DNA of 64,000 nt. Source: Triparma columacea. Taxonomy: Eukaryota; Sar; Bolidophyceae; Parmales; Triparmaceae. A program made the translations under genes and the position numbers. The notes beneath the pieces are model-generated. The model was given only the letters and a program-made list of their open reading frames with translations. It was not told where the DNA came from and ran no database searches. Position 1 is the stretch's first letter; each line of letters opens with the position of its first letter. Positions 1-64,000 of this stretch are shown in pieces. Where the stretch lies: positions 20,011 to 84,010 of the forward strand of contig BRYA01000238.1 in assembly GCA_030267965.1 (NCBI GenBank). The letters are read 5' to 3'.

Positions 1-978
1 GCCACATGTTCATGACTCCCCCGCTCTCCTCGCTTGGCATCCTGAATCTGCTATTGTAGGCTGTGAAGTTGCTGAGTTTGTCCCTGCGCTCCGCGCTTAG
101 GAGGCAGGCGGGGTCGTGGCAGTCGGCCTCGTGGTTGCCGGGCATAACGTGGTAAGGGATCTCGCTAACGATGGGTTCCATCGACTCCATGTACTCGTTG
201 AACTTCTCCTCGTAGCAGAACCTGAAAAGGCAGCCCAGGTGGAGGAAGCTGTCGTCCGCATACCCTACATCTCCGAGGTGGAAAATAAGGTCAATGTCCT
301 CCTTGTTTTCTTCAAGGTACTCACGAGTGCTATCTCCGTTGACCAAACCCAGGTCACCCCACACTGCAAATGTCACGGATTCGCCACCCTCGGGGGAGGT
401 CGTGAACTGGAACGTTTCCGAAAAGGTCTCGCCGTCCCCAACTGCGTAAAAGTACTTAGTGTCAGGTGCCAAGTCCGCCAGGACAGTGTGATGGTCCCAT
501 GTAGAATAGTAGGTGGAGGAGGTGCCAGTTTCAACCATCGGCATATCATCGGAAGAAAGGCCGTACTTCACGACTGTTGCCTGGGTGTCCTCCTCAGTCT
601 GCCATGAGACAGCCATTCCGTTACTATTCCCTCTCCCATCGTCTCCTGCAAGTGCAATATGGACCTGTGGAATGAAAGAGGGAGGGATGGGAGGGGGGGG
701 GGGTTGAGAGGGGGGTTAAGATGTCGACCTGACGTCAAGAAGGGCTAAAGATGACACATGAACACATGAGGGTCGATGGGCGGGGTTAAGATGTCGACCT
801 GACGTCAAGAAGAGCTAAAGATGCACATTGAATTCCAACATTCTCTGTGAGTCGATCCTTTAATTTCAGCCTTTACGACAATAATTTGACGCAGATTATA
901 TGGAATCTAGACACTCACTTGGGTATATTCAGCTGCGATCGCCTTCAATAGGCCTAGACCGAGAAAGAGGAGCTTCAT
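1..978 (-). CDS. Purple acid phosphatase (metallophosphoesterase), 3' part outside window
   Basis: This is a secreted or vacuolar metallo-phosphoesterase that hydrolyses phosphate monoesters at a dinuclear metal centre. Two exons are visible: 978-919 (20 codons) and 664 to beyond base 1, joined in phase 0 across a 254-nt GTGAGT...CACAG intron. Exon 1 encodes a signal peptide (MKLLFLGLGLLKAIAA). Exon 2 encodes the fibronectin-like N-terminal domain (WDHHTVLADLAPDTKYFYAV) followed by the metal-ligand blocks in the usual order: GDLG, GDVGYADD and MPGNHEADCHD. The C-terminal ligand histidines lie outside the window. It is transcribed divergently from the EML-like gene, with 232 bp between the start codons. 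The family assignment is firm; the substrate is not determinable. Confidence 0.92.
712..823. repeat. 42-bp direct repeat, 70-bp period, in the phosphatase intron
   Basis: Two copies (712-753 and 782-823) of a 42-bp unit containing TCGACCTGACGTCAAGAAG differ at one base. They lie inside the only visible phosphatase intron, downstream of a G-rich stretch. The unit holds GTCGAC and GACGTC palindromes. Its function is unknown. Confidence 0.85.
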
Positions 979-1210
979 TCCCCCCTTTAGAATTAAATTG
1001 CCCGAAACTCAGCTTGTTGCCCAAAAGGAGCAGAGACTGAATCTGCAAACAGGGTTGGGTTCAACTTCCGAGTTTCCTCCCAGTATCCGCTTTCACCTCC
1101 CCCCCGGAACACACAGACACTAGAACAGGTCGAATTTCCGCCACTGATCATCCCATTCATCTTCCCTCCCCTACCCCCCCCCGAAGCTTGCTAACACTGT
1201 TTGAACTTTC

Positions 1211-4200
1211 ATGTCTTCTGAGTCTCGCCCTCTCGAGACGTCGACGAAGGATGTTTTAGATATGTTGAAGGCCATTCAAACCCTAGCGTCTACCTCTCAC
1301 GATAAGATGTTGATAATGTACAAGCGAAAGCAAGAGAGCAAGAGGGCTGCTGCCCCTCGGACTGGGAGAGGGGGGGGGCAGAGGACGCCGGTCAACGCGC
1401 CGGCGTTTACTCCTGACTTTGTGCCGCCCCCGACCTCCTCGAACGTGACGGTGAAACTAAATTTGGAAGATGTTATACCCCCCAAGCTCTACAAGGCCAG
1501 GGACAACTCTACTTTCAAGGACAGGATCTCGGGGCTGGTGGGGAGGTTGCATATCAGGCTCTCGCAGTACGCGGCGAGGGCGACGAAGAAGCTTGGGAAG
1601 TCAAGGCTTTCGAGCAGTCGGTCGGATTTCAACAAGAAATTGAGCGAGGAGAAGGTGAGGATTGACAGTTGTGGAGGAGCGGAGCGAGGAGGAAGGGCGG
1701 AGCGAGGAGAACGATGGTAGCTTGGAAGAGGGCTTCAGCGAATACGTAAATCCCACACAATCACTGTGTAACTTCTCAAACTAATCACTACCTCCCCCCG
1801 CGCTTCACTTCTTCCACAGCTCCTGAGCTGCTTCGCGAGGTTCTCGTATGAAACCTCCGAGTACGACGAGCAACTGCATGTGCTAGAGAGGAAGCTATCC
1901 AAGAAAGCTTCGGCGAGGAACTACAACTTGACAACGAAGGAGGTGAGAAGGAGCAACATTACAGTACAATCTTCGCTGCTCTCCTCGCCCACTAACACCC
2001 CCTCCCCCCCCATAGCGCAAAACGTTAGCGGCCTTGAAGTCCAAGGAGCTAACTGGTCAGAAGTTGGCCTTGAAGTTTGCTTGCAAGCCCCCCATGAGGG
2101 GCTCCCTTACTCTCTCCTCAGAGGGCTACCGCGCTGCTCTCTCCCTCCTTATGCCTGCCCTTAACCAACTCCTTACCAAGGAGGACGCGTTTATACTGCA
2201 GTCACTTACCAAGGGGAACGCGGTGCTCCTGACCCACCTCCTTATGGTTGGAGATGAAATTTACCTACCCTCCAAGCTTAACCCGGGACAAATGAAGAAA
2301 ATTAAATGCTGGGGGGGCGGACGCAAGGAGATGGGCCTACTGAAGCTCAGGTCGGCAGGGTTCGAGAAACAGCTCAAATTCGATGAGATTCCAGAGAAAA
2401 TTACTTACGGCTACTCCAAGTCGGTTATTGCGCCCCCAGAGCAGTTCGATGTGAAGGAGATTGCCAAGTCGTTCAAGGGCCCCAAGGCTTCCTTGCAAAG
2501 GAAGCTAGTTTGCGGTTTCAGAGGAGATTGGATATGCAAGGTGAGAATATATACTATAAAGCAAATAGAATAGCAAATCAGCATGGTAACGACAACGACT
2601 AATTCCCGCAACCACGCTCATTGCAGAATTTGTACCACATCGATGGTGACGATGACTGCTTGGACGGGTACGTCGCTTACGCCGTCGCCGCCGTCGTGGT
2701 AGTCCAGGCGCTCGGTGACTCCGCTTCCCAGACGCACTTTGCCCTGCACGATGACGACGTCACGTGCCTCACGGTGGAGAAGGGAGGGGCGGTGAGGAGG
2801 GCGGCGAGCGGGCAGGTGCAGAGCACGGGGGGGGAGAGCTGCTGCGTGTACGTGTGGACGCTGCAGAGCAAGGTGAGCGATGGACGGAGAACAGGGGAGA
2901 CATTTATAAGCTTGCAGGGATCGACTAACGCAACCTCTCTTTACGCAGAAACTCTTGTACAAGTGCGGCCTCGGCTTCTTTCAGAGGCAGGTCCAGGCGG
3001 TGAGCTTTGGGGGGGAAAGGGAGAAGGGAGGACAGTCAAAATATTTGGTGGCAGTGGGAGGGGACAACAACCAGACGATGGGGGTGTTTGACCTTAAGGC
3101 TGCAGCGGTATTGTTAGCAGAACGAGAGGACGATAACACAATCAACGCGCCTATACTGGCATTCTTCGGCATGGACAAACTCCCGGGAGCTCTACCGACT
3201 GTATATTCCTTGCAGTGGGTGGGGAACGGAGGGAACTTCGTCAGCCTAAGCCAGGGGAAGTCACTGAAGTTCTGGGAAATGGTAGAGGGAGGACAGAACG
3301 ACGCGGGGACCCCGAATACCATAACCCAGAAGGTGAGAGGTGGACAAGAAGAAAAAATAGGAATAGCGCTAAGCCGAGGATTGTAATTCGCACCGTCACA
3401 AAGGCAGGCAATCTCATCATCATCCGCGCCCCACCCTCGCTCTCGCAGAAGAAGGGCATCGCCCCTCGGAATGTCAAGGAGCTAACGTGCATGTCGTTCT
3501 CCGGTTTCGACTGCAAGTGGCTCGTGGTAGGAACCGACTCGGCCCTCTTCCTGGTGTACTCAAGGGAGGGGGGGGAACTGGTACAAGAGGTCAAGATGGA
3601 GCAAGGGTGCAGGGGAGTTTGGAGCATCGACATGAAGGAAGTAGAAGGTGGGGCCTTCAATGTGTGGTGCGGGTGTGGGGACGCAAGTGTTAGAATGGTC
3701 AAGCTCGTGTCAGGCAAGGGGGCGGGGGCACCGCCAAAGAAGGCAGGAGGGGCGGAGAAGGAAAATTCAGAGCCCAAAGATGCGGCCCCGAAGCCCCCTC
3801 CGGCCGGAACGGTACCTCCGGCACCACCGAGCTCGGGCGCGAAGAATGTATTCTCGTGCAGTTCAGAGCCGACGATGACGTACGTCCTTCCACCAACATT
3901 TGTTTCTCCCATAATCCCCTCGGGTGGAAGGAGCTCGTTCACCAGTAAGAAGCACCAGCACCATATAGAGTGGGACCGCGTTAGGCACTTGAGCGTAATC
4001 GGTCCGAACCAGGTTCTCGCAGGTAGGCAAGGCGGCACAATGTTCCACAGCAAGTGTACCCAAGGTTCAACAAGCTGGATAACTCTACCCATCGCCGGGG
4101 GTCACGCGGACGCCGTAAACGACGTCGCCGCTTACCCCCTGTGGGGCGACGCTCACTCCGACGGTGTGTGCCTGGCGTACGCGACGGGTGGGAAGGACGG

Positions 4201-5944
4201 GCTTGTGTGCGCTTGGAAGGAGGGGGAGGATAACAAAGGGAGACCTTTGCCTAAAATTAGGGTGTCCATGGGACACGGGGTTTGCGGGGTCGCGTTCAGC
4301 AGGGGGGGGAACCTTATGGCTGTGGGGTGCGAAGGGGGTTATGTGAAGATATTCGGGGTGAGGGCATGGGCAGGTAGGGCAGCGAGAGGGAAGGTTAGCC
4401 CAGCAGGTGGGAAGAGGGGAGGGAAAGAGGGGCGGGTGAGTCCCGTCGGTAGCAATGGAGGGACGAGTCCAGCGAGCGGGAAGGCGAGTCCAGTCGGTGG
4501 GAATGGAGGGACGAGTCCAGCAAGCGGTCGTGCGAGTCCAGTCGGTGGTAGTGTGAGTCCATCCAGCGTTCGTGCTCCCCCCTCCACATCCTCAGGCGGC
4601 GTAAATAATTCCCCCGTCCCTCCCCCCACGTTCCTCGCCGAGCACAAGACGTTCCACGAGGACGTGTCCTGCGTGAAGTTTTCCCCGACCGGTGAGTTCC
4701 TAGCCGCCGGTAGCCACGATAACTTCATAGATATATTCAACGTACTAAAGGCGGGTATGAGGCCTATCAAAAGGCTGCGAGGACACACGAGCTACATAAC
4801 GGGGATGGACTGGAGCTTTGACGGACAATGCCTACAGAGCACGTGCGGTGCCGGGGAGATACTACACTTCTAGGTTAAGGGGGGGGACGCCTGCAAAATG
4901 GTCACGTCGCAGGCGCAGGCGCAGGAGATATTGGTGGACGGGGGGAGGGGACATATGGACCTGAACGACTGGAAGAGGTGGGACGGGTGGAGCGTTACGA
5001 TTGGGTTCCCTGTCATGGGTATATGGCCAGACTTTGCAGATAACACGGACGTTAATAGGGTAGCGAGGTGAGAGACGAAGCGAAGCAGCGATGTTAGGCT
5101 AGAAGCGAGCCGTTTAAAAGGATGGTCGATTCACAAACTAACCCCGTCGTGCCCTACCAGGAGCTCCTCCGGAAAGTACTTGGTAACGGCAGACGATTTC
5201 GGCTGCGTGAAGCTCTTCAACTTCCCCTGCCTCGTCGAGGACTCCCCCTTCGTAGAGTACAATGGTCACTCCAGCCACGTATCATCCGTCGTGTTCTTAG
5301 GTGACGACAGGAGGGTGGTTACGACTGGTAGCGCTGACAGGGCTGTTTTCGTTTGGAGGTACGACGAAGGTACATTGGAGCGAGGGGTTATGGGTGGTGG
5401 GGGGAGCGATGATGAGGAGGAGGGAGTGCTACCAGAGAGCCAGTTGGAACTAGTGAGGGGGTACGAACTGCAAATTGAAAGGGCGAGAGAGGAGGAAATA
5501 AGGAGGTCACTTAAGGACCCTTTCACAGCTATAAGAGGGAGGGAAGGGGGGAAGGGGGAGAGGTCGAAAGTGAGCGAGGAAGTGGGGGAAGACATTCAAG
5601 TTCTCAGTCATTTCCTGGGGGAAGTCTTAAGGGGAGTGGGGGGGAACGTCGGGGAGCTCGCCAGGAAGAGCGTTGAGGTTGACAGGGGAAGTGGGGGGGG
5701 AAGTGGGGGGGGGAAGAAGGGGGGAACCGTGGCTGTGAAGGAAGAGGAGAGGGTGGTGGTGAAGGAGGAGGAGAGGGTGGGGGTGAAGCACTGCGTTTGC
5801 GAGGGGGTCGACGTCAGCAGGGAAGATTTAGAGAGATTAGGACTATGGGAGATTGAAAAACAAGCAAGGAAGGAAAGGAAGGAGAGGAGGGAGGAAAGGG
5901 CTAAGGAGAAGGAGAAATTCAAACCGAGGAGGACGAAGAAGTAA
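1211..5944 (+). CDS. EML-like microtubule-associated protein (HELP + WD40 tandem propeller) with an in-frame TAG
   Basis: The product resembles echinoderm microtubule-associated protein-like (EML) proteins, which bind microtubules and axonemes. Exons are 1211-1654, 1820-1942, 2016-2540, 2627-2872, 2949-3332, 3449-5067 and 5161-5944; phases agree at every junction, giving about 1374 codons. The HELP region (GFRGDWICKNLYHIDGDD) spans the exon 3/4 junction. WD-type blades follow, for example HADAVNDVA, HEDVSCVKFSPTGEFLAAG and GHTSYITGMDWSFDGQCL. The last blades include the EML signature GFPVMGIWPDFADNTDVN and YLVTADDFGCVKLFNFPC. A Ser/Pro/Gly repeat loop (about 4390-4600) interrupts the propeller, and the tail is Glu/Lys-rich. 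A TAG at 4871-4873 interrupts the frame right after EILHF, where EML proteins usually read on through an aromatic/acidic pair. Clear homology continues in the same frame downstream, so this is a nonsense allele, a readthrough site or a base error. Confidence 0.85.
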
Positions 5945-6014
5945 GGGCTGGTGTAAAATTCTGATTGTAAGAAAACAATATATCTAGTGTCTTTAAACAG
6001 AGTTGTACATGTGA

Positions 6015-6764
6015 TCATCCACCATTAACTAACCCCCATTCCCCCGCTCTAATAATGAACCATACCATCCTCCCTTCCCCCCCCCCCCCTTCAACCGTCC
6101 CCTTAACTCTCCCCCAAGCCTCCTCCAAACCTCCCCAGTGTCCTTCAAGTCTCTTAAAAAACCTCTCCACGAAATCCCTATAAAACTCACCCTTACCTCT
6201 CTTCTCTCCACCCATAATAACACGGCTTATATTAGAGTCGTATATGGGTGCGTTGTAACCTAGTAGGTTCACGAATTTAGAAGCCATGCATGTGCATCTA
6301 TTACCACGCGAGTGAGCTGCTGTTAACTTAGAGTCAAGAGAGCACACGAGGTCTGTCACTTCAGGAGACGTGTTGGAGCAGACGCTGACGTGTATGGGGG
6401 GGGAGGGGTTGAGAAGTGCGAAGTTCTTTAGTACAGTGTGCATATCCTCAGCTGATGATACGGGCACGTTCCTACTGACACCATACTTGTATGTGAGGTC
6501 TTTTAGGAAGACCTGATCCTTCTTTGTTAGAGGTGTGTGTTGGAAGGAACGGAGACCAGACATTAGAAATCGGCATGATTTATTGTAACGTGATATTACG
6601 GAGGATAACCAGGTGTCGTACTTTGTGGAGGATGAGGAGAAGGGGCGGGTGGTCGAAAGGTTGGTTTTTTCTTTCTTTTGGCGTTTTGAGGGTGAATTTT
6701 TGGAGAGTTGGGGTTGTCTTTTGGTAATTTTGGGCGGTTTCGATTCCAATTTGTGTTTTGTCAT
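6015..6764 (-). CDS. Hypothetical basic protein, 249 aa
   Basis: This is an intronless reading frame on the minus strand. The first ATG is at 6764; the frame stays open about 115 bases further upstream as a charged Glu/Lys/Arg stretch without a Met before a TGA, so an unseen 5' exon is possible. The first ~50 residues are very Lys/Ser/Pro-rich and look like a nuclear or organellar leader. The rest is globular, with RYNKSCRFLMSGLRSFQHTP, a Cys-containing segment (GNRCTCMASKFVNLLGYNAP) and the phrase PIYDSNISRVI. The phrase SKFxxLLxxxxPIYDSxxSR recalls a motif of uncharacterised small proteins. I do not recognise the family. It converges with the EML-like gene, 70 bp away. Confidence 0.6.
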   Translation of the reverse strand: MTKHKLESKPPKITKRQPQLSKNSPSKRQKKEKTNLSTTRPFSSSSTKYDTWLSSVISRYNKSCRFLMSGLRSFQHTPLTKKDQVFLKDLTYKYGVSRNVPVSSAEDMHTVLKNFALLNPSPPIHVSVCSNTSPEVTDLVCSLDSKLTAAHSRGNRCTCMASKFVNLLGYNAPIYDSNISRVIMGGEKRGKGEFYRDFVERFFKRLEGHWGGLEEAWGRVKGTVEGGGGEGRMVWFIIRAGEWGLVNGG

Positions 6765-6906
6765 ATTTTTTGTTCTTAAAGTGTTTTTGTGTCTGTCCCT
6801 TTTCTCCAAAACTTCCTTTTCCGCTTCGAGGCTTCGAGTTCTCTCCTTTTGCTCCTTCTCCTCCTCTTCTCCTCAGTTATAGTTTTTAGATCATATTAAT
6901 TGTACA

Positions 6907-7381
6907 ATGGGAGGTCATGGACATGCCTCACCTATGCCTACCTATAAACAGGATCATAAGGTACGTATACGTAGGGTTATAATACGCAAACAGGTTAATA
7001 TTGTGGAAATAATGAGGAGAATGAAATGAGGATCGAGATGTCTCTGTGGGTGTGTATTTTGTGTATATATGGCTATATATGAGTATAAATCCACACATAC
7101 ATCACCATACAAACACATACCCACACACACACTCACACACACCCCACCCACACCACCAACAACATCAACAACAACAACAGGCCATGGAGGCAGCATCAGT
7201 CCCTCTCTCCCACCGTGACACCTGCGCACACCTCCTGATCCCCCTCAACAAGTGCCGCCGTAACACCTACTTCATGCCCTCCAGCTGCGGTGACGAGAGG
7301 CACGTGTACGAGGAGTGTGAGTACAATGCATACCTACAGAGATGTGAGATGAAGAAACAGCTTAGCAAACAGCAAGAGTGA
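6907..7381 (+). CDS. NDUFB7: NADH dehydrogenase 1 beta subcomplex subunit 7 (complex I B18)
   Basis: An accessory subunit of mitochondrial respiratory complex I, located on the intermembrane-space face. Two exons (6907-6960 and 7181-7381) encode 84 residues. The CHCH domain has two CX9C motifs, CAHLLIPLNKC and CGDERHVYEEC, which form the two disulfides typical of MIA40-imported proteins. The block CAHLLIPLNKCRR followed by ERHVYEECEY matches the NDUFB7 pattern. Like other NDUFB7 proteins it begins Met-Gly and could be N-myristoylated. The donor is GTACGT, unusual for this window. The 220-nt intron ends in a CA/AAC-rich tract used as the acceptor region. Confidence 0.92.
7084..7180 (+). repeat. 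CA/AAC-rich low-complexity tract at the intron 3' end
   Basis: A CACA-rich microsatellite (about 7090-7150) grading into AAC units (to 7180) replaces the usual polypyrimidine tract upstream of the NDUFB7 acceptor AACAACAG. Confidence 0.8.
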
Positions 7382-7784
7382 ACATTTAAAAGGACTACGA
7401 CGTTAAAGAGAAAGGACTGTAGAGGGGAGGGAGGGTGGAAGTGGAGGATGGGAGATGAGGACAGAACAACAAATCGGTGGGGAGTTTTCCTGGAGCAAAC
7501 AAGTGAAGCAAAGGGAATAAGACGTGCAAGGTGAAGAAGAGAAGAAGAGGTTCGAAGGTTTGGGACAAAGGTTTGGGACGAAGGACGATGCTTCTCTTCC
7601 TCAGGACGATGCTACTCTTCCTCATGATGATGCTTCTCTTCCCCAGAAAAATTGTAAATCTCAACTCCTTCATTCTTCGCTCTTTGAAAAGGTTTACATT
7701 ACCATTTTTCACTTTGTTTCCTTCAGGTTCACTCCTCATCACATCCCCCCCCCCATTACCCCTCATCCTTCTCCCCCCCCCCCA
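7382..7784. other. Convergent intergenic region, no gene seen
   Basis: This segment lies between the 3' ends of NDUFB7 and the 1073-residue gene. It contains the 21-bp repeat described separately and pyrimidine-rich sequence. Short open frames here are low-complexity and look accidental. Confidence 0.6.
7584..7646. repeat. 21-bp tandem repeat, three units
   Basis: Three imperfect 21-bp units begin GACGATGCTTCTCTTCCTCA. The period is a multiple of three, so it would encode a DDASLPQ-like heptad, but no supported coding exon covers it. It lies between two converging 3' ends. Confidence 0.8.
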
Positions 7785-10700
7785 TCAATTCCATCCCTCC
7801 ATCTCCCTCCTCCTCCTCTCTCTTTCCCTTCTCCCTCTCCACTCCCTTTCCCTGTCCTCCACCCCCTCCGCCCATCTTTCCGCTTCATCCTCTCCCCCCT
7901 CTTCCCCCACCGTTAGGTACCCCTTCCATCCCCCCCCTCCCCTCCTCTCCATAACCAGCACCCACCTCCCCCCCTTATCTTCAACGATCTCACACCCGAA
8001 CCCGCTCCCCCCTTCCCCCTCCCCCCCCGCCACATAAAGCCTTCCCACCTCTTCATCTCCCTCCCCCTCCCCCCCTCCGTCGTCCCCCCCTACCCCGCTA
8101 CACTTGATGGCAACGTAGTCATGTTCAGAACCTTCCTCCCCCCCAACCTCAACCACGCATTTATACCTTCCCTTAATACCGCCCCCCCCTATACCCTCAG
8201 TATCTACGTCCATTATACCTGAGAGCTCACCTAAGGAGGGCGAGAGATTCATGGTTACAGACGAGAGAGTATCCTGATAATCCTTAACCTCCATAACCTC
8301 CTTAACCTCCCCTACCTCTCCGATTTCCTTCTTCATGTCCCCAACCTCCCTTAAAATATTCTCATACTCCCCCTCAAGTACCTCTGCCTTTCTAACCGCC
8401 TCATCCCCCTCATTTCCCCTTCCCTCTCCCCCCTCCTCCTTCTCTTTATTTTCATCACTCGTTATAGTTGTTGTTAATAATGGTGGTGGTGGTGGTATAC
8501 CGTATTTAAAAGCTTCCTCCTCCTCCACCGTACCCTTCATACCGCTAGCTGAGTGGACGTATGGTTTTGGTGATGAAACACCAATACCTCCTCCGACCAC
8601 CCCTCCTACATCAACATCAACGGACCCTGAAATTTTAACGGTAGGAACGGGGGATTCAGCCTCCAAAGGGAGCACTGGTTTACCCTCACCCAAGTCAGAG
8701 GGTGATGGTGTTCCATCGGTTGTGTAGGTTTTGTGACTTGATGGTAGTGTCGATTTCCCAACCTTTTCATCCTTATCATCCCCGTTATCAACGCCCACTC
8801 CATCGTCGTCGTAGGATTCGTTGGGTTCGTTCTTGCCTTCTTCTGCAATCGTGTCTGTTCCACCCTCACCCCTTTCTTCCTTTACTTCGTCTTTCGTAGT
8901 ACCTTCCTGTATCTTATCGTCCACCTCAACAGTTCCGGAATCCTCCTCCGACGACGACTTAGGAACAGTACGAGAACTATCTTCCTCATCTAAAACCTTA
9001 CTCTTAACACCCCCAGGTGGCGTAGGGCTATACGTGCCCCTCCTCCTAGAGGTCTTCCCCTCAGACTTGGAGTTAGAGTTTGGTGGGTTTGGTGAACGTC
9101 CCCTTGGGCGAACTCGAGATGAGGTTGGGGTATCTCGGGGCTTCTTGGGATTACGGGTGGACGGCGGTTGGGAAGGGGGCTTGGGGAGGGTGGATGAGGA
9201 GGAAACGGAGGAGGGAGCGGAGGGGGGGAAGGAGGGGGCCGTCGTTTGCGATTTTTCGTCAGAGGAACCCGGCTGCATGGTAGATGAAGGAGCAGACGGA
9301 GGCGAGTTATTCGAGACCACCGCAGCTGACGGCGCGGAACCCTTCTCGACCACGGCCGCCGCCGACGGCTCCTTCTCACCCAGCACCTCCTCAGACTCCT
9401 TCTCCCCCCCAACCCCCTTACTCCAAACCTCCACGTCGACCTTGTTCCCTCCTCCCCCTTCCCCCACATTCACTCTAATGCTAAGCTCCATGTCCCTAAG
9501 CATCCCCACGCAGTCGTCCGTCTCTATAAGCCTGTAAAGCCTACTACTCAGCAACCCCGCATCATGAGCAGTCAGGAAGTTCCTCATATCCTCGCACAAG
9601 CAACCGCTCATTACGCTCGCCCACCTGCCGATCTCCCCAGGGTCAGAGCTGCAGAGTACAGCCATTCCCCCACCCGGTAGTCCTACCCCGAGCCCGTAAC
9701 CCCACTTATCGGGCGTCGGTATCGTCTCCCCACCCCCAACCCAAATGTTAGCGTTGGCTACCCCGACCTTGAAAAGAACTTTCCTCTTCCTGCTGCTGCC
9801 GTAGCACCTCAGGTACGGGAGGAGCACTTTACCCCCCCCACCTTCCTCCCCAACCTCCTCCCTCTCCATGGCAAGTTCAAAGTGCATTTCCTTCCAACTC
9901 GTCGTTCTCCTCCCTCCCCCCTCCCCCCCCTCGTACTCCACGCATGTCGTCAATCCCCCAGATACGACTACCTCACCCTCGAACCTTGGGCCACCCCTGG
10001 CCGAACGGCCTGAGACGTGCTGCATAGCAGGGACGTTGTACCTGTCCATTTCCGACTCTGTTATATCCTCCATTCCCTCACCTCCCTCTCCTCCACCTAA
10101 GTCAAAGGGGTCAGCAGAGGAACCTTCGGTGGTCGATCCCCCGGCGGGACCGGAGGCGATACCGGCGTCCAAGTCGAACCCCTTACCCCCGTTATTGTCG
10201 AATAAAGTGTTCCTACTGTGCTTAAGGTCCAGCAACCTCAGGGCTGACGATCTCCCTAAAGCGAGGTCCCTGACGAGGGATAGGTCAGAGGGTGAACTTG
10301 AGAACGCGATTAGCGTTGTCCCGTCGTTGAAGTGCATGCGAACCCGAGGGTCACCAGGCTCGTATGAGCAGAGCCCTAGCTCGTGGTAACCCCACTCCGC
10401 CTCCTCCTCATCCTCACCCCCCCCGGCGGACCCCGACCGACGAAGCTTGAGGGAGTGGGGACGAAGCTCGAGGACGCAATCAACGACGACGTCGAACTCG
10501 ACGCCCTTGGCCTCGCTTGGTACCCCGATCTCACACTTGTCTAAACGAACTGTACAGACGGTTCCCTCACCCCCCGGTGAACCCTCCCAGTTACCATCGT
10601 CAAGGCAGGATGTCAAGCACGATATAATGGCCTCAGTTTCGTTCTCCCCTCCAGCCTTAACGTATAACGGTGAATCCTCGTTCCAGAAGAGGACCCTAAC

Positions 10701-11006
10701 AAGTAGTATCCCCTCAACCTTCGTTTTACAAACGCTCCTCACGTCCACAAGCCTCTGAAAGTACGTGAATATCGAGCGCTGCGGGTGCACCATTGATATA
10801 GTTTCCGTGTCCCCGTCTATGCATAGGACGCGACGCGCGAGTACAGGGGGGGAGGAGGACAGGGGGGAGGGGGGAGGGAGGGACAGTTGAGAGATGGGAG
10901 GGGGGGGGAGAAGGATACGGGTGGTAAGGAACGTTGCTGGAACACTTGATACGACCGGGACCCGGGGTGAGGGAACGGAGGGTGGGGGGAACGATGAAAA
11001 GAACAT
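7785..11006 (-). CDS. Large low-complexity protein, 1073 aa, possible PH-like domains
   Basis: A single long minus-strand frame. An in-frame TAA lies just upstream of the ATG at 11006. The first ~55 residues are Pro/Ser-rich and may be untranslated or linker; a later Met (MVHPQRSIFTYFQRL) is an alternative start. Residues ~60-270 are globular, with a CIDGDTETISMVHPQ strand pattern, LELRPHSLKLRR and RVRMHFNDGTTLIAFSSSP. These look like PH-type beta sandwiches and loosely recall the N-terminal PH-like repeats of RME-8/GRV2 proteins; that resemblance is weak. Residues ~540-830 form a Ser/Pro/Glu/Asp-rich linker. The tail has another beta-rich block (GRYKCVVEVGG...YVAIKCSG) and ends in an Arg/Glu helix. 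No catalytic motif is visible. Confidence 0.6.
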   Translation of the reverse strand: MFFSSFPPPSVPSPRVPVVSSVPATFLTTRILLPPPPISQLSLPPPSPLSSSPPVLARRVLCIDGDTETISMVHPQRSIFTYFQRLVDVRSVCKTKVEGILLVRVLFWNEDSPLYVKAGGENETEAIISCLTSCLDDGNWEGSPGGEGTVCTVRLDKCEIGVPSEAKGVEFDVVVDCVLELRPHSLKLRRSGSAGGGEDEEEAEWGYHELGLCSYEPGDPRVRMHFNDGTTLIAFSSSPSDLSLVRDLALGRSSALRLLDLKHSRNTLFDNNGGKGFDLDAGIASGPAGGSTTEGSSADPFDLGGGEGGEGMEDITESEMDRYNVPAMQHVSGRSARGGPRFEGEVVVSGGLTTCVEYEGGEGGGRRTTSWKEMHFELAMEREEVGEEGGGGKVLLPYLRCYGSSRKRKVLFKVGVANANIWVGGGETIPTPDKWGYGLGVGLPGGGMAVLCSSDPGEIGRWASVMSGCLCEDMRNFLTAHDAGLLSSRLYRLIETDDCVGMLRDMELSIRVNVGEGGGGNKVDVEVWSKGVGGEKESEEVLGEKEPSAAAVVEKGSAPSAAVVSNNSPPSAPSSTMQPGSSDEKSQTTAPSFPPSAPSSVSSSSTLPKPPSQPPSTRNPKKPRDTPTSSRVRPRGRSPNPPNSNSKSEGKTSRRRGTYSPTPPGGVKSKVLDEEDSSRTVPKSSSEEDSGTVEVDDKIQEGTTKDEVKEERGEGGTDTIAEEGKNEPNESYDDDGVGVDNGDDKDEKVGKSTLPSSHKTYTTDGTPSPSDLGEGKPVLPLEAESPVPTVKISGSVDVDVGGVVGGGIGVSSPKPYVHSASGMKGTVEEEEAFKYGIPPPPPLLTTTITSDENKEKEEGGEGRGNEGDEAVRKAEVLEGEYENILREVGDMKKEIGEVGEVKEVMEVKDYQDTLSSVTMNLSPSLGELSGIMDVDTEGIGGGGIKGRYKCVVEVGGEEGSEHDYVAIKCSGVGGDDGGGEGEGDEEVGRLYVAGGEGEGGSGFGCEIVEDKGGRWVLVMERRGGGGWKGYLTVGEEGGEDEAERWAEGVEDREREWRGRRERERRRREMEGWN

Positions 11007-11588
11007 CGCTTAAATTAAGGATTCTCAAGGTTTCTGCCCTTTTAGAAAGGATTTTCGGACTCAGATATTTCATGAATAGGGTGGGGGGGAGATCACAACC
11101 GAAACTTGGCGAAGGCCTTTGGCAAATTAAACGCGGTGCGGTTTATTGTCATTCCAAGCGCGTCGAAGGTGTCCGAGACACGCTTCTCAGCAGGGTGGGT
11201 GGGTGGCATTAAAAAATTCTTCCTCTACGCGACGCTACTCCTGTTATGAGGCCGTAGGCCCAAGGTGAGCGTTCGCACTTACTTTTAAACTGTGTGTTAA
11301 GCAGAGATTAAATTTTGCCATCGCTCATTTCGTCGATTCCTCATCATTCCAATTCCCTAGAGGAACCCAACCCAACAGAAAAAAATGGATGCCTGACACT
11401 GCCTTTTCCGCTTGGTTCTGACTTGGCCTCATTATTATTATTTCCTCCTCCCCACTACTCTTTAGGCACCTATTCCTAGAAACCTAACCTTCAGAAGCGA
11501 GAGTACCTACACAACACCCGTCTAGTAATTTCAAGTGCCTTAACCTCTTAACTTAACCACACTCTCAATCGATCGCCTAACATTCATC
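11007..11588. promoter_or_regulatory. Divergent intergenic region between two genes
   Basis: 582 bp separate the start of the 1073-residue gene (minus) from the start of the membrane-protein gene (plus), so it should hold both promoters. It is moderately AT-rich around 11280-11460. I see no clear TATA box, repeat or RNA gene. Confidence 0.4.
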
Positions 11589-13454
11589 ATGGACAAATCT
11601 TCGGCTCTCAAAGCCCCCACTGCCCCCCCGACTGCCGACATCCTTGATGACTTCCGTAAGGCAATGTCCGGAGTGCTCGACATAGTCTCCCTTCACGACC
11701 TCGCTCAGATCAAGGCCTTTGCTGAAAGAGAGGACACCCCCAACAGTTTGTCCATGGTCGCTCTCGCTTGCCTACTGGAGTTGGAGGAAAGGGGCAAGCG
11801 GGAGGCGAAGGAGGAAGAAGATGCTAGTCATGGGACCAAGAGAGCGCTGACATCGGTTGAAGCACCTGGTGTCAGGAGGGGAGCAACACAAGCAAACGAC
11901 ATTTCCGACTCTTTGTTGGAGCTAGGCGAGAGGATGGACGCAGATAGGGCTGTAGATGATAGCGGCTTCAAGGAGGGCGAGAAAGTGATTAGATTTGACC
12001 TCACACTCAAGGAAGCGCTCGTTCAGACAACATGGAATATTGGCGCCATGTTGCTCATATCTGCTGTGCTATGCGTCGTTACGGCAGGGCTAATCTACGT
12101 CTTACGGACTGTTCTACAAGGTGTTTCTATCCGAGACGCTGCTGTTCTTCAATTTGGAAGTAACTCGACGATCGAGGATTACAGTCGAGTAGATTTTGTG
12201 GATACATACTCTGACGAGAGAGAAAGAAGGACGAAGCAATTTCTCAGTATAGTATGCGCATTTTCTTGTGCGAGCGCTTATGCGTTCTTGTTATTTGGGA
12301 TGTTATTTGGGCTTGGGAAGAGCGTACCGTTGGTTTACTATTCCAAAATCTTCCTCCTCATGGCAATTCCGGCGTTTTTGCCGACTGTTTATTACGCTTG
12401 CGGTGGCAAAAGTCTAGGGAGTGGCGTACTGATTGTCATTATGTGTGCCTTTATAGGGGCATGCACCGCATTAATCCCTGATCTCGCGGGTAAAGGCATT
12501 GGAGATTTGATGCAATTGGCTGTAAAAAGTACCCGTGACAAAGTAGCCTCAGATAACAATGGAGAGATGGTGAAAGTAAAGACGAAGAAGACAAAGAAAC
12601 AACGACTGAAATCTGCCGTGATCATTGCCCTCCCCGCGCTCTTTACCTGCCTAATGATCGTTGTGTACACGTCCCTTATATTCGCGCTCTACAATGCATA
12701 TGACAACGACGCATGGAAAGCGGCAATCTCTGTGCTTGCTCTCTTGGTGAAAGTCATTGGCAACAAGGTTGAAATCAAACTTCTCAAGATCATAGACGAT
12801 AGGATTGCTGACTTGATTGACATTGACGATTTGGATGTGCTTCCTGTGTGGACTGCCGATTGTATGCTGTTTGCATATGAGTTTGCTACAGCGTTGCTCT
12901 GTAGGGTCCTCCAGCTATCTATCCCTTCCCAGCATGTTGCGCAGCTCACGTCACTGTTCGGATGCATTTTAGAGATGAGCGTTAGGATCTTCTTTTTCAA
13001 CAACTACCTAAAGGATGCTTTGCGGAAGGGAGAGAAATGGACGGAAGAGGAAAAGGTTGCGTACAGGAAGAGTGGAATGCTGCGTGCACAGGATGGAAAT
13101 AATGATATGGTTGTGGAATATGTGTCTTCTGCTGCAGCTGTTGCAATCCTGATTTTCGCTGTACCTACAGGCGCATTAAACCTCAAGGCGGGTCAAACTG
13201 TGGATAGATCGCAAATATTTTCCGTCGTCCTATTTCAAGTGGGCCCGGAAGTCATACTGGACTTCTACTGCGTCTTCATGGAAGTTTTTGGAGGCTTGGG
13301 TGTCTTTCACTCTAAGTATTGGAGCCTAAGTACAGGTGCAAGGACGACGGAGGGTCGGTGGAGTTACTTCGGGAACCTGTTGAAGAGTTTTGTGACGAAG
13401 ATATTTCAAACTCTGTTGCTCTCCTGTTTGATCCTTCTGTCAATAATAAAGTGA
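11589..13454 (+). CDS. Multi-pass membrane protein, 621 aa, family unknown
   Basis: An intronless gene. The N-terminal ~140 residues are soluble, acidic and helical. At least seven hydrophobic segments follow, including MLLISAVLCVVTAGLIYVL, SIVCAFSCASAYAFLLFGML, IFLLMAIPAFLPTVYYA, GVLIVIMCAFIGACTALI, SAVIIALPALFTCLMIVVY, VEYVSSAAAVAILIFAVP and a C-terminal TLLLSCLILLSII. A basic loop (VKVKTKKTKKQRLK) lies mid-protein. Its pattern of soluble N-terminus and 7-9 membrane spans resembles uncharacterised stramenopile membrane proteins, but I recognise no family motif. The stop TGA overlaps an AATAAA-rich stretch (13444-13490) that could serve polyadenylation. Confidence 0.75.
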   Translation: MDKSSALKAPTAPPTADILDDFRKAMSGVLDIVSLHDLAQIKAFAEREDTPNSLSMVALACLLELEERGKREAKEEEDASHGTKRALTSVEAPGVRRGATQANDISDSLLELGERMDADRAVDDSGFKEGEKVIRFDLTLKEALVQTTWNIGAMLLISAVLCVVTAGLIYVLRTVLQGVSIRDAAVLQFGSNSTIEDYSRVDFVDTYSDERERRTKQFLSIVCAFSCASAYAFLLFGMLFGLGKSVPLVYYSKIFLLMAIPAFLPTVYYACGGKSLGSGVLIVIMCAFIGACTALIPDLAGKGIGDLMQLAVKSTRDKVASDNNGEMVKVKTKKTKKQRLKSAVIIALPALFTCLMIVVYTSLIFALYNAYDNDAWKAAISVLALLVKVIGNKVEIKLLKIIDDRIADLIDIDDLDVLPVWTADCMLFAYEFATALLCRVLQLSIPSQHVAQLTSLFGCILEMSVRIFFFNNYLKDALRKGEKWTEEEKVAYRKSGMLRAQDGNNDMVVEYVSSAAAVAILIFAVPTGALNLKAGQTVDRSQIFSVVLFQVGPEVILDFYCVFMEVFGGLGVFHSKYWSLSTGARTTEGRWSYFGNLLKSFVTKIFQTLLLSCLILLSIIK

Positions 13455-13675
13455 CGAAGCAAGTATGGAACGGTGAAAAGGATAATAAAATACAATTGAT
13501 TGATTAAATGACATTTTCTCTTTCACTCCGAAATTTGGAAATCCTTTGGTTTCCACGTCGACGTCGACCGAAGCACAGTCCTCCCATAATTAAATTAATT
13601 CTCTTTGGTTTTTTCTATATTGTTTCTGTATTGTGCATGTCGTCGTCGTGATTAACGTGCTTCCTTTCGAGACTT

Positions 13676-14848
13676 TTACCACGTTTTGTGTTTATCAGTT
13701 TTCTTGAACTCCTCCATAACGTCATCAAATTCTTCGAGCATGTGATTAAGAGATCCAACTGAACCGAACCTATCTCGCTCGTTGCATAGCTTCTCGACAA
13801 GCCCCTTTCGCACAAGAGCCTTGTGGGCTCTCTCTGCACACTTGTAACCAACCTCGAGTTGCCTCCACATGCGCTCCTTGCTCCTAGAGTATCCCACGTC
13901 AATTACGCTGAAGCACTCCCCGCTACCCCTCTTTGGCGAGACGTCGGCGCCAGGTATAGGGAAGGGTGTGATTTTTATAAATTTACTCTCGTCGAGGTTT
14001 GGGGGCTTGGACCAAATTCCCGAGAAGAAACCGTCGGCAATGAGCATCCCCTTGTAATATCCTGGGTAGCGATAGAAGGGGAAGATCCTCTGGGACAGCG
14101 TTGACCAGTAGAATGCCTCGTTCAGGGAGGAAGCGTCTGTGAGGAGCATGTGCTGAGGAGGGAAAACGCTAATGTCGGTAACCCCGCAAAAGATTGTTGA
14201 AGACCCAATGAACTTTTGGACTAATTCGTCAGTCATACCAAACTGCTTCGTCACCTTGGTGCCTGTGTCTATCCAGTCCTGGGAGCTCATGAAGAAGCAG
14301 GCGAGGGGGCGGTTCCAAATCATTGCGGCCCAGTGCAGGCCAATGTGGAACTTCTGGGAAGGCGCCATGTTGAGGACCGTAGCGAAGGCTGTCGTGACAC
14401 CCATCGATATACCCGTCACTCTGACTTGCGAGAGGTCAAAGTGATGGTAAAGGTAGTAATAAACGCCCGTGTAGTAACACCACAGCGAAGCAGCGCCTGA
14501 GTATGCAATTGTTGTTCTACTATCCACATAGTCTTGCTTCTCGGGCTGTGATTGAAAGCATCGATGGTGTCAGTGAAGGAGTGGAGGGCGTTCTTATGTG
14601 TCTAATGAAAAGACGCAAAATCTCACCCCTTTGAGTACAAATCGAAACACTCTCCGACCTACTAGGACAGAAAAAATGATTCCTGCGGCCGCTGCGATCG
14701 TAGGTACATTACTTTTGCGTGATATTGGTGTATCAAATAGGTCGGGCACGATCTTACGAAGCAAACTCATTTTTTGAACCCAAACACGGCTTGACAGGGC
14801 TTTGAAGTTCTTTGTTTTCTTCTCGGCTGGATTGATTTGGAATGGCAT
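13676..14848 (-). CDS. Patatin-like phospholipase with N-terminal membrane anchor
   Basis: A predicted lipid acyl hydrolase with a Ser-Asp dyad. Exons are 14848-14627 and 14545-13676 (phase 0, 81-nt intron with GTGAGA donor), giving 363 residues. Exon 1 carries a hydrophobic anchor (VPTIAAAAGIIFSVLVGRRV). Exon 2 opens the patatin fold with IAYSGAASLWCYYTGV. The nucleophile elbow GISMG puts the serine at about residue 121. The second catalytic block is ADGFFSG, with Asp at about 245; patatins usually show DGG or DGA, so DGF is a small deviation. Another in-frame Met inside exon 1 (MSLLRK) could also start the protein. It converges with the membrane-protein gene. Function in membrane lipid or storage-lipid turnover is inference from the family. 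Confidence 0.85.
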
Positions 14849-14990
14849 TTATGAATAAGTAAATAAGCACATTTTTTCGTCCAAATTGAAATCCTCGTCG
14901 TTCCTTCATACATTCTCCACAACCCCGCAACGCCCAACCCGTGCCCAGGCTCGTGCTAGTCCCCCTACCCTTATTCAAGTGCCTCTTAAA

Positions 14991-17554
14991 TTAGAGGAGA
15001 CTACTGTAGGCGAAACGCTTCGGCGCGAGGACACTGACGTGCCTCCCGCCAGCAGATATCTCCGTCACGATACCGTCAACGCCCTGCAGTCCCACCTTCT
15101 CCAAATCCAGGGACATTTGCACCGCCTTCCCACTGACGTGGTTGGGGTTTGCCCCCAGGAGCATCATTCCTCCCTCGTCGTCCAGCACTAGAGTGAAGTT
15201 GTCTCCCGCTGCGACCCTGAAAACCTCGATGCTCTCGTGTCCCTTTTTCGTCAGATGGAAGGGCCTTGGTATGTCACTATGTGGTGCGTCGTCCTTCGCC
15301 ATTGCTGCTACCCCATTGCCCCAAGTCCACAGCTGTCCTTGAAGCTCCACCTCCCCCATGGTGATGTTTACCACAGCGGCGCAGTGGGCGGAGCCGCAGA
15401 CGATCTGCTCAACGATCTTGCCCCCACTGCTGATGGTTTCGACGATGTGTGGAGACAATCTGTCCTCAAAGTCCCCCAAGCCAAGCTGCCCACACCCGTT
15501 CCATCCCCACGTGCAGACTTTGGTACTGGCCCTGTTTGTGATGCTCCCCGAGCTCTTGCTGTGATCAATTTTCGACGTCAGGATTGCCGCCATGTGGTAC
15601 TGACCGCAGCTCACGCTCTTCACCTCCATGTCCCTCTCCTTGGTGTTCACCTCAATGGGGGTGGCCTGGTTGTCTGCGGCGGGGGGGTGTACTTTACGAG
15701 TTAGCTTGCAAAAAATGTGATTCTCTCTCTTCTCCTCCTTTTCTTCTTCGCTCTATTCACTCTCACCTGTTCCTCCCTGACCCAGGGCGCCGAACATGCC
15801 GCAGCCCCAGGTGTAAAGCTTCCCCTCTGACGTGATCGCCGCGCTGATACTGTGTCCGCATGCAACCACCTTCACCGTCTCCCCGTCCGCCCAGCACCCC
15901 TTGACCTCGTCGGGAGTTCCCCTGTCGTCCAAGTCTCCCACGCCGAGCTGTCCGGAGTCGTTGATCCCGCAAGCGTAAATCTTGCCGGTCTGACTCAAGA
16001 ACAGAGCGTGCTGTTCCCCAGCCGCCGTCAAGGCAATAGGAATTGCACGGAATGGCTGTCTGAGTGGGCTTGGCTGAAAGACGTGGTCGCCCCTCCTGAT
16101 GCTCCCCCCGTGCTTGTCCGCTACCCCCCCGCAGACGCTCCCATGGCCCCAGATGTAGGCCTTCATTCTCGTGTCGACGGCCACCGTGAAGTTTCCACCG
16201 CACGAAATGCTCTGAATGTCAAAGGCGAGCTGGGTCATATCCTTCTCCTTTTCGTCCTCTCCGTGGTCGACCAACTTGCATGCGCTCCCAGACACCTGCG
16301 CAGGCATGGGATGCTGGTCCATGCCCACAGGCTCGACGATGCCGAGCTGTCCCCACCCGTTGAAGCCCCAGCTGAACATGACGTTTCCGGTTGTTATGAG
16401 CCTATCGTCTTCTTCTTCGTGGTCGTCATCGTCGGCCCCGTGGTCCTCGTCCCCAAATATGTCGTAGTCGTCAATCTCCGCCATGAGCTCGAGGTCAGCC
16501 TCCTCCTCAGCCCTCTCCCAAGCGGAAGCTGCAACGTCGCTCGCCCCTATTCCATTCGCTATAGCGTGTCTCAGGCCGACAGTCCACACAAAAAAGTCGT
16601 CTGGGTGCTTAGCGATGAGGTCCAAAGTCTCGTCCTTCCCGTTGGGTAACGTGTAATTTACGGTGAAGCTCAGCGAATTAAGGTGAGGCATCTTCTTCCT
16701 CGCAAATACGGCGCTGTGTTGGCCGAATCTCAGCTCGTTCATGCTGGTGATCTTTATTTCGGGTGTCTTCCCCTTCTTCTTCGTCTCCCACCTTACAGCG
16801 GCCCCTCTGCTGTTCTCCAGCCAAACCAGGCTAAACTTCCTCCAGTGGGGCTCCCCCCTCCTCCCAAACTTGAGGAACATGGTCGGCTTAGTCATGAGCT
16901 GGTTAATAGTCTTGATGTCACTCTCCGCTGGCCTGTTCTGCACCCTCACAATATTCCTGAGAGTAGACTTGTGAAGGGTCTGCTGAACCTTACCCGTGTT
17001 CGAAAGAAAATCCTTTAGGGGCTTGGGCAGCTAGGAAAGGGTGGGTTAATAACGTTAACCCTAACAGATCGCTGCAAACTCCTCTCCTCTCCTCTGACCC
17101 ACCCTCACCTCCTTCTTTGGGTTGGACTGGATAATTTTCACCAGCAATTGCACGTACTGGTCAAATTGCTCCCGTCTGTACTCCTTTGTTGTCGACGCTC
17201 CCCGCAAAAAGGCCTTTGTAGGAAAGTTGAACGCTGCGATCTCTTGAAAATCCTTCTTGAGTTCCTTGTGCATGGTTAGGAACGCGTTGTATCGTCTTTG
17301 GATGAACTGACGGTTACCATCCGCTGTTAAGAGGGGAGCATGGAGACGAATGGGGGGGTAAGTAACAAGGACCCAGACTTCCGTCGCCAATAGCTTGAGA
17401 AAATCAGCAAACCCCCACACCAGGAACCCCGGGCCAACCCACCTGTTTCCAGCTCCACGACAAACACTGTGTACATAGCTCCTCCCTCTCCGATAACCTC
17501 CTGGTACGTCGGGACGTTCATCCTCGTCGGGATGTGTAGAAGTAGCGCTGACAT
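14991..17554 (-). CDS. PX - PH-like - RCC1-repeat protein
   Basis: Four exons (17554-17443, 17323-17109, 17030-15767, 15673-14991) splice in phase to 757 residues. The N-terminus is a phosphoinositide-binding PX domain: VPTYQEVIGEGGAMYTVFVV, then the basic RRYNAFLTMHKELKKDF with the R-R-Y lipid-binding motif, and the LPKPLKDFLSNT end. A PH-like region follows (FLKFGRRGEPHWRKFSLVWL to DDFFVWTVGLRHAI), then a strongly acidic linker. The rest is a beta-propeller of RCC1 repeats with recurrent blocks such as FSWGFNGWGQLG, YACGINDSGQLGVGDLDDRG, YTWGCGMFGALGQG and CTWGWNGCGQLGLGDFEDR. A role in membrane-recruited small-GTPase regulation is inference. Intron 1 uses a GTGGGT donor. The start is 214 bp from the divergent kelch gene. 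Confidence 0.88.
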
Positions 17555-17768
17555 TATTGCCAAGCAAAAGAAGTTTGGGAAGATCCTCTGGGGATGTTGG
17601 GGAGGATTTTCACAAAACTGAGTTGTCTGAGAATTTTAATCTTGAAGTGGCCTACACCACACGAAGTGAGAGGACCTGTTGGTGCCGCCCCACACGAAAG
17701 TTCCCGTTCGTGAGGTCCTGTCCAGGCCGTGTCCACCTCTTTTTCTTGGCAAGGTAAATAACTTCATC

Positions 17769-20046
17769 ATGGGCGCTGCGGCCAGCTCTAACGGTGGCAG
17801 CTCTAAAATTCCTACATCTTCGGTAATGACCCTGTGTTCTTCGGCTCTTGGTAACGGTGGTGCTGGAGCTCAGGCAACCAAGTTGCCTGAGACGAACACG
17901 GTGGTGGTTTTGGGTGGTGGGGCAAGTTGTTCGGTTTCCTATGCAGGAACTTCACTGATAAATGATCTGAATTACTTCTCGATGAAGCTTTCGACGGCGG
18001 GAGGTGGACCACTGCCGACGATAGAAGGTCACACTCTGACTGGCCTCTCCGGCAGGAAGGCTGTGGTGTTGGGGGGCTTGATGGCTGGGCGCAGGTCGTC
18101 AGGCTTCCAGGGTGGCTTCTCGAACTTGCAGCCGGAGGTCATCACGGCGCCGAGCCAGCAGCCTGTAAAGAATAGTATGAGCTCACTTTGGGTACTGAAC
18201 ATTGGCGCCCGTCGAGCCTCCGGGACCTCTGTTACTGGTTTAGGGGTGAGGCGAAATTCCAAGACTGACTCAACAGGAACGTCAACGTGGCACCGACAGC
18301 AGTTGCTGGGACAGCCTCCAACACGCCGTGCCTATCACTCTGCGCACCGTGTCCTAGTAGGCGGGAAGGAGCGAATCGTCGTCTATGGAGGCGAAATAGG
18401 TGAGTAAGGGTTGGATGAGGTGGGGTGAGAGTGTTGAAGCAGTCGACGATCGTGTATTCAATCTCGTCGCAGCAAACCAGTCTGGTGGTAGCATTCTGTT
18501 CAGTCGTATCATCTAAACATCCCACCTCCCCAACCCAGGAAAAACACTCTCCAGACCCTCCAGCAGGGGGAGGTAAGCATGTGGGAGAAGCACGTCGTTT
18601 GAATCCACTGATACAACCGCCTCGATCTAACTTCTTTCGCTCGTCGCAGCAACTTGAGCGACGAAATGTCGCCCTCGCTCGCCAAGTGGAAAGAACACAA
18701 TGAGAGATTGAATGAAAAGCTAGCGTCACTTGCTATGAAGACACCGACTTTCAGGCATGGTGATGGTGAATCCGATTGTGAGACCGGGGTCAGGGCGAAC
18801 TCCAGGCGCAACTCGTTAGGTTCCATAGGTTCAGTAGGTTCACAAGGAGGATTACTGGAAGGGGGGGGGGGGGGGGCACTTTATCCAAATTCGCGGCGAA
18901 ACTCTTTGGGTTCAAATGCTAGTTTCGGCAGCATGAACGAGGATCATAGGGGTCCCTTTTCCTTCACCGAAGAAGATATAAACGAGAGCATGGCTAAGAC
19001 GCCAACAATAGCAGGTGAGGCAGAGACTTTGGCAAATAGAAGGAGCGTAAACAATATTGACGTGACACACATAATTATTTCACGTTCTTCTTGCAACTCA
19101 CTTCGCTCATCCCTTGCTTGTCGCAGCACTCAAAGACACCGGCCGCATGGCCAACCTCTCCCCTATGTCACTATCGCTGGGAACTCCTTCGGCAGGGAAG
19201 AAGAATGACTTCAACGAGCAGGATGATGACGATGGCTTCATCCACGTGCTTGATTGCAACAGCTGGATCTGGAAGGCTGGAACTTGCGCCACGGAGACTG
19301 TCCACGCTGAAAAGAGGTACATCCACGACGACGAGGACGCTGAGGTGTGCGAGGTAGTCGATTCAACCAGATCGTTTTACCCGCCTGCTAGGGCCCGCCA
19401 TACCGCAACCCCCGTCACCGACGATGGCGAGTATACAATCATCTTCGGGGGCTACAAGACAAAGACTACCTACTTCCACAATGATGTTTTTGGTGATAAT
19501 ACCTACACATCGTCGATCGGACAGCCACTGAATGACGCCTGGACACTCCAGACAATAGAAAATAAGAGCAGGGACTCTGTACGCTTTTTGTGGAAGCGCC
19601 TCAAGAACCTGGGCGCACCCCCGTCCGCTCGTTGGGGGCACCTAGCTGTATCAATAGGATCTGGTGCAATGGTGGTCTTTGGGGGATGTGGAGAGGCTGT
19701 GGATCTGGACCGCCCCCGCAACCCAGTCAACCAGATCAAGTCGGCCAAGGATGACTGCTTCGTCTTTCATCTCGGGGGCATAGTCACTGACAACGCGACG
19801 CAGCTGTCCAAGAGCGTTGAAGTTGGTGACGGCCTTTGGGTCAGAGTTCCTGGGAACTGCGGACTCGGGAAGCGCGTCTGCCCAGCGGCTACCGTTACAG
19901 GCGGGGCCATTATCGTTTTCGGAGGGTGTAAAGGCAAAAACGACGACGATGGGAAAAAGAAAATGACAGGGCACAGCAGATTACAATTGAACGACGCAAG
20001 ATTCGTTGATGTCAACAGGATGCTGGATCTTGATCTAACGACGTAA
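17769..20046 (+). CDS. Kelch-repeat protein with N-terminal myristoylation signal
   Basis: Exons 17769-18399, 18539-18572, 18650-19014 and 19127-20046 join in phase to 649 residues. The 34-nt second exon is required to keep the frame: skipping it gives an immediate stop. The start MGAAASSNGG is a canonical N-myristoylation signal (Gly2, Ser6), implying membrane attachment. Kelch blades show the double-Gly then aromatic pattern, for example VVVLGGG, AVVLGGL, RIVVYGGEIG, RHTATPVTDDGEYTIIFGGY, MVVFGGCGEA and IIVFGGCKGK. A low-complexity NSRRNSLGS repeat lies in exon 3 near a 16-bp G run at 18861-18876, which makes length errors possible there. The partner is unknown. Confidence 0.83.
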
Positions 20047-20735
20047 TGTAAAAAAACAATGTCAACGCACTATATCTGAGAATTGCTGCAGAGGTTCATT
20101 ATTGTATTTATATCAGCAAAGAAAGATGCGAAGAGCTTCACTCATGGAATTGAAGCTTACGATCCACTTCCTATGGTATATTGTACTTAGTGAAATGCCC
20201 ATCGGGTGCGTTTTGACGTATGCATGGCCAAGGTCAGTTTCAGAAATTTTAATTTGTGAAAATTTCTGAAGCTCCTGTGAAGTCCTTTTGCGATGAATGA
20301 ATTTGAATATAATTTTGATACAAAATGTGGGATTCTGATAATTCATTTCGGCCAAAAGGACAATTACGATTCGTCAAAAAATTCTGACAATTTTTTATTG
20401 TTTTGATTGGTTATTTATAATATTCTATGATTTGTTATCTAATATTTAGAAATTCAATAAATATCAAGTTGATTCCGTGTTTAAATTTATTTTCAATTAT
20501 TTATAAATTCTAATTAGTATTTCAAAGATAACTTTATACATTCCGATACAAATTCAATACATATACTTATGAAAAACGGATGGCGAATGGAATGAAGAAG
20601 TCCATTTTTTTTTTATTTTTTTTTGAACATTTTTTCGAGGATGTGGGGCGTGATGGGGCACGTCAAGGCGGCTTAATGGGTCCATTTTAGGCCTTAAGGT
20701 CTTTGTTTTCTGCTTCGTTAACCTTTGTTATGTTG
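20047..20735. other. Convergent intergenic region with an AT-rich island
   Basis: No gene is supported between the kelch and oxidoreductase 3' ends. From about 20221 to 20640 GC falls to roughly 25% by hand count (lowest about 15-17% at 20401-20520), against clearly GC-richer flanks. Poly-T tracts lie at 20606-20632. One 80-codon minus-strand frame (20113-20355) has no recognisable content. Low-GC islands of this size mark centromeres in diatoms; here that is only a possibility. Confidence 0.6.
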
Positions 20736-23626
20736 TTACATTTGCTTAATAGCCTCCACTCCTGCCCTGACTCCGCTCTCGAAGGCTCCATTGAGGGTCG
20801 CTGAGCCGACGTGGTCTCCAGCTACGATGACTCCCTCGGGTGCTCCGAATTCCCGCAGCTTGCCGTTGACGTTCGCAGGGGTTTTGCAGCCGTACTGGGC
20901 GGGCTGGGCGTTGGCAATGTCGTAGACCTTTAGAGTCTTCCAATTATTGACAGCTGCATTTGGGAACCAGCACTTAAGGTGCGAGCGGACTGCGAGGTCG
21001 AGTCTCTCCTCGTCGACCTTTCCGTCGTCCCCCCTAAAGAGGTCCATGGTGGGGCCCAGGACTGTTACGCTGGCGAGGTGCTTCCCTGGCGGTGCGTATG
21101 TCTCAGAGACAACCGAGGGGAAACACATGTTGTTGATGGGCTTCTCCATGGTTCCCTTCTCCTGGCAGCCGTTAAGGATGAGGATTGGGTCCGTGACCGG
21201 GGGGGTTCCGAGTGAGTAGTACACGCACCCCACCGACCGTTGCGGTGTTCCGTCTGTCCCCCCTCCCTCCCCCTTCACGAGCTTGTTTGCAGCTGGGCCT
21301 TCCGTGGCGACAACAATCTGCCCAGCCTTCATGTTGTCTACGGCAGTTTCAATGAGCCAGCTGCCCTCATCTGCCCCTTGCATTGGTTTGACTCCTGTGA
21401 CCTTGTTTGCGGTCAACAACTCCATTCCCTTGCGCCAGTTTCTCAAGTCCTTCTCGAGAAGCCCTGGCACAGCGCCCATCCCCTCCTCGGGGAGACAAGC
21501 GGAACCTTCGGTGAACATCTTAAAGATGAAGTGGAACATGCGTGATGACTGGCTACCCAGTGGGGCTAGGTAAATCCCCCCCAGGAAGGGCTCGAAGAAC
21601 TGGCAAATGAACTGGTCGGAGAACCCCCACCTCACTTTGAGGGCGGTCAGGGTGTTTGTCTCAGGCTACGATGATACGGGAAGGGGGGAGTTAGCTACTG
21701 GAGGAGGGAGGCGGGCCGCAAAATGATTGTATGTCGGTCATTTTTGTCCCGCTTGCTCATGCTTAAAGATCGCCTCTCCTCCTTCCTCTTGCACAACCCT
21801 CCTCGCACATTGCCCCTCTCACCTCGTTGAAGAGATCGTCGCTACTGCTCTTGATGACGTGTACGAGCAAAGGGATGACCTTAAGCTTGTCCATGAAGGA
21901 GCCGACAGGGGAGATAACGGCCGCAAAAATATCCTGGGGGCGCCTGAGAGGATCAGCCACGCGACTGATGTAAAAGACGTTTGAGTCCCCACCACACTTC
22001 ACACCTCCCTTCCACCCATCTGAGGTCACCACAAAGGCTCCGGGCTGGAAAGGTCGCAGCTTGAGCCTGTTGTAGTTGAGAAGTTTCTTCGACTGAGGAT
22101 AGGAATCGATGAAGACAGCAAAGCCGCAGTCGAGGGTGAAGCCGTCAATTTTGTCAGAGCGGACCCTGCCCCCTAAGGTTTCCTGCGCCTCAATCACGGC
22201 AACGTTGCTATCTGGGGCCTTCCTCTTGATTGTAGAGGCTGCTGCGAGGCCGGCAGGGCCACCCCCAATGATGGCAACGTCGAACTCTGCCTTGGGCAAA
22301 GCGGCGAGGAGGGCTGTGACGAAGCGAAATGAGTAGATTTAGCTAGCTGCTGGTTTGTTGTCTCTTTTTAAGTTCTAATTCATTCTCACCTTCTTCCTCC
22401 GCAACGCGAGCAGCCTCCGCGATTTCTGTCTCCATACGAATGCGAGCTTCCTCAGCAAGGCGTGCTTCCTCAGCAAGGCGTGCTTCCTCGGCAAGGCGTA
22501 CTTCTTCGGCGAGGCGTGCTTCCTCGGCAAGGCGTGCTTCCTCGGCAAGTTGTGCTTCTTCGGCTAGGCGTGCTTCCTCAGCAAGGCGTGCTTCCTCGGC
22601 AAGGCGTGCTTCCTCAGCAAGGCGTGCTTCCTCGGCAAGGCGTGCTTCCTCGGCAAGGCGTGCTTCCTCAGCAAGGCGTGCTTCCTCGGCAAGGCGTGCT
22701 TCCTCGGCAAGGCGTGCTTCCTCGGCAAGGCGTGCTTCCTCAGCAAGGCGTGCTTCCTCGGCAAGGCGTGCTTCCTCGGCAAGGCGTACTTTCTCTGCAT
22801 ATTCTGCACCCGCCTTTTCCTCAGCTTCCACCTTGGCCTTTTCCTCAACTCCGACCCTTGGCTCTTCCTGCTCGGCGGAAACCCTTGCCTCCTCTTCTGC
22901 GTGGTCCTCCACGGCCTTCTGCTCTTCGACAAGCCTTTGCTCGACGAGTCGCTCCTCCTCCCGCCTTCTCTTTTCCGCCGCGTCCTTCTCCTCCTCAAGC
23001 CTCTTCGTTTCCTTTTTCTTAGCCTCAATCTGAGCCTGCTCCTCAACCTGCCTTTTCTGTTCCTTGATCCTCTCCTCAAGAGCGCGCTGCTCTTCCATCC
23101 TTCGCTCAAGCTCCATCTTCCTCTCCTCCTCGATCTTCTGCTTCTTGGCCTCCTCTGCAATCTCCCTCTCCTCTCTCTGTTTCGCCAGAATCCTTTCTGC
23201 CTCTTGCTTAGCCTTCAGCTGGGCCTCCCTCCTTTCCTCCTCGATCCTAGCAAGTCTCTCCATCTCCGTTTTCTCGGCCTTTTCCCTTTCTAGCTTCGCT
23301 TCCTCCTCCTCAGCCAGCCTCTCCGACTCACGATATTTCCGAGAAACTATTTTCCTCAGCTTCCTAGTAACTTTCTTAAAAATAGACCTAACTATATCCC
23401 TCTTCCTCTTACGTTCTCCATCAGATTTTGCATTAGAGTCCGACGTTGACATGTGCAGGGTGGAGAAAACTTGGTTGTCTCTGCTCGGTGGTAAATGGTA
23501 CTGAATAATGGGGCTCAAATGAGATCCCGACGCTCTCACTTTCGCAAGTTGAGTAGCTACAGGCACATAAAACGCCTGAGCGACCCCCCATATCACGAAA
23601 ATCACGAAAATCGCGAAAATTCGCAT
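20736..23626 (-). CDS. Plastid-targeted coiled-coil / FAD-dependent oxidoreductase fusion
   Basis: Three exons (23626-22390, 22313-21823, 21665-20736) splice in phase 1 then phase 0 to 885 residues. The N-terminus is a bipartite plastid presequence: signal peptide MRIFAIFVIFVIWGVAQA, then Phe19 at the predicted cleavage site. A long Glu/Arg/Lys coiled coil follows, ending in about 19 copies of LAEEAR. Exon 2 opens a Rossmann FAD-binding motif, VAIIGGGPAGLAAASTI, with VIEAQETLGGRVRSDKIDGF, typical of the amine-oxidase/phytoene-desaturase superfamily. The C-terminal FAD motif is PEGVIVAGDHVGSATLNGAF. The oxidoreductase has no Met at the exon 2 boundary, and the 76-nt GTGAG...CACAG intron keeps frame, which supports one fused gene. 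The alternative is two genes with an unseen start. The substrate is unknown; carotenoid or related plastid metabolism is a guess. Confidence 0.75.
22444..22788 (-). repeat. 18-bp tandem repeat encoding LAEEAR
   Basis: About 19 nearly identical 18-bp units (plus-strand form GCTTCCTCGGCAAGGCGT) encode LAEEAR hexads inside the coiled coil of the oxidoreductase fusion. Variants read LAEEAQ and LAEEVR. Near-identity at the DNA level, not only the protein level, points to recent expansion or homogenisation. Confidence 0.93.
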
Positions 23627-23961
23627 ATTCCTCCCAATTGTCCACTCCCTCAAATAAATCTCATGTTCAAGGTCAGGTAAGGTAGGCCAAGGGTAGGGAG
23701 GGTGAATAACTTTTTGAAGACTTTAAATCACAAGCTTCAGAACCAACCACAGCCTCTTACCATACGTGCCAAAAAAAAAAGCCGCACCTCTCCCCCAACA
23801 TACATACATTTTATTCTCCCCCACAACCTCCACAAAAACTTTTCTCCAAAATTAATCTCTCCCCTAAAAGAGAGAATACCGTTAAAATGTATACGCAAAT
23901 GACGACACCGACATCAACACTCGGTCCCGACGAGCTGAATCAATCGTTCAAAGCTCCTCCC
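23627..23961. other. Intergenic region between the fusion gene and globin gene
   Basis: 335 bp between the 5' end of the oxidoreductase fusion and the 3' end of the upstream globin, both on the minus strand. It should hold the fusion promoter. I see no TATA box or repeat apart from an A-rich run near 23771. Confidence 0.4.
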
Positions 23962-24502
23962 TCACTCAGTCTTGGTCATGATGGCCTTTATGACGCCTGA
24001 AAGCCACATCCAGCTCTCCTCCTCCCTCTCGCCAAACTTGCCTTTCAATTCCGCCCTTAGTGAGCCCACGAGTGCTACTCCAAGCGTGTCGTAATTTAGT
24101 ATAGTCACTCCATATTCCTTGTGTCTTGCTCCAAGGTCCGTCAAGATTTCCGCGCACTTGCCGAGGTCTCCGAGGTCTTTTACCAGCATGTCTATCGCCC
24201 AGACGACGATCCGAGCGTACTCAAGAAAACCCACGTTCTCGAAGAGCTCCTTGTTGGGTGTTGAAAAGTCGATGGAGAGAGCATTAACGTCAAAAGTTGA
24301 AGAGAACCGGAAGTACGATAGCATTACTGGGTCGAGGACGAAGAGTCGGTGAAATAACATAGTTCTGCAACGTGGGTCGTGTCAGACGTGCGTCTCTGTG
24401 TTTGGGAATGTAATTTCTTCAAGCCAGGACTCACCCAATCGCCTCTGCTGAAGCAACAGCACGAATTTCATGCCACGAGGAAGTCACTACATCAACCTTC
24501 AT
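23962..24502 (-). CDS. Single-domain globin
   Basis: A heme-binding globin of 156 residues in two exons (24502-24435 and 24364-23962), joined in phase 2 across a 70-nt GTGAGT...TTGCAG intron. Splicing restores the A/B helices: SSWHEIRAVASAEAIGTMLF then HRLFVLDPVMLSYFRFSS, the usual globin W...A...G..LF..LF..DP....F.F pattern. The F helix has LGARHKEYGV, with the proximal histidine at about residue 104. The H-helix end is SWMWLSGVIKAIM. The E helix (FLEYARIVVWAIDMLV) appears to lack a distal histidine, with Glu or a neighbour at E7; exact register needs alignment. Such proteins bind O2, NO or redox ligands; the role here is unknown. Confidence 0.85.
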
Positions 24503-25183
24503 TTCATCGCTCTGTGGGCTGGGGTTAGTTTGGTCACAGTTTGGAGTACAGTTCTCTCAAATTCAAATTTACCAAGGGGGATGTGGCCGACTTGCAACAA
24601 TACATCAAATATTACCCTCTGTGAATCGTCCCATGGCAAGGAAATGATTTAAACAGTGGTAAGCATATACATTAATTGCTCCAACGCCACGATACCGTAT
24701 TTTACCCACCATGGACATATTCAAAACGACAAAGATTCTTTTCTCTCTTTCTTTTTCAGGTTTCTGGAAAGATGTCCACCTACCTTCTTTTTTGTTCTTT
24801 ATTTTCCACGGTTCTTTATTTTTAAAATTATCCCATTTGACCCTCCATTCCACCCTAACTAACCCCGGGTAATCCACAAGGTATACATCCAGAAGGTTTA
24901 TTCGAGGAGGCTGCTAGAGGGGAGGTTAAGGGTTTTGCAGTCGCGGAGGGACGAGGCAGCTAGAATGGTATTGAAAACAAGGAGGAGAGAGAGCGGTAGG
25001 ACACATATTGTGGAAGGGGACGTTTAATCCAGGCCTGTTGAAATCACCATCACCCCTCCCCAACCCTTTCCTCCCCCCTCCCCCGAGAAACTTCCACAGC
25101 CCCAAAACACCACCCCACCCCCCTACCCCCCCCCCCCTCCTCCCTATCCCACCTCCGCAACACCCCCCCCCTCATCCAACCAG
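24503..25183. promoter_or_regulatory. Divergent intergenic region
   Basis: 681 bp between the globin start (minus) and the TSNAXIP1-like start (plus). The segment 25040-25180 is extremely C-rich on the plus strand and probably forms the 5' leader of the plus gene. An open minus frame at 24605-24877 has no recognisable content and is not called. Confidence 0.4.
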
Positions 25184-28025
25184 ATGGTAACCCTATCTAT
25201 CCCAACCGTCAAGTCCTCTTCCCCTGTCAATAACTATGGAACCTCCTCCTCCTTAACAACTCGATCACCCTCTCCAATTTCCCACCCAAATCACCGCACC
25301 GCCCCCCCTTCCTTGGCATGGGACTCCCAGCGGCTGTCACCCCCGCCCCCTCGCCTCAGTCCTTCTCCCCGCAAGAAGAAGATGCACTTCTTCAAGCCTG
25401 CCTCTCCTTCATTAACTGATCCTTTGCCTCTTCAGTCCACCCCAACTTCGGATCCGATTCATTTGCCCACAAGATCAACATCGATACCTCGCTCGGTTGT
25501 GCGGGACCCTGGGCTTGACATGTGGCCCGGGGGCAGATCAGATTCCTTCAAACCAAAGTTTCTGAGGAAGCTCGATAACTTTGTTGAAACCGAGCTTCGT
25601 GCTCTTGGGGTCCACGATCAGCCCCCTAACGCCACTCGCGTCCAGGTCTTCAAGAGTGCGTTCTCAAAATTTGCGGACGAGTTCAAGTCCTATTCCAGCT
25701 TCCTTTATGCCGTACAGAACGAGTATGACAGGTGAGAACGAGCATTATGTGGAAAATAATAGTATATCATCGACGACACCGAGGACTTCACTTTGTGTTC
25801 TTTTCGTGACACACTTCGCTGTTCTGGGCACAAGTTTATTCACTAACACTCTCCCTCTTGCCACACTCACCTTGCTTTTCGCAGCCTCCTGGACAGCTAC
25901 AAGGACAAGCTGCACAGCGTGCCGCAGATCGAGGCGGAGAACCTCTCCCTGAGAATAGGGGCCGGGCAGAAGATCGAGGACCTCAAGAAAGAGTTCGCAA
26001 AGGAGAAGAAGGAGCTCCTCGAGAAGCTCAAAACTCAGTGCAAGCTGCAGGTGGAAGCAGTCAACGAAAGGAGAGCCCTCGAGGCCATGGTGAAGGAGGT
26101 GAGGTATCACACATTCTTAGAATTGTCGCTCTGCTCGTCGTACAATTCAGACACTAACGCATCCACCCTCGCCGCTCCTCGTCATAGCTTGAATTCGCAG
26201 GCAAGATTCACAAGGAAAAGCACGACGAAATGAGGGGCTCCACGATAACGCTCACCAACGCCCTCGTGAGGCTAGAGGACGAGAATGCTGCTCGCGCTCT
26301 AGTCGAGAACACGCAGCAGTCGGAAGTTCTGCGACTGAAGTCTGCCCTCGAAAAGGCGAACGCAGAGGCCGACCGCCTCAAGCACCTCGCCGTGGATATG
26401 GAGGAGCAAATTGCTAATCTCGTCCCTCCCCAGCTCATGGAAGAGAAAGAGGCCCACATCAACATTTTGCGCAAGGAAATGTCCCAAATGAGGGCTTCCC
26501 ATAGAGAAACCATGAACAAGTATGAGACCCTCAACAATGCTTTCACTCGTGTCGAGGAGAACGGTGTCGAGGAGAACGATGACAACAGCGGGGACGAGAC
26601 CAGCAGACAAGCCCATTCCCTCACGTCGAGCGCTATCGTGACTGATCTTGTGGACCAGATTGAGTCCCTGAAAGCGCAGCTCAGCGAAGGCAAACTCCGC
26701 CAAGACGCGGCCAGCGACGACGTGAACATTCAGGGAGAGGTGAGAATTGGCCAAAAGCGCAAATAATAATCCAATTATTCGTACAATATTCAACACCAAC
26801 AAACCTCGGTCGTCCCTTCGCTACTCGTTGCAGGGGTTTCAACCGCAGGGCAATTTCTTCGAAGGCAAGGGTTATATAGAGGACGTACCTGAATTCCTAC
26901 GGTACTGTGGGCCAATTCGAAACTGGAGGTTGTCCAAACGAGAGTGTGAACGTGCGGTGAATGACGTTTGGATTGCGAAGGAAGAGTGGGCCGAAGACAA
27001 CGAGGATGAGCCCATTCATCTCAGGTAAGAGAAAAAATAGTTATTTACCTCACATGTAGGGGAAAGTTAAAAATATATACACAAACGCAACCCATTCAAC
27101 GGCTCGCTTCTCTCGCCGCAATCGCCACAGTGACTTTCTCTACATCTACTTTCGCGAAAAGTACGAAGAGAACCAAGCTCTCATCGCAGAGTTCGGCTAC
27201 AACTTGATTGACGCCCTCGAACGTTACATTGACGACTCCGACTGTCTCATATTCCTAAAAATCCTGCAAGGGGAGTTTGCGGAGGAGGTCCGCGACGACC
27301 AGCTCCACCTGCTGGTGGAAATCCCCAGAGTCATGGAGGAGGAGGACTGCGCCCTTCACTCCGGTGTGCCTTCTGGCATGCTGCAGATTGCATCATTCAT
27401 GAGGATACTCAAGAAATTGCTTAACACGAAGTCGGACCACTCTTTCAATAAGCTGCAGAAGGCGCTCCAGTTTGAAGCCAAGAAGGGGCGCATGATTGCC
27501 TACAATGAAATTTTCGAGGAGGACGAGGATGGAAACCAGGGCGATTTCTGCGAGTTGCTGAGGGCGCAACACTTGGAAGAGATCATTGCCTACGGCCGCA
27601 AGCTCAAGCAGGCTATCGAAGATAGGGCAGATAAGGTGAGAATCACAACAAGAATAAATGAAAGCGATGGCGGCTAAAGATGTCGTTAGAGAGCTTCAAA
27701 ATAATCCTCTTGCTGATCGCTCACTAACACATCCCACTTCTGTCGCTCGCCGCACTCGCTTCGCTTGTTGCAGGTCGGGTCGGACAAACTCCTCATCTCC
27801 GACCTGAGGGATGTGATTGCCCACTTTGATCCTGACAAAGGCCGCGCCGACATCAACCTCTACCTAGCCCGAGGAGTGAAATGCCCCATCCAGGAGATGG
27901 TAGAGAGGGAGAGCAATGGCGAGGAGGTAGACGTCGAGGAGTTTATATTGTCACTGAGGGACGGCTTGCTGAAGAAGAGCGAGGTCAAGGCCGGTGGTGG
28001 CGGGGGCGGCGGCGGCGGCGGCTAG
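25184..28025 (+). CDS. TSNAXIP1-like cilium-associated coiled-coil protein
   Basis: Six exons (25184-25731, 25885-26098, 26188-26739, 26834-27024, 27131-27635, 27774-28025) join in frame to 753 residues. After a Pro/Ser-rich leader, the conserved N-terminal block of translin-associated factor X-interacting protein 1 is visible: LRKLDNFVETELRALG, then RVQVFKSAFSKFADEFKSY and FLYAVQNEYD. A long coiled coil follows. The second family block is FLRYCGPIRNWRLSKREC with DVWIAKEEW and YFREKYEENQALIAEFGYNL. A C-terminal EF-hand-like pair (LISDLRDVIAHFDPDKGRAD) precedes a poly-Gly tail. The family is found in ciliated eukaryotes, so a flagellar role is likely but inferred. The acceptors at 27773 and 26833 carry the CTTCGCT...TTGCAG signature discussed in the findings. 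Confidence 0.8.
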
Positions 28026-28127
28026 CTCCTAAAATTTGTTCGCGTTGTTAGAAAAAAACCGTATAAATCGTGCTTTTTTCACCTTATTCTCTTCCCTTTC
28101 CCCAGACTCGATGCTAAAATAACTGGG

Positions 28128-29634
28128 ATGGAGGAAGAGGAACAACTCTCTCTTAAGCTTCTCACCAAGCTCGAGCAGCTCGAATTGGAGAACAATCGGC
28201 TCCACCAGCAGGTGCATGATAACGAGCAGAGAGAGTCCATGCTGGAATCCAAGATATCTGCCATGGACGGAATGTTGGAGGATGCCATGGCCGACATAAA
28301 TACCTTGGAGGCGAGCCAGCTTTCGCAAACGGGATGGAAGAAGGCAAATGAAATATATGAGAACGTCAATGCCCCATCGACGCCCAACCTTCTCCCTCAA
28401 AGTCAGCTTTATGGGACCTCCACAAGGTCGCCGATACGTATGGTATCTCACCAGGCCACCCCGCCGGTGTCGAAACATACACCATCGTCTTCTCAGTTTG
28501 AACCCTGGGAGAGCGGTGGAATTAAAAATCAAATCACTGACTTCATGACTCGCATGACTGAGTTAGAGAAGGAGAATGATTCCCTCAAACACATCAATCT
28601 CCAGTTGCAGAACCTCAACGTAATGCAGCAGTCAAAAACCATTGACCCGCAGGGTATGCAGGAACTTGAGATAGCCGCGCTACACGCGGAGAGACGAGTC
28701 GCAGACCTGGAGACTGACATGGCAGTGTTGATTGCAAACCAGCAGGCTCTCTTGACGACATTTGAACAGAAAAGTAGCTCCCTGACTAGGGTTACGCAAG
28801 AATACAAGGCATATAAAGCCAAGAGGCATATGGAATTACGGAACTTTGAAATGCGTCTCTCTGCTGTCGCTGGAGACTTCAGAAAAGCAGAGAGTAGGTG
28901 AGAATGGGCAAATAGCAATACAGCCAGCAATGACGGCGTTGCGATGGTCGAAAGGTCCTTTTATTTGACACCATCAGCTCTAAACTCTCGTTGCAGCTTG
29001 CAGGTCGCTGAGGAGAGGAGGAAGGAGGATGAGGAGACAATGGCAAACAGCAAGAGGCAAATATCGTTACTGCAGAAGGAGTTAGATCGGAAGAACGATG
29101 CAATCCAACAAATGAGGGCTCATACCTCGAAAATATCAGAAAATTACAAAGCGATGAACGAAAAATTTAAGTCGGAGCAGCGCAGCGGAAAGCTAGGTGA
29201 GAATAGACAAGATTAAAAACGAAGACAGACAGCACCCGTGATGAACTTGCTTTTTTCTGAAAACTTACCTCAACCGCCCGCACGTTATAGAGCTTGCCTC
29301 GATGAGGGCGGAGGGGAAGGAAAAAGACATGCAAATAGCAAGGTTGCTTGCTGAAACGGGGGACAACCTTATGTTGAAGCAGCAGAAGGTGGAACTCAAA
29401 CAAAATTGTCACGACCTCCTCTCCGTGGTCGAGACGCAGCAGGAAATGATCCAATCGCTACGAGACGCTACAAAACTATCTCATCCCGATTTCAAACCTA
29501 TACAGAGTTCAGATGGGCTCAATTCCAAGCCTTTGCGACAAAAGGCAACGGAAGAGAAACCGAACAACATCACGACAGCCGCTGGGGCATTTGCTGCGAG
29601 ACGAATCGAGGTACTCAATGACAGCAACAAATAG
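28128..29634 (+). CDS. Coiled-coil protein, 437 aa, function unknown
   Basis: Exons 28128-28897, 28997-29196 and 29291-29634 join in phase. The protein is almost entirely helical: LKLLTKLEQLELENNRLHQQ at the start, a Ser/Thr/Pro interruption (about residues 85-125), then further heptads (MTRMTELEKENDSLKHIN; LLQKELDRKNDAIQQMR). It begins 102 bp after the stop of the TSNAXIP1-like gene on the same strand, so a ciliary or cytoskeletal role is plausible from position only. No enzymatic motif is seen. Confidence 0.75.
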
Positions 29635-29755
29635 CTAGCAAATTTTGAACAATGAAAACATACATTATAAATTGGTCAGATGATTCAGAATGATCTGGAT
29701 GGAGAGAGGAGAGAGGGAGAAGAAGGAGAGAATTGTTTTATTTTCCCAACAGACC

Positions 29756-32700
29756 ATGGGGTCTACCGTTCGAAGTACAAGAGAGTCAAAACGACGAACA
29801 AACCAAGGCTTCCTCTCATCATTGAGTAATTTCCGCACCTGTGTTGCACACATTTCTATCATTGCCCTCGTCTATCTGTTGTCGCTTCCTCAGGTTTACT
29901 CCCTTTCTGTGGCGGATTTCCCGTTAGCAGGCCGTCACGAGATAGCAACATCGGGAATGAATTACGATTTCATAGCGATGGGGGACGTAGATGGAGATAG
30001 TCATGTAGATTTAGTATTGGCCTCCACAACAACAGCCATGTATGTTCTTCTCAACGAGGGGGGAAACAGCGACGCGCAATTCACCTGGATATCGAATAGC
30101 AACTACGGGAACATAAATTATCTATCGCTCGGGGACGTTGTTGGTGAAGATGGCCTGGATTTACTAGTCGCAGATGATGATAGTGTTTATGTGCAAGAAA
30201 ATAGATACTCAACAGGGACGTGCTCAAACAGCGACAATGGCGGTGTGAATGGATGCTTCGGGGTCAGACTTCTCCTGGATTCGGCCTGCACTGATGCTGT
30301 TTACGTTGGCCTGGCGAAAGTAGACTTTGATGAGTGCGCCGATATTGTCGCGGTTTGTGAGGGTACTAAGACAGTGAAGTACTATTCAGCGAATTGCGTT
30401 AACGATGCAAGCACGGGATCATTTATAGAACACGTCATCGCGAGTGACAAGACAGCCCTGAAGGAAGTTAAGAAGGTTGAGATTGGCGATATGAATGGAG
30501 ATGGAATCATGGACGCAGTCATTGTCAGCGAGAACAAGAATTCTTACGGGTTATCAATATGGCTCGGGAACACAACGACGGATTATGTTAGCATGACGTT
30601 CGCTAGAACTAACTTTGAGCTCGGGTCAGATAACGAGCGCTTTTCAGACTTGGTTGTCGGTGACTTCAACAGCGATGGCATTATGGATGTTGTTGCGGCA
30701 TCTGAAACGAAGGACAAGTTGTACTTTATTGGTGGGATTGACGGGGAAAGCAACTGGCTAAGTCGGGTCACAAACCCTGTTGTGGAACTCATCAGTCCCG
30801 GAGACAAGCCAGTCAACTTGCATGCGCGAGACATGGACGCAGACGGAGACCTCGATATCGTTTACGCGGCGAAGAACTCGAATCGTATCTACATACTTGA
30901 GAACGTCGGTGGGGCAAATGTGTTTAGTTCCACCCTTGTCAGTGTGGCAGACAGTACGAGTACAACGAAAGACCCCGAAGGCCTTGCTGTTGGTGACCTA
31001 GATGGGGACGGCTTCCTCGATGTTGCATACGGAACAGATACCTGGGACAAGGCATACGTCGCGTACAACGCCCACACCGGGTCTTGCCCCAGGGGCAAGT
31101 TCTTGGAGCAGCGGGGAGTCGGAGAGGCTGCTGTGTGCGTCGACTGCGTTGAGGGCAAGTATAAGAGTTCAACAGGGGAAACTTGCTTCGATTGTCAAGA
31201 GGGAACGTATGCCGAATTTAGCGGAGCGACGTCTTGTCAATCCTGCCCCGAGGGCAAGTTTGCCTCAGGGAGTGGTAATAGTTTATGCGTGGATTGTTTG
31301 GCAGGGACCTTTTCTAACGTAGCAGCATCATCTTCCTGTCAACAGTGTGGGGAAGGGAAGCACGCTCCTAGTGACGGATCTTCCAATTGCCAGGACTGTT
31401 CCATTGGCAAGTATTCGCAGTCCCCCGGCGCCGTCAATTGCGAGGATTGCTCTGTTGGGACTTACAATCAAAACGTCGGGATGGATTCTTGCGATTCATT
31501 GTGTGCAGCGGGGAGATATGGTACCCAGATAGGAGCAACCGACATGACGAGCTGTGCTGCGTGCGCTGCAGGCAAATCTAGTACTCCTGGTGTCGGCCAG
31601 TGCACAGACTGCGCTCCAGGGAAGTTCGCTCCGGGTGATGGGAGCTCGTCTTGTTTCAACTGTACCGAGTCCAAAAGTAGCGGAGAGGGAGCAGTGACAT
31701 GCACTGATTTCGAGGTTGTCGACGTGATACCAAGATCTGGGACGACCGAGGGAGGGAACCTAATCAGGGTCAAGGTACAGGGTGATATAGGCAGCGATAT
31801 CTCGACAGTGATAATAAAACTAGGGAACAATTTATGCCCGATTTTCCCCCAGTTGAGCAATGCCACTCATCTCGCATGCGAGACTCCACCAGGAGTCGGA
31901 GCAGATTTACAAGTTGAGGTGGATTCAGGGGGGTCAGCTGCTTACGTCCTCAAGGGGGGTTGGGATTACGACCTTCCAACAATCGACAGCGTTTCTGGGT
32001 GCCAAAGCTGGACAGAAGTGTATGAGGCGAGCACAGTCGTTGGGAATAACAAAACATATGCCTGTCCTACCACAGGCGATGGAGTGACTTTGACGGTTGT
32101 TGGAAGGAATTTTGGCGATTCAGAAGTTGAAGTTATTGCACAGGTTGGGGGTCAAGCTTGCAGCGAGGTGAACATCTTGGTGCCCCACAGGATTATAACG
32201 TGCACGTTACCTGCAGGAGCTGGGGAGAATGTTGGGGTGAAAGTTACCGTTGGTGAACAATCGGACACAGCGTATATATTGAGCTATGCAAAGCCCATGG
32301 TGAAGACAGTGACAGGTACAGGTAGCGACAAATGCAAGAAATCAGTCAAAAATAATCCAAACGCTGCCGTTGACTGCCCAAGGGTCGGGGGTGAACTGAT
32401 TACCATAACCGGAAGGAACTTTGGCCCATCCGAGCCCATCGTCATGGTTGGAGGAGTCGGCTGCAAGAGGCCGGAGGGGGGCGCAGCATACGATGGGGCG
32501 AATCAGACTGTCGTCAAGTGCATACTTCCCGCGGGGAGCGGGGAGCTGAAGAGTGTCAATGTCATACAGATCAATGGGCTCATTAGCGAGAGGGTCAACC
32601 TCGTGAGCTATGAGAAGTGTCCTGCGGGATACAGGAACGCTCCTAATGAGGAGCTGGGATATTTTGAGTGCGTCATTTGTGAAAAAGGAACGTACTCCGT

Positions 32701-34957
32701 GATTGAGGAGAGCTTCCAGTGCACGCAGTGCTTTGCTGGCAGCTTCACAGACGGCCCCACCGCGTGCACGCTGTGCTCTACCAAGGTCCCAAACTCCATC
32801 TCCACGACCAACGGTGCAGAGGGAGTAGAGAGCTGTGTCTGTCCAGCCAAATCCTTCTACAACCCGACAGTCGGGGACGATGGGGAGTGCACGTCGTGCG
32901 ATACCCTGAGGGGGGTAGACTGCAGCATGCCAGGACAGAGTTTGGAGACCCTCCGGATAAAGGAGGGCTTCTGGCGCACCAGCGCCTCAAGTACCAAGAT
33001 CTATCGGTGCTACAAGCCTGAGGCGTGCGTCGGTAGCGTCAACAACACAAAGGGGGAAGTTGCGATTGTTGGTACTCACAATATAAGCGCACCTCTCGAT
33101 TTATGCGCGGATGGTTACGAAGGACCATACTGCGAGGTGTGCTCTCAGGGCTACTCGGGGAGCTTTGGATCATGCAGGAAGTGCAAAAATGACTCTGTAG
33201 CTGGTCGCATCAGTGTGACAATAGTGGCATCTACAGCTGTTGTTATAGTAATTGCCATAATTGGGAAGAAGGTGACAAAATTTAGCAAAAAGAGTAAGAA
33301 GGGGCTTTTGATTGGGGGTAAGTTGTTTGTGAGTACGGTGCAAATTCTCGTGGCAGTTCCGCAAGTCTTTGAAGTAGTGCTTCCAGCGAATTTTGTGGCC
33401 TTCCTCTCGTTCTTCGATGTCTTCAATTTCTCAATGATCGAGATCTTTGACATTGGGTGTTTGCAAAGAGTTACCATACACAGTATTATGATGACATCAA
33501 CGCTTGTGCCGTTCGCTCTCTGCCTTCCAATTCTTTACATTTGGCTGGTCCATCATTTGAGGGAGAGAGGCAAGGGTAATGACATGGGGGCAGAAGACGG
33601 AAAGAAGAGAAGTCTGGAGATGAATTCAATTTCTCTGTTGCTGAGTTTGATGTACGTTTGTCTCCCCACTGCCAGCGCGGCTATCTTCTCGGTGTTCCCC
33701 TGCGACAAACTAGACGACGGCACAGCCTGGCTAAAGGCGGATTACTCAATCTCGTGCCTTCCCTCAAACGAAGTACAGGCGAGCTACAGAAGTTTCGCCG
33801 TCTTCATGATAATCATTTACCCTATCGGCATCCCCCTTATGTACGCCCTCCTGCTCTTCCGTTTGAGACAAAAACTAAATCCGAAGAAGCCTACCGGGAA
33901 CCTTGCAAGGTTGAAGCAGAATCGAGGGAGTTTCACAACTTGGGAGGAGCAGGTCATCAGTGAGCGCGAAATCGACGTTGACCTCGAGAACACAATCTTC
34001 CTTTGGGGTAGTTACCGGCCTTGCGCCTGGTGGTTCGAGATCTTCGAATGCGTCCGCCGGCTAGCTTTGACGGGGGCTCTGGTGTTCGTTCATCAGGGCA
34101 GCGAAACACAGATTGCCACTGGTTGTATGATTTGTATCGTCGCCGCCCTGGTCTTTGCTCTAGTCTGGCCTTACGCGACATTCAGGGACAACGTCCTCGG
34201 GATGCTCTCTCATTGCCAACTTATCGGAACCCTCTTCTCAGCGATGATGTACAAGGTTAGCGAGAACGCCTCCCTCGCTTACGACAAGACAGGGACCGGC
34301 TGGTTACTCATTGTGCTGAACGGCGGGGTCTTCATTATTATGCTGGGATGGGTGGCATTCGAGGTGTTGGTAGATGAAGGCCCAGGACTTCGGAGTAGGG
34401 AGAAGCAGTTCCTCGCGCAGGCGTCTTTCCTCTTTAGCGGTGGGAGCTCTCGAGGAAAGCGACAAGTTGAGGCCAACGGCTCTTCAGCTATTCCAAGCCA
34501 GATTGAGCTAAGTACGTCTGTGGGTCAGCTCAACGGGTTTGGAAGCTCCAATAATAGCATGAGGTTGAGCGACAGCACTTCTGATAGTTTCTTCCAGGGT
34601 GTGAATCCCATGGCCCGGGGAGGAGGAGCGAGAGACAAGGCAGCTTCGATGAAGAAAAAGTTTCCATCGAAGCGATTCAGCTCCTCCACCCTAGGAGGAG
34701 GAGGAGGAGGAGGAGGAGGAGGAGGAGGAGGAGGAGGAGGAGGAGGAGGAGGAGGAGGAGGAGGAGGAGGAAAGTCAAAGGAGGAGAAGGAGAGGGGAGA
34801 AAGGGACGAGACGGGCCGGAAGCAAGAGCTTGCTGCTGAGGAGTGGGTTGAGTACGAGGACGAAGAAGGAACTCCATATTACTATAATTCCAAGACAGGC
34901 GATACGACGTGGGAGTGCCCAACGGGGGCGGTCGTCGGAAGGAGATCGAGTTTATAG
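29756..34957 (+). CDS. Receptor-like membrane protein: VCBS/FG-GAP, Cys-rich, IPT, multi-pass, WW
   Basis: A single uninterrupted exon of 1733 residues in an otherwise intron-rich neighbourhood. I chose the ATG at 29756 (MGSTVRSTRES); an ATG 66 bases upstream is also in frame. A hydrophobic signal/anchor (SIIALVYLLSLPQVYS) is followed by five or more FG-GAP/VCBS calcium-loop repeats (GDVDGDSHVDLVLA, GDMNGDGIMDAVI, GDFNSDGIMDVVA, RDMDADGDLDIVYA, GDLDGDGFLDVAYG). A Cys-rich ephrin-receptor/GCC2-GCC3-type array follows (C..G.Y......CxxC), then IPT/TIG-like domains (SGTTEGGNLIRVKVQG; VGGELITITGRNFG). Multiple membrane segments begin near residue 1152. The cytosolic tail has a poly-Gly run and a WW domain (WVEYEDEEGTPYYYNSKTG...W). 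It looks like a surface adhesion or sensing protein. Confidence 0.85.
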   Translation: MGSTVRSTRESKRRTNQGFLSSLSNFRTCVAHISIIALVYLLSLPQVYSLSVADFPLAGRHEIATSGMNYDFIAMGDVDGDSHVDLVLASTTTAMYVLLNEGGNSDAQFTWISNSNYGNINYLSLGDVVGEDGLDLLVADDDSVYVQENRYSTGTCSNSDNGGVNGCFGVRLLLDSACTDAVYVGLAKVDFDECADIVAVCEGTKTVKYYSANCVNDASTGSFIEHVIASDKTALKEVKKVEIGDMNGDGIMDAVIVSENKNSYGLSIWLGNTTTDYVSMTFARTNFELGSDNERFSDLVVGDFNSDGIMDVVAASETKDKLYFIGGIDGESNWLSRVTNPVVELISPGDKPVNLHARDMDADGDLDIVYAAKNSNRIYILENVGGANVFSSTLVSVADSTSTTKDPEGLAVGDLDGDGFLDVAYGTDTWDKAYVAYNAHTGSCPRGKFLEQRGVGEAAVCVDCVEGKYKSSTGETCFDCQEGTYAEFSGATSCQSCPEGKFASGSGNSLCVDCLAGTFSNVAASSSCQQCGEGKHAPSDGSSNCQDCSIGKYSQSPGAVNCEDCSVGTYNQNVGMDSCDSLCAAGRYGTQIGATDMTSCAACAAGKSSTPGVGQCTDCAPGKFAPGDGSSSCFNCTESKSSGEGAVTCTDFEVVDVIPRSGTTEGGNLIRVKVQGDIGSDISTVIIKLGNNLCPIFPQLSNATHLACETPPGVGADLQVEVDSGGSAAYVLKGGWDYDLPTIDSVSGCQSWTEVYEASTVVGNNKTYACPTTGDGVTLTVVGRNFGDSEVEVIAQVGGQACSEVNILVPHRIITCTLPAGAGENVGVKVTVGEQSDTAYILSYAKPMVKTVTGTGSDKCKKSVKNNPNAAVDCPRVGGELITITGRNFGPSEPIVMVGGVGCKRPEGGAAYDGANQTVVKCILPAGSGELKSVNVIQINGLISERVNLVSYEKCPAGYRNAPNEELGYFECVICEKGTYSVIEESFQCTQCFAGSFTDGPTACTLCSTKVPNSISTTNGAEGVESCVCPAKSFYNPTVGDDGECTSCDTLRGVDCSMPGQSLETLRIKEGFWRTSASSTKIYRCYKPEACVGSVNNTKGEVAIVGTHNISAPLDLCADGYEGPYCEVCSQGYSGSFGSCRKCKNDSVAGRISVTIVASTAVVIVIAIIGKKVTKFSKKSKKGLLIGGKLFVSTVQILVAVPQVFEVVLPANFVAFLSFFDVFNFSMIEIFDIGCLQRVTIHSIMMTSTLVPFALCLPILYIWLVHHLRERGKGNDMGAEDGKKRSLEMNSISLLLSLMYVCLPTASAAIFSVFPCDKLDDGTAWLKADYSISCLPSNEVQASYRSFAVFMIIIYPIGIPLMYALLLFRLRQKLNPKKPTGNLARLKQNRGSFTTWEEQVISEREIDVDLENTIFLWGSYRPCAWWFEIFECVRRLALTGALVFVHQGSETQIATGCMICIVAALVFALVWPYATFRDNVLGMLSHCQLIGTLFSAMMYKVSENASLAYDKTGTGWLLIVLNGGVFIIMLGWVAFEVLVDEGPGLRSREKQFLAQASFLFSGGSSRGKRQVEANGSSAIPSQIELSTSVGQLNGFGSSNNSMRLSDSTSDSFFQGVNPMARGGGARDKAASMKKKFPSKRFSSSTLGGGGGGGGGGGGGGGGGGGGGGGGGGKSKEEKERGERDETGRKQELAAEEWVEYEDEEGTPYYYNSKTGDTTWECPTGAVVGRRSSL
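34693..34770 (+). repeat. GGA trinucleotide repeat (~26 units) encoding poly-Gly
   Basis: An uninterrupted (GGA)n tract inside the receptor-like gene, upstream of its WW domain. It encodes a glycine linker and should be length-polymorphic. Confidence 0.95.
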
Positions 34958-35102
34958 TTGTGAAGGAGGAAGAAAATTCATGTATGTTAGGAATCAAATT
35001 GAGTGGTTTTGTGAATTCGATAATTTTAAGGCCCAAGACGAAGTAGGGATGCTTGCACATAGCACACTTCTCCAAAATTCACTGTATAACCGCGCTCAAT
35101 GC

Positions 35103-36005
35103 TTAAGGATTTCCGGACATGCCAAGGAGCCCGTTGATGACATAGGGCTCGCCGTTGAGCTGGTCATGGACCATGATGGCGAGGATTCCCATCTGGGCAG
35201 CGCGCCCGTTGTTGAGCTCGATTCCCCTCTTCCTCTCCTGATCCTCGGGGGAAAGGTCGTCCCATCCGAAGTCCAGGGCTCCGTTGCGGAAGTCTCCGGG
35301 AAACTCTCCAGGTTCGGCTCCGTTGGCGGAGTCCTTCATGACAAACAACTCGAGGAAACCAATGAAGGCAATGAGCTGGAAGAGACCTGCCTGAGGGATG
35401 GCGTTGAAGGCTCCGAAGCCGTTGGGGATGGAAGCGAAGGAGGTTCCGTGGTAGTCAATGTCTCCAGAGAGGTGAGTGCCCATTCGGGTGGTTATGTCTC
35501 CAGCGACGGCAAGCATGGCAATGCGTCCATGCTTGATCTCGACATAGCGGAGGCGATCTGGAGGGTGAAATGTGTGTATGGGGGGGGAGACGTTAGGAGG
35601 GTTACGAGGAATAAAGCAAACCAAAACAATTCGTATAGTCAGATAGGATTGAATCAATCGGAGAGAAAGAATCGGATCATAATACTAGATGATTATATGT
35701 TAAAATACCAAAACAATTCTCACCGAAGCGCTCCTGATCAGCATCGTCGAGGAGACCAAGAGGGTCCCAGAACCCAAGGGGAGGCTGGGATCCGATCTCT
35801 TCACGAAAGGAAAGGTGAGGGTGCGTGTGGGTGCGGGTGAGTCTTAATCTCAATTAGGATACACCTTCCTGACCGATTCTAACCCAGGCGTTGGATTTTA
35901 CTTACCGTTTTCGAAGGCCTTAAGAGAAGTCTTAGCCTTGGAAGTAAGGGGTGCCTGGAAGGCACTAGCGCTAGCGAGAAGGGCGAGGATAGTAGCAATC
36001 TTCAT
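35103..36005 (-). CDS. Fucoxanthin-chlorophyll a/c-type light-harvesting protein
   Basis: A thylakoid antenna protein that binds chlorophyll and fucoxanthin. Exons 36005-35906, 35798-35724 and 35557-35103 join in phase 1 at both junctions to 209 residues. The N-terminus is a bipartite plastid presequence with signal peptide MKIATILALLASASA followed by FQAP, giving the ASAF import motif. The mature start reads FENEIGSQPPLGFWDPLGLL once the acceptor at 35799 is used, matching the FCP consensus. Helix 1 holds the chlorophyll-binding ERFDRLRYVEIKHGRIAMLA, and helix 3 holds KRGIELNNGRAAQMGILAIM. The acceptor (TCGTGAAG) lacks a strong pyrimidine run but is fixed by phase and homology. Intron 1 uses a GTAAGT donor. 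Confidence 0.95.
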
Positions 36006-36541
36006 GGATAATTTGGATATTTCTGAGGTGACAGCGAGACCAGAGAGGTTGTCAGAACATATTACACTGCAGAGTACATATTGGCACACGATTTTGTACA
36101 AGTCAACTTTAACTTCCATAAATTATCTCCCAGACAAGGTCAAACTACACACAAAGTGCTCATTTGGCCCTCCTTACCTTATTTGAGGCAAATCTTTGTG
36201 TCCCCCGTCCAAAAAAATGTTGAAGCTGGAAGGTTGGGAAGGCTTCAACAATTTTGTTCAGAAAAACCAAACAAGTAATAAAGCACGTGATTTCAAGGAA
36301 TACGAGTTGATAAAATTGTTCTTAATTGGTGCGTAAACGAAGCCCACTTGATGAATTTCCCCCGTCCGTAGTCCCAAAGCAAAAGTTTGTCCGCAGCCCT
36401 CTTGCCGCCAGTTTGCTTGGTTCTTTGCAGGTACCTCCTCCCCGAGTAGTAATTCTTCGTTGCATCTTCACCTGACCCCCCGTTCTCCCTCTGTCTAGTT
36501 GTTGGTGGTAGTTAGGTTTTTTTTCTTCTCCTCCTGCCCGC
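36006..36541. promoter_or_regulatory. Upstream region of the light-harvesting gene
   Basis: 536 bp between the light-harvesting start and the 3' end of the dynein gene, both on the minus strand. It is relatively AT-rich near 36060-36340 and should contain the light-harvesting promoter. I see no RNA gene or repeat. Confidence 0.4.
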
Positions 36542-39500
36542 TTACTGGTTGCACAAGAGCGCAACTCCTCTGAGGGCCCAGTAGTTGGGGTACTTCTCCG
36601 CCGTGCACTTAAGGTTCACGAAGAAGATGAAGTACCTGTCCGTCCTGCTGCTGTACTTGTAGCAAGGGCACTCGTAAGGTCCCTGAGGTCCGAAGTAGCT
36701 CTTTTTCTCCTTCTCCTCCAAGTTCCTTGCGTTTGCGGTAACCAGCAGCACGGGGAGGCCAACGAAAAGCACCTTAGGGGTGCTCTCGATGAGGTGACCC
36801 TCGTGCTTGCCCCATGCTCCTCCATCGAGGTACAGGCCGTGGATGTAAATGCCTTCGTTGTTGGGAGGATTGCTTTTGACCTGGTGCTCCCCATTGTAGT
36901 CTGTGACTTCCGTGTGGTACACAACATCGTCCAACGCCCACTTGTCTGCCTTGTGCTTCCTGGTGACCTCCTGCTTCATGGCAGTCAAGCAACCGTTGGG
37001 GTTGAAGAAGCCGGTGAGCCAGAAGCACGTGGGCCTCCCCTCGTTCAGCCAGCTCCTGTCCTGGTCGTCACGCTGGATGAGACTCGTAAACCAGAGTCCG
37101 AGTGTAGGCAGCCTCCAACTGAACTCGTCTCCCGTGAGGGTGTTCTCGAAGTAGTGAGGTACCTTGGCGTCGAACATGCTGTCCAGGGTCTCCTGGAGCT
37201 CGGCTGTCATCACGACCTCGCCCTTGATGGCCAGCTGGAGCTGGGCCAGGGTGAATCTGACCTTGGCAATGACAGCTTGCAAGCGCTGGAGCTCCTGGAA
37301 AAGGAAAATGTTCATGGGCTTGTCCATGCCGCCTAGCTTCCCGATCTTCGCCTTGTAGTCGTCCTCTACGTAGTCCTCAGGCAGCCTCTCCTGGAGGTCG
37401 GTCGCCTTCTCGTAAACGACTTCCTCCCTACTGACTCCTCCGTCTCCCCCCCCACCCTTGGGCTGGGTCTCGCCGAGGGTCTTGAAGAGGGCGTTGACCT
37501 CCTTCACGCGGAAAGTAAGGTCAGCGTTGGGGTGAAGTCCGAAGACCTCGGGGCTGTCAATCTCAGGGAAGGACTCAATGTACTTCCTGTAGTTGCCATG
37601 CTCGATGTCGTCGGGGTTCTTGTACTGGAAATCATTGGGGATCTTGAAGATGGGGTTGGCGGGGTTGTAAGTGTAACCCTCCTCACAGGCCTTGGGCGTC
37701 AGCCACTCCTCAGTGTAGATCCTGAACATCCTGACATCAAGACTGTCCGTGATCTTTCCTCCATACTGCACAGCGGCGACCATGTACTGGAAGGTACTCC
37801 AACTGATGGGGCCATTGTACAGGTGCTTCTCCAAGAAGAGAACGCACGCCGTGAGGTCTCCGTCACTATATTGGTAAGGGATACCCCATCCAAGAGGACC
37901 GAACTTCCTCCTCTCGAGCACAATGCTGTGCAAGAAGCAGAGTGCGAAGAGGAGCTGCCTCCACTGCGCAGTCTCAACCCTCTCGATCTTGTCCTGGTCG
38001 ACCATGACTCCAGGAGTGTAACTCCTGAGAAGCCCAGCCTTAAGGCCGGCGGGTGGCTCGTTGGCGACCTTGGTGCACATCTGTAGCAAGCCCAGAGGGA
38101 ACTCGGGGTGGGGAAGGGCAGTGATAAAGAGCCTGAAGTTGGGGTCCATGTCGTCCTTCTTGTCGTTGATTATGTTCTCCATCTCGTTCATGAGGCCGAG
38201 GCCCAACTCACAGTTCTGGAGCAGCACCCAGGTTCCGTTGACAACTGCGGCGTTGATGGCCTTCTGCGCAACGGGCTCCTGTCCCTCTCCCAAACTAATG
38301 ACAGCGGGAGGAGGCAGCTTCTTCTTCCTGCACAGCGTCTCGATACTGTCGGTGGGATCAGCTCCCCTACTCAGCAAGACAATGACGGGTATTTGAGGAA
38401 CCATGGTTTCGTAAACCATATCGAAGGTATCGGTGACGGGCTCGACGAAAGCGGGCCCCATCTCCTTGGTAGACCTGAGGAACTCCTTGCAGGTGAGGAT
38501 GCACCTGTCCACCCTCAAACTCCTCACCAAGAGAAGCTTGAGGAAAGGCCCGATGTCGGCCTGCTCGGCGATCTTCTGCTCGTACTCGGGGATGGCCATC
38601 TGCTCAGGCTCGTTGTCCTCGTACCATCGCTTCCACATGGCCTCATTGGCAATCATGTCGGTGGCGAGGTTGCTGAAGAACTTGTTGCTATTGCTCAACT
38701 CAATGATGTTGAGCCAGACGTCGTTGCTGATCCACATGAAGGGCTTTCTCCTGACACTGTTGATGTCAAGCGCGGCTCCTCCCCTTAGGAAGAGAGTCAC
38801 GTCGCTCTGCTTCAACATGCCGGCAGTGACAAGGATCTTCATGGTCAGAAGCAAGATGAAGGTGAGCTTGTCGGCCTCGTACAGTCCACGGTTGATGTAC
38901 CTGTAGGTGATGTACGTCATCTTGGTGATGATGTTGTCCACCCTCTTACTCGCGAGGGCGGCCTTCTCCGCGAGATCCATACTGGACATGAAGAGATCTA
39001 GGAACTGGGTCAGAGAAGTCTGGTACATGACGTTGCACATACTCATCTCAACGATACTGAAGTAAAGGACACTTCCGCGGGTAGCAGCGGGCCTGAACTG
39101 CTCGCGCTTCTCGGAAATATTCTTCTTGGTCTCATCGGCCGCGATGAGCTTGGCGTTCACTTCGGCAGCCTTGGCCTTGGTGTTGGCAAGCACGGCGATG
39201 AGCTCCTCGTCCTCGAGCAAGTCTCCGGAGTTGCTAGTAAGCCTCTCCAAAAGATCGGCGTCGAGTTTCATGAGACTCTTGGTGTTGTTATTCACCTCCT
39301 CGAGCACCTGGTTGAGCTGATCCTCAAGAGCCTTCTGCTCTTTCCCGATGACCTTACTTAGCAATTGCTCCTCGAGACCCTTTTGGGTCACAGTGAAGTC
39401 AATCAAAGTGGTCTTCGCCTGCAACTCGGGACTAAAGCTAGGGTTGGGAAGCCTCGTGATGAAGAAGAGCTGGAAGGCTGGATCGTAGTCCATAATCTTG

Positions 39501-42500
39501 TCGCTCACGTTCACGAAGAGTTTCTTTCCCTTCTTGATGAACTGCTTCTCGAGCACAGGGTCCATCATGGGGTCAATCTCGTCCTCGACACCGATGATTA
39601 TGAGACTCCTTCCGTCGCCCATGCAGAACTCGAGCTTGTCCTTCAACTTGGAGTCGTTCAAGGCGACCAGCTCCTGTCCTTGGAAGTTGGGCAACTTGTC
39701 CTTCTCCTTGTTCCTAATCCAGCTCAGGGCCTGGCCCTGAGGGTCAACCAGCAAAGGGAACCTGGTACTCTTGGTGACCATGATTCCGTTCTGCTTGGAG
39801 AGAGGATCCGTGGGCAAACCCTGCATGTTCCAGTCACCAATGGTTCCGATGTCGACCAGGAACTCAATGACGTCCATGTTCCTTGTAACGGGCACACCCC
39901 TAGACTCGCAGTCAGCGGTGAACTTGTCGTTGACGAGGTAGTTCCTGTACTGCTGGTTGAAGGGACCACAGTAGGAAACGAAGGCGCAACCAATGGCACA
40001 ATCGCCAACGAGCCTCTTCTTCTGCTCGTTGAAGTTGGCGGCATCCTCGGTCCACCTGGCTTTCTCACCAGCCAGGCCGTTGATAAGGGCCGAAGCCTGG
40101 TTCATCTTCTTCTGCAGGCTATTAGCTCCGTCCTCAATGGCCTTCTTTTTCTTCATTTGAGTGTCGAACATGTCCTGCAGACCCTGGAGCTTCTCGTTAC
40201 AGGCCGCAAGCCTGCTCTCAGCCTCAGCGAGCGCCTTGTTGGCGGCCTCCATCTGGTTCTCGGCAATCGCCAAAGCCTCCAACTTGGGTTTGACAATCTT
40301 ACTGGCCTCGTGGTAGAACTTCATCGCCCTAGCGTAGGTACAGAGACCCTCAGCAGCGGCAGAGGCAGACTTGGCGAAGGCAGGCGTGAACTTTTCGAGC
40401 TCAATGTAGCAGGTGATGAACTCGACAGTCTCGTCGTTCATCTGATCCTTTCCGAGACCTCCAAAAGAAACGAGCTCGTTCAGGAAAGTGCTCCTGGAGA
40501 TCATGCTCATTCCGTAGGGCTTGAAACTGGTCTCGAAGAAGGGGAATTCATCTCCCTTGATAGTAAGCTTACAAGGCTTGACAGGGACAACATACTCCTT
40601 GAAGAGGATGAGAATGCAGTCGAACACGAGCTTGATGATATCCGTGGGGTTTTTGTTTCCCTTAATCTCTCCAATGTGAGCGGGTTTGATGGAATTGATA
40701 GCAGCATTGGCCTCATTAACGAAAGGCATGGCCTTGGCCAAGTCCTTGTCGCAGGCCTCCTTCTCCCCCTGGATCCTGGCGGCATCCTCCTCACACTTGC
40801 TCTTGATACCCATGACCTGCTCTCCCTCCTTCTTGGCGTCGGCGGCACTGATCTCGAGACTTCCAAGCATCTTGTTGGTGTTGACGGTGGCCTCTTCGAG
40901 CTTCACCTGCTCGGCGGCGAGGACGATCTTCATGGCCTCAACGTCGGCTCCTCCCTGAACGAGCTTCTCCAAGCCAAGCTTGACCCTGCTCTCCTTATCC
41001 TTGAGCTCCTCGAGCTTCGTACCGTACATCGCCTTGTAGGCATCAATGAAACTCAGGTAACTCTTGGGTGTCTGGAAGACCTGGCGACGCATGCTGTTGA
41101 AGTACTCGTCGCAAACCTCAACAACCATCTTGTGCACCATTCCCATGTGCACCATGAGGTTCTCCTTCACCTCGGGGGTTCCATCAATGGGGTAATCCTG
41201 AATAAAGCCCCTACTGACACTCACTAGGGCCTCCTCGGGCCAGCTCAGGAACCAATCAATAGTGGGGGAGCTAACGAGCCCAGGGAACTTCCTGGCCCTG
41301 ATGGGGAACTTGGGGTTCAAAGGACTCATGCAGAGCATGATGTGGAGGTTGTCCCTTACGCAGTCGGTGAAGTAGGCCTTTAGGTTAGCCTGTGACTCCT
41401 CAAGGTGGGGCCTGTCCTTGCGGAAGGCGGGCTGGAGATCGGCGGTCATTGCCATCATCTCGTCCTTGGGGAAGAGGTTAGGGACTTCTCCCGTCATCAG
41501 GACGCTGTTGATCGTCTCGAGGAACACCTCAGTCTTGATTTCACTCTCGGTGAAGAGGAACGTGGTGGGATTCTTCTTGTGGCCGGCACTCTTGTACATC
41601 AGCCTGATGTCATCCAAGAGGGCAGCCTCGCCATACTGCTTCGTAAGAGTGATCTGGAAGCACTCGGCCCTAGAAATGAAACTGGCGAGCCTCGTGAGAC
41701 TCTGTTTTCCACTTCCTCCGACTCCGACGAGAAGACCGCTCCCACGGGGGGTTTCGATCAACCTGTTGATCCTTAGCAGGTGCTTTAAGGCGTCCTCGAA
41801 AAGCACAAGCTCCATCTTCTTGGAAGGGTTCTCCTCATTAAACTTCTGTAAGAACATGTAGACTCTCTCCCTAATCTGTTCGAGAGTTCCGCCATCCTCG
41901 TAGATCTTGGGGGCGAGCTCCTGGAGGACCTCGTCCTCATCGTAGATGTCGTCCCTGAGGAAGCTAACCATGTACCTGTCCTCGGCGCAGGCCAAGGCGA
42001 CGACATCTTCGCCGAAATACTCATCAGCAATCTCCTTGATCATCTTTTCGTAGCTGTCCTTATCCTTATTGTTCGTCAGCTTGTCGCAGAAGACGCGGTC
42101 ACACTCGTGCTTCCACAAACCAACAAGCATGTTGGTGGGAGAGAAGTTCTTCATGGTTCCCTCTTGCATCCTCTTTCCTCCGGTGAGGTAGGTATCCTTG
42201 GGGGTGAGGAGAACACCCTGGAAGACGCGCGAGAGGTCGCGCATGTTAAAGACGTAGTGGAACTTCGCGGGGGTGGGAAGCATCTTGCCCTTAATGGTCC
42301 TCCAAAGCTTGATGGTGGCAGCGGTGAGCTGACTGGAAGCGGTTAGGGCGTCCTTGTCGAACTCGGCAGCCGTAAATCTTCCGGAAAGCATCTGACCATA
42401 AATGTCATTGATACTGGTGATGGAGGGAAGCACAAGGTTGAAGATGAAGAAGTTCCTCTTGAGCCTGTTGGGGATGTCATTCTTTCCTCCCCCAGGATGC

Positions 42501-45500
42501 TGCATGGCAGCAAGGTACTGCAAGTCCTCGCAGTTCTTGAAGTCTCCACGCTTGTCCTTGTCAAGGAAGCAAAAGCCTCCATACTCGACAGTGAGCCTGA
42601 TGAGCTCCAGGGTGGTTTGATCTCCCCAGTTGTTGACCTCAGGCATGGAAACATCATCGAAGAGGATAGTCATCTTCTTTCCGTTAGGAGGACCGAAGTT
42701 CTTTCCTCCCCTCTTATCGAGCTCGGCCTCGATAGACATCTGGGCCATGCCAGGAGTGGTGGCACTAGAGAAGTTAATCCTCTTTGTCATCATCTTGGCT
42801 GGGTCTTGAGCGGCCAAGAACATGAGCATAACCGAAGTCTTGGCAGTACCCTCGGCTCCGCAGATGAGAACAGCCCCCTGCTGCTTGTGAATGTTCTGCG
42901 TGACATAAAGGGCACGCGTGGAGTCCATGGTGGGAACGAGCAAGTTGGAGAAGTCGAGCTTCTCGCCCTCGGGGTAAGTCCACTTCTCGGGCCTCCACTT
43001 CTCCCACTCCTTGTTGTCATTGACGAAGTACTCATAAATGGTTTCGCCCTCCTCGACAACAGGCATGGCGCCATTAGTGTCGTTGTCCCTGAGCCACTGG
43101 TCGAACTTCATCCTGTCCTCGGCCTCGAGGAGGCCACCGACGGACCAGCAGAGGCAGTACACGAAGATTCTCTCATACTCGAGTTCGAAGTTGTTGAAGG
43201 GGGTGCACTTGGCACTCTCAGTTAGGCCCACGATGAGCTGCGACATGGAGCAGATCCTTCCAACCCTGCCCTCCTTCATGACCTGGGCCGTGTTCCTATT
43301 AAGGAAGTCGTAGCACTTTCCAGGGTCCGTTGGAGTATTCTCTCCCATCCACTTCTTGAAGAAGCCCCTAAGGATTTCCTTCCTGTTTTCGTCAGGCCTC
43401 TTCCTGACCCAAGCCTCGGCGACAGGCGCCCAGTCAAGGTCAGTGTCCGACACGTAAATGATACCAGCTCGGGACACAGTAGCAGGAGAAGCGTTAACAA
43501 GAGTCTCGACCTCGAACATCATCTTGACATTATCAGTCATGGGCATGCGGTCACCGTTAGCAAGGGTAAGCAGCTTGTTGTCATCGAGCACAGTGTTAAG
43601 ATCCTCGATCCAAATAGCATCAACGGGTCCATCCGCAATGATCCAAGTGTTGAAGGGGTTCGTCCTCTTGTTGAATTTGGCCCACATTGCTGCGAACACT
43701 CCGGTTGTCCACTCTCCAGTGAGAGGGTCGGTCTGCCCGTACATCTCCTGACTCTTGATGGCCTTGGGGTTGAACCTGGAGTCCTTGTAAGTGATTCCGT
43801 CTTTCTCCTGAAGGGTGTCCTTCAAGACCTTGAAAATACAACTCTTTCCTCCACCGGAGGGTCCGACGAGCATGATACCGTGCCTAACCCTTGTAGTTTC
43901 GAAGAGCTGGATGACCTTGAGTACCCAATCTTCGTGGTAGACAAGCTGGTACTTCTCCACCATAGTGGCCAGAATCTTCTCCTCCTCAGGGTACTCTCCC
44001 TTGGGAGGGGGAGCCATACCAGGGAAAAGATCAGCAAGCAAGGAGAGGAAGAGTGGAACATCCTGGCTGACGAGCTTGGACAAGTTCATGTCGCGCACGG
44101 TACGGTACACGAGGAAAGCCTCCGGGAGAGAAATGTTGTCACGCTTCGTGGCTCCCATGGTACGGAGCACGGAGAGAATGTTACGAAGACCCCAATCGTA
44201 GTGCCTCTGGTTACTAAGCTGCTCCTTACATGTAGCGTAAAGAGAGAAGAACTTGGCGGAGAGGATGTCGAAGTCCGTGTATCCAACGGAGCACATCTTC
44301 ACCTTCTTGATGATCTGGAAGTCAGGCGTCATCATCGCAACTCCACGGAAGAGAGCCTTGAGGTTCTCGGGAAGCTCCTGCCTTCCGGCGTAACCAGGAT
44401 TCATTGTGATGAAGAACGCGCAAACGGGCTGCAAGAAGACATTCTGAGGGTCTCCAGGGAACTGGAAGTACTGAACGTTCTGCTTCTTACCGTTCTGGAT
44501 AGCCAGCACCTGCTGGGCAACAACGGAAAGCACGGGAAGGGTGATACGATTGAATTCATCGAAGCACCCCCAAAGCCCACCCTGGCAAAGACCCTTGAAG
44601 ATCTTGGCACAGTCAGTGTACTTCATCTGATCAGTACAGTTTGTGACCACGACGAAGATACCAAGAGTGTTTCCAAGGTCTTTCGTGGTTTCGGTCTTTC
44701 CAGTTCCGGCCGGGCCGGCGGGAGCTCCGCCGAAGAACATACCGAGAGCCTGAGCAAGGGTGATGTAACACTTGTCCGTGAGGGGCGTAATGACCAACCT
44801 CTCCTTGGAGCCGAGGTACTCGTACTGGTAGTTGAAGTCCACGTCGGTAATGGCGACAACGGTAGCTCCATCACTGGGAACATCGTCGGTGGCATTGGGC
44901 CTCCAGTAGAAACGAGCCTGCTTGAGCCAGTCAAAATCGTTGGGGTCAGTGACCTTCTTCTGCTTGACGAGGACAGTAAGCTCGTCGGCAATGTCACGCT
45001 GGTGCACATGGACAGTCACGAGGGTCTCAATCTTCTTACGGTTGACCTTGGTGCCAAGATCTTGAAGGCACCAAGAGCTCATCTCTTGAAGGACCTGCGA
45101 CAAGAGCGAATCGGGGAAAAGAATTGGGTTTGTAAGTGTTAAGTTAGGAGGATTGTCAAGCTTTGGTGAAGTTCTTCTCGTCCGTTCTCACCTGAATCTG
45201 GCGAACCTTGTTGTCCTTCATTGCCGTCTTCTTGATGCGGCAGACCTCAAGAGCGGACTGCGTCTCCAAGGTCCAGGCTATCTGAACAGCGAGGAGGGCG
45301 AACTGGGCAATGTTGCGGTCAACGAGAGGACGAAGCTGGGTAATGTCACTTCCCATGTCGGCGACGCCCTGCGCACAGGCCCTCGAGTTCTCTTTCATTG
45401 TGTACATCATGTTCTTGAGAAGAGCCATGAGCCAGTCCTCGATATTCCCGACGGCCTTAACAGGCTCGTGGAAAGGAATTATCTCATGACCCACACCTCC

Positions 45501-48500
45501 GGATCCGTTAATCTTGTAAATGATGGTCCTGTCCTTCTTGTCGTGCTCGACAGACTGGATGGCATCGAAGACATTCTCGTAGTAGTCGTTCATGGCAAGC
45601 GGATCCGATCCCTGAGAAAGAATGATGAGAAGCTTTGCCGAGGAGACAAAGTAGAAACGAGGGAAAGCGTTCTGCTTCTGCTCGAGGTAACCATCGAGCG
45701 ACTTTTGGCACTTCTCCAGTTCCCCGTACATGGTGGGGAGGGAGTTGCGGAGCAGCTCGTTGGCGCTACACTCCACGACGTTGCGAGTCTCGGAGGCCTT
45801 GGTCATAATCTTGGCCCAGTCTTTGTCTACCTTGGCGAACTTTTTCGCCTCAACAGGTAGCTGCTTCGCAATGTCTCCGCCGGTGAAGACGGAAACGAGT
45901 GCGCTCCACATAGTCTGCACCTTGACCCAGGACTCCAGGGTCTCGGATGTCTCGGAGAGTGAAGAGAGAAGTTCCTGAGCCCTCTCCCTGAAGGGGGCAA
46001 CATGCCTCATAGTAAGCATGGTCTGGACGAGCATCTGGCTCTCCTCGAGCTCCTCCATGACGAGGGGAGTCTTCATCAAGATGTTGACACCACGCCCCTT
46101 GTACTCCTGGAACTCGAACTCCTGGTGACCCCACTTGTCGGTGATCTCCTCGATGGTAATTTCGATCTTTTTCTGCTTGTCAGCACCATCCGTGACTTCC
46201 TCGACTTCCTCTCTGTTCTCTACGAGAGTAGAATCGATCAGGGAAGCGAGCTTGAACTCTCCACCGTAAACATCGAAATTAGCCTTGCAAATCTCCATGA
46301 CCTCGTCCCAGTGGCGAGCCATGATGGAAGGCTTCGCGAGCTCCTGAAGAAGAGGAAGGATGAGCTGGAAATCTTCAATCTCCTTTTTGAGAGCAGCGTA
46401 AGAATCATACTCGCGAAGGCGGCCGGGAAGCTTCTTGCAGCGCCCGTTGAAGTTCTCCATCTTCTCAGTCATTTCGTCCATGTTGGAAGAGCAATCCTCC
46501 CAGGGCATGAGTTTCCAGTCGTTGATGGTGTTAATGACGTCAACGTAGAGGTCGAAGAGGCGAGAGGCCAGGGCAAGCTCCTTGGAGTTCTTCTCGAGGT
46601 CGGGGTAAGAATTGTGAGGGAGGGCGAAGAGGGTCTCTCCAGACTCGTAGAGCTTGAACTTGCGCTCACGAATCTTAAGCTCTTCCTTAAAGCGGGACAG
46701 GCGGTCCACAGCCTCCATTGGCTCGATACCCTTGATGAGAGGGCCATTCTTGACGAAGTCATTGCGGAAGTCGACGACGTCAACCTTGAATTTGTTGATG
46801 TCGCGGATAAGGCCACGTTTGAAGCCAATCTGCGTCTTGGAAAGCTCGTCGGTACGAAGGAGAGCCTGGGCGGTGACCTTCTTCCAGTTGGTGCGGAGGA
46901 CAGTCTTCTTGTCAATCTCTTCCTTCTCCATGAATCCAGCGGGGAGGTAGTGCTCGAGCATCTGGTACATATTCATGATAGGTTCGATCTCCCTATCGAT
47001 ACCAGACTCCCTCTCACGAACCTCCTTAAGCAGAACCATCATGAACCTTAAGGAGTCGAGATCCTCGACCTTGCGGCCAAGCTTGCCCGTGGTCATGCGG
47101 ATGTACTCAGTTAGCTGCTCGAGCTTCATCTTGGCCTCCATGTGGAGGTTGTCACTGTACTGGACCTTCCACATGTTGCACTCGTGCTCAAGCTGAGTCT
47201 TGAGGTTCTTGGTGTTGAGGGAGAGTGCGCCAATGATATGAATAGAATGCACATGGTCGACCTCCTTCTCGATGGCGCCGAAGGACCGGAGCTGCTCCTC
47301 GTAGTCGTCGAGGGTAGGGTTCGTCTCGATGAACGTCTTGTAGGCAGCGTCCTTGTCCTCCTTGTGGAGCCAGTCATACTGGGAGAAGGAGCCAAGATAG
47401 TCAGCGACCGTGTTACGGATGCCCTGGATGCAACCAGTAAGGAGCAGGGCGACGCGGACAATCTCAATGTCCTTTGTGATCTTTTCGAAGAAGGTGTGGC
47501 CGGCACGGAGCTCCTCAGGCATCTTGTAGTAACCCCAGTCGACAACCGTCTTGAAGCAGGAAAGAATTGCCTGGGCCGACTGGTTGATGCACTCCTGGAT
47601 CTCGTCGAGGGACGGAGACAGCGACACCCTGGGAGGGACGAGCTGCACGTCGACCTCAAAGAAAGGACGAGTGACGTAAAGGAAACCTCCACCGACGCGG
47701 CTTCCGAGCCGCTTCTTGAGTGAGTTCATGCTGTTCTTGCAACTGTGAAGAAGCGCCTGGTACATGAAGTGGTTGTAGTGCTTGCGAAGTTTGTCAACTT
47801 CATCATCAGAGACATCCTCGACCATTTTGTCAAGGTCATAGGCCTTGATCTTCTTGATAAGGTCATCACAAGCGTGCTCGATCTCGGTGTTCTTGCCCTG
47901 GAGGACGCGAGACTTCTGCTTGATGTGGTTCTGCTGCATGTCGACGAACTCGGACACGGTGAACGAGGAGTGCTCGGGGAGGTCGACGAGAAGCGTCTTG
48001 GAGACAATCTTGAGGTTCTTCTCAATGCGGTTCTCAATGATATCATTGATGTTCGCGACAAGTTCCTCGAGCTTACGAAGACCGGAGTGCACGTGGTTGA
48101 TGTACTGATCAATGTTCATGGAAGTCCAAGTAAGGGTTATCATACCTGGGCGAAGCTTGTACTCCATGTCGTTGAAGTGGGGACGCAAAACCATGGCAGT
48201 GACAGGGATGACCTCGGTGACGACACGGTCGTACTCGGTGAGAGCCCAGTGTAGCTCGTTGTAGAATGTCTTGAACTTCTCCTCCTGGAAGAGGGCAATC
48301 TTGGCGGACTCAGGGATCTCAATTCCCATGCGATCAAGGCACTTGGCCTCGCGGATGAGCTGAAGGATCTCGTGATCGAAGTTGACATAGAGCTTGCCGT
48401 CGTCTGGGTGGCGAATGATGAGCGTAGCCTGAAGACCGGTCTTGGCCTGGTCGATAGACTGGACCCACGCCTGGTACCAAAGGTACTCAAAGGCGACAAG

Positions 48501-50781
48501 GGTGCGGGCAACCTTATTGTACATCTTGATGATCCTCTTGGCGTCCTTCCCGGCGAGCACGTTCTGGTTGGACTCAAACTGCTTCATGGGCTCCTCGATG
48601 CGCTTTAGGAGGTGGCGCGACCAGGTGATGTTACCAGCGACCGGGGGAAGGTTGCGAGGAATAGGGGGATCATGTTTTTGCTTCTCGTAGAGTTGCTGGA
48701 CCGACTCGAGCTCCATTCCGTAGTTCTGGAAAATAATGTTGAGCTTCGAGTCAAGGTCGGACTTGAGCGTCTACGTGGGGGTTGGGGAGTGGAGGGGGTG
48801 GGGGTTAGCCAGAGTATTTTCCATATTGTCGCCTCTAATCCAATCTCACCTCGCGCTGCAGGATAGTCTGGAACTTGTGGAGCAAGTTGAGAGACTGCTC
48901 GATGGACACAATGTTCTCAAACGACTGGTTGATGAACTGCTGAAGGGACCCCTCAAGGTCAGAAATGCGAACATTGAACTCGACGTAGTCACGATCAAAC
49001 TTGTTGTTATGGTAGTCGAGAAGGTCATGGGACTTGGAGCGGAACTCCTTCTTGATCTTGTGGAAACGATCAATGAGCGACTCCATGCCCTCGAGCTTGT
49101 TCTGCGAGAGAGAGGTAAACTGCTCAATGGTGGAGAACATGTCGATAAGTTTGATGATGCGGCGGCAGAAGAGGTCGAACTTGCCAAAGATCTGGTGCGA
49201 CTCAAAGTCGAACTGCTTCCCCTTGGGCATCTGCCTGAGCTTGCTCTTGGTGATCCTGTACTGTTCCTGGTAAGCCTCATTGAGCTTAAGGCAGGACTCG
49301 AGCTGGCGAACGAGCTCCTGGGGGTCCTTCTCCCAGAGGGAGTCCTTGTCATTGTCCGACTCGATGGACTGCTTGCAGTTGCTAATCATCTGGTCAGTGA
49401 TCTTGGAGAAGAGGTTCGTCATGCGATCTTTCGTGTTGTAGTAACGAGCGATGGTGTGGATCATCTTGATAGAGTTCATGAGCGCAGGGAGAGTGTCGAT
49501 GATGGTCGACGCAGTCCCAGAGTACAGCGGCTCGATGAAGCGCTCGAGGGTGAAAAGATACTTGACATTGTCCTTGGCCTCATTGGCGTTCTCGGTGATC
49601 TGCACGTCAATATTCTTCCAACGCTTGATCAGGTGCTGAATTTTGTGCTTGGTGAGATCAGGGTTGGCCTTGGTGAGGGTGGAAAGCAGACCATAGACCT
49701 GCTTGCAATCCTTGCGTTTGAGCTGCTCAGTGATGGAGGTCAGACGCTGCATGCGGTTGCGCCAGAACTCGAGCTCGGCCTTGGGACCGGCGTCGTTGGA
49801 CCCAGAGGAGTCAGCGTCAAGGTACTGATCGATTTTGTCGCACCATTCCTCCAACAACTCCTCAAAGTGAGGGATGAGGTCGGGCATGGCATTGATGCGC
49901 TGTTGGAAGTTGCGCGTATCAAGAGACTCGTAACCTTTGATCTTGTCAGCATCGGGGCGGCGAAGCTCCAATCCGCCGGAGAGGGACTTGAGGGAGTCTT
50001 TCAAGATGCCTTGGAAATGCTCCATCTCCCCAGTAAAGTCAGACTTCTGCTCGTCGTCAACCTTGCCCCATTCGGTGGACTGCGGCGAGCGAAGCGAGTC
50101 GCGAAGAGGGGGTCTTGTGTTAGTGGATATGGGGGTGTTGAGCGCACTCCTCCGCCGCCTTACGCACCTGGACAAATAGTTCACCGTAAGAACCAGAAAG
50201 AAGAGACTCAATGGTTTGCAAGGGAGACTCGGAGATCTCTCCGTAGAGAAGAGAAGAGTCATTCGATACTGCAGTGTCGACAGGAGTAGCGGACGTTCGA
50301 ATAAAGTAGCAGCACTTTGTATTCAAGTAGTTGGAGAATCCATCACTGAAAAAGAGTTCAGGCTCGGAAGCCTTCGATATATCCTCGCCAGAGGCCGAGG
50401 GGGAGTCGCCCACATTAATCTTGGACTGATAGTGGACGAACAATTTTGAAGGACCCTCCCCAGAGAAGAGGGCCTGATTTGAAACGGAGGAGTTGAGACG
50501 GGGGGGAAGGGGGGAGGGAAGGTGTTAGAGGCGTCTCGGGGGGGGGAAGTGGGGGGGCAATAAAAGGGTATTTGGGAGGATGCGGGAGGATGGGGCGCAA
50601 TATTGACTATTGATACAAATGTGGCTCCAAATCAAGGGATAAGGAAAGAACCGAGAGGGAGGAGCTTCACTTACATTCAATCTGTTGATATTCTCAGTCT
50701 TACGCACAAAGGACTGGACCTTGGGATCGTCCATTTCCTCATAGCACTCGACTATCTTCGCTATGACGTAGCGGTGGCGAG
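36542..50781 (-). CDS. Axonemal outer-arm dynein heavy chain (first exon missing in gap)
   Basis: The motor subunit of ciliary outer dynein arms. Exons visible are 50781-50675, 50473-50168, 50079-48850, 48770-45192 and 45094-36542, all in phase, encoding about 4590 residues. The 5' exon must lie at or beyond the N gap because the first visible exon starts in phase 1 with no Met. The tail (DHC N1/N2) includes FSGEGPSKLFVHYQ and RLRKHYNHF-like helical segments. The motor shows AAA1 GPAGTGKTETTKDLG with CFDEFNRI (about residue 1870), AAA2 GPSGGGKSCIFKVL, AAA3 GAEGTAKTSVMLMFL and AAA4 GVGGSGKQSLTRLASF, then the stalk coiled coil and C-terminal domain ending YPNYWALRGVALLCNQ. GTAKT at AAA3 favours the gamma/DNAH5-8 class over beta, with moderate confidence. 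The 8.5-kb last exon is unusually long. Confidence 0.93.
50080..50167 (-). mobile_element. Introner-like element filling a dynein intron (antisense copy)
   Basis: This 88-nt intron (GTGCGT...CCGCAG on the minus strand) consists almost entirely of the reverse complement of a core also found in two introns at 55.1-55.7 kb. On the plus strand it reads from GGCGAGCGAAGCGAGTCGCG at 50083 through GTCTTGTGTTAGTGGATATG to about 50160. The reverse complement of the GAGCGAAGCGAG box supplies the 3' splice region. Confidence 0.85.
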
Positions 50782-50871
50782 CTGAGGGGAAAAATTGGGT
50801 TTGTGTGAGATCGGGTTCGATATGAGCGGTTGGATAGATAAGGGGCCTCTGGGAGGGGGGGTGGACAGGGG

Positions 50872-51036
50872 GGGGGGGGGGGGGGGGGGNNNNNNNNNNN
50901 NNNNNNNNNNNNNNNNNNNNNNNNNNNNNNNNNNNNNNNNNNNNNNNNNNNNNNNNNNNNNNNNNNNNNNNNNNNNNNNNNNNNNNNNNNNNNNNNNNNN
51001 NNNNNNNNNNNNNNNNNNNNNNNNNNNNNNNNNNNN
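50872..51036. other. Poly-G tract and assembly gap (147 N)
   Basis: An 18-bp G run (50872-50889) leads into Ns from 50890 to 51036, followed by more G-rich sequence. The gap hides the first dynein exon (minus), the start of the LisH gene (plus) and their shared promoter. Confidence 0.97.
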
Positions 51037-52120
51037 GGGAGGCGGAGGCGGTTTGGGGGGGGCTGGAAAGGTGGATTTCTCGAGTATAAGCCCGTCAAAT
51101 ACAGCGTCTTTGGCGCTCGTTTACGACTTTCTCTCGAGCTTCGGCTTGGAGAGCACGCTCAGGGTGCTCCAGGCAGAGACAGGAGTAAGGCAGGATAGCA
51201 GCAACATGAGCCTTGAGGCTGTGTCCAAGGTCATGGGGTACGATGTTGTAACGGCGCAAGGAGGGGGGGATAAGTGCGCCCTGGGTAGAATAGTTTCCGG
51301 CGGGGGGCGGGGGGGTGGGGTTATGGCGGCGGGTATGGGGGGGGGGGTGAGGGGAGGGGGGGGCGGAGGAGGGGGGGCGGCGGCTGTGGCGGCTGTGGCA
51401 GCTGTGCCCCCTCCCCCACCTCAGGCGTCGAACGCCGTCGTCGGCAACCACGTGGTCGGGGCTGGAGGTGGCGGAGGGTCCAGGAGCTCGCCCAAGAAAA
51501 TTGCACCCCCCGCAATCAACCGTAATGTGAGACTTGACATCTCTGACGACTCCGTGGAAGACATCAACCCCCCGACGTCAAAGCTAGCCCCTATTTCAAC
51601 CTCGCCCAGTAGCGGAGGTAGTGGTGGGGGGAAAACCTCACCTAGCGGAAAGCCCAAGCTAGCCAGTCTCTCGACCTCCCCACCGAATGTGGCAGACCCG
51701 TTCAGTAAGCCCAAGCTGACAAGCCCTAGCGAGTCCCTTGAAAACAGTGTGGAGTTGAGCATGGATAAGAGCTTTGACAAGAGCATGGACAAGAGCTTGG
51801 ACAAGAGCTTGGACAAGAGCAAAGAAAAAAGCTTAGAGAAGAGCTTGGAGAAGAGCTTGGAGAAGAGCTTGGAGAAGAGCGCGGATAAGAGCTTGGAGAA
51901 GAGCTTGGAGAAGAGCTTGGAGAAGAGCGCGGATAAGAGCGTGGAGAAGAGCATGGAGAAGAGCAACGACAAGTCAATGACGTCCTCCAAGGGCAACCCC
52001 TCTTCGCCTGCGAGGACAAACGAAGAGAGCTACGAGGACGACTATGAGGAAGACGAATACAGCGGGGGCTCCTTCGACGACTTTGAGGAGAGCATCGGGG
52101 AATCGACTGACCTGCCTTGA
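51037..52120 (+). CDS. LisH-domain protein with KSLE repeats, 5' end in gap
   Basis: The frame is open from the gap to a TGA at 52118-52120. The start codon is not visible; the first Met after the gap (MSLEAVSK) lies inside the conserved region, so the true start is in or near the gap. A LisH motif, LALVYDFLSSFGLESTLRVL, opens the visible protein. LisH domains dimerise and are common in centrosomal and basal-body proteins such as FOP and OFD1, and in cytoskeletal scaffolds. Gly/Ala- and Pro/Ser-rich linkers follow, then about 18 KS-x-x repeats (KSLEKSLEKS) and an acidic Asp/Glu/Tyr tail. It is head to head with the dynein gene, which hints at co-expression for cilium assembly; that is inference. 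Confidence 0.7.
51757..51971 (+). repeat. 12-bp tandem repeat encoding KSLE/KSMD units
   Basis: About 18 units of a 12-bp motif (AAGAGCTTGGAG and variants with GAC, GCG or ATG) encode alternating Lys-Ser-Leu-Glu/Asp. The stretch is likely a highly charged helix or disordered linker with dense Lys-Ser phosphosites. Confidence 0.92.
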
Positions 52121-52228
52121 GGGGCATAGGGAGTGGAGGCAAGGGAAAGAGATGGATAGATGGAGAATGGAGAGCTTAATGAATTTGACACTCTGTTTAA
52201 AACCACAAACATATACACATACACACCA

Positions 52229-53111
52229 TTAGCCCTCGTTATCGTCCCCGCCAGTCTTGCACACGTACAAGTAGTGGCAGCTTGTAGGCTTACCAACCGG
52301 GTCGTAGTCAACCACGGCCTCACTTGAAGCCGGCTTGGGCAAAGTCTCGATGTTGACGGCCCAGGAGAAGTCCTGGTTCCCAAGTATCGCCATCCTCTCC
52401 GATGGAATCCCCACAGACACGCACATATATACTCCCCCCGGTTTTAGAATTCTAGCCACGTGAGAACAGAATTTGTTGGCATTGTCCTCTGAAGCCTCTC
52501 CGGTGAGGAGGGTGTCGAGGCATCTGAGGGAGGGTGGGTGGGTGTGAATTAGTTATAAGCTCCGGGAGAACCAGGCTATTATGCTTAGTGTTAATGCCGC
52601 GCTCACCCCTTGTCAATGACTGCATCAAAAGACTCATCTTCGAACTCCATGTAACGGCAATCCATAATCTGCCAAGTCATACCGGGCATCGCCTGCGTCC
52701 TCTCAATCATTTGCTGCGAAAAAGAAGAGGAGGAAGGAAGAGTTGAGTGAGTGGATGATTGGTGCGAGCCATGACATTCATGACATTTATTGTCGTTCTC
52801 ACCTCAACCACCACAGTCGAAATGTCAATGTTCGTAATGTTCCGGAAACCATCCTCGTACATTTGTTCGGACAGGGTACTGTTGCCTGCACCCACATTCA
52901 AAATCTTGTTATTTGGGTGTAATTGCTCCTGACAGTACATCTGAATCGCCTGGTAGTTCTGGTACCACTCGAAAGGCTGGAGGACGGGGACGGAGGGGAG
53001 GGAAGGGGGTTAGAGGGGGTGGTTGTAAGGGTTGCAGGGCACAGTTGTTCTCACCTCCTTCTCTTTCTTGTACCTCTCGTCCCAGTAGGCGAGCCGTGAG
53101 TAGTGTGCCAT
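52229..53111 (-). CDS. EEF1AKMT4/METTL13-like protein methyltransferase
   Basis: A class I S-adenosylmethionine methyltransferase of 210 residues. Exons are 53111-53055, 52976-52803, 52713-52607 and 52523-52229, joined in phase. The start MAHYSRLAYWDERYKKEKE followed by PFEWYQNYQAIQ is the YW.eRY...FEWY block typical of the EEF1AKMT4/METTL13 group. Motif I is ILNVGAGNSTLSEQM; the next acidic motif is NITNIDIST; motif IV is DAVIDKGCLDTLL, created only by joining exons 3 and 4. Family members methylate lysines of elongation factor eEF1A; the substrate here is inferred. It is divergent from the phosphatase-kinase gene. Confidence 0.9.
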
Positions 53112-53582
53112 TGGGAGTTTTAGGGTGGGTGGGGGGGGGGGGGGGGGAGTGTGGGGTGACGTGACGGAGGGTTAGGCGACTAGCGAGGCGGGGTGGCCCG
53201 AAGAAGAGTTGCCGGAATTCTAATTGAGGGGTTGGGGGAGCGAAGGGGGGAGAGAAGGGAGGACCCGTGCGCAGTCCAGGTTAGGAAGACAAAGTTCCAG
53301 GGGACGGGAGTGTCGTGGGGGACGACCGATTATTGCTAGCAACTAAATGGTCCTCAGGATGAGATGGGATAAGTCTGAGGCAATCAGCAGAAATAAGAAA
53401 GACCAGAGCTGAGTGTCTGAGCAGTCAGTGAGGTCTGGAGCAAGCGCTAACTGCCTCACAAAAAAGTCACATACCCCTTCACTGAAAGATACATTTTCTC
53501 ACCACACCAAGAGAGCCTGTTAATAGTTATATCGCCCCAAGGACGGAATCGGTATTTTTTGCGTATAAATAGCTCAAAAGGA
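53112..53582. promoter_or_regulatory. Divergent intergenic region
   Basis: 471 bp between the methyltransferase and phosphatase-kinase starts. A 16-bp G run lies at 53131-53146. TATAAATA at about 53564, 20 bp before the phosphatase-kinase ATG, is probably too close to act as that gene's TATA box unless the leader is very short. Confidence 0.4.
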
Positions 53583-56500
53583 ATGGGAAATTCCTGTGGG
53601 GCGGCTAGTGTCGGGGATGGGAACAGATATGCTGCTGGTAGAAATGATGGACCGTCGCCACTGACCAAATCGCAGATTCAGGCGCGCATAGTGTGCTCCG
53701 AAAATGCCGAGAAAATGGAGGTTGAATGCAAGGACTGCAAATTTACCATTGTCCATGCCCACCTCTCGCAGAGGGGGTACTATCCTCATGATCTGAACAA
53801 GGCGAACCAGGACGCGTTCTGCTCCCACCCCTTATACAACGGCGAGAAGAACGTGGGCCTGTGGGGCGTTTTTGATGGTCACGGCAGTGTGGGGGATCAC
53901 GTTAGCACCTTTGCCAAGATTGGGATTCCAAAGCACCTGAAGGCGATTCTGAAGAAGGACGGGCCCGCGAGTGGCAAGATCAAAGACGCTACGGAGGAAG
54001 ACATAATGACCTCCACCCACAAGGCCTTCGTGGAGACGAATAGGGAGTGCGGCAAGCAGAACTTTGACAGGTGCGGCGAGCGAAGCGAGTCGCGGAAACG
54101 GCGAGCGAAGCGAGTGGCGGAAACGGTTGCGCAAAGGCATTATAGACGGCACGTCACTTCAAGGGCAAACACACATTATGAACTATATTTACTAACTTCT
54201 GCAACTTTGCTCTTCCCGCTCGCAGCAACCTGAGTGGAACCACAGCCATTACTGTTATGGTCAGGAACAACATCATGTTTGTCAACAACGTGGGGGATAG
54301 TAGGGCTGTGGTTGCGGTCAAAACTCCCTCTGGTGGTCTCAAAGCGGAGCACCTCAGTATCGATCAGACTCCATTTAGGAAGGACGAGAGGGAAAGGGTC
54401 AAGAAGTGTGGGGCTGTAGTTATGACAATCGACCAGATTGAGGGCCTCGAACCCATCCACGAGAACTGGGGTATAAATCTAGGAGAGGAAGTTGACGAGT
54501 CCGGCGATCCTCCGAGGGTATGGGAGAGTAATATGCAAAGACCCGGCTGCGCTTTCACCCGTTCCATCGGCGACCACGTCGCTGAGAAGATTGGCGTCTT
54601 CGCCGAGCCCGAGCCACTCATACGGGCGATCGACGACGAAACAGCCTTCGTCGTTATAGCGAGCGACGGAGTCTGGGAGTTTTTAACCTCCCAGTCCGTC
54701 GTAGACATGGTGAACAAATTTTCAGGCCCCAACGGACCCCTTGACGCCTGCAAGGCCGTCGTCGCCGAGTCGTACAGGCTCTGGCTCCAGTACGAGGTCC
54801 GAACAGACGACATAACCATGATCACCCTCAGGATCGACGACTACAAGGAGTTAGATGGCAGCGAGGGCATTAGTTCAAGCAGCAGCAAGGTCAGCGCTCG
54901 CAGGACCATCAGGGGCCAGAAGACCATTATGATCCAGGAGAGCGCGTCCTCCGGCAACGTTCAGAGGCCCGTTAGGAGGCAGATGAGCAAAGCCAAGAGA
55001 AGGATGATTGCAGAGAGGAGGAGTACTGAGGTCAACTCCGCCATGGACAAGTTTGTGTTGGAGGAGCATGCCAAGCCCAAGACGGAAGAAGAGACGGCAA
55101 GGATAGGGCAGCACATACAGGTGAGTGGTGCGGCGAGCGAAGGCGGCGAGCGAAGCGAGTCGCGAAGAGGGGGTCTTGTGTTAGTGGATATGGGGGGTGT
55201 TGAGCGCACCTCTCCGCCTTGCCCATTCTTACCCCCGCCTTGCCCATTCTTACCCCCCCCCCCCCCTCCCCCCCTTCCCCCCCCAGTCCAACTTTTTGTT
55301 CCTCCACATGACTGCCAAGCAGAAGGCCAGCGCCATTAGCTGCATGGAGAAGATCGATGTCTCCGCCGGGGACGTCATCATCAAGCAGGGGGACGCTGGC
55401 GACAAGTTCTACATCGTTGACAGCGGAACCTACGACGTCGGCGTCAGGAACGAGGACGGCGTGGTCATGACCGTGTTGACATACGAAAACCCGGGAAGCG
55501 CCTTTGGAGAACTGAGTTTGATGTACGGAAAGCCCAGGGCGGCGACAGTCACTGCGACGAGTGGTGGACAGTTGTGGGCGATTAACAGGTGAGCGACGAG
55601 CGAAGCGAGTCGCGAAGAGGGGGTCTTGTGTTAGTGGATATGGGGGTGTTGAGTGCACTCCTCGCCTTGCCCATTCTTACCCCCGCCTTGCCCATTCATT
55701 CTTACCCCCCCTCCCCCCCCCCCTCCCCACAGGATCGCATTCAGGAGCTGCATGATGAAGAGGAACACCGCGATGGACCTCATAAGCATCCTCAAGAAGG
55801 TGGACATCCTCAAGCCCCTGACCATCCCCCAGCTCCAGAGGCTCAGCGACTGCATGGCTGAGGAGACCAGGGAGGAGAACGACGTCGTCATCAAGCAGGG
55901 GGAGACCGGGGAGAGGATCTACATCGTGGAGGAGGGAGAGCTCATCGTTACCCAGAAGGACGAAGACAGCGGCGCAGAGAGGGAGATGATGAAGCTCAAG
56001 AAGAACGACTACTTTGGGGAGAGGGCACTCATGTACAACGAGGAGAGGTCCGCGACCGTCGTCGCGTGCACCGAGGTTAAGCTGTTGACGTGCAACAGGC
56101 AGGCGTTCGAGGAGGTCGTCGGCGACCTCAAGCTCATCATCGCCAAGGACCAGAAGTCCAGGGAGAGCAGGATCCAGAGGATGAGCACGTACAGGGTTAA
56201 CGCCAACATCGAGAAGGTCAAGGTCCTGAGGGGGGCGGACAGGGACATGTTCACGGTCAAGCTCGCGATCGGGGACGGGGACGGGAACCTGGACACGGAG
56301 CAGGCCATCTGCGGGAGCTTCAATTTGACCAAGGGCAAGATGCCCGTCATGTACGGCATGAAGGCGTTTAATAAGGCAGCAGTTATGAAGAGCGGAGCGG
56401 GGGGGGGGTTGGAGCACGAGAGGAAGATTCTGGGCAGGTGGGTTTGGGGCGGCGAGCGAAGCGAGGGCGACGAGCGAAGCGAGTTGCGGAAGGGCGGCGA

Positions 56501-57406
56501 GCGAAGCGAGTCGCGGAAGGGGATTAAGAAGGAGGAGGAGGTGCTTTTCCTAGGTGGTTGTGCAGTAGTTCTTTAACTAACCCCCTCCTTCCCCCCTCCC
56601 CCCTCAGTTTCGACGGTCAGTCAGCATACCTCCCAATCCTCCTGGGAACGTTCCAAACGAAGATCTGCTGTTTCTCCGTCTACCAGCAGCCCCTAACAAT
56701 AGACCTCGGTCAAATAATGGGTGACGAAACCACAAAAATATCAGAGGACGACTGCAAGTTCTTCATCTCCGGAATTGCATTAGGGCTGGGATTCCTGCAG
56801 AAGGAGGGGTACATGATAAGGATGGTTAACCCGAGCAGTGTACTTATCACACAGAACGGGTACCCTGTATTAAGCGATCTGAGCAAGTGCAAGAAGCTAA
56901 CCGGGCAGAGGAGCTTCACAATGTGCGGAGAGCAGAGTTACATGGCCCCTGAGATGATAACCGGCGAGGGTTACGACTTCGCGGTGGACATGTGGAGTTT
57001 GGGGGTCCTAAGTTACGAGATGATTATTGGGCGTAACCCCTTCGGTACTGGTGAGACGGGCGAGACCCAGGTGTACCAGAGCATATCATCCTGGAGTGAC
57101 GGTGGTTTCGGTTCTGACTCCAAGTCCGTAGAAGTATCCGTAGACTGCATCGAGTGCGTCGACTGCCTCATGGCTCGGGACCCCAAGAAAAGGCTGGGGA
57201 GCAACGGGATCCACGACGTTAAGGGGTGCGACTGGTTGATGGACGTACACTGGGAGAACATGGGTAAGCAGGCGCTGGAAAGCCCGGTTGAGGAAATGTG
57301 CAGGACGGCGCTTTACCAGGATAACAATAAACCGGGCGTGGAGAGATTCATGCAGGAGGTGGAGAAGGGGGAGGAGATTGATGACGCAGCGTTTAAGGGA
57401 TTCTAG
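53583..57406 (+). CDS. PP2C phosphatase - two cNMP-binding domains - PKG-like kinase fusion
   Basis: Five exons (53583-54070, 54226-55120, 55287-55588, 55733-56437, 56608-57406) join in frame to 1062 residues. The start MGNSCGAAS carries an N-myristoylation/palmitoylation signal. The PP2C domain has NQDAF, GVFDGHGSVGDHVS, VNNVGDSRAVV, FTRSIGDHVAEKIGV and VIASDGVWEFL. Two cyclic-nucleotide domains follow, with phosphate-binding cassettes GSAFGELSLMYGKPRAATV and YFGERALMYNEERSATVV. The kinase retains the VAIK lysine (YGMKAF, ~770), helix-C Glu (EHERKIL), MAPEM and DMWSLGVLSYEM. The catalytic HRD loop reads IRMVNPSSVL and DFG reads SDL. The same order is known in plant PKG (At2g20050 type), which also lacks a normal HRD. 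It probably couples cyclic nucleotides to dephosphorylation at membranes. Four introns contain introner-like sequence. Confidence 0.9.
54071..54225 (+). repeat. Intron with two GAGCGAAGCGAG boxes
   Basis: Intron 1 of the phosphatase-kinase gene starts GTGCGGCGAGCGAAGCGAG and repeats the box 28 bp later (units end GGAAACG). It lacks the GTCTTGTGTTAGTGG part of the core, so it is a diverged or partial relative. Confidence 0.7.
55121..55286 (+). mobile_element. Introner-like element, sense copy A (intron 2)
   Basis: The core at 55144-55219 is nearly identical to the dynein intron copy, with one extra G in the G run. Downstream there is a tandem CCGCCTTGCCCATTCTTACC unit (two copies) and a C-rich acceptor. 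Upstream a partial second GCGAGCGAA is present. Confidence 0.85.
55589..55732 (+). mobile_element. Introner-like element, sense copy B (intron 3)
   Basis: The core at about 55596-55665 matches copy A and the dynein copy with few differences (GAGTGCACTCC instead of GAGCGCACC). It is followed by the same GCCTTGCCCATTCTTACC repeat and C-rich acceptor as copy A. Confidence 0.85.
56438..56607 (+). repeat. Intron with three GAGCGAAGCGAG boxes
   Basis: Intron 4 of the phosphatase-kinase gene (GTGGGT donor) contains three copies of GAGCGAAGCGAG within about 65 bp (56454-56510), each followed by a GGAAGG-like spacer. A further single box lies at about 57415, nine bases after the stop codon. Confidence 0.75.
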
Positions 57407-57700
57407 GGGGAAGGCGAGCGAAGCGAGCCGTGGGGGGGGATTGGGGGGGGGATTGAAAGGGGGGGGGGGAAATGAATAGACACACCAATGACTGTTCTAT
57501 AAAAAAGGGTGTTGGCATTGTTCTTCTTTTTAAGCTAACCATGTGCAAGTAGCCTCTTGTGCACGGGAATGACGTTCGCCCCTTTCAATGAACGTAAAAG
57601 CCCACACTATTGATAGCGTTCCTCCAGAGTTAAAAAAGTCTTCCCCTCCCCCCCCCCTCAAACCTCCCCTTAAAATCCTCCCTCTAACCTTCCTTCCCCC
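57407..57700. other. Convergent 3' region
   Basis: 294 bp between the phosphatase-kinase stop and the mL53 stop. It contains one GAGCGAAGCGAG box (about 57415), G-rich runs and an AT-rich stretch near 57490-57535. No gene is seen. Confidence 0.5.
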
Positions 57701-58069
57701 TCACTCCACAGACTTCCCCTGTTTCTCATAGTCGAATTCGATATCCTCAGCCCTCCTAAAAACCTCATCCTCAATTTCCCCTACCTTCCCCTTCCACCCC
57801 TTAAGTTCCATAACGTCCCCGTTAACGAACGTAACCTTTACGTTACCACCCTCACCCTCCCATACCCTGTTGTGTACGTCTCTGGTTATTTGGAGGGATG
57901 GGTTTGAGACTTTGTAACGGGGGGCACCTAAACGACTCTCGAATTCACGAACACCACGGGAGTGTTTAGGGTCGGAGGGGGAGGGGAGGAAGGGGTTGTA
58001 GGATATTTTTACGGATGATATGTACTTTATTAAACGGGTTGACACTGTCTTTGAAGGCCAGTGAGGCAT
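57701..58069 (-). CDS. MRPL53: Mitochondrial large-subunit ribosomal protein mL53
   Basis: A single exon encodes 122 residues. The N-terminal block SVKISYNPF followed by HSRGVREFESRL matches the mL53 (yeast MRPL44) pattern of a V-x-F/Y-NPF strand and helix in a thioredoxin-like fold. The next strands are NPSLQITRDV and NVKVTFVNGDVMELKG, then a helical Glu-rich tail. Length and motif order fit the family; sequence conservation in mL53 is low, so the call is probable, not certain. Confidence 0.7.
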   Translation of the reverse strand: MPHWPSKTVSTRLIKYISSVKISYNPFLPSPSDPKHSRGVREFESRLGAPRYKVSNPSLQITRDVHNRVWEGEGGNVKVTFVNGDVMELKGWKGKVGEIEDEVFRRAEDIEFDYEKQGKSVE

Positions 58070-59119
58070 TGTGAGGGTAGGAGGAGAGGGGGGGGATGGA
58101 GAGGTGGAAGGAGAAGGAGGATAGAGTTGAAAGCTTCTGTTGGGGTTACGTTTGGGGTAGCGTTGATCTGTTATTTGTTTTGTTGTTAATTGAAGTTCTA
58201 AGTGAGAGGAGAAGGAAGTGGAGGAAGGTGTAAGTATAGGGAAGGAAGGAGGACGAGCGACGGGGGGTATGGTGTATTTAGGTTTATTTAGGTGTATTTA
58301 GATGTATATCCAAGATGTATATAGGTATATATGTGATGTGTTATGATGATTATGTTTGATTTGGGCGTAAATGTGTATAAATGGGTGGAGTATGACTCAC
58401 CACCAAGTTTGGCCTTTTTTTGGCCACTTTCTCGTCTTCTTTCGCCCTTTTCTCCCCACACCCCAGGATTCCGAGGCCTAAATTTTCAGGCCTTTCTCCT
58501 CATAGTTTTGTGTAAGATTTTTGGACATAGATTTACATATTATATCGATTTAGAAGTACGAGTAGCTATCATATAGTATATTATACACACACACTAAATA
58601 ATATAGAAGATATCGTCAATTTTAGCCACTAAAATGCCATGTCAGCAGATCCACGACCTAGGAGGAGGATGGGGAACTGGGGGATCTGGGGGATATCTTC
58701 TTTGTTTATGCATTAATAAGTGCGCGTGTTGGATATTTAGGGAACTATATATATGAATATGGGTGTGTGTGTGTATGTGTACTCATAACACACACTACAC
58801 ACACATACACCCCCCCCACACCATTGTTCGTCGGTTCACCCCCCCAAAGATCCTTCATTTATTTTCAACACAAACACATAATCTCATCAACCATCATCTC
58901 ACCCTCTACACCCCCCCCTTCCCCTCCCCCCCCCCCACTCTCCCCCCCCTTAATACCCCCAATCACCCAAATAATCACACCCACAGCACCCACAAATCCA
59001 CGCCCCAAAAGCCTTCCAAAACCCACAAGCAAAAAAGCAAGCACTAGTAAGCAGCACCTGCAGGAACACCCCAGCACACCAACCACATAATCAAATAGCA
59101 ACCCCCCCAATAAATCAAA
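58070..59119. promoter_or_regulatory. Divergent intergenic region with TATA-like and CA/TG repeats
   Basis: 1050 bp between mL53 (minus) and the small membrane-protein gene (plus). It includes AT-rich sequence with GTATTTAGGTGTATTTAG repeats (58265-58310), ATATATAT at 58748, then a TG-rich run (58761-58777) followed by a CA-rich run (58787-58810) that could pair as a hairpin. The segment 58810-59000 is C-rich. No supported gene. Confidence 0.5.
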
Positions 59120-59596
59120 ATGTCTAAAGAAGGAATTGAGCTCGCGGAGATCAACGTAAAGTCCGGCAGTGCCGCTGGCAAGGATTCCCGTTCCTTCCGT
59201 CCCAACACCCTCGCCGAGATCAACGCCTCCACAAACTACCAGCCCCTAACCGTCGACATGTGCGGCTCAACCTGGGGCGTCGGCTGCGGCAACTCCGTCG
59301 AGGACATTGGCATCATCTCCAGCTGCTACATCACCTTATGGTCACTGCTAGTCGCGCTTTACTCGCTACTGCTTAAGGCGGTCATCGACACGGACGATCA
59401 GAGCACCGCGCTCTTCACCTTCCTGTTCTTCGGGGTTATCTTCGTGGTCATGGTAGGAGGAGCCGTTTACACCGGACAACTGGAGCAAGTACGCTTGAAG
59501 AAGGCGAGGGCGGCAAGGAGGAAAGCTGCACTTGCGAAGGAACAAGGGAAGAACGTGGAGGAAGTCGGGGACGACGAGGTTGGGGCGGACGAGTAA
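59120..59596 (+). CDS. Small membrane protein, 158 aa, unknown
   Basis: An intronless gene with a CA-rich, A-rich leader. The N-terminal 50 residues are soluble, then DMCGSTWGVGCGNSVEDIG leads into two hydrophobic segments (CYITLWSLLVALYSLLLKAV and FTFLFFGVIFVVMVGGAVYT). The C-terminal tail is basic (RLKKARAARRKAAL) then acidic. No family recognised; the four closely spaced Cys before the membrane could form disulfides. Confidence 0.75.
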   Translation: MSKEGIELAEINVKSGSAAGKDSRSFRPNTLAEINASTNYQPLTVDMCGSTWGVGCGNSVEDIGIISSCYITLWSLLVALYSLLLKAVIDTDDQSTALFTFLFFGVIFVVMVGGAVYTGQLEQVRLKKARAARRKAALAKEQGKNVEEVGDDEVGADE

Positions 59597-59899
59597 CCCT
59601 TTTTGAAGGGGGGGGGAGGGGGGAGAGGGACTAAGAAAAGGGTTGAAAAAACAATAATGAGAAAAAAAGAAAAAAAAGGGAGAGGGGGGGAGATGAGGTT
59701 ACCTAGGAGATGATCACCAAACCCATACGTGTATGGAGTTTCGGGGATGAGGGGGGGGGGGGAAGTTCGAGCTACATTTTGCTTCAGCAAGTGGAGACTG
59801 CGAGGTCTTGGCTAAAGTTTAGAATGTTATGCTTTTTAATTACTCCAACAAAACAAATTATTATCTACACTAATCCTTTCTCTCTGTGTATGTGTTGTT
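59597..59899. other. Convergent intergenic region
   Basis: 303 bp between two 3' ends, with G-rich and A-rich homopolymers (for example 59750-59762). No gene or structured element seen. Confidence 0.5.
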
Positions 59900-61692
59900 C
59901 TAAAGTTTCCGAAGTTTAGCCACGAAAAAACCAATCCCGTCCCCCTCCTCCCCTTCCTCCATCCAGTCGAACCTTCTAACCATCCTCCTTTCCGATAAGT
60001 CAAGTCCCGCACCCCCTATACCTTCCCTCCCATGTTCAACCCCAACATCGATAACCTCGAAACCATACTCATCTCTAATCCTCTTAACAGCAACCTCGTT
60101 CTCGTTAGGGTTCCAAGTGCACGTACTCCATGTCATAATCCCCCCCTCAACAAGCAGCCCAGCCGCAGCGTGCATGAAACCAGTCTGGTAACCCTCGTAA
60201 TCCCCCACCCCGTCAGCACTTGGAAGCTGGAGCCTTGGTCTTAGACCTAGAGCGGAGCATGGTGGGTCAAGTAGTATGTGTGTGAACGTTTTCGGCGGGT
60301 ATGGTTTCGCCTTATTAACAACCCCCATTTTGAACTCAGGTTCCTCGCAACCATCCTCACCAAGTAGTGCTTGACTATCACCTGCAAGTGTAACGACGTT
60401 TTCGAAGCCAGCCCTATCTAACATGTCCCTAACCCCAACCATTTTCTTCGTGCTCCTATCTACGCAAGTAAGCACACCTGGTTGTTTTAAATGCCCTAAG
60501 TCACGGAGGATGCAGGAGAGGTGGTTCGTCTTACCTCCTGGGGCGCAGCACATGTCTAGGACACGAGGGGTTGGGGAGTGAGGGGTTAAGGATGAGAGGA
60601 GGGAGACGGGGGGGAGGAGGGAGGGGAGGTTCTTAAAGGGGGGGGTTGGAAGGGGAGGGGAGAGGGGAAAGGGGGGGTTAGGAAGGGGGGAGATGAAAGA
60701 GACGCCAAACGATTGTAACACCCCCAACGGAGTTGGGTCTTTCATTTTTGCTCTCACCTGCATGAACCACTTCCCCTCCATCCCAATATCGTGTAGTCCC
60801 ACCCCTTTCCTCCCGCTCGCCAGTTCCACCATTTCCACCCCCACCCCATGGTTCTCGTTGAAGAGTGCCCCCGCTTTGGGGACTAGGGATTTGCCTTTGC
60901 CGATGAAGAGGAGGTGACCCTTGAAGGAGGAGAGCTTACAACCGCGATTGTTCGCCTTCTTGCCACCACGCTTGCTGCCCTTCACGTCACCTATATCAAC
61001 CTGAAGGGGTGGGAGTGAAGGAGATTAGCTTATAAGACGGGGGGAGATCTCTCGCCTCGAAACACGCTTCCCGTTGCACTTAGCGTGAAACACACTTGGC
61101 CGGCGCTCCCCCTCCCCCCCCCCCCCACACCCCCAAAACACCTCACCTCAAAGTTGCCGGTAACGTCCCCCCAAACCTCGAGTTCCGTGTCCATCCTGAT
61201 GTCCCCGCTCGCGCAAATCACCCCAGGCTTGAACACGTCAGCTCCTCGTAGGAGAGCCTCGGCGCAGACGCGGTCGACTATTACGCAGGGGGATGAAGAG
61301 GGGGAGGGAGGGAAAGGGGGAGAGGAACAGGGGGGGTGGGGGAAGGAATAACAGGAGGGGAGGGAGGGGAGGGGGATTAGGGTGGAGGCTATTGAATTTG
61401 GGAGGTCTGGGGGGGAGGCAGGGGGGGAACCTGGGGGGGATGATAAAGGAGCAACACGACGGAAGATTGAGGAGGTAGGTGCAGTATGGTAGCCTGAGGA
61501 AAGAGCATTTATTTGCTTTTCAGAGAACCACTCGCGGAGATGAAGTAAAAGTGATGGAGATATTGATGTTCGATATTCATTATATGGGTGACATATGTAC
61601 TGGGGTTTAGTAGGAGAGGAGATATGAGAAGTGGAGGGAGATGCGGAGGGAGAGGTGGAGGGAGAGGTGGAGGGAGAGGTGGAGGGAGGCAT
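59900..61692 (-). CDS. NSUN6: NSUN6-like tRNA/RNA cytosine-5 methyltransferase with PUA domain
   Basis: Two exons (61692-61147 and 61000-59900, phase 0) encode 548 residues. The start ATG at 61692 precedes a PSTSPSTSPS leader. A PUA RNA-binding domain, split by the intron, reads CVIVDRVCAEALLRGADVFK, PGVICASGDI and later KGHLLFIGKGKSLVP. The Rossmann methyltransferase core has the SAM motif VLDMCCAPGGKTNHLSCIL, VDRSTKK, and both NSUN catalytic cysteines: ILLDPPCSALGLRPRL (motif IV) and TWSTCTWNPNENE (motif VI). Motif order and PUA insertion match NSUN6, which methylates C72 of tRNA-Cys and tRNA-Thr in animals; the target here is inferred. A Pro/Phe-rich insertion lies between PUA and core. 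Confidence 0.9.
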
Positions 61693-62450
61693 CGTCGCCT
61701 TATTGATTGCAGACAATGTGGGGCTAGCAGGGATTCTAAGATCAATTTAGACCCTTCTTAATTTCTTAATTACGGCCTTTTATTACGGCGTCAATCTATC
61801 GTCAATCTATGGCGATTGACAAAGAATGCCCAATAAATGGGAGAAAACTTTGTGGAACAGGGCTGGATCCGATGGATGGGCATGGATCGGAACGGCAGAA
61901 GGTGCCAACCTGACCTGGAAGGGCCAATCCTAAAGAGAGACACAGGGTCAACAGGCAGCAAATTGGACTTCTAATAGAAATAGGTGAGCCCGTAGAACAC
62001 TCAGACGACCGCTACCCACTTTATGTAGATACGGTCACCAATCAATCAAGAAAGCCAAAGTCTGTTTTGTTTGTTTGTTTGTGAAGCTGTTGTGGCACTT
62101 GGAGGCTTTAGTGTTGAGGGATACGTAGAGCGCGCACTGCACGATTAGTCGACGTCAATGTACCTGAATGCGAATTCTGCGCAGTCGACGAGTACGTTTG
62201 GGTTGCCTATGAAGCATTCCATTCAGTCTGCCATGCCCATATCATGCCGGAGCAGTAGTGTCCACACTCCCACAATCCACCTCACGCGACATCAAGTATG
62301 AGCCACGGCGTCAATCAATCTACATGAGATCAAACATGCGGCCTGCACAAATCATGCGTTCCCTGAATCAAATTATTCCCTCCTCACCCCCATCTCGCTT
62401 CCTTCCTTCCAGGCATTCTTGGTAGCTTTGAAACTCGCCAACACCCCTAA
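61693..62450. promoter_or_regulatory. Divergent intergenic region, compositionally unlike neighbours
   Basis: 758 bp between the NSUN6-like start and the last gene's start. Unlike most of the window it lacks G/C homopolymer runs. GTCAATCTA occurs three times near 61789-61808 and 62311, and GTCAAT...ATTGAC (61803-61819) can form a short hairpin. A TTTG repeat lies at 62068-62081. I found no RNA gene or coding exon. Confidence 0.5.
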
Positions 62451-63871
62451 ATGGCGGAGGTCTACGGGCAACTTGCCCCCACTCCCGGAACTTATGCCGA
62501 AATTGAGCCCTCAGAGGCTTCGGGCACATCATGTGAAAATAAGGAGCCTGAACAGGAAGTCACCACCACCTCCAAACCATACGGAAAGACCAAGGGGGAT
62601 GAGATTGCTTACTTGAAGGAGCTACTTGCCGTATTTAAGGCAAAAGACGAGGAGGCGAAGGCTGAAAGTGAGGCCAAAGAGGCTAAAATTGCCAAGCTCG
62701 AGGAGGAGGTGAGAGGGAGTCGTGTGGGGCTGGCGAGCGGGAAATTCGATCGTCGGCGAGGCTCAGAATTGCCTTTTAAATATGATCTGACACCTCCCCC
62801 GCCCCCCCTCCGCAACACCCTTCGCACCCTCGTCACTGATCGTCACTCTCTCATCCACCCTACCCTAACAGCTCTCTGCTGCCTTCGCAAAGGTAAAGGC
62901 CTTGACACCAAAGAAAGTCGCCCCCCATCCAGACGACGTCGACTTACCAGCAGTCCCCTGCGGAAAAAACGAGGCCAATTATTCCTTGAAACACGATGAA
63001 ATCGAAAAAGAGGTCGTTGAAATGGCGTCACAGTCTAAACTCGGAATGATCAATATGAGCAGGTACGCATGGGCAAAAAGGAAGGCACGCGATCCCTTCG
63101 ACGGCAACGCTTCGACTGACTCACCCAATTTGCTCGACTCGACGTACTCGCTTCGCACGCCGCCCCCCCCCCGCTTGCTTTGCCCGTCGCAGCAAGAACA
63201 TCGTGAAGGTTGAGTTGGGGCGGATGGTGCACGAAGAGAAGGACAAGGTCCTGGAGTACATAATGAAGGAATCCCATAGTGGGGAGTGGAAGAGGTGGAT
63301 TCTGGAGGACCACGAAGACTCAGGGTGAGAAAATCGAGAGAGATGATAATGAGCAAGATGTGAAAAGGACTCGACGCTCGGAAATTCACTAACCTTCTCT
63401 TTCCCACCCCTGCCCCCCCCTCCCCAGCTTCAAGACTGTCTACTGGGCCCTGCAGATCAAAGGTGGAAACATGGTGGTCAGCTACGTCCTCGACGTTAAA
63501 GCCGCGAACTCCTCAGACCCCACTGGACCCATTGCCATCGAGCTAAAGACAGTAGAAGTAAACAGCCTCAAGAAAGACACCTTGGACAAGTTCCTCAAGA
63601 TCAGGAGGAAATTCAAGGCGATCCCAAGAGTCGGGAAACTCGCAGGAGTTCTAAGGATCAAGGCGCACGAATTCGGACAGTCTCTGCTCATATTGTCTGG
63701 TACTGTCGAGGCAGACATAAATGAAACCAAGGAGGCTTTCAATTTCGGTTCTTTGAGGTTTAGTTTGAAGAGCAAGTCGAAGATCACAGTCAAGAGCCTT
63801 GCCAGGGCCGCAACGTTAAGGAGAACCACACTTTTCAACAATAATTCAATAGCACCCGAGGCAAGAAGCAG
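62451..63871 (+). CDS. Unknown gene, 3' part outside window
   Basis: Four exons are visible (62451-62708, 62872-63062, 63193-63324, 63428-63871), in phase, giving about 341 residues before a GTGAGA donor at 63872. The N-terminus is acidic/Thr-rich then a Lys/Glu coiled coil (AKDEEAKAESEAKEAKIAKL). A globular region follows: MVHEEKDKVLEYIMKE, EWKRWILEDHEDSGFKTVYW, VVSYVLDVKAANSSD and VLRIKAHEFGQSLLILSGTV. The pattern W..LEDHED.FK followed by a beta-rich stretch is reminiscent of START/lipid-transfer regions in stramenopile proteins, but this is weak. Exon 3's acceptor region is CTCGCTTCGC...CCGTCGCAG, an introner-like 3' end. Confidence 0.6.
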
Positions 63872-63933
63872 GTGAGACTGGACCATCTCCTTCCTCCCTT
63901 CGTCCGTCAATACACATCTTCAATCGCACTCAT

Positions 63934-63937
<4 letters not shown>

Positions 63938-64000
<63 letters not shown>
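63938..64000. other. Poly-G run at the window end
   Basis: 63 consecutive G residues run to the window edge inside an intron. This is likely an assembly or sequencing artefact, or an unresolved homopolymer, as also seen next to the N gap at 50.9 kb. Confidence 0.9.

What the first reader, a model, noticed from the sequence alone, without database searches (positions are those of the whole stretch)
50080..55732. Introner-like element family in dynein and phosphatase-kinase introns, in both orientations
A ~70-bp core containing GTCTTGTGTTAGTGGATATG is almost identical in three introns of two unrelated genes: minus orientation relative to transcription in the dynein intron (50080-50167, where it fills the intron) and sense in two phosphatase-kinase introns (55121-55286, 55589-55732). 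Near-identity in non-coding sequence between unrelated genes means recent copying. Introners are established in the stramenopile Aureococcus and in Micromonas; a bidirectionally spliced family in this lineage would be notable.
Basis: partly seen in the sequence, partly recalled or inferred. Interest (0 to 1): 0.88.

Follow-up and report, generated by a model that had tools for sequence, protein, structure and literature searches.

The report
Two-way introner family in Triparma
A roughly 90-base mobile sequence in a small marine alga has recently been copied into genes about fifteen times, and because both of its strands carry splicing signals the cell appears able to cut it out as an intron whichever way round it lands.

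Summary
Confirmed and extended. The core lies at 50082-50156, 55143-55218 and 55593-55663, inside introns 50080-50167, 55121-55286 and 55589-55732. The genome is almost certainly Triparma columacea (Bolidophyceae). It holds 15 matches: 13 long copies, 5 sense and 8 antisense to their gene, and 2 partial antisense copies. With hand-chosen splice sites, 12 of 13 stay open at least 48 codons on each side. Seven junctions, 3 sense and 4 antisense, are supported by homologous proteins. Two antisense introns are 96% identical end to end in unrelated genes. The antisense strand carries donor GTAAG, branch CTAAC and acceptor CAG. In the sense strand that donor's reverse complement, CTTAC, sits 21-39 nt before the acceptor in 5 of 5 copies. 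An 88% identical environmental relative lacks the 55121-55286 intron (protein level). Target-site duplications and terminal inverted repeats are not general. A 14-bp end motif with 412 genomic copies sits beside the matching splice site in many other introns. Introners inserting in both orientations are already reported, so this is a new variant, not a new kind. No RNA-seq was available.

The parts
50080..50167 (-). 88-nt intron of an outer-arm-type dynein heavy-chain gene, almost wholly made of the element; element antisense to the gene (donor GTGCGTAAGG, branch CTAAC 40 nt before the end, acceptor CCGCAG)
   Evidence: open frame 100 codons on each side when spliced; joined protein aligns to dynein heavy chains across the junction with a small gap nearby; my gene finder chose a longer intron, 50080-50674
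50082..50156 (+). element copy 1 (75 nt, 100% to query)
   Evidence: (C233:70092-70166)
55121..55286 (+). 166-nt intron of the PP2C/cNMP/kinase gene containing element copy 2 in sense; CTTAC branch candidates 34 and 55 nt before the end
   Evidence: gapless junction in homologues; uninterrupted in at least 3 paralogues and in environmental relatives P0004 and P0005
55143..55218 (+). element copy 2
   Evidence: C233:75153-75228, 96%
55589..55732 (+). 144-nt intron of the same gene containing element copy 3 in sense; CTTAC 28 and 53 nt before the end; 5-nt direct repeat ACAGG at the junctions
   Evidence: gapless junction in homologues
55593..55663 (+). element copy 3
   Evidence: C233:75603-75673, 97%
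54071..54225 (+). intron of the same gene starting GTGCG + end motif (two tandem motif copies); related by its end, different body
56438..56607 (+). 170-nt intron of the same gene with three tandem end motifs (one with a mismatch) after the donor and a 3' half that is found at 4 other places
57414..57427 (+). end motif just after the stop codon of the kinase gene: the motif is not confined to introns
53583..57406 (+). PP2C/cNMP-binding/protein-kinase gene, 5 exons, 1062 aa, four motif-bearing introns
   Evidence: closest named protein Triparma pacifica 78%

Best explanation
This is a small, recent introner-like family: a non-coding element of about 90 bp that inserts into genes at the DNA level in either orientation and becomes a spliceosomal intron. 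On the other strand the reverse complement of the donor (CTTAC) most likely acts as branch site. A donor is then supplied by the neighbouring exon or by a one-base change of the terminal GCGAGC repeat (to GTGAGC), and an acceptor by a C-rich tract or duplicated end plus a CAG. Shown here: copy number, both orientations, frame-restoring introns, homology at junctions, signal positions, absence of one intron in a relative. Inferred: actual splicing, use of CTTAC as branch, origin of the sense splice sites, the DNA-level route. The enzyme that moves it is unknown.
For: 15 matches, 13 of them over at least 59 nt at 96-100% identity. 5 sense and 8 antisense; 12 of 13 splice to open frames with hand-chosen sites, and 8 of 13 intron lengths are not multiples of three. 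Antisense introns L020 and L021 are 96% identical end to end, L024 85-86% to both, in unrelated genes. Junctions without gap in homologues: L021 in 119 of 120 listed relatives (1 lacks the region); L020 in 115 of 120, one of these being the published T. columacea model itself (3 partial, 1 one-residue insert, 1 with the element); window kinase introns in 5 of 5 chosen homologues; L016a; L017 inside one EMP70 match. P0122 from an environmental relative carries a 31-aa insert at the L020 junction that equals the translated L021 element in 26 of 31 residues (hand count). CTAAC or TTAAC in 8 of 8 antisense introns; CTTAC 21-39 nt from the end in 5 of 5 sense introns; in the branch zone of 123 motif-free predicted introns CTTAC is enriched 4.9-fold (11 occurrences), CTAAC 5.6-fold (44). 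Close relative without the 55121-55286 intron. At least three paralogues uninterrupted at both cNMP-domain intron sites.
Against: No RNA-seq. L022 lacks coding flanks (17 and 15 codons open). My gene finder agrees with the hand-chosen intron in 6 of 13 copies, takes the same strand with other boundaries in 4 (window 50082, L016b, L023, L024) and the other strand in 3 (L017, L020, L022); I overrode the strand on Pfam or homologue evidence for L017 and L020 only, and L023 and L024 have no homologue across the junction. L017, L022 and L023 carry long non-element parts, as expected of insertion into older introns. L020 coding scores are weak near the junction. The presence/absence case rests on environmental proteins whose DNA I could not fetch. 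Neither TSD nor TIR is general, so the insertion mechanism is open.
Confidence: 0.82

Rival explanations
1. Secondary insertion: an ordinary short repeat inserted into introns that already existed, so it did not create them.
For: L017, L022 and L023 have long intron parts unrelated to the element. The end motif also lies outside introns (57414-57427; several sampled sites without a predicted intron).
Against: L020, L021 and L024 are nothing but element from donor to acceptor; L019 is element plus a duplicated end; the window 55121-55286 intron is absent from relatives.
Confidence: 0.12
2. RNA-mediated intron transposition by reverse splicing, as proposed for fungal introner-like elements.
For: No general TSD or TIR; exact intron boundaries in L020, L021 and L024; 4 of 13 copies (L017, L022, L023, window 50082) lack part of the far end and none lacks the motif end.
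Against: Reverse splicing keeps the gene's orientation, yet 5 of 13 copies are in the opposite orientation to the canonical intron.
Confidence: 0.06
3. Miniature inverted-repeat DNA transposon of the Micromonas/Aureococcus introner type, with TSDs and TIRs too eroded to see.
For: Both orientations; L016a has a 7-nt repeat CACTCAG and one other motif intron a 9-nt repeat; copies cluster locally.
Against: Direct-repeat lengths of 31 motif introns resemble those of 123 control introns (at least 6 nt: 3 of 31 against 2 of 123); mean TIR score 6.0 against 5.4. The pure antisense copies L020, L021 and L024 have 1-2 nt repeats. The donor form of the motif, GTGAGCGAAGCGAG, has only 74 occurrences against 48 for its control.
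Confidence: 0.3
4. Convergent splicing motif or microsatellite growth at intron ends rather than a mobile element.
For: 42 of 89 fetched end-motif sites have no related body among those 89; tandem motif copies are common.
Against: For the core family, 59-75 nt at 96-100% identity in unrelated genes excludes convergence. It remains possible for part of the 412 motif sites.
Confidence: 0.05

Closest known systems
Introner elements of Micromonas pusilla and Aureococcus anophagefferens (Huff et al. 2016; not held; known here from recall and from passages in PMC9860276 and PMC10228655)
   Same: Short non-coding multi-copy elements that make introns in unrelated genes; insertion in both orientations is attributed to that paper by the review (passage).
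   Different: Those are described as MITE-like with TSDs and TIRs; these features are not general here. Here one strand carries a complete intron and the other a second, overlapping set of signals. Different lineage (Bolidophyceae).
Introners of Florenciella and Aureococcus sp. MAGs (Gozashti et al. 2022, PMC9860276; Results section and passages of Methods)
   Same: Marine stramenopile introners; some families co-opt both splice sites, others carry both.
   Different: One family here seems to do both, depending on orientation. Triparma, Bolido* and Parmales do not occur in the main text; its supplement was not read.
Fungal introner-like elements (as described in PMC9860276)
   Same: No general TSD or TIR; element ends coincide with intron ends in the pure copies.
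   Different: Opposite orientations occur here, which reverse splicing does not predict.
Amoebophrya introners (PMC7789003, passages)
   Same: Repeats at intron ends.
   Different: GT-AG sites and a single recognisable end motif here; no general inverted repeat between the two intron ends.

Membership tests
Introner (broad sense, Gozashti et al. 2022) | Similar introns in non-homologous genes, at least 5 copies | tested here: met
   15 matches on 11 contigs, 13 long; host proteins differ: dynein, PP2C/kinase, dynein intermediate chain, EMP70, signal peptidase, CRT-like and others
Introner (broad sense, Gozashti et al. 2022) | Similarity runs to near both splice sites | tested here: met
   L020/L021 96%, L020/L024 86% end to end with hand-chosen sites; not met for L017, L022, L023
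Introner (broad sense, Gozashti et al. 2022) | Spliced from the transcript | tested here: inconclusive
   frame, homologues and, for L020, the published gene model (P0121, 100%; BRAKER2 with protein hints only) agree; no RNA-seq
Introner (broad sense, Gozashti et al. 2022) | Intron gained recently (presence/absence) | tested here: met
   one position only: window 55121-55286 absent in P0005 (88%) and P0004 (72%), both judged genomic because they read into an intron elsewhere; protein level, my reading
MITE-type introner (Huff et al. 2016) | Target-site duplication | tested here: not met
   31 unselected motif introns against 123 controls; of 13 core copies one has 7 nt, one 5 nt, the rest 1-4 nt at the junction
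MITE-type introner (Huff et al. 2016) | Terminal inverted repeats | tested here: not met
   mean end-pairing score 6.0 against 5.4 in controls; 2 of 31 reach 12 or more against 1 of 123
Reverse-spliced introner-like element (fungi) | Always in the orientation of the host gene | tested here: not met
   5 sense, 8 antisense among 13

The most novel reading that the evidence does not exclude
An ambidextrous introner: one roughly 90-bp DNA element encodes two overlapping intron programmes on opposite strands, in which the reverse complement of the 5' splice site (GTAAG) serves as the branch site (CTTAC). It belongs to a superfamily of several hundred sites sharing only a 14-20 bp end motif, which spreads to neighbouring introns by a DNA-level route without TIRs or TSDs.
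Probability: 0.4. Interest if true: 0.78.

Novelty: new variant of a known kind. Interest (0 to 1): 0.64.

Why it matters
How genomes gain introns in bursts is a long-standing question, and few active systems are known. Here near-identical copies in both orientations, a named, sequenced alga and environmental relatives that differ at one site would allow intron birth to be watched between strains. The dual use of donor and branch sequences is a concrete, testable reason why an element could survive landing in a gene either way round. It also speaks against reverse splicing as the general route for this family.

Tried and rejected
TIR search and TSD search across 31 unselected motif introns and 123 control introns: no general signal. 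The donor form of the end motif, GTGAGCGAAGCGAG, as a sign of inverted ends: 74 occurrences against 48 for the backwards control, a weak excess. A hairpin in the end motif (GCGGC-GA-GC-GAA-GC-GA-GTCGC): of five pairs tested on 119 sites, three were paired in more sites than all but 21-43 of 2000 shuffles, one reached 134 of 2000 and the outermost 669 of 2000; relatedness explains such numbers easily, and DNA folding gave z near 0; not used. The far-end 17-mer at C202 looks like a chance match. A viral-contig scan for the core found nothing. PDB searches with L017 and L016b gave no match. Pfam gave none for L016b, L019, L024 and the dynein piece, nor for L018, which was given without its first 35 repetitive residues; for L020 the Pfam match lies downstream of the junction. 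Controls for predictor bias: with the motif replaced by random bases 34 of 57 near and 1 of 57 far, with N 31 of 55 and 0. A search for an autonomous partner or transposase was not made.

The first gene model missed intron 56438-56607 and read part of it as exon; corrected by hand. Splice sites of the 13 core copies were chosen by eye from the sequence, then tested for open frames.
Full report
OBSERVATION. The core 20-mer is present exactly three times in the window and in none of 100 shuffles, and a 71-nt block around it repeats.

ORGANISM. The genome held (37.85 Mb, 789 contigs) is smaller than the published 43.0 Mb in 1,858 scaffolds (PMC10328945, Table 1 passage), so it may be a filtered version. 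T. columacea genes were annotated with protein hints only (annotation section read), so the published model is not RNA evidence. The window's kinase had as closest named protein one of T. pacifica (78%).

COPY NUMBER AND PLACE. A 75-nt query finds 15 matches on 11 contigs: 13 over at least 59 nt at 96-100%, two of 42 and 48 nt at 87 and 85%. Thirteen copies were examined: sense L016a, L016b, L019, window 55143, window 55593; antisense L017, L018, L020, L021, L022, L023, L024, window 50082. With splice sites chosen by hand, 12 of 13 give one frame open at least 48 codons on each side within the 300 nt tested, ten of them at least 99 on both; L022 gives 17 and 15. Eight of 13 introns are not multiples of three. 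The two partial copies lie in antisense introns of one C58 gene.

WHERE THE GENE FINDER DISAGREES. The simple gene finder that I wrote% of 171.7 kb (window plus 27 loci fetched around motif sites) intron. It gives the hand-chosen intron in 6 of 13 copies (L016a, L018, L019, L021, both kinase introns), the same strand with other boundaries in 4 (window 50082: 595 instead of 88 nt; L016b: 166 instead of 181; L023: 78 instead of 123; L024: 344 instead of 83) and the other strand in 3 (L017, L020, L022). A second, local scoring gave L023 as 123 nt. For L017 the EMP70 match through the junction and for L020 the homologues decide for the hand-chosen intron; L022 stays open.

JUNCTION EVIDENCE FROM HOMOLOGUES. 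Sense: L016a aligns without gap at the junction to dynein axonemal intermediate chain 3; both window kinase introns align without gap to PKG chains and, with the two other motif introns of that gene, to 5 of 5 homologues that I picked from 120. Antisense: L021 is gapless at the junction in 119 of 120 listed relatives, the last lacking the region; L020 in 115 of 120 (the published T. columacea protein among them), with 3 partial, one 1-residue insert, and P0122 with 31 extra residues; L021 also aligns to the solved chloroquine resistance transporter. L017 lies within one EMP70 match. The dynein junction aligns with a small gap nearby. No homologue spans the junction of L016b, L018, L019, L022, L023 or L024. 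P0122's extra residues, VRMGKAEKSALTTPISTNTRPPLRDSLRSPQ, equal the translated L021 element in 26 of 31 places (hand count): an environmental relative carries the element at the same place, read through by an ORF caller.

HOW BOTH ORIENTATIONS CAN SPLICE. The antisense strand reads GTAAGAATGGGC...CCACTAACAC...CTCGCTTCGCTCGCCGCAG. CTAAC (TTAAC in L024) is 40 nt from the end in 5 of 8 antisense introns and 64, 77 and 91 nt in the other three. In the 5 sense introns there is no CTAAC or TTAAC, but CTTAC, the reverse complement of the GTAAG donor, lies 21, 39, 28, 34 and 28 nt from the end. In 123 motif-free predicted introns CTTAC is enriched 4.9-fold in the branch zone (11 against 4 occurrences), next to 5.6-fold for CTAAC; the gene finder rewards CTAAC but not CTTAC. 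Sense copies have extra C-rich sequence or a duplicated end after CTTAC that restores the branch-to-acceptor distance; L019, with one CTTAC only 5 nt from the end, has a second at 28 nt. The pure antisense copies L020, L021 and L024 have no AG at the exon end (TAT, TCG, ATG), whereas all 5 sense copies do: one family seems to carry both splice sites in one orientation and to borrow them in the other. Use of CTTAC as branch site is an inference.

GAIN. P0005, an 88% identical environmental protein covering 53% of the query, runs uninterrupted through the place of the 55121-55286 intron. Just after the place of the 55589-55732 intron it turns into foreign residues and then the next exon in a shifted frame (my reading), so it comes from unspliced sequence and its lack of the first intron is real. 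It thus has an intron of other sequence at the second place. P0004 (72%) is continuous at all four motif-intron places and ends by reading into what looks like an intron. Paralogues at C179, C690 and C254 are uninterrupted over both cNMP-domain intron sites. Gain in the T. columacea line at 55121-55286 is the simplest reading; loss elsewhere is not excluded.

WIDER FAMILY. The end motif GCGAGCGAAGCGAG occurs 412 times against 57 for the backwards control (tandem motif copies may inflate the control). I took the first 63 of the 100 listed sites in contig order, without selection. In 56 of 63 an intron with a score of at least 22 was found. The motif lay within 40 nt of the splice site on its own side (donor if sense, acceptor if antisense) in 35 of 56 and of the opposite site in 0; with the motif replaced by random bases 34 and 1 of 57; by N 31 and 0 of 55; random spots in motif-free introns 39 and 34 of 113. 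Some sites share an intron, so they are not independent. Several bodies follow the motif: of 89 fetched sites 47 fell into 12 groups, some of them tandem copies in one intron, and 42 stood alone. Whole-genome matches for three other bodies number 5, 21 and 31. One pair (L056, L067) is 90% identical end to end with unrelated exons. Matches in opposite gene orientation occur in several families (output partly cut). The motif also occurs outside introns (57414-57427).

LOCAL CLUSTERING. Pairs within 6 kb: 5, 5 and 10 for three families where 0.03, 0.04 and 0.10 are expected under uniform placement (matches closer than 300 bp merged). This fits local DNA-level copying; other causes were not tested.

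MECHANISM OF INSERTION. Neither TSD nor TIR is general. Four of 13 core copies lack part of the far end and none lacks the motif end, which resembles 5' truncation of a retroposon, but numbers are small. Opposite orientations argue against reverse splicing. The enzyme is unknown and was not searched for.

LITERATURE. Gozashti et al. 2022 (PMC9860276: Results section and passages of Methods) describe 548 families in 175 genomes and allow for opposite-orientation insertion. A review (PMC10228655, passage) says that Huff et al. 2016 reported insertion in both orientations; that paper is not held. Searches: introner with both orientations found only that review; the phrase 'spliced in both orientations' 0 papers; Bolidophyceae with introner 0 papers; introner with antisense or bidirectional gave 9,801 papers of which 15 were listed and none read; introner alone 67 papers, 40 listed. 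Within these limits I saw no report of this family; subscription journals and preprints are not covered.

Noticed in passing
window 55309-55475 and L076 (C483:34200-36600): A 167-bp piece of the kinase exon is copied at 97.6% DNA identity into what looks like an intron of an unrelated gene on C483: recent copying of a coding fragment into an intron.
   Followed up: partly
L025 (C58) and L074 (C117): One gene on C58 has four, and one on C117 three, mutually similar motif introns in a row, as if introns had spread along the gene.
   Followed up: partly
window 57414-57427: End motif followed by a G-rich body directly after the kinase stop codon, outside any intron.
   Followed up: no
window 51704-51997 and 22339-22878: Tandem repeats with 12-bp and 18-bp periods; the first translates as a repeated KSLD/KSLE-like peptide.
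   Followed up: no
C423:21379-31105: Seven matches of one repeat family (query) within 10 kb.
   Followed up: no
window 50840-51036: A long G run borders an assembly gap (N) at about 50890-51036; many introns look G-rich after the donor and C-rich before the acceptor (by eye).
   Followed up: no
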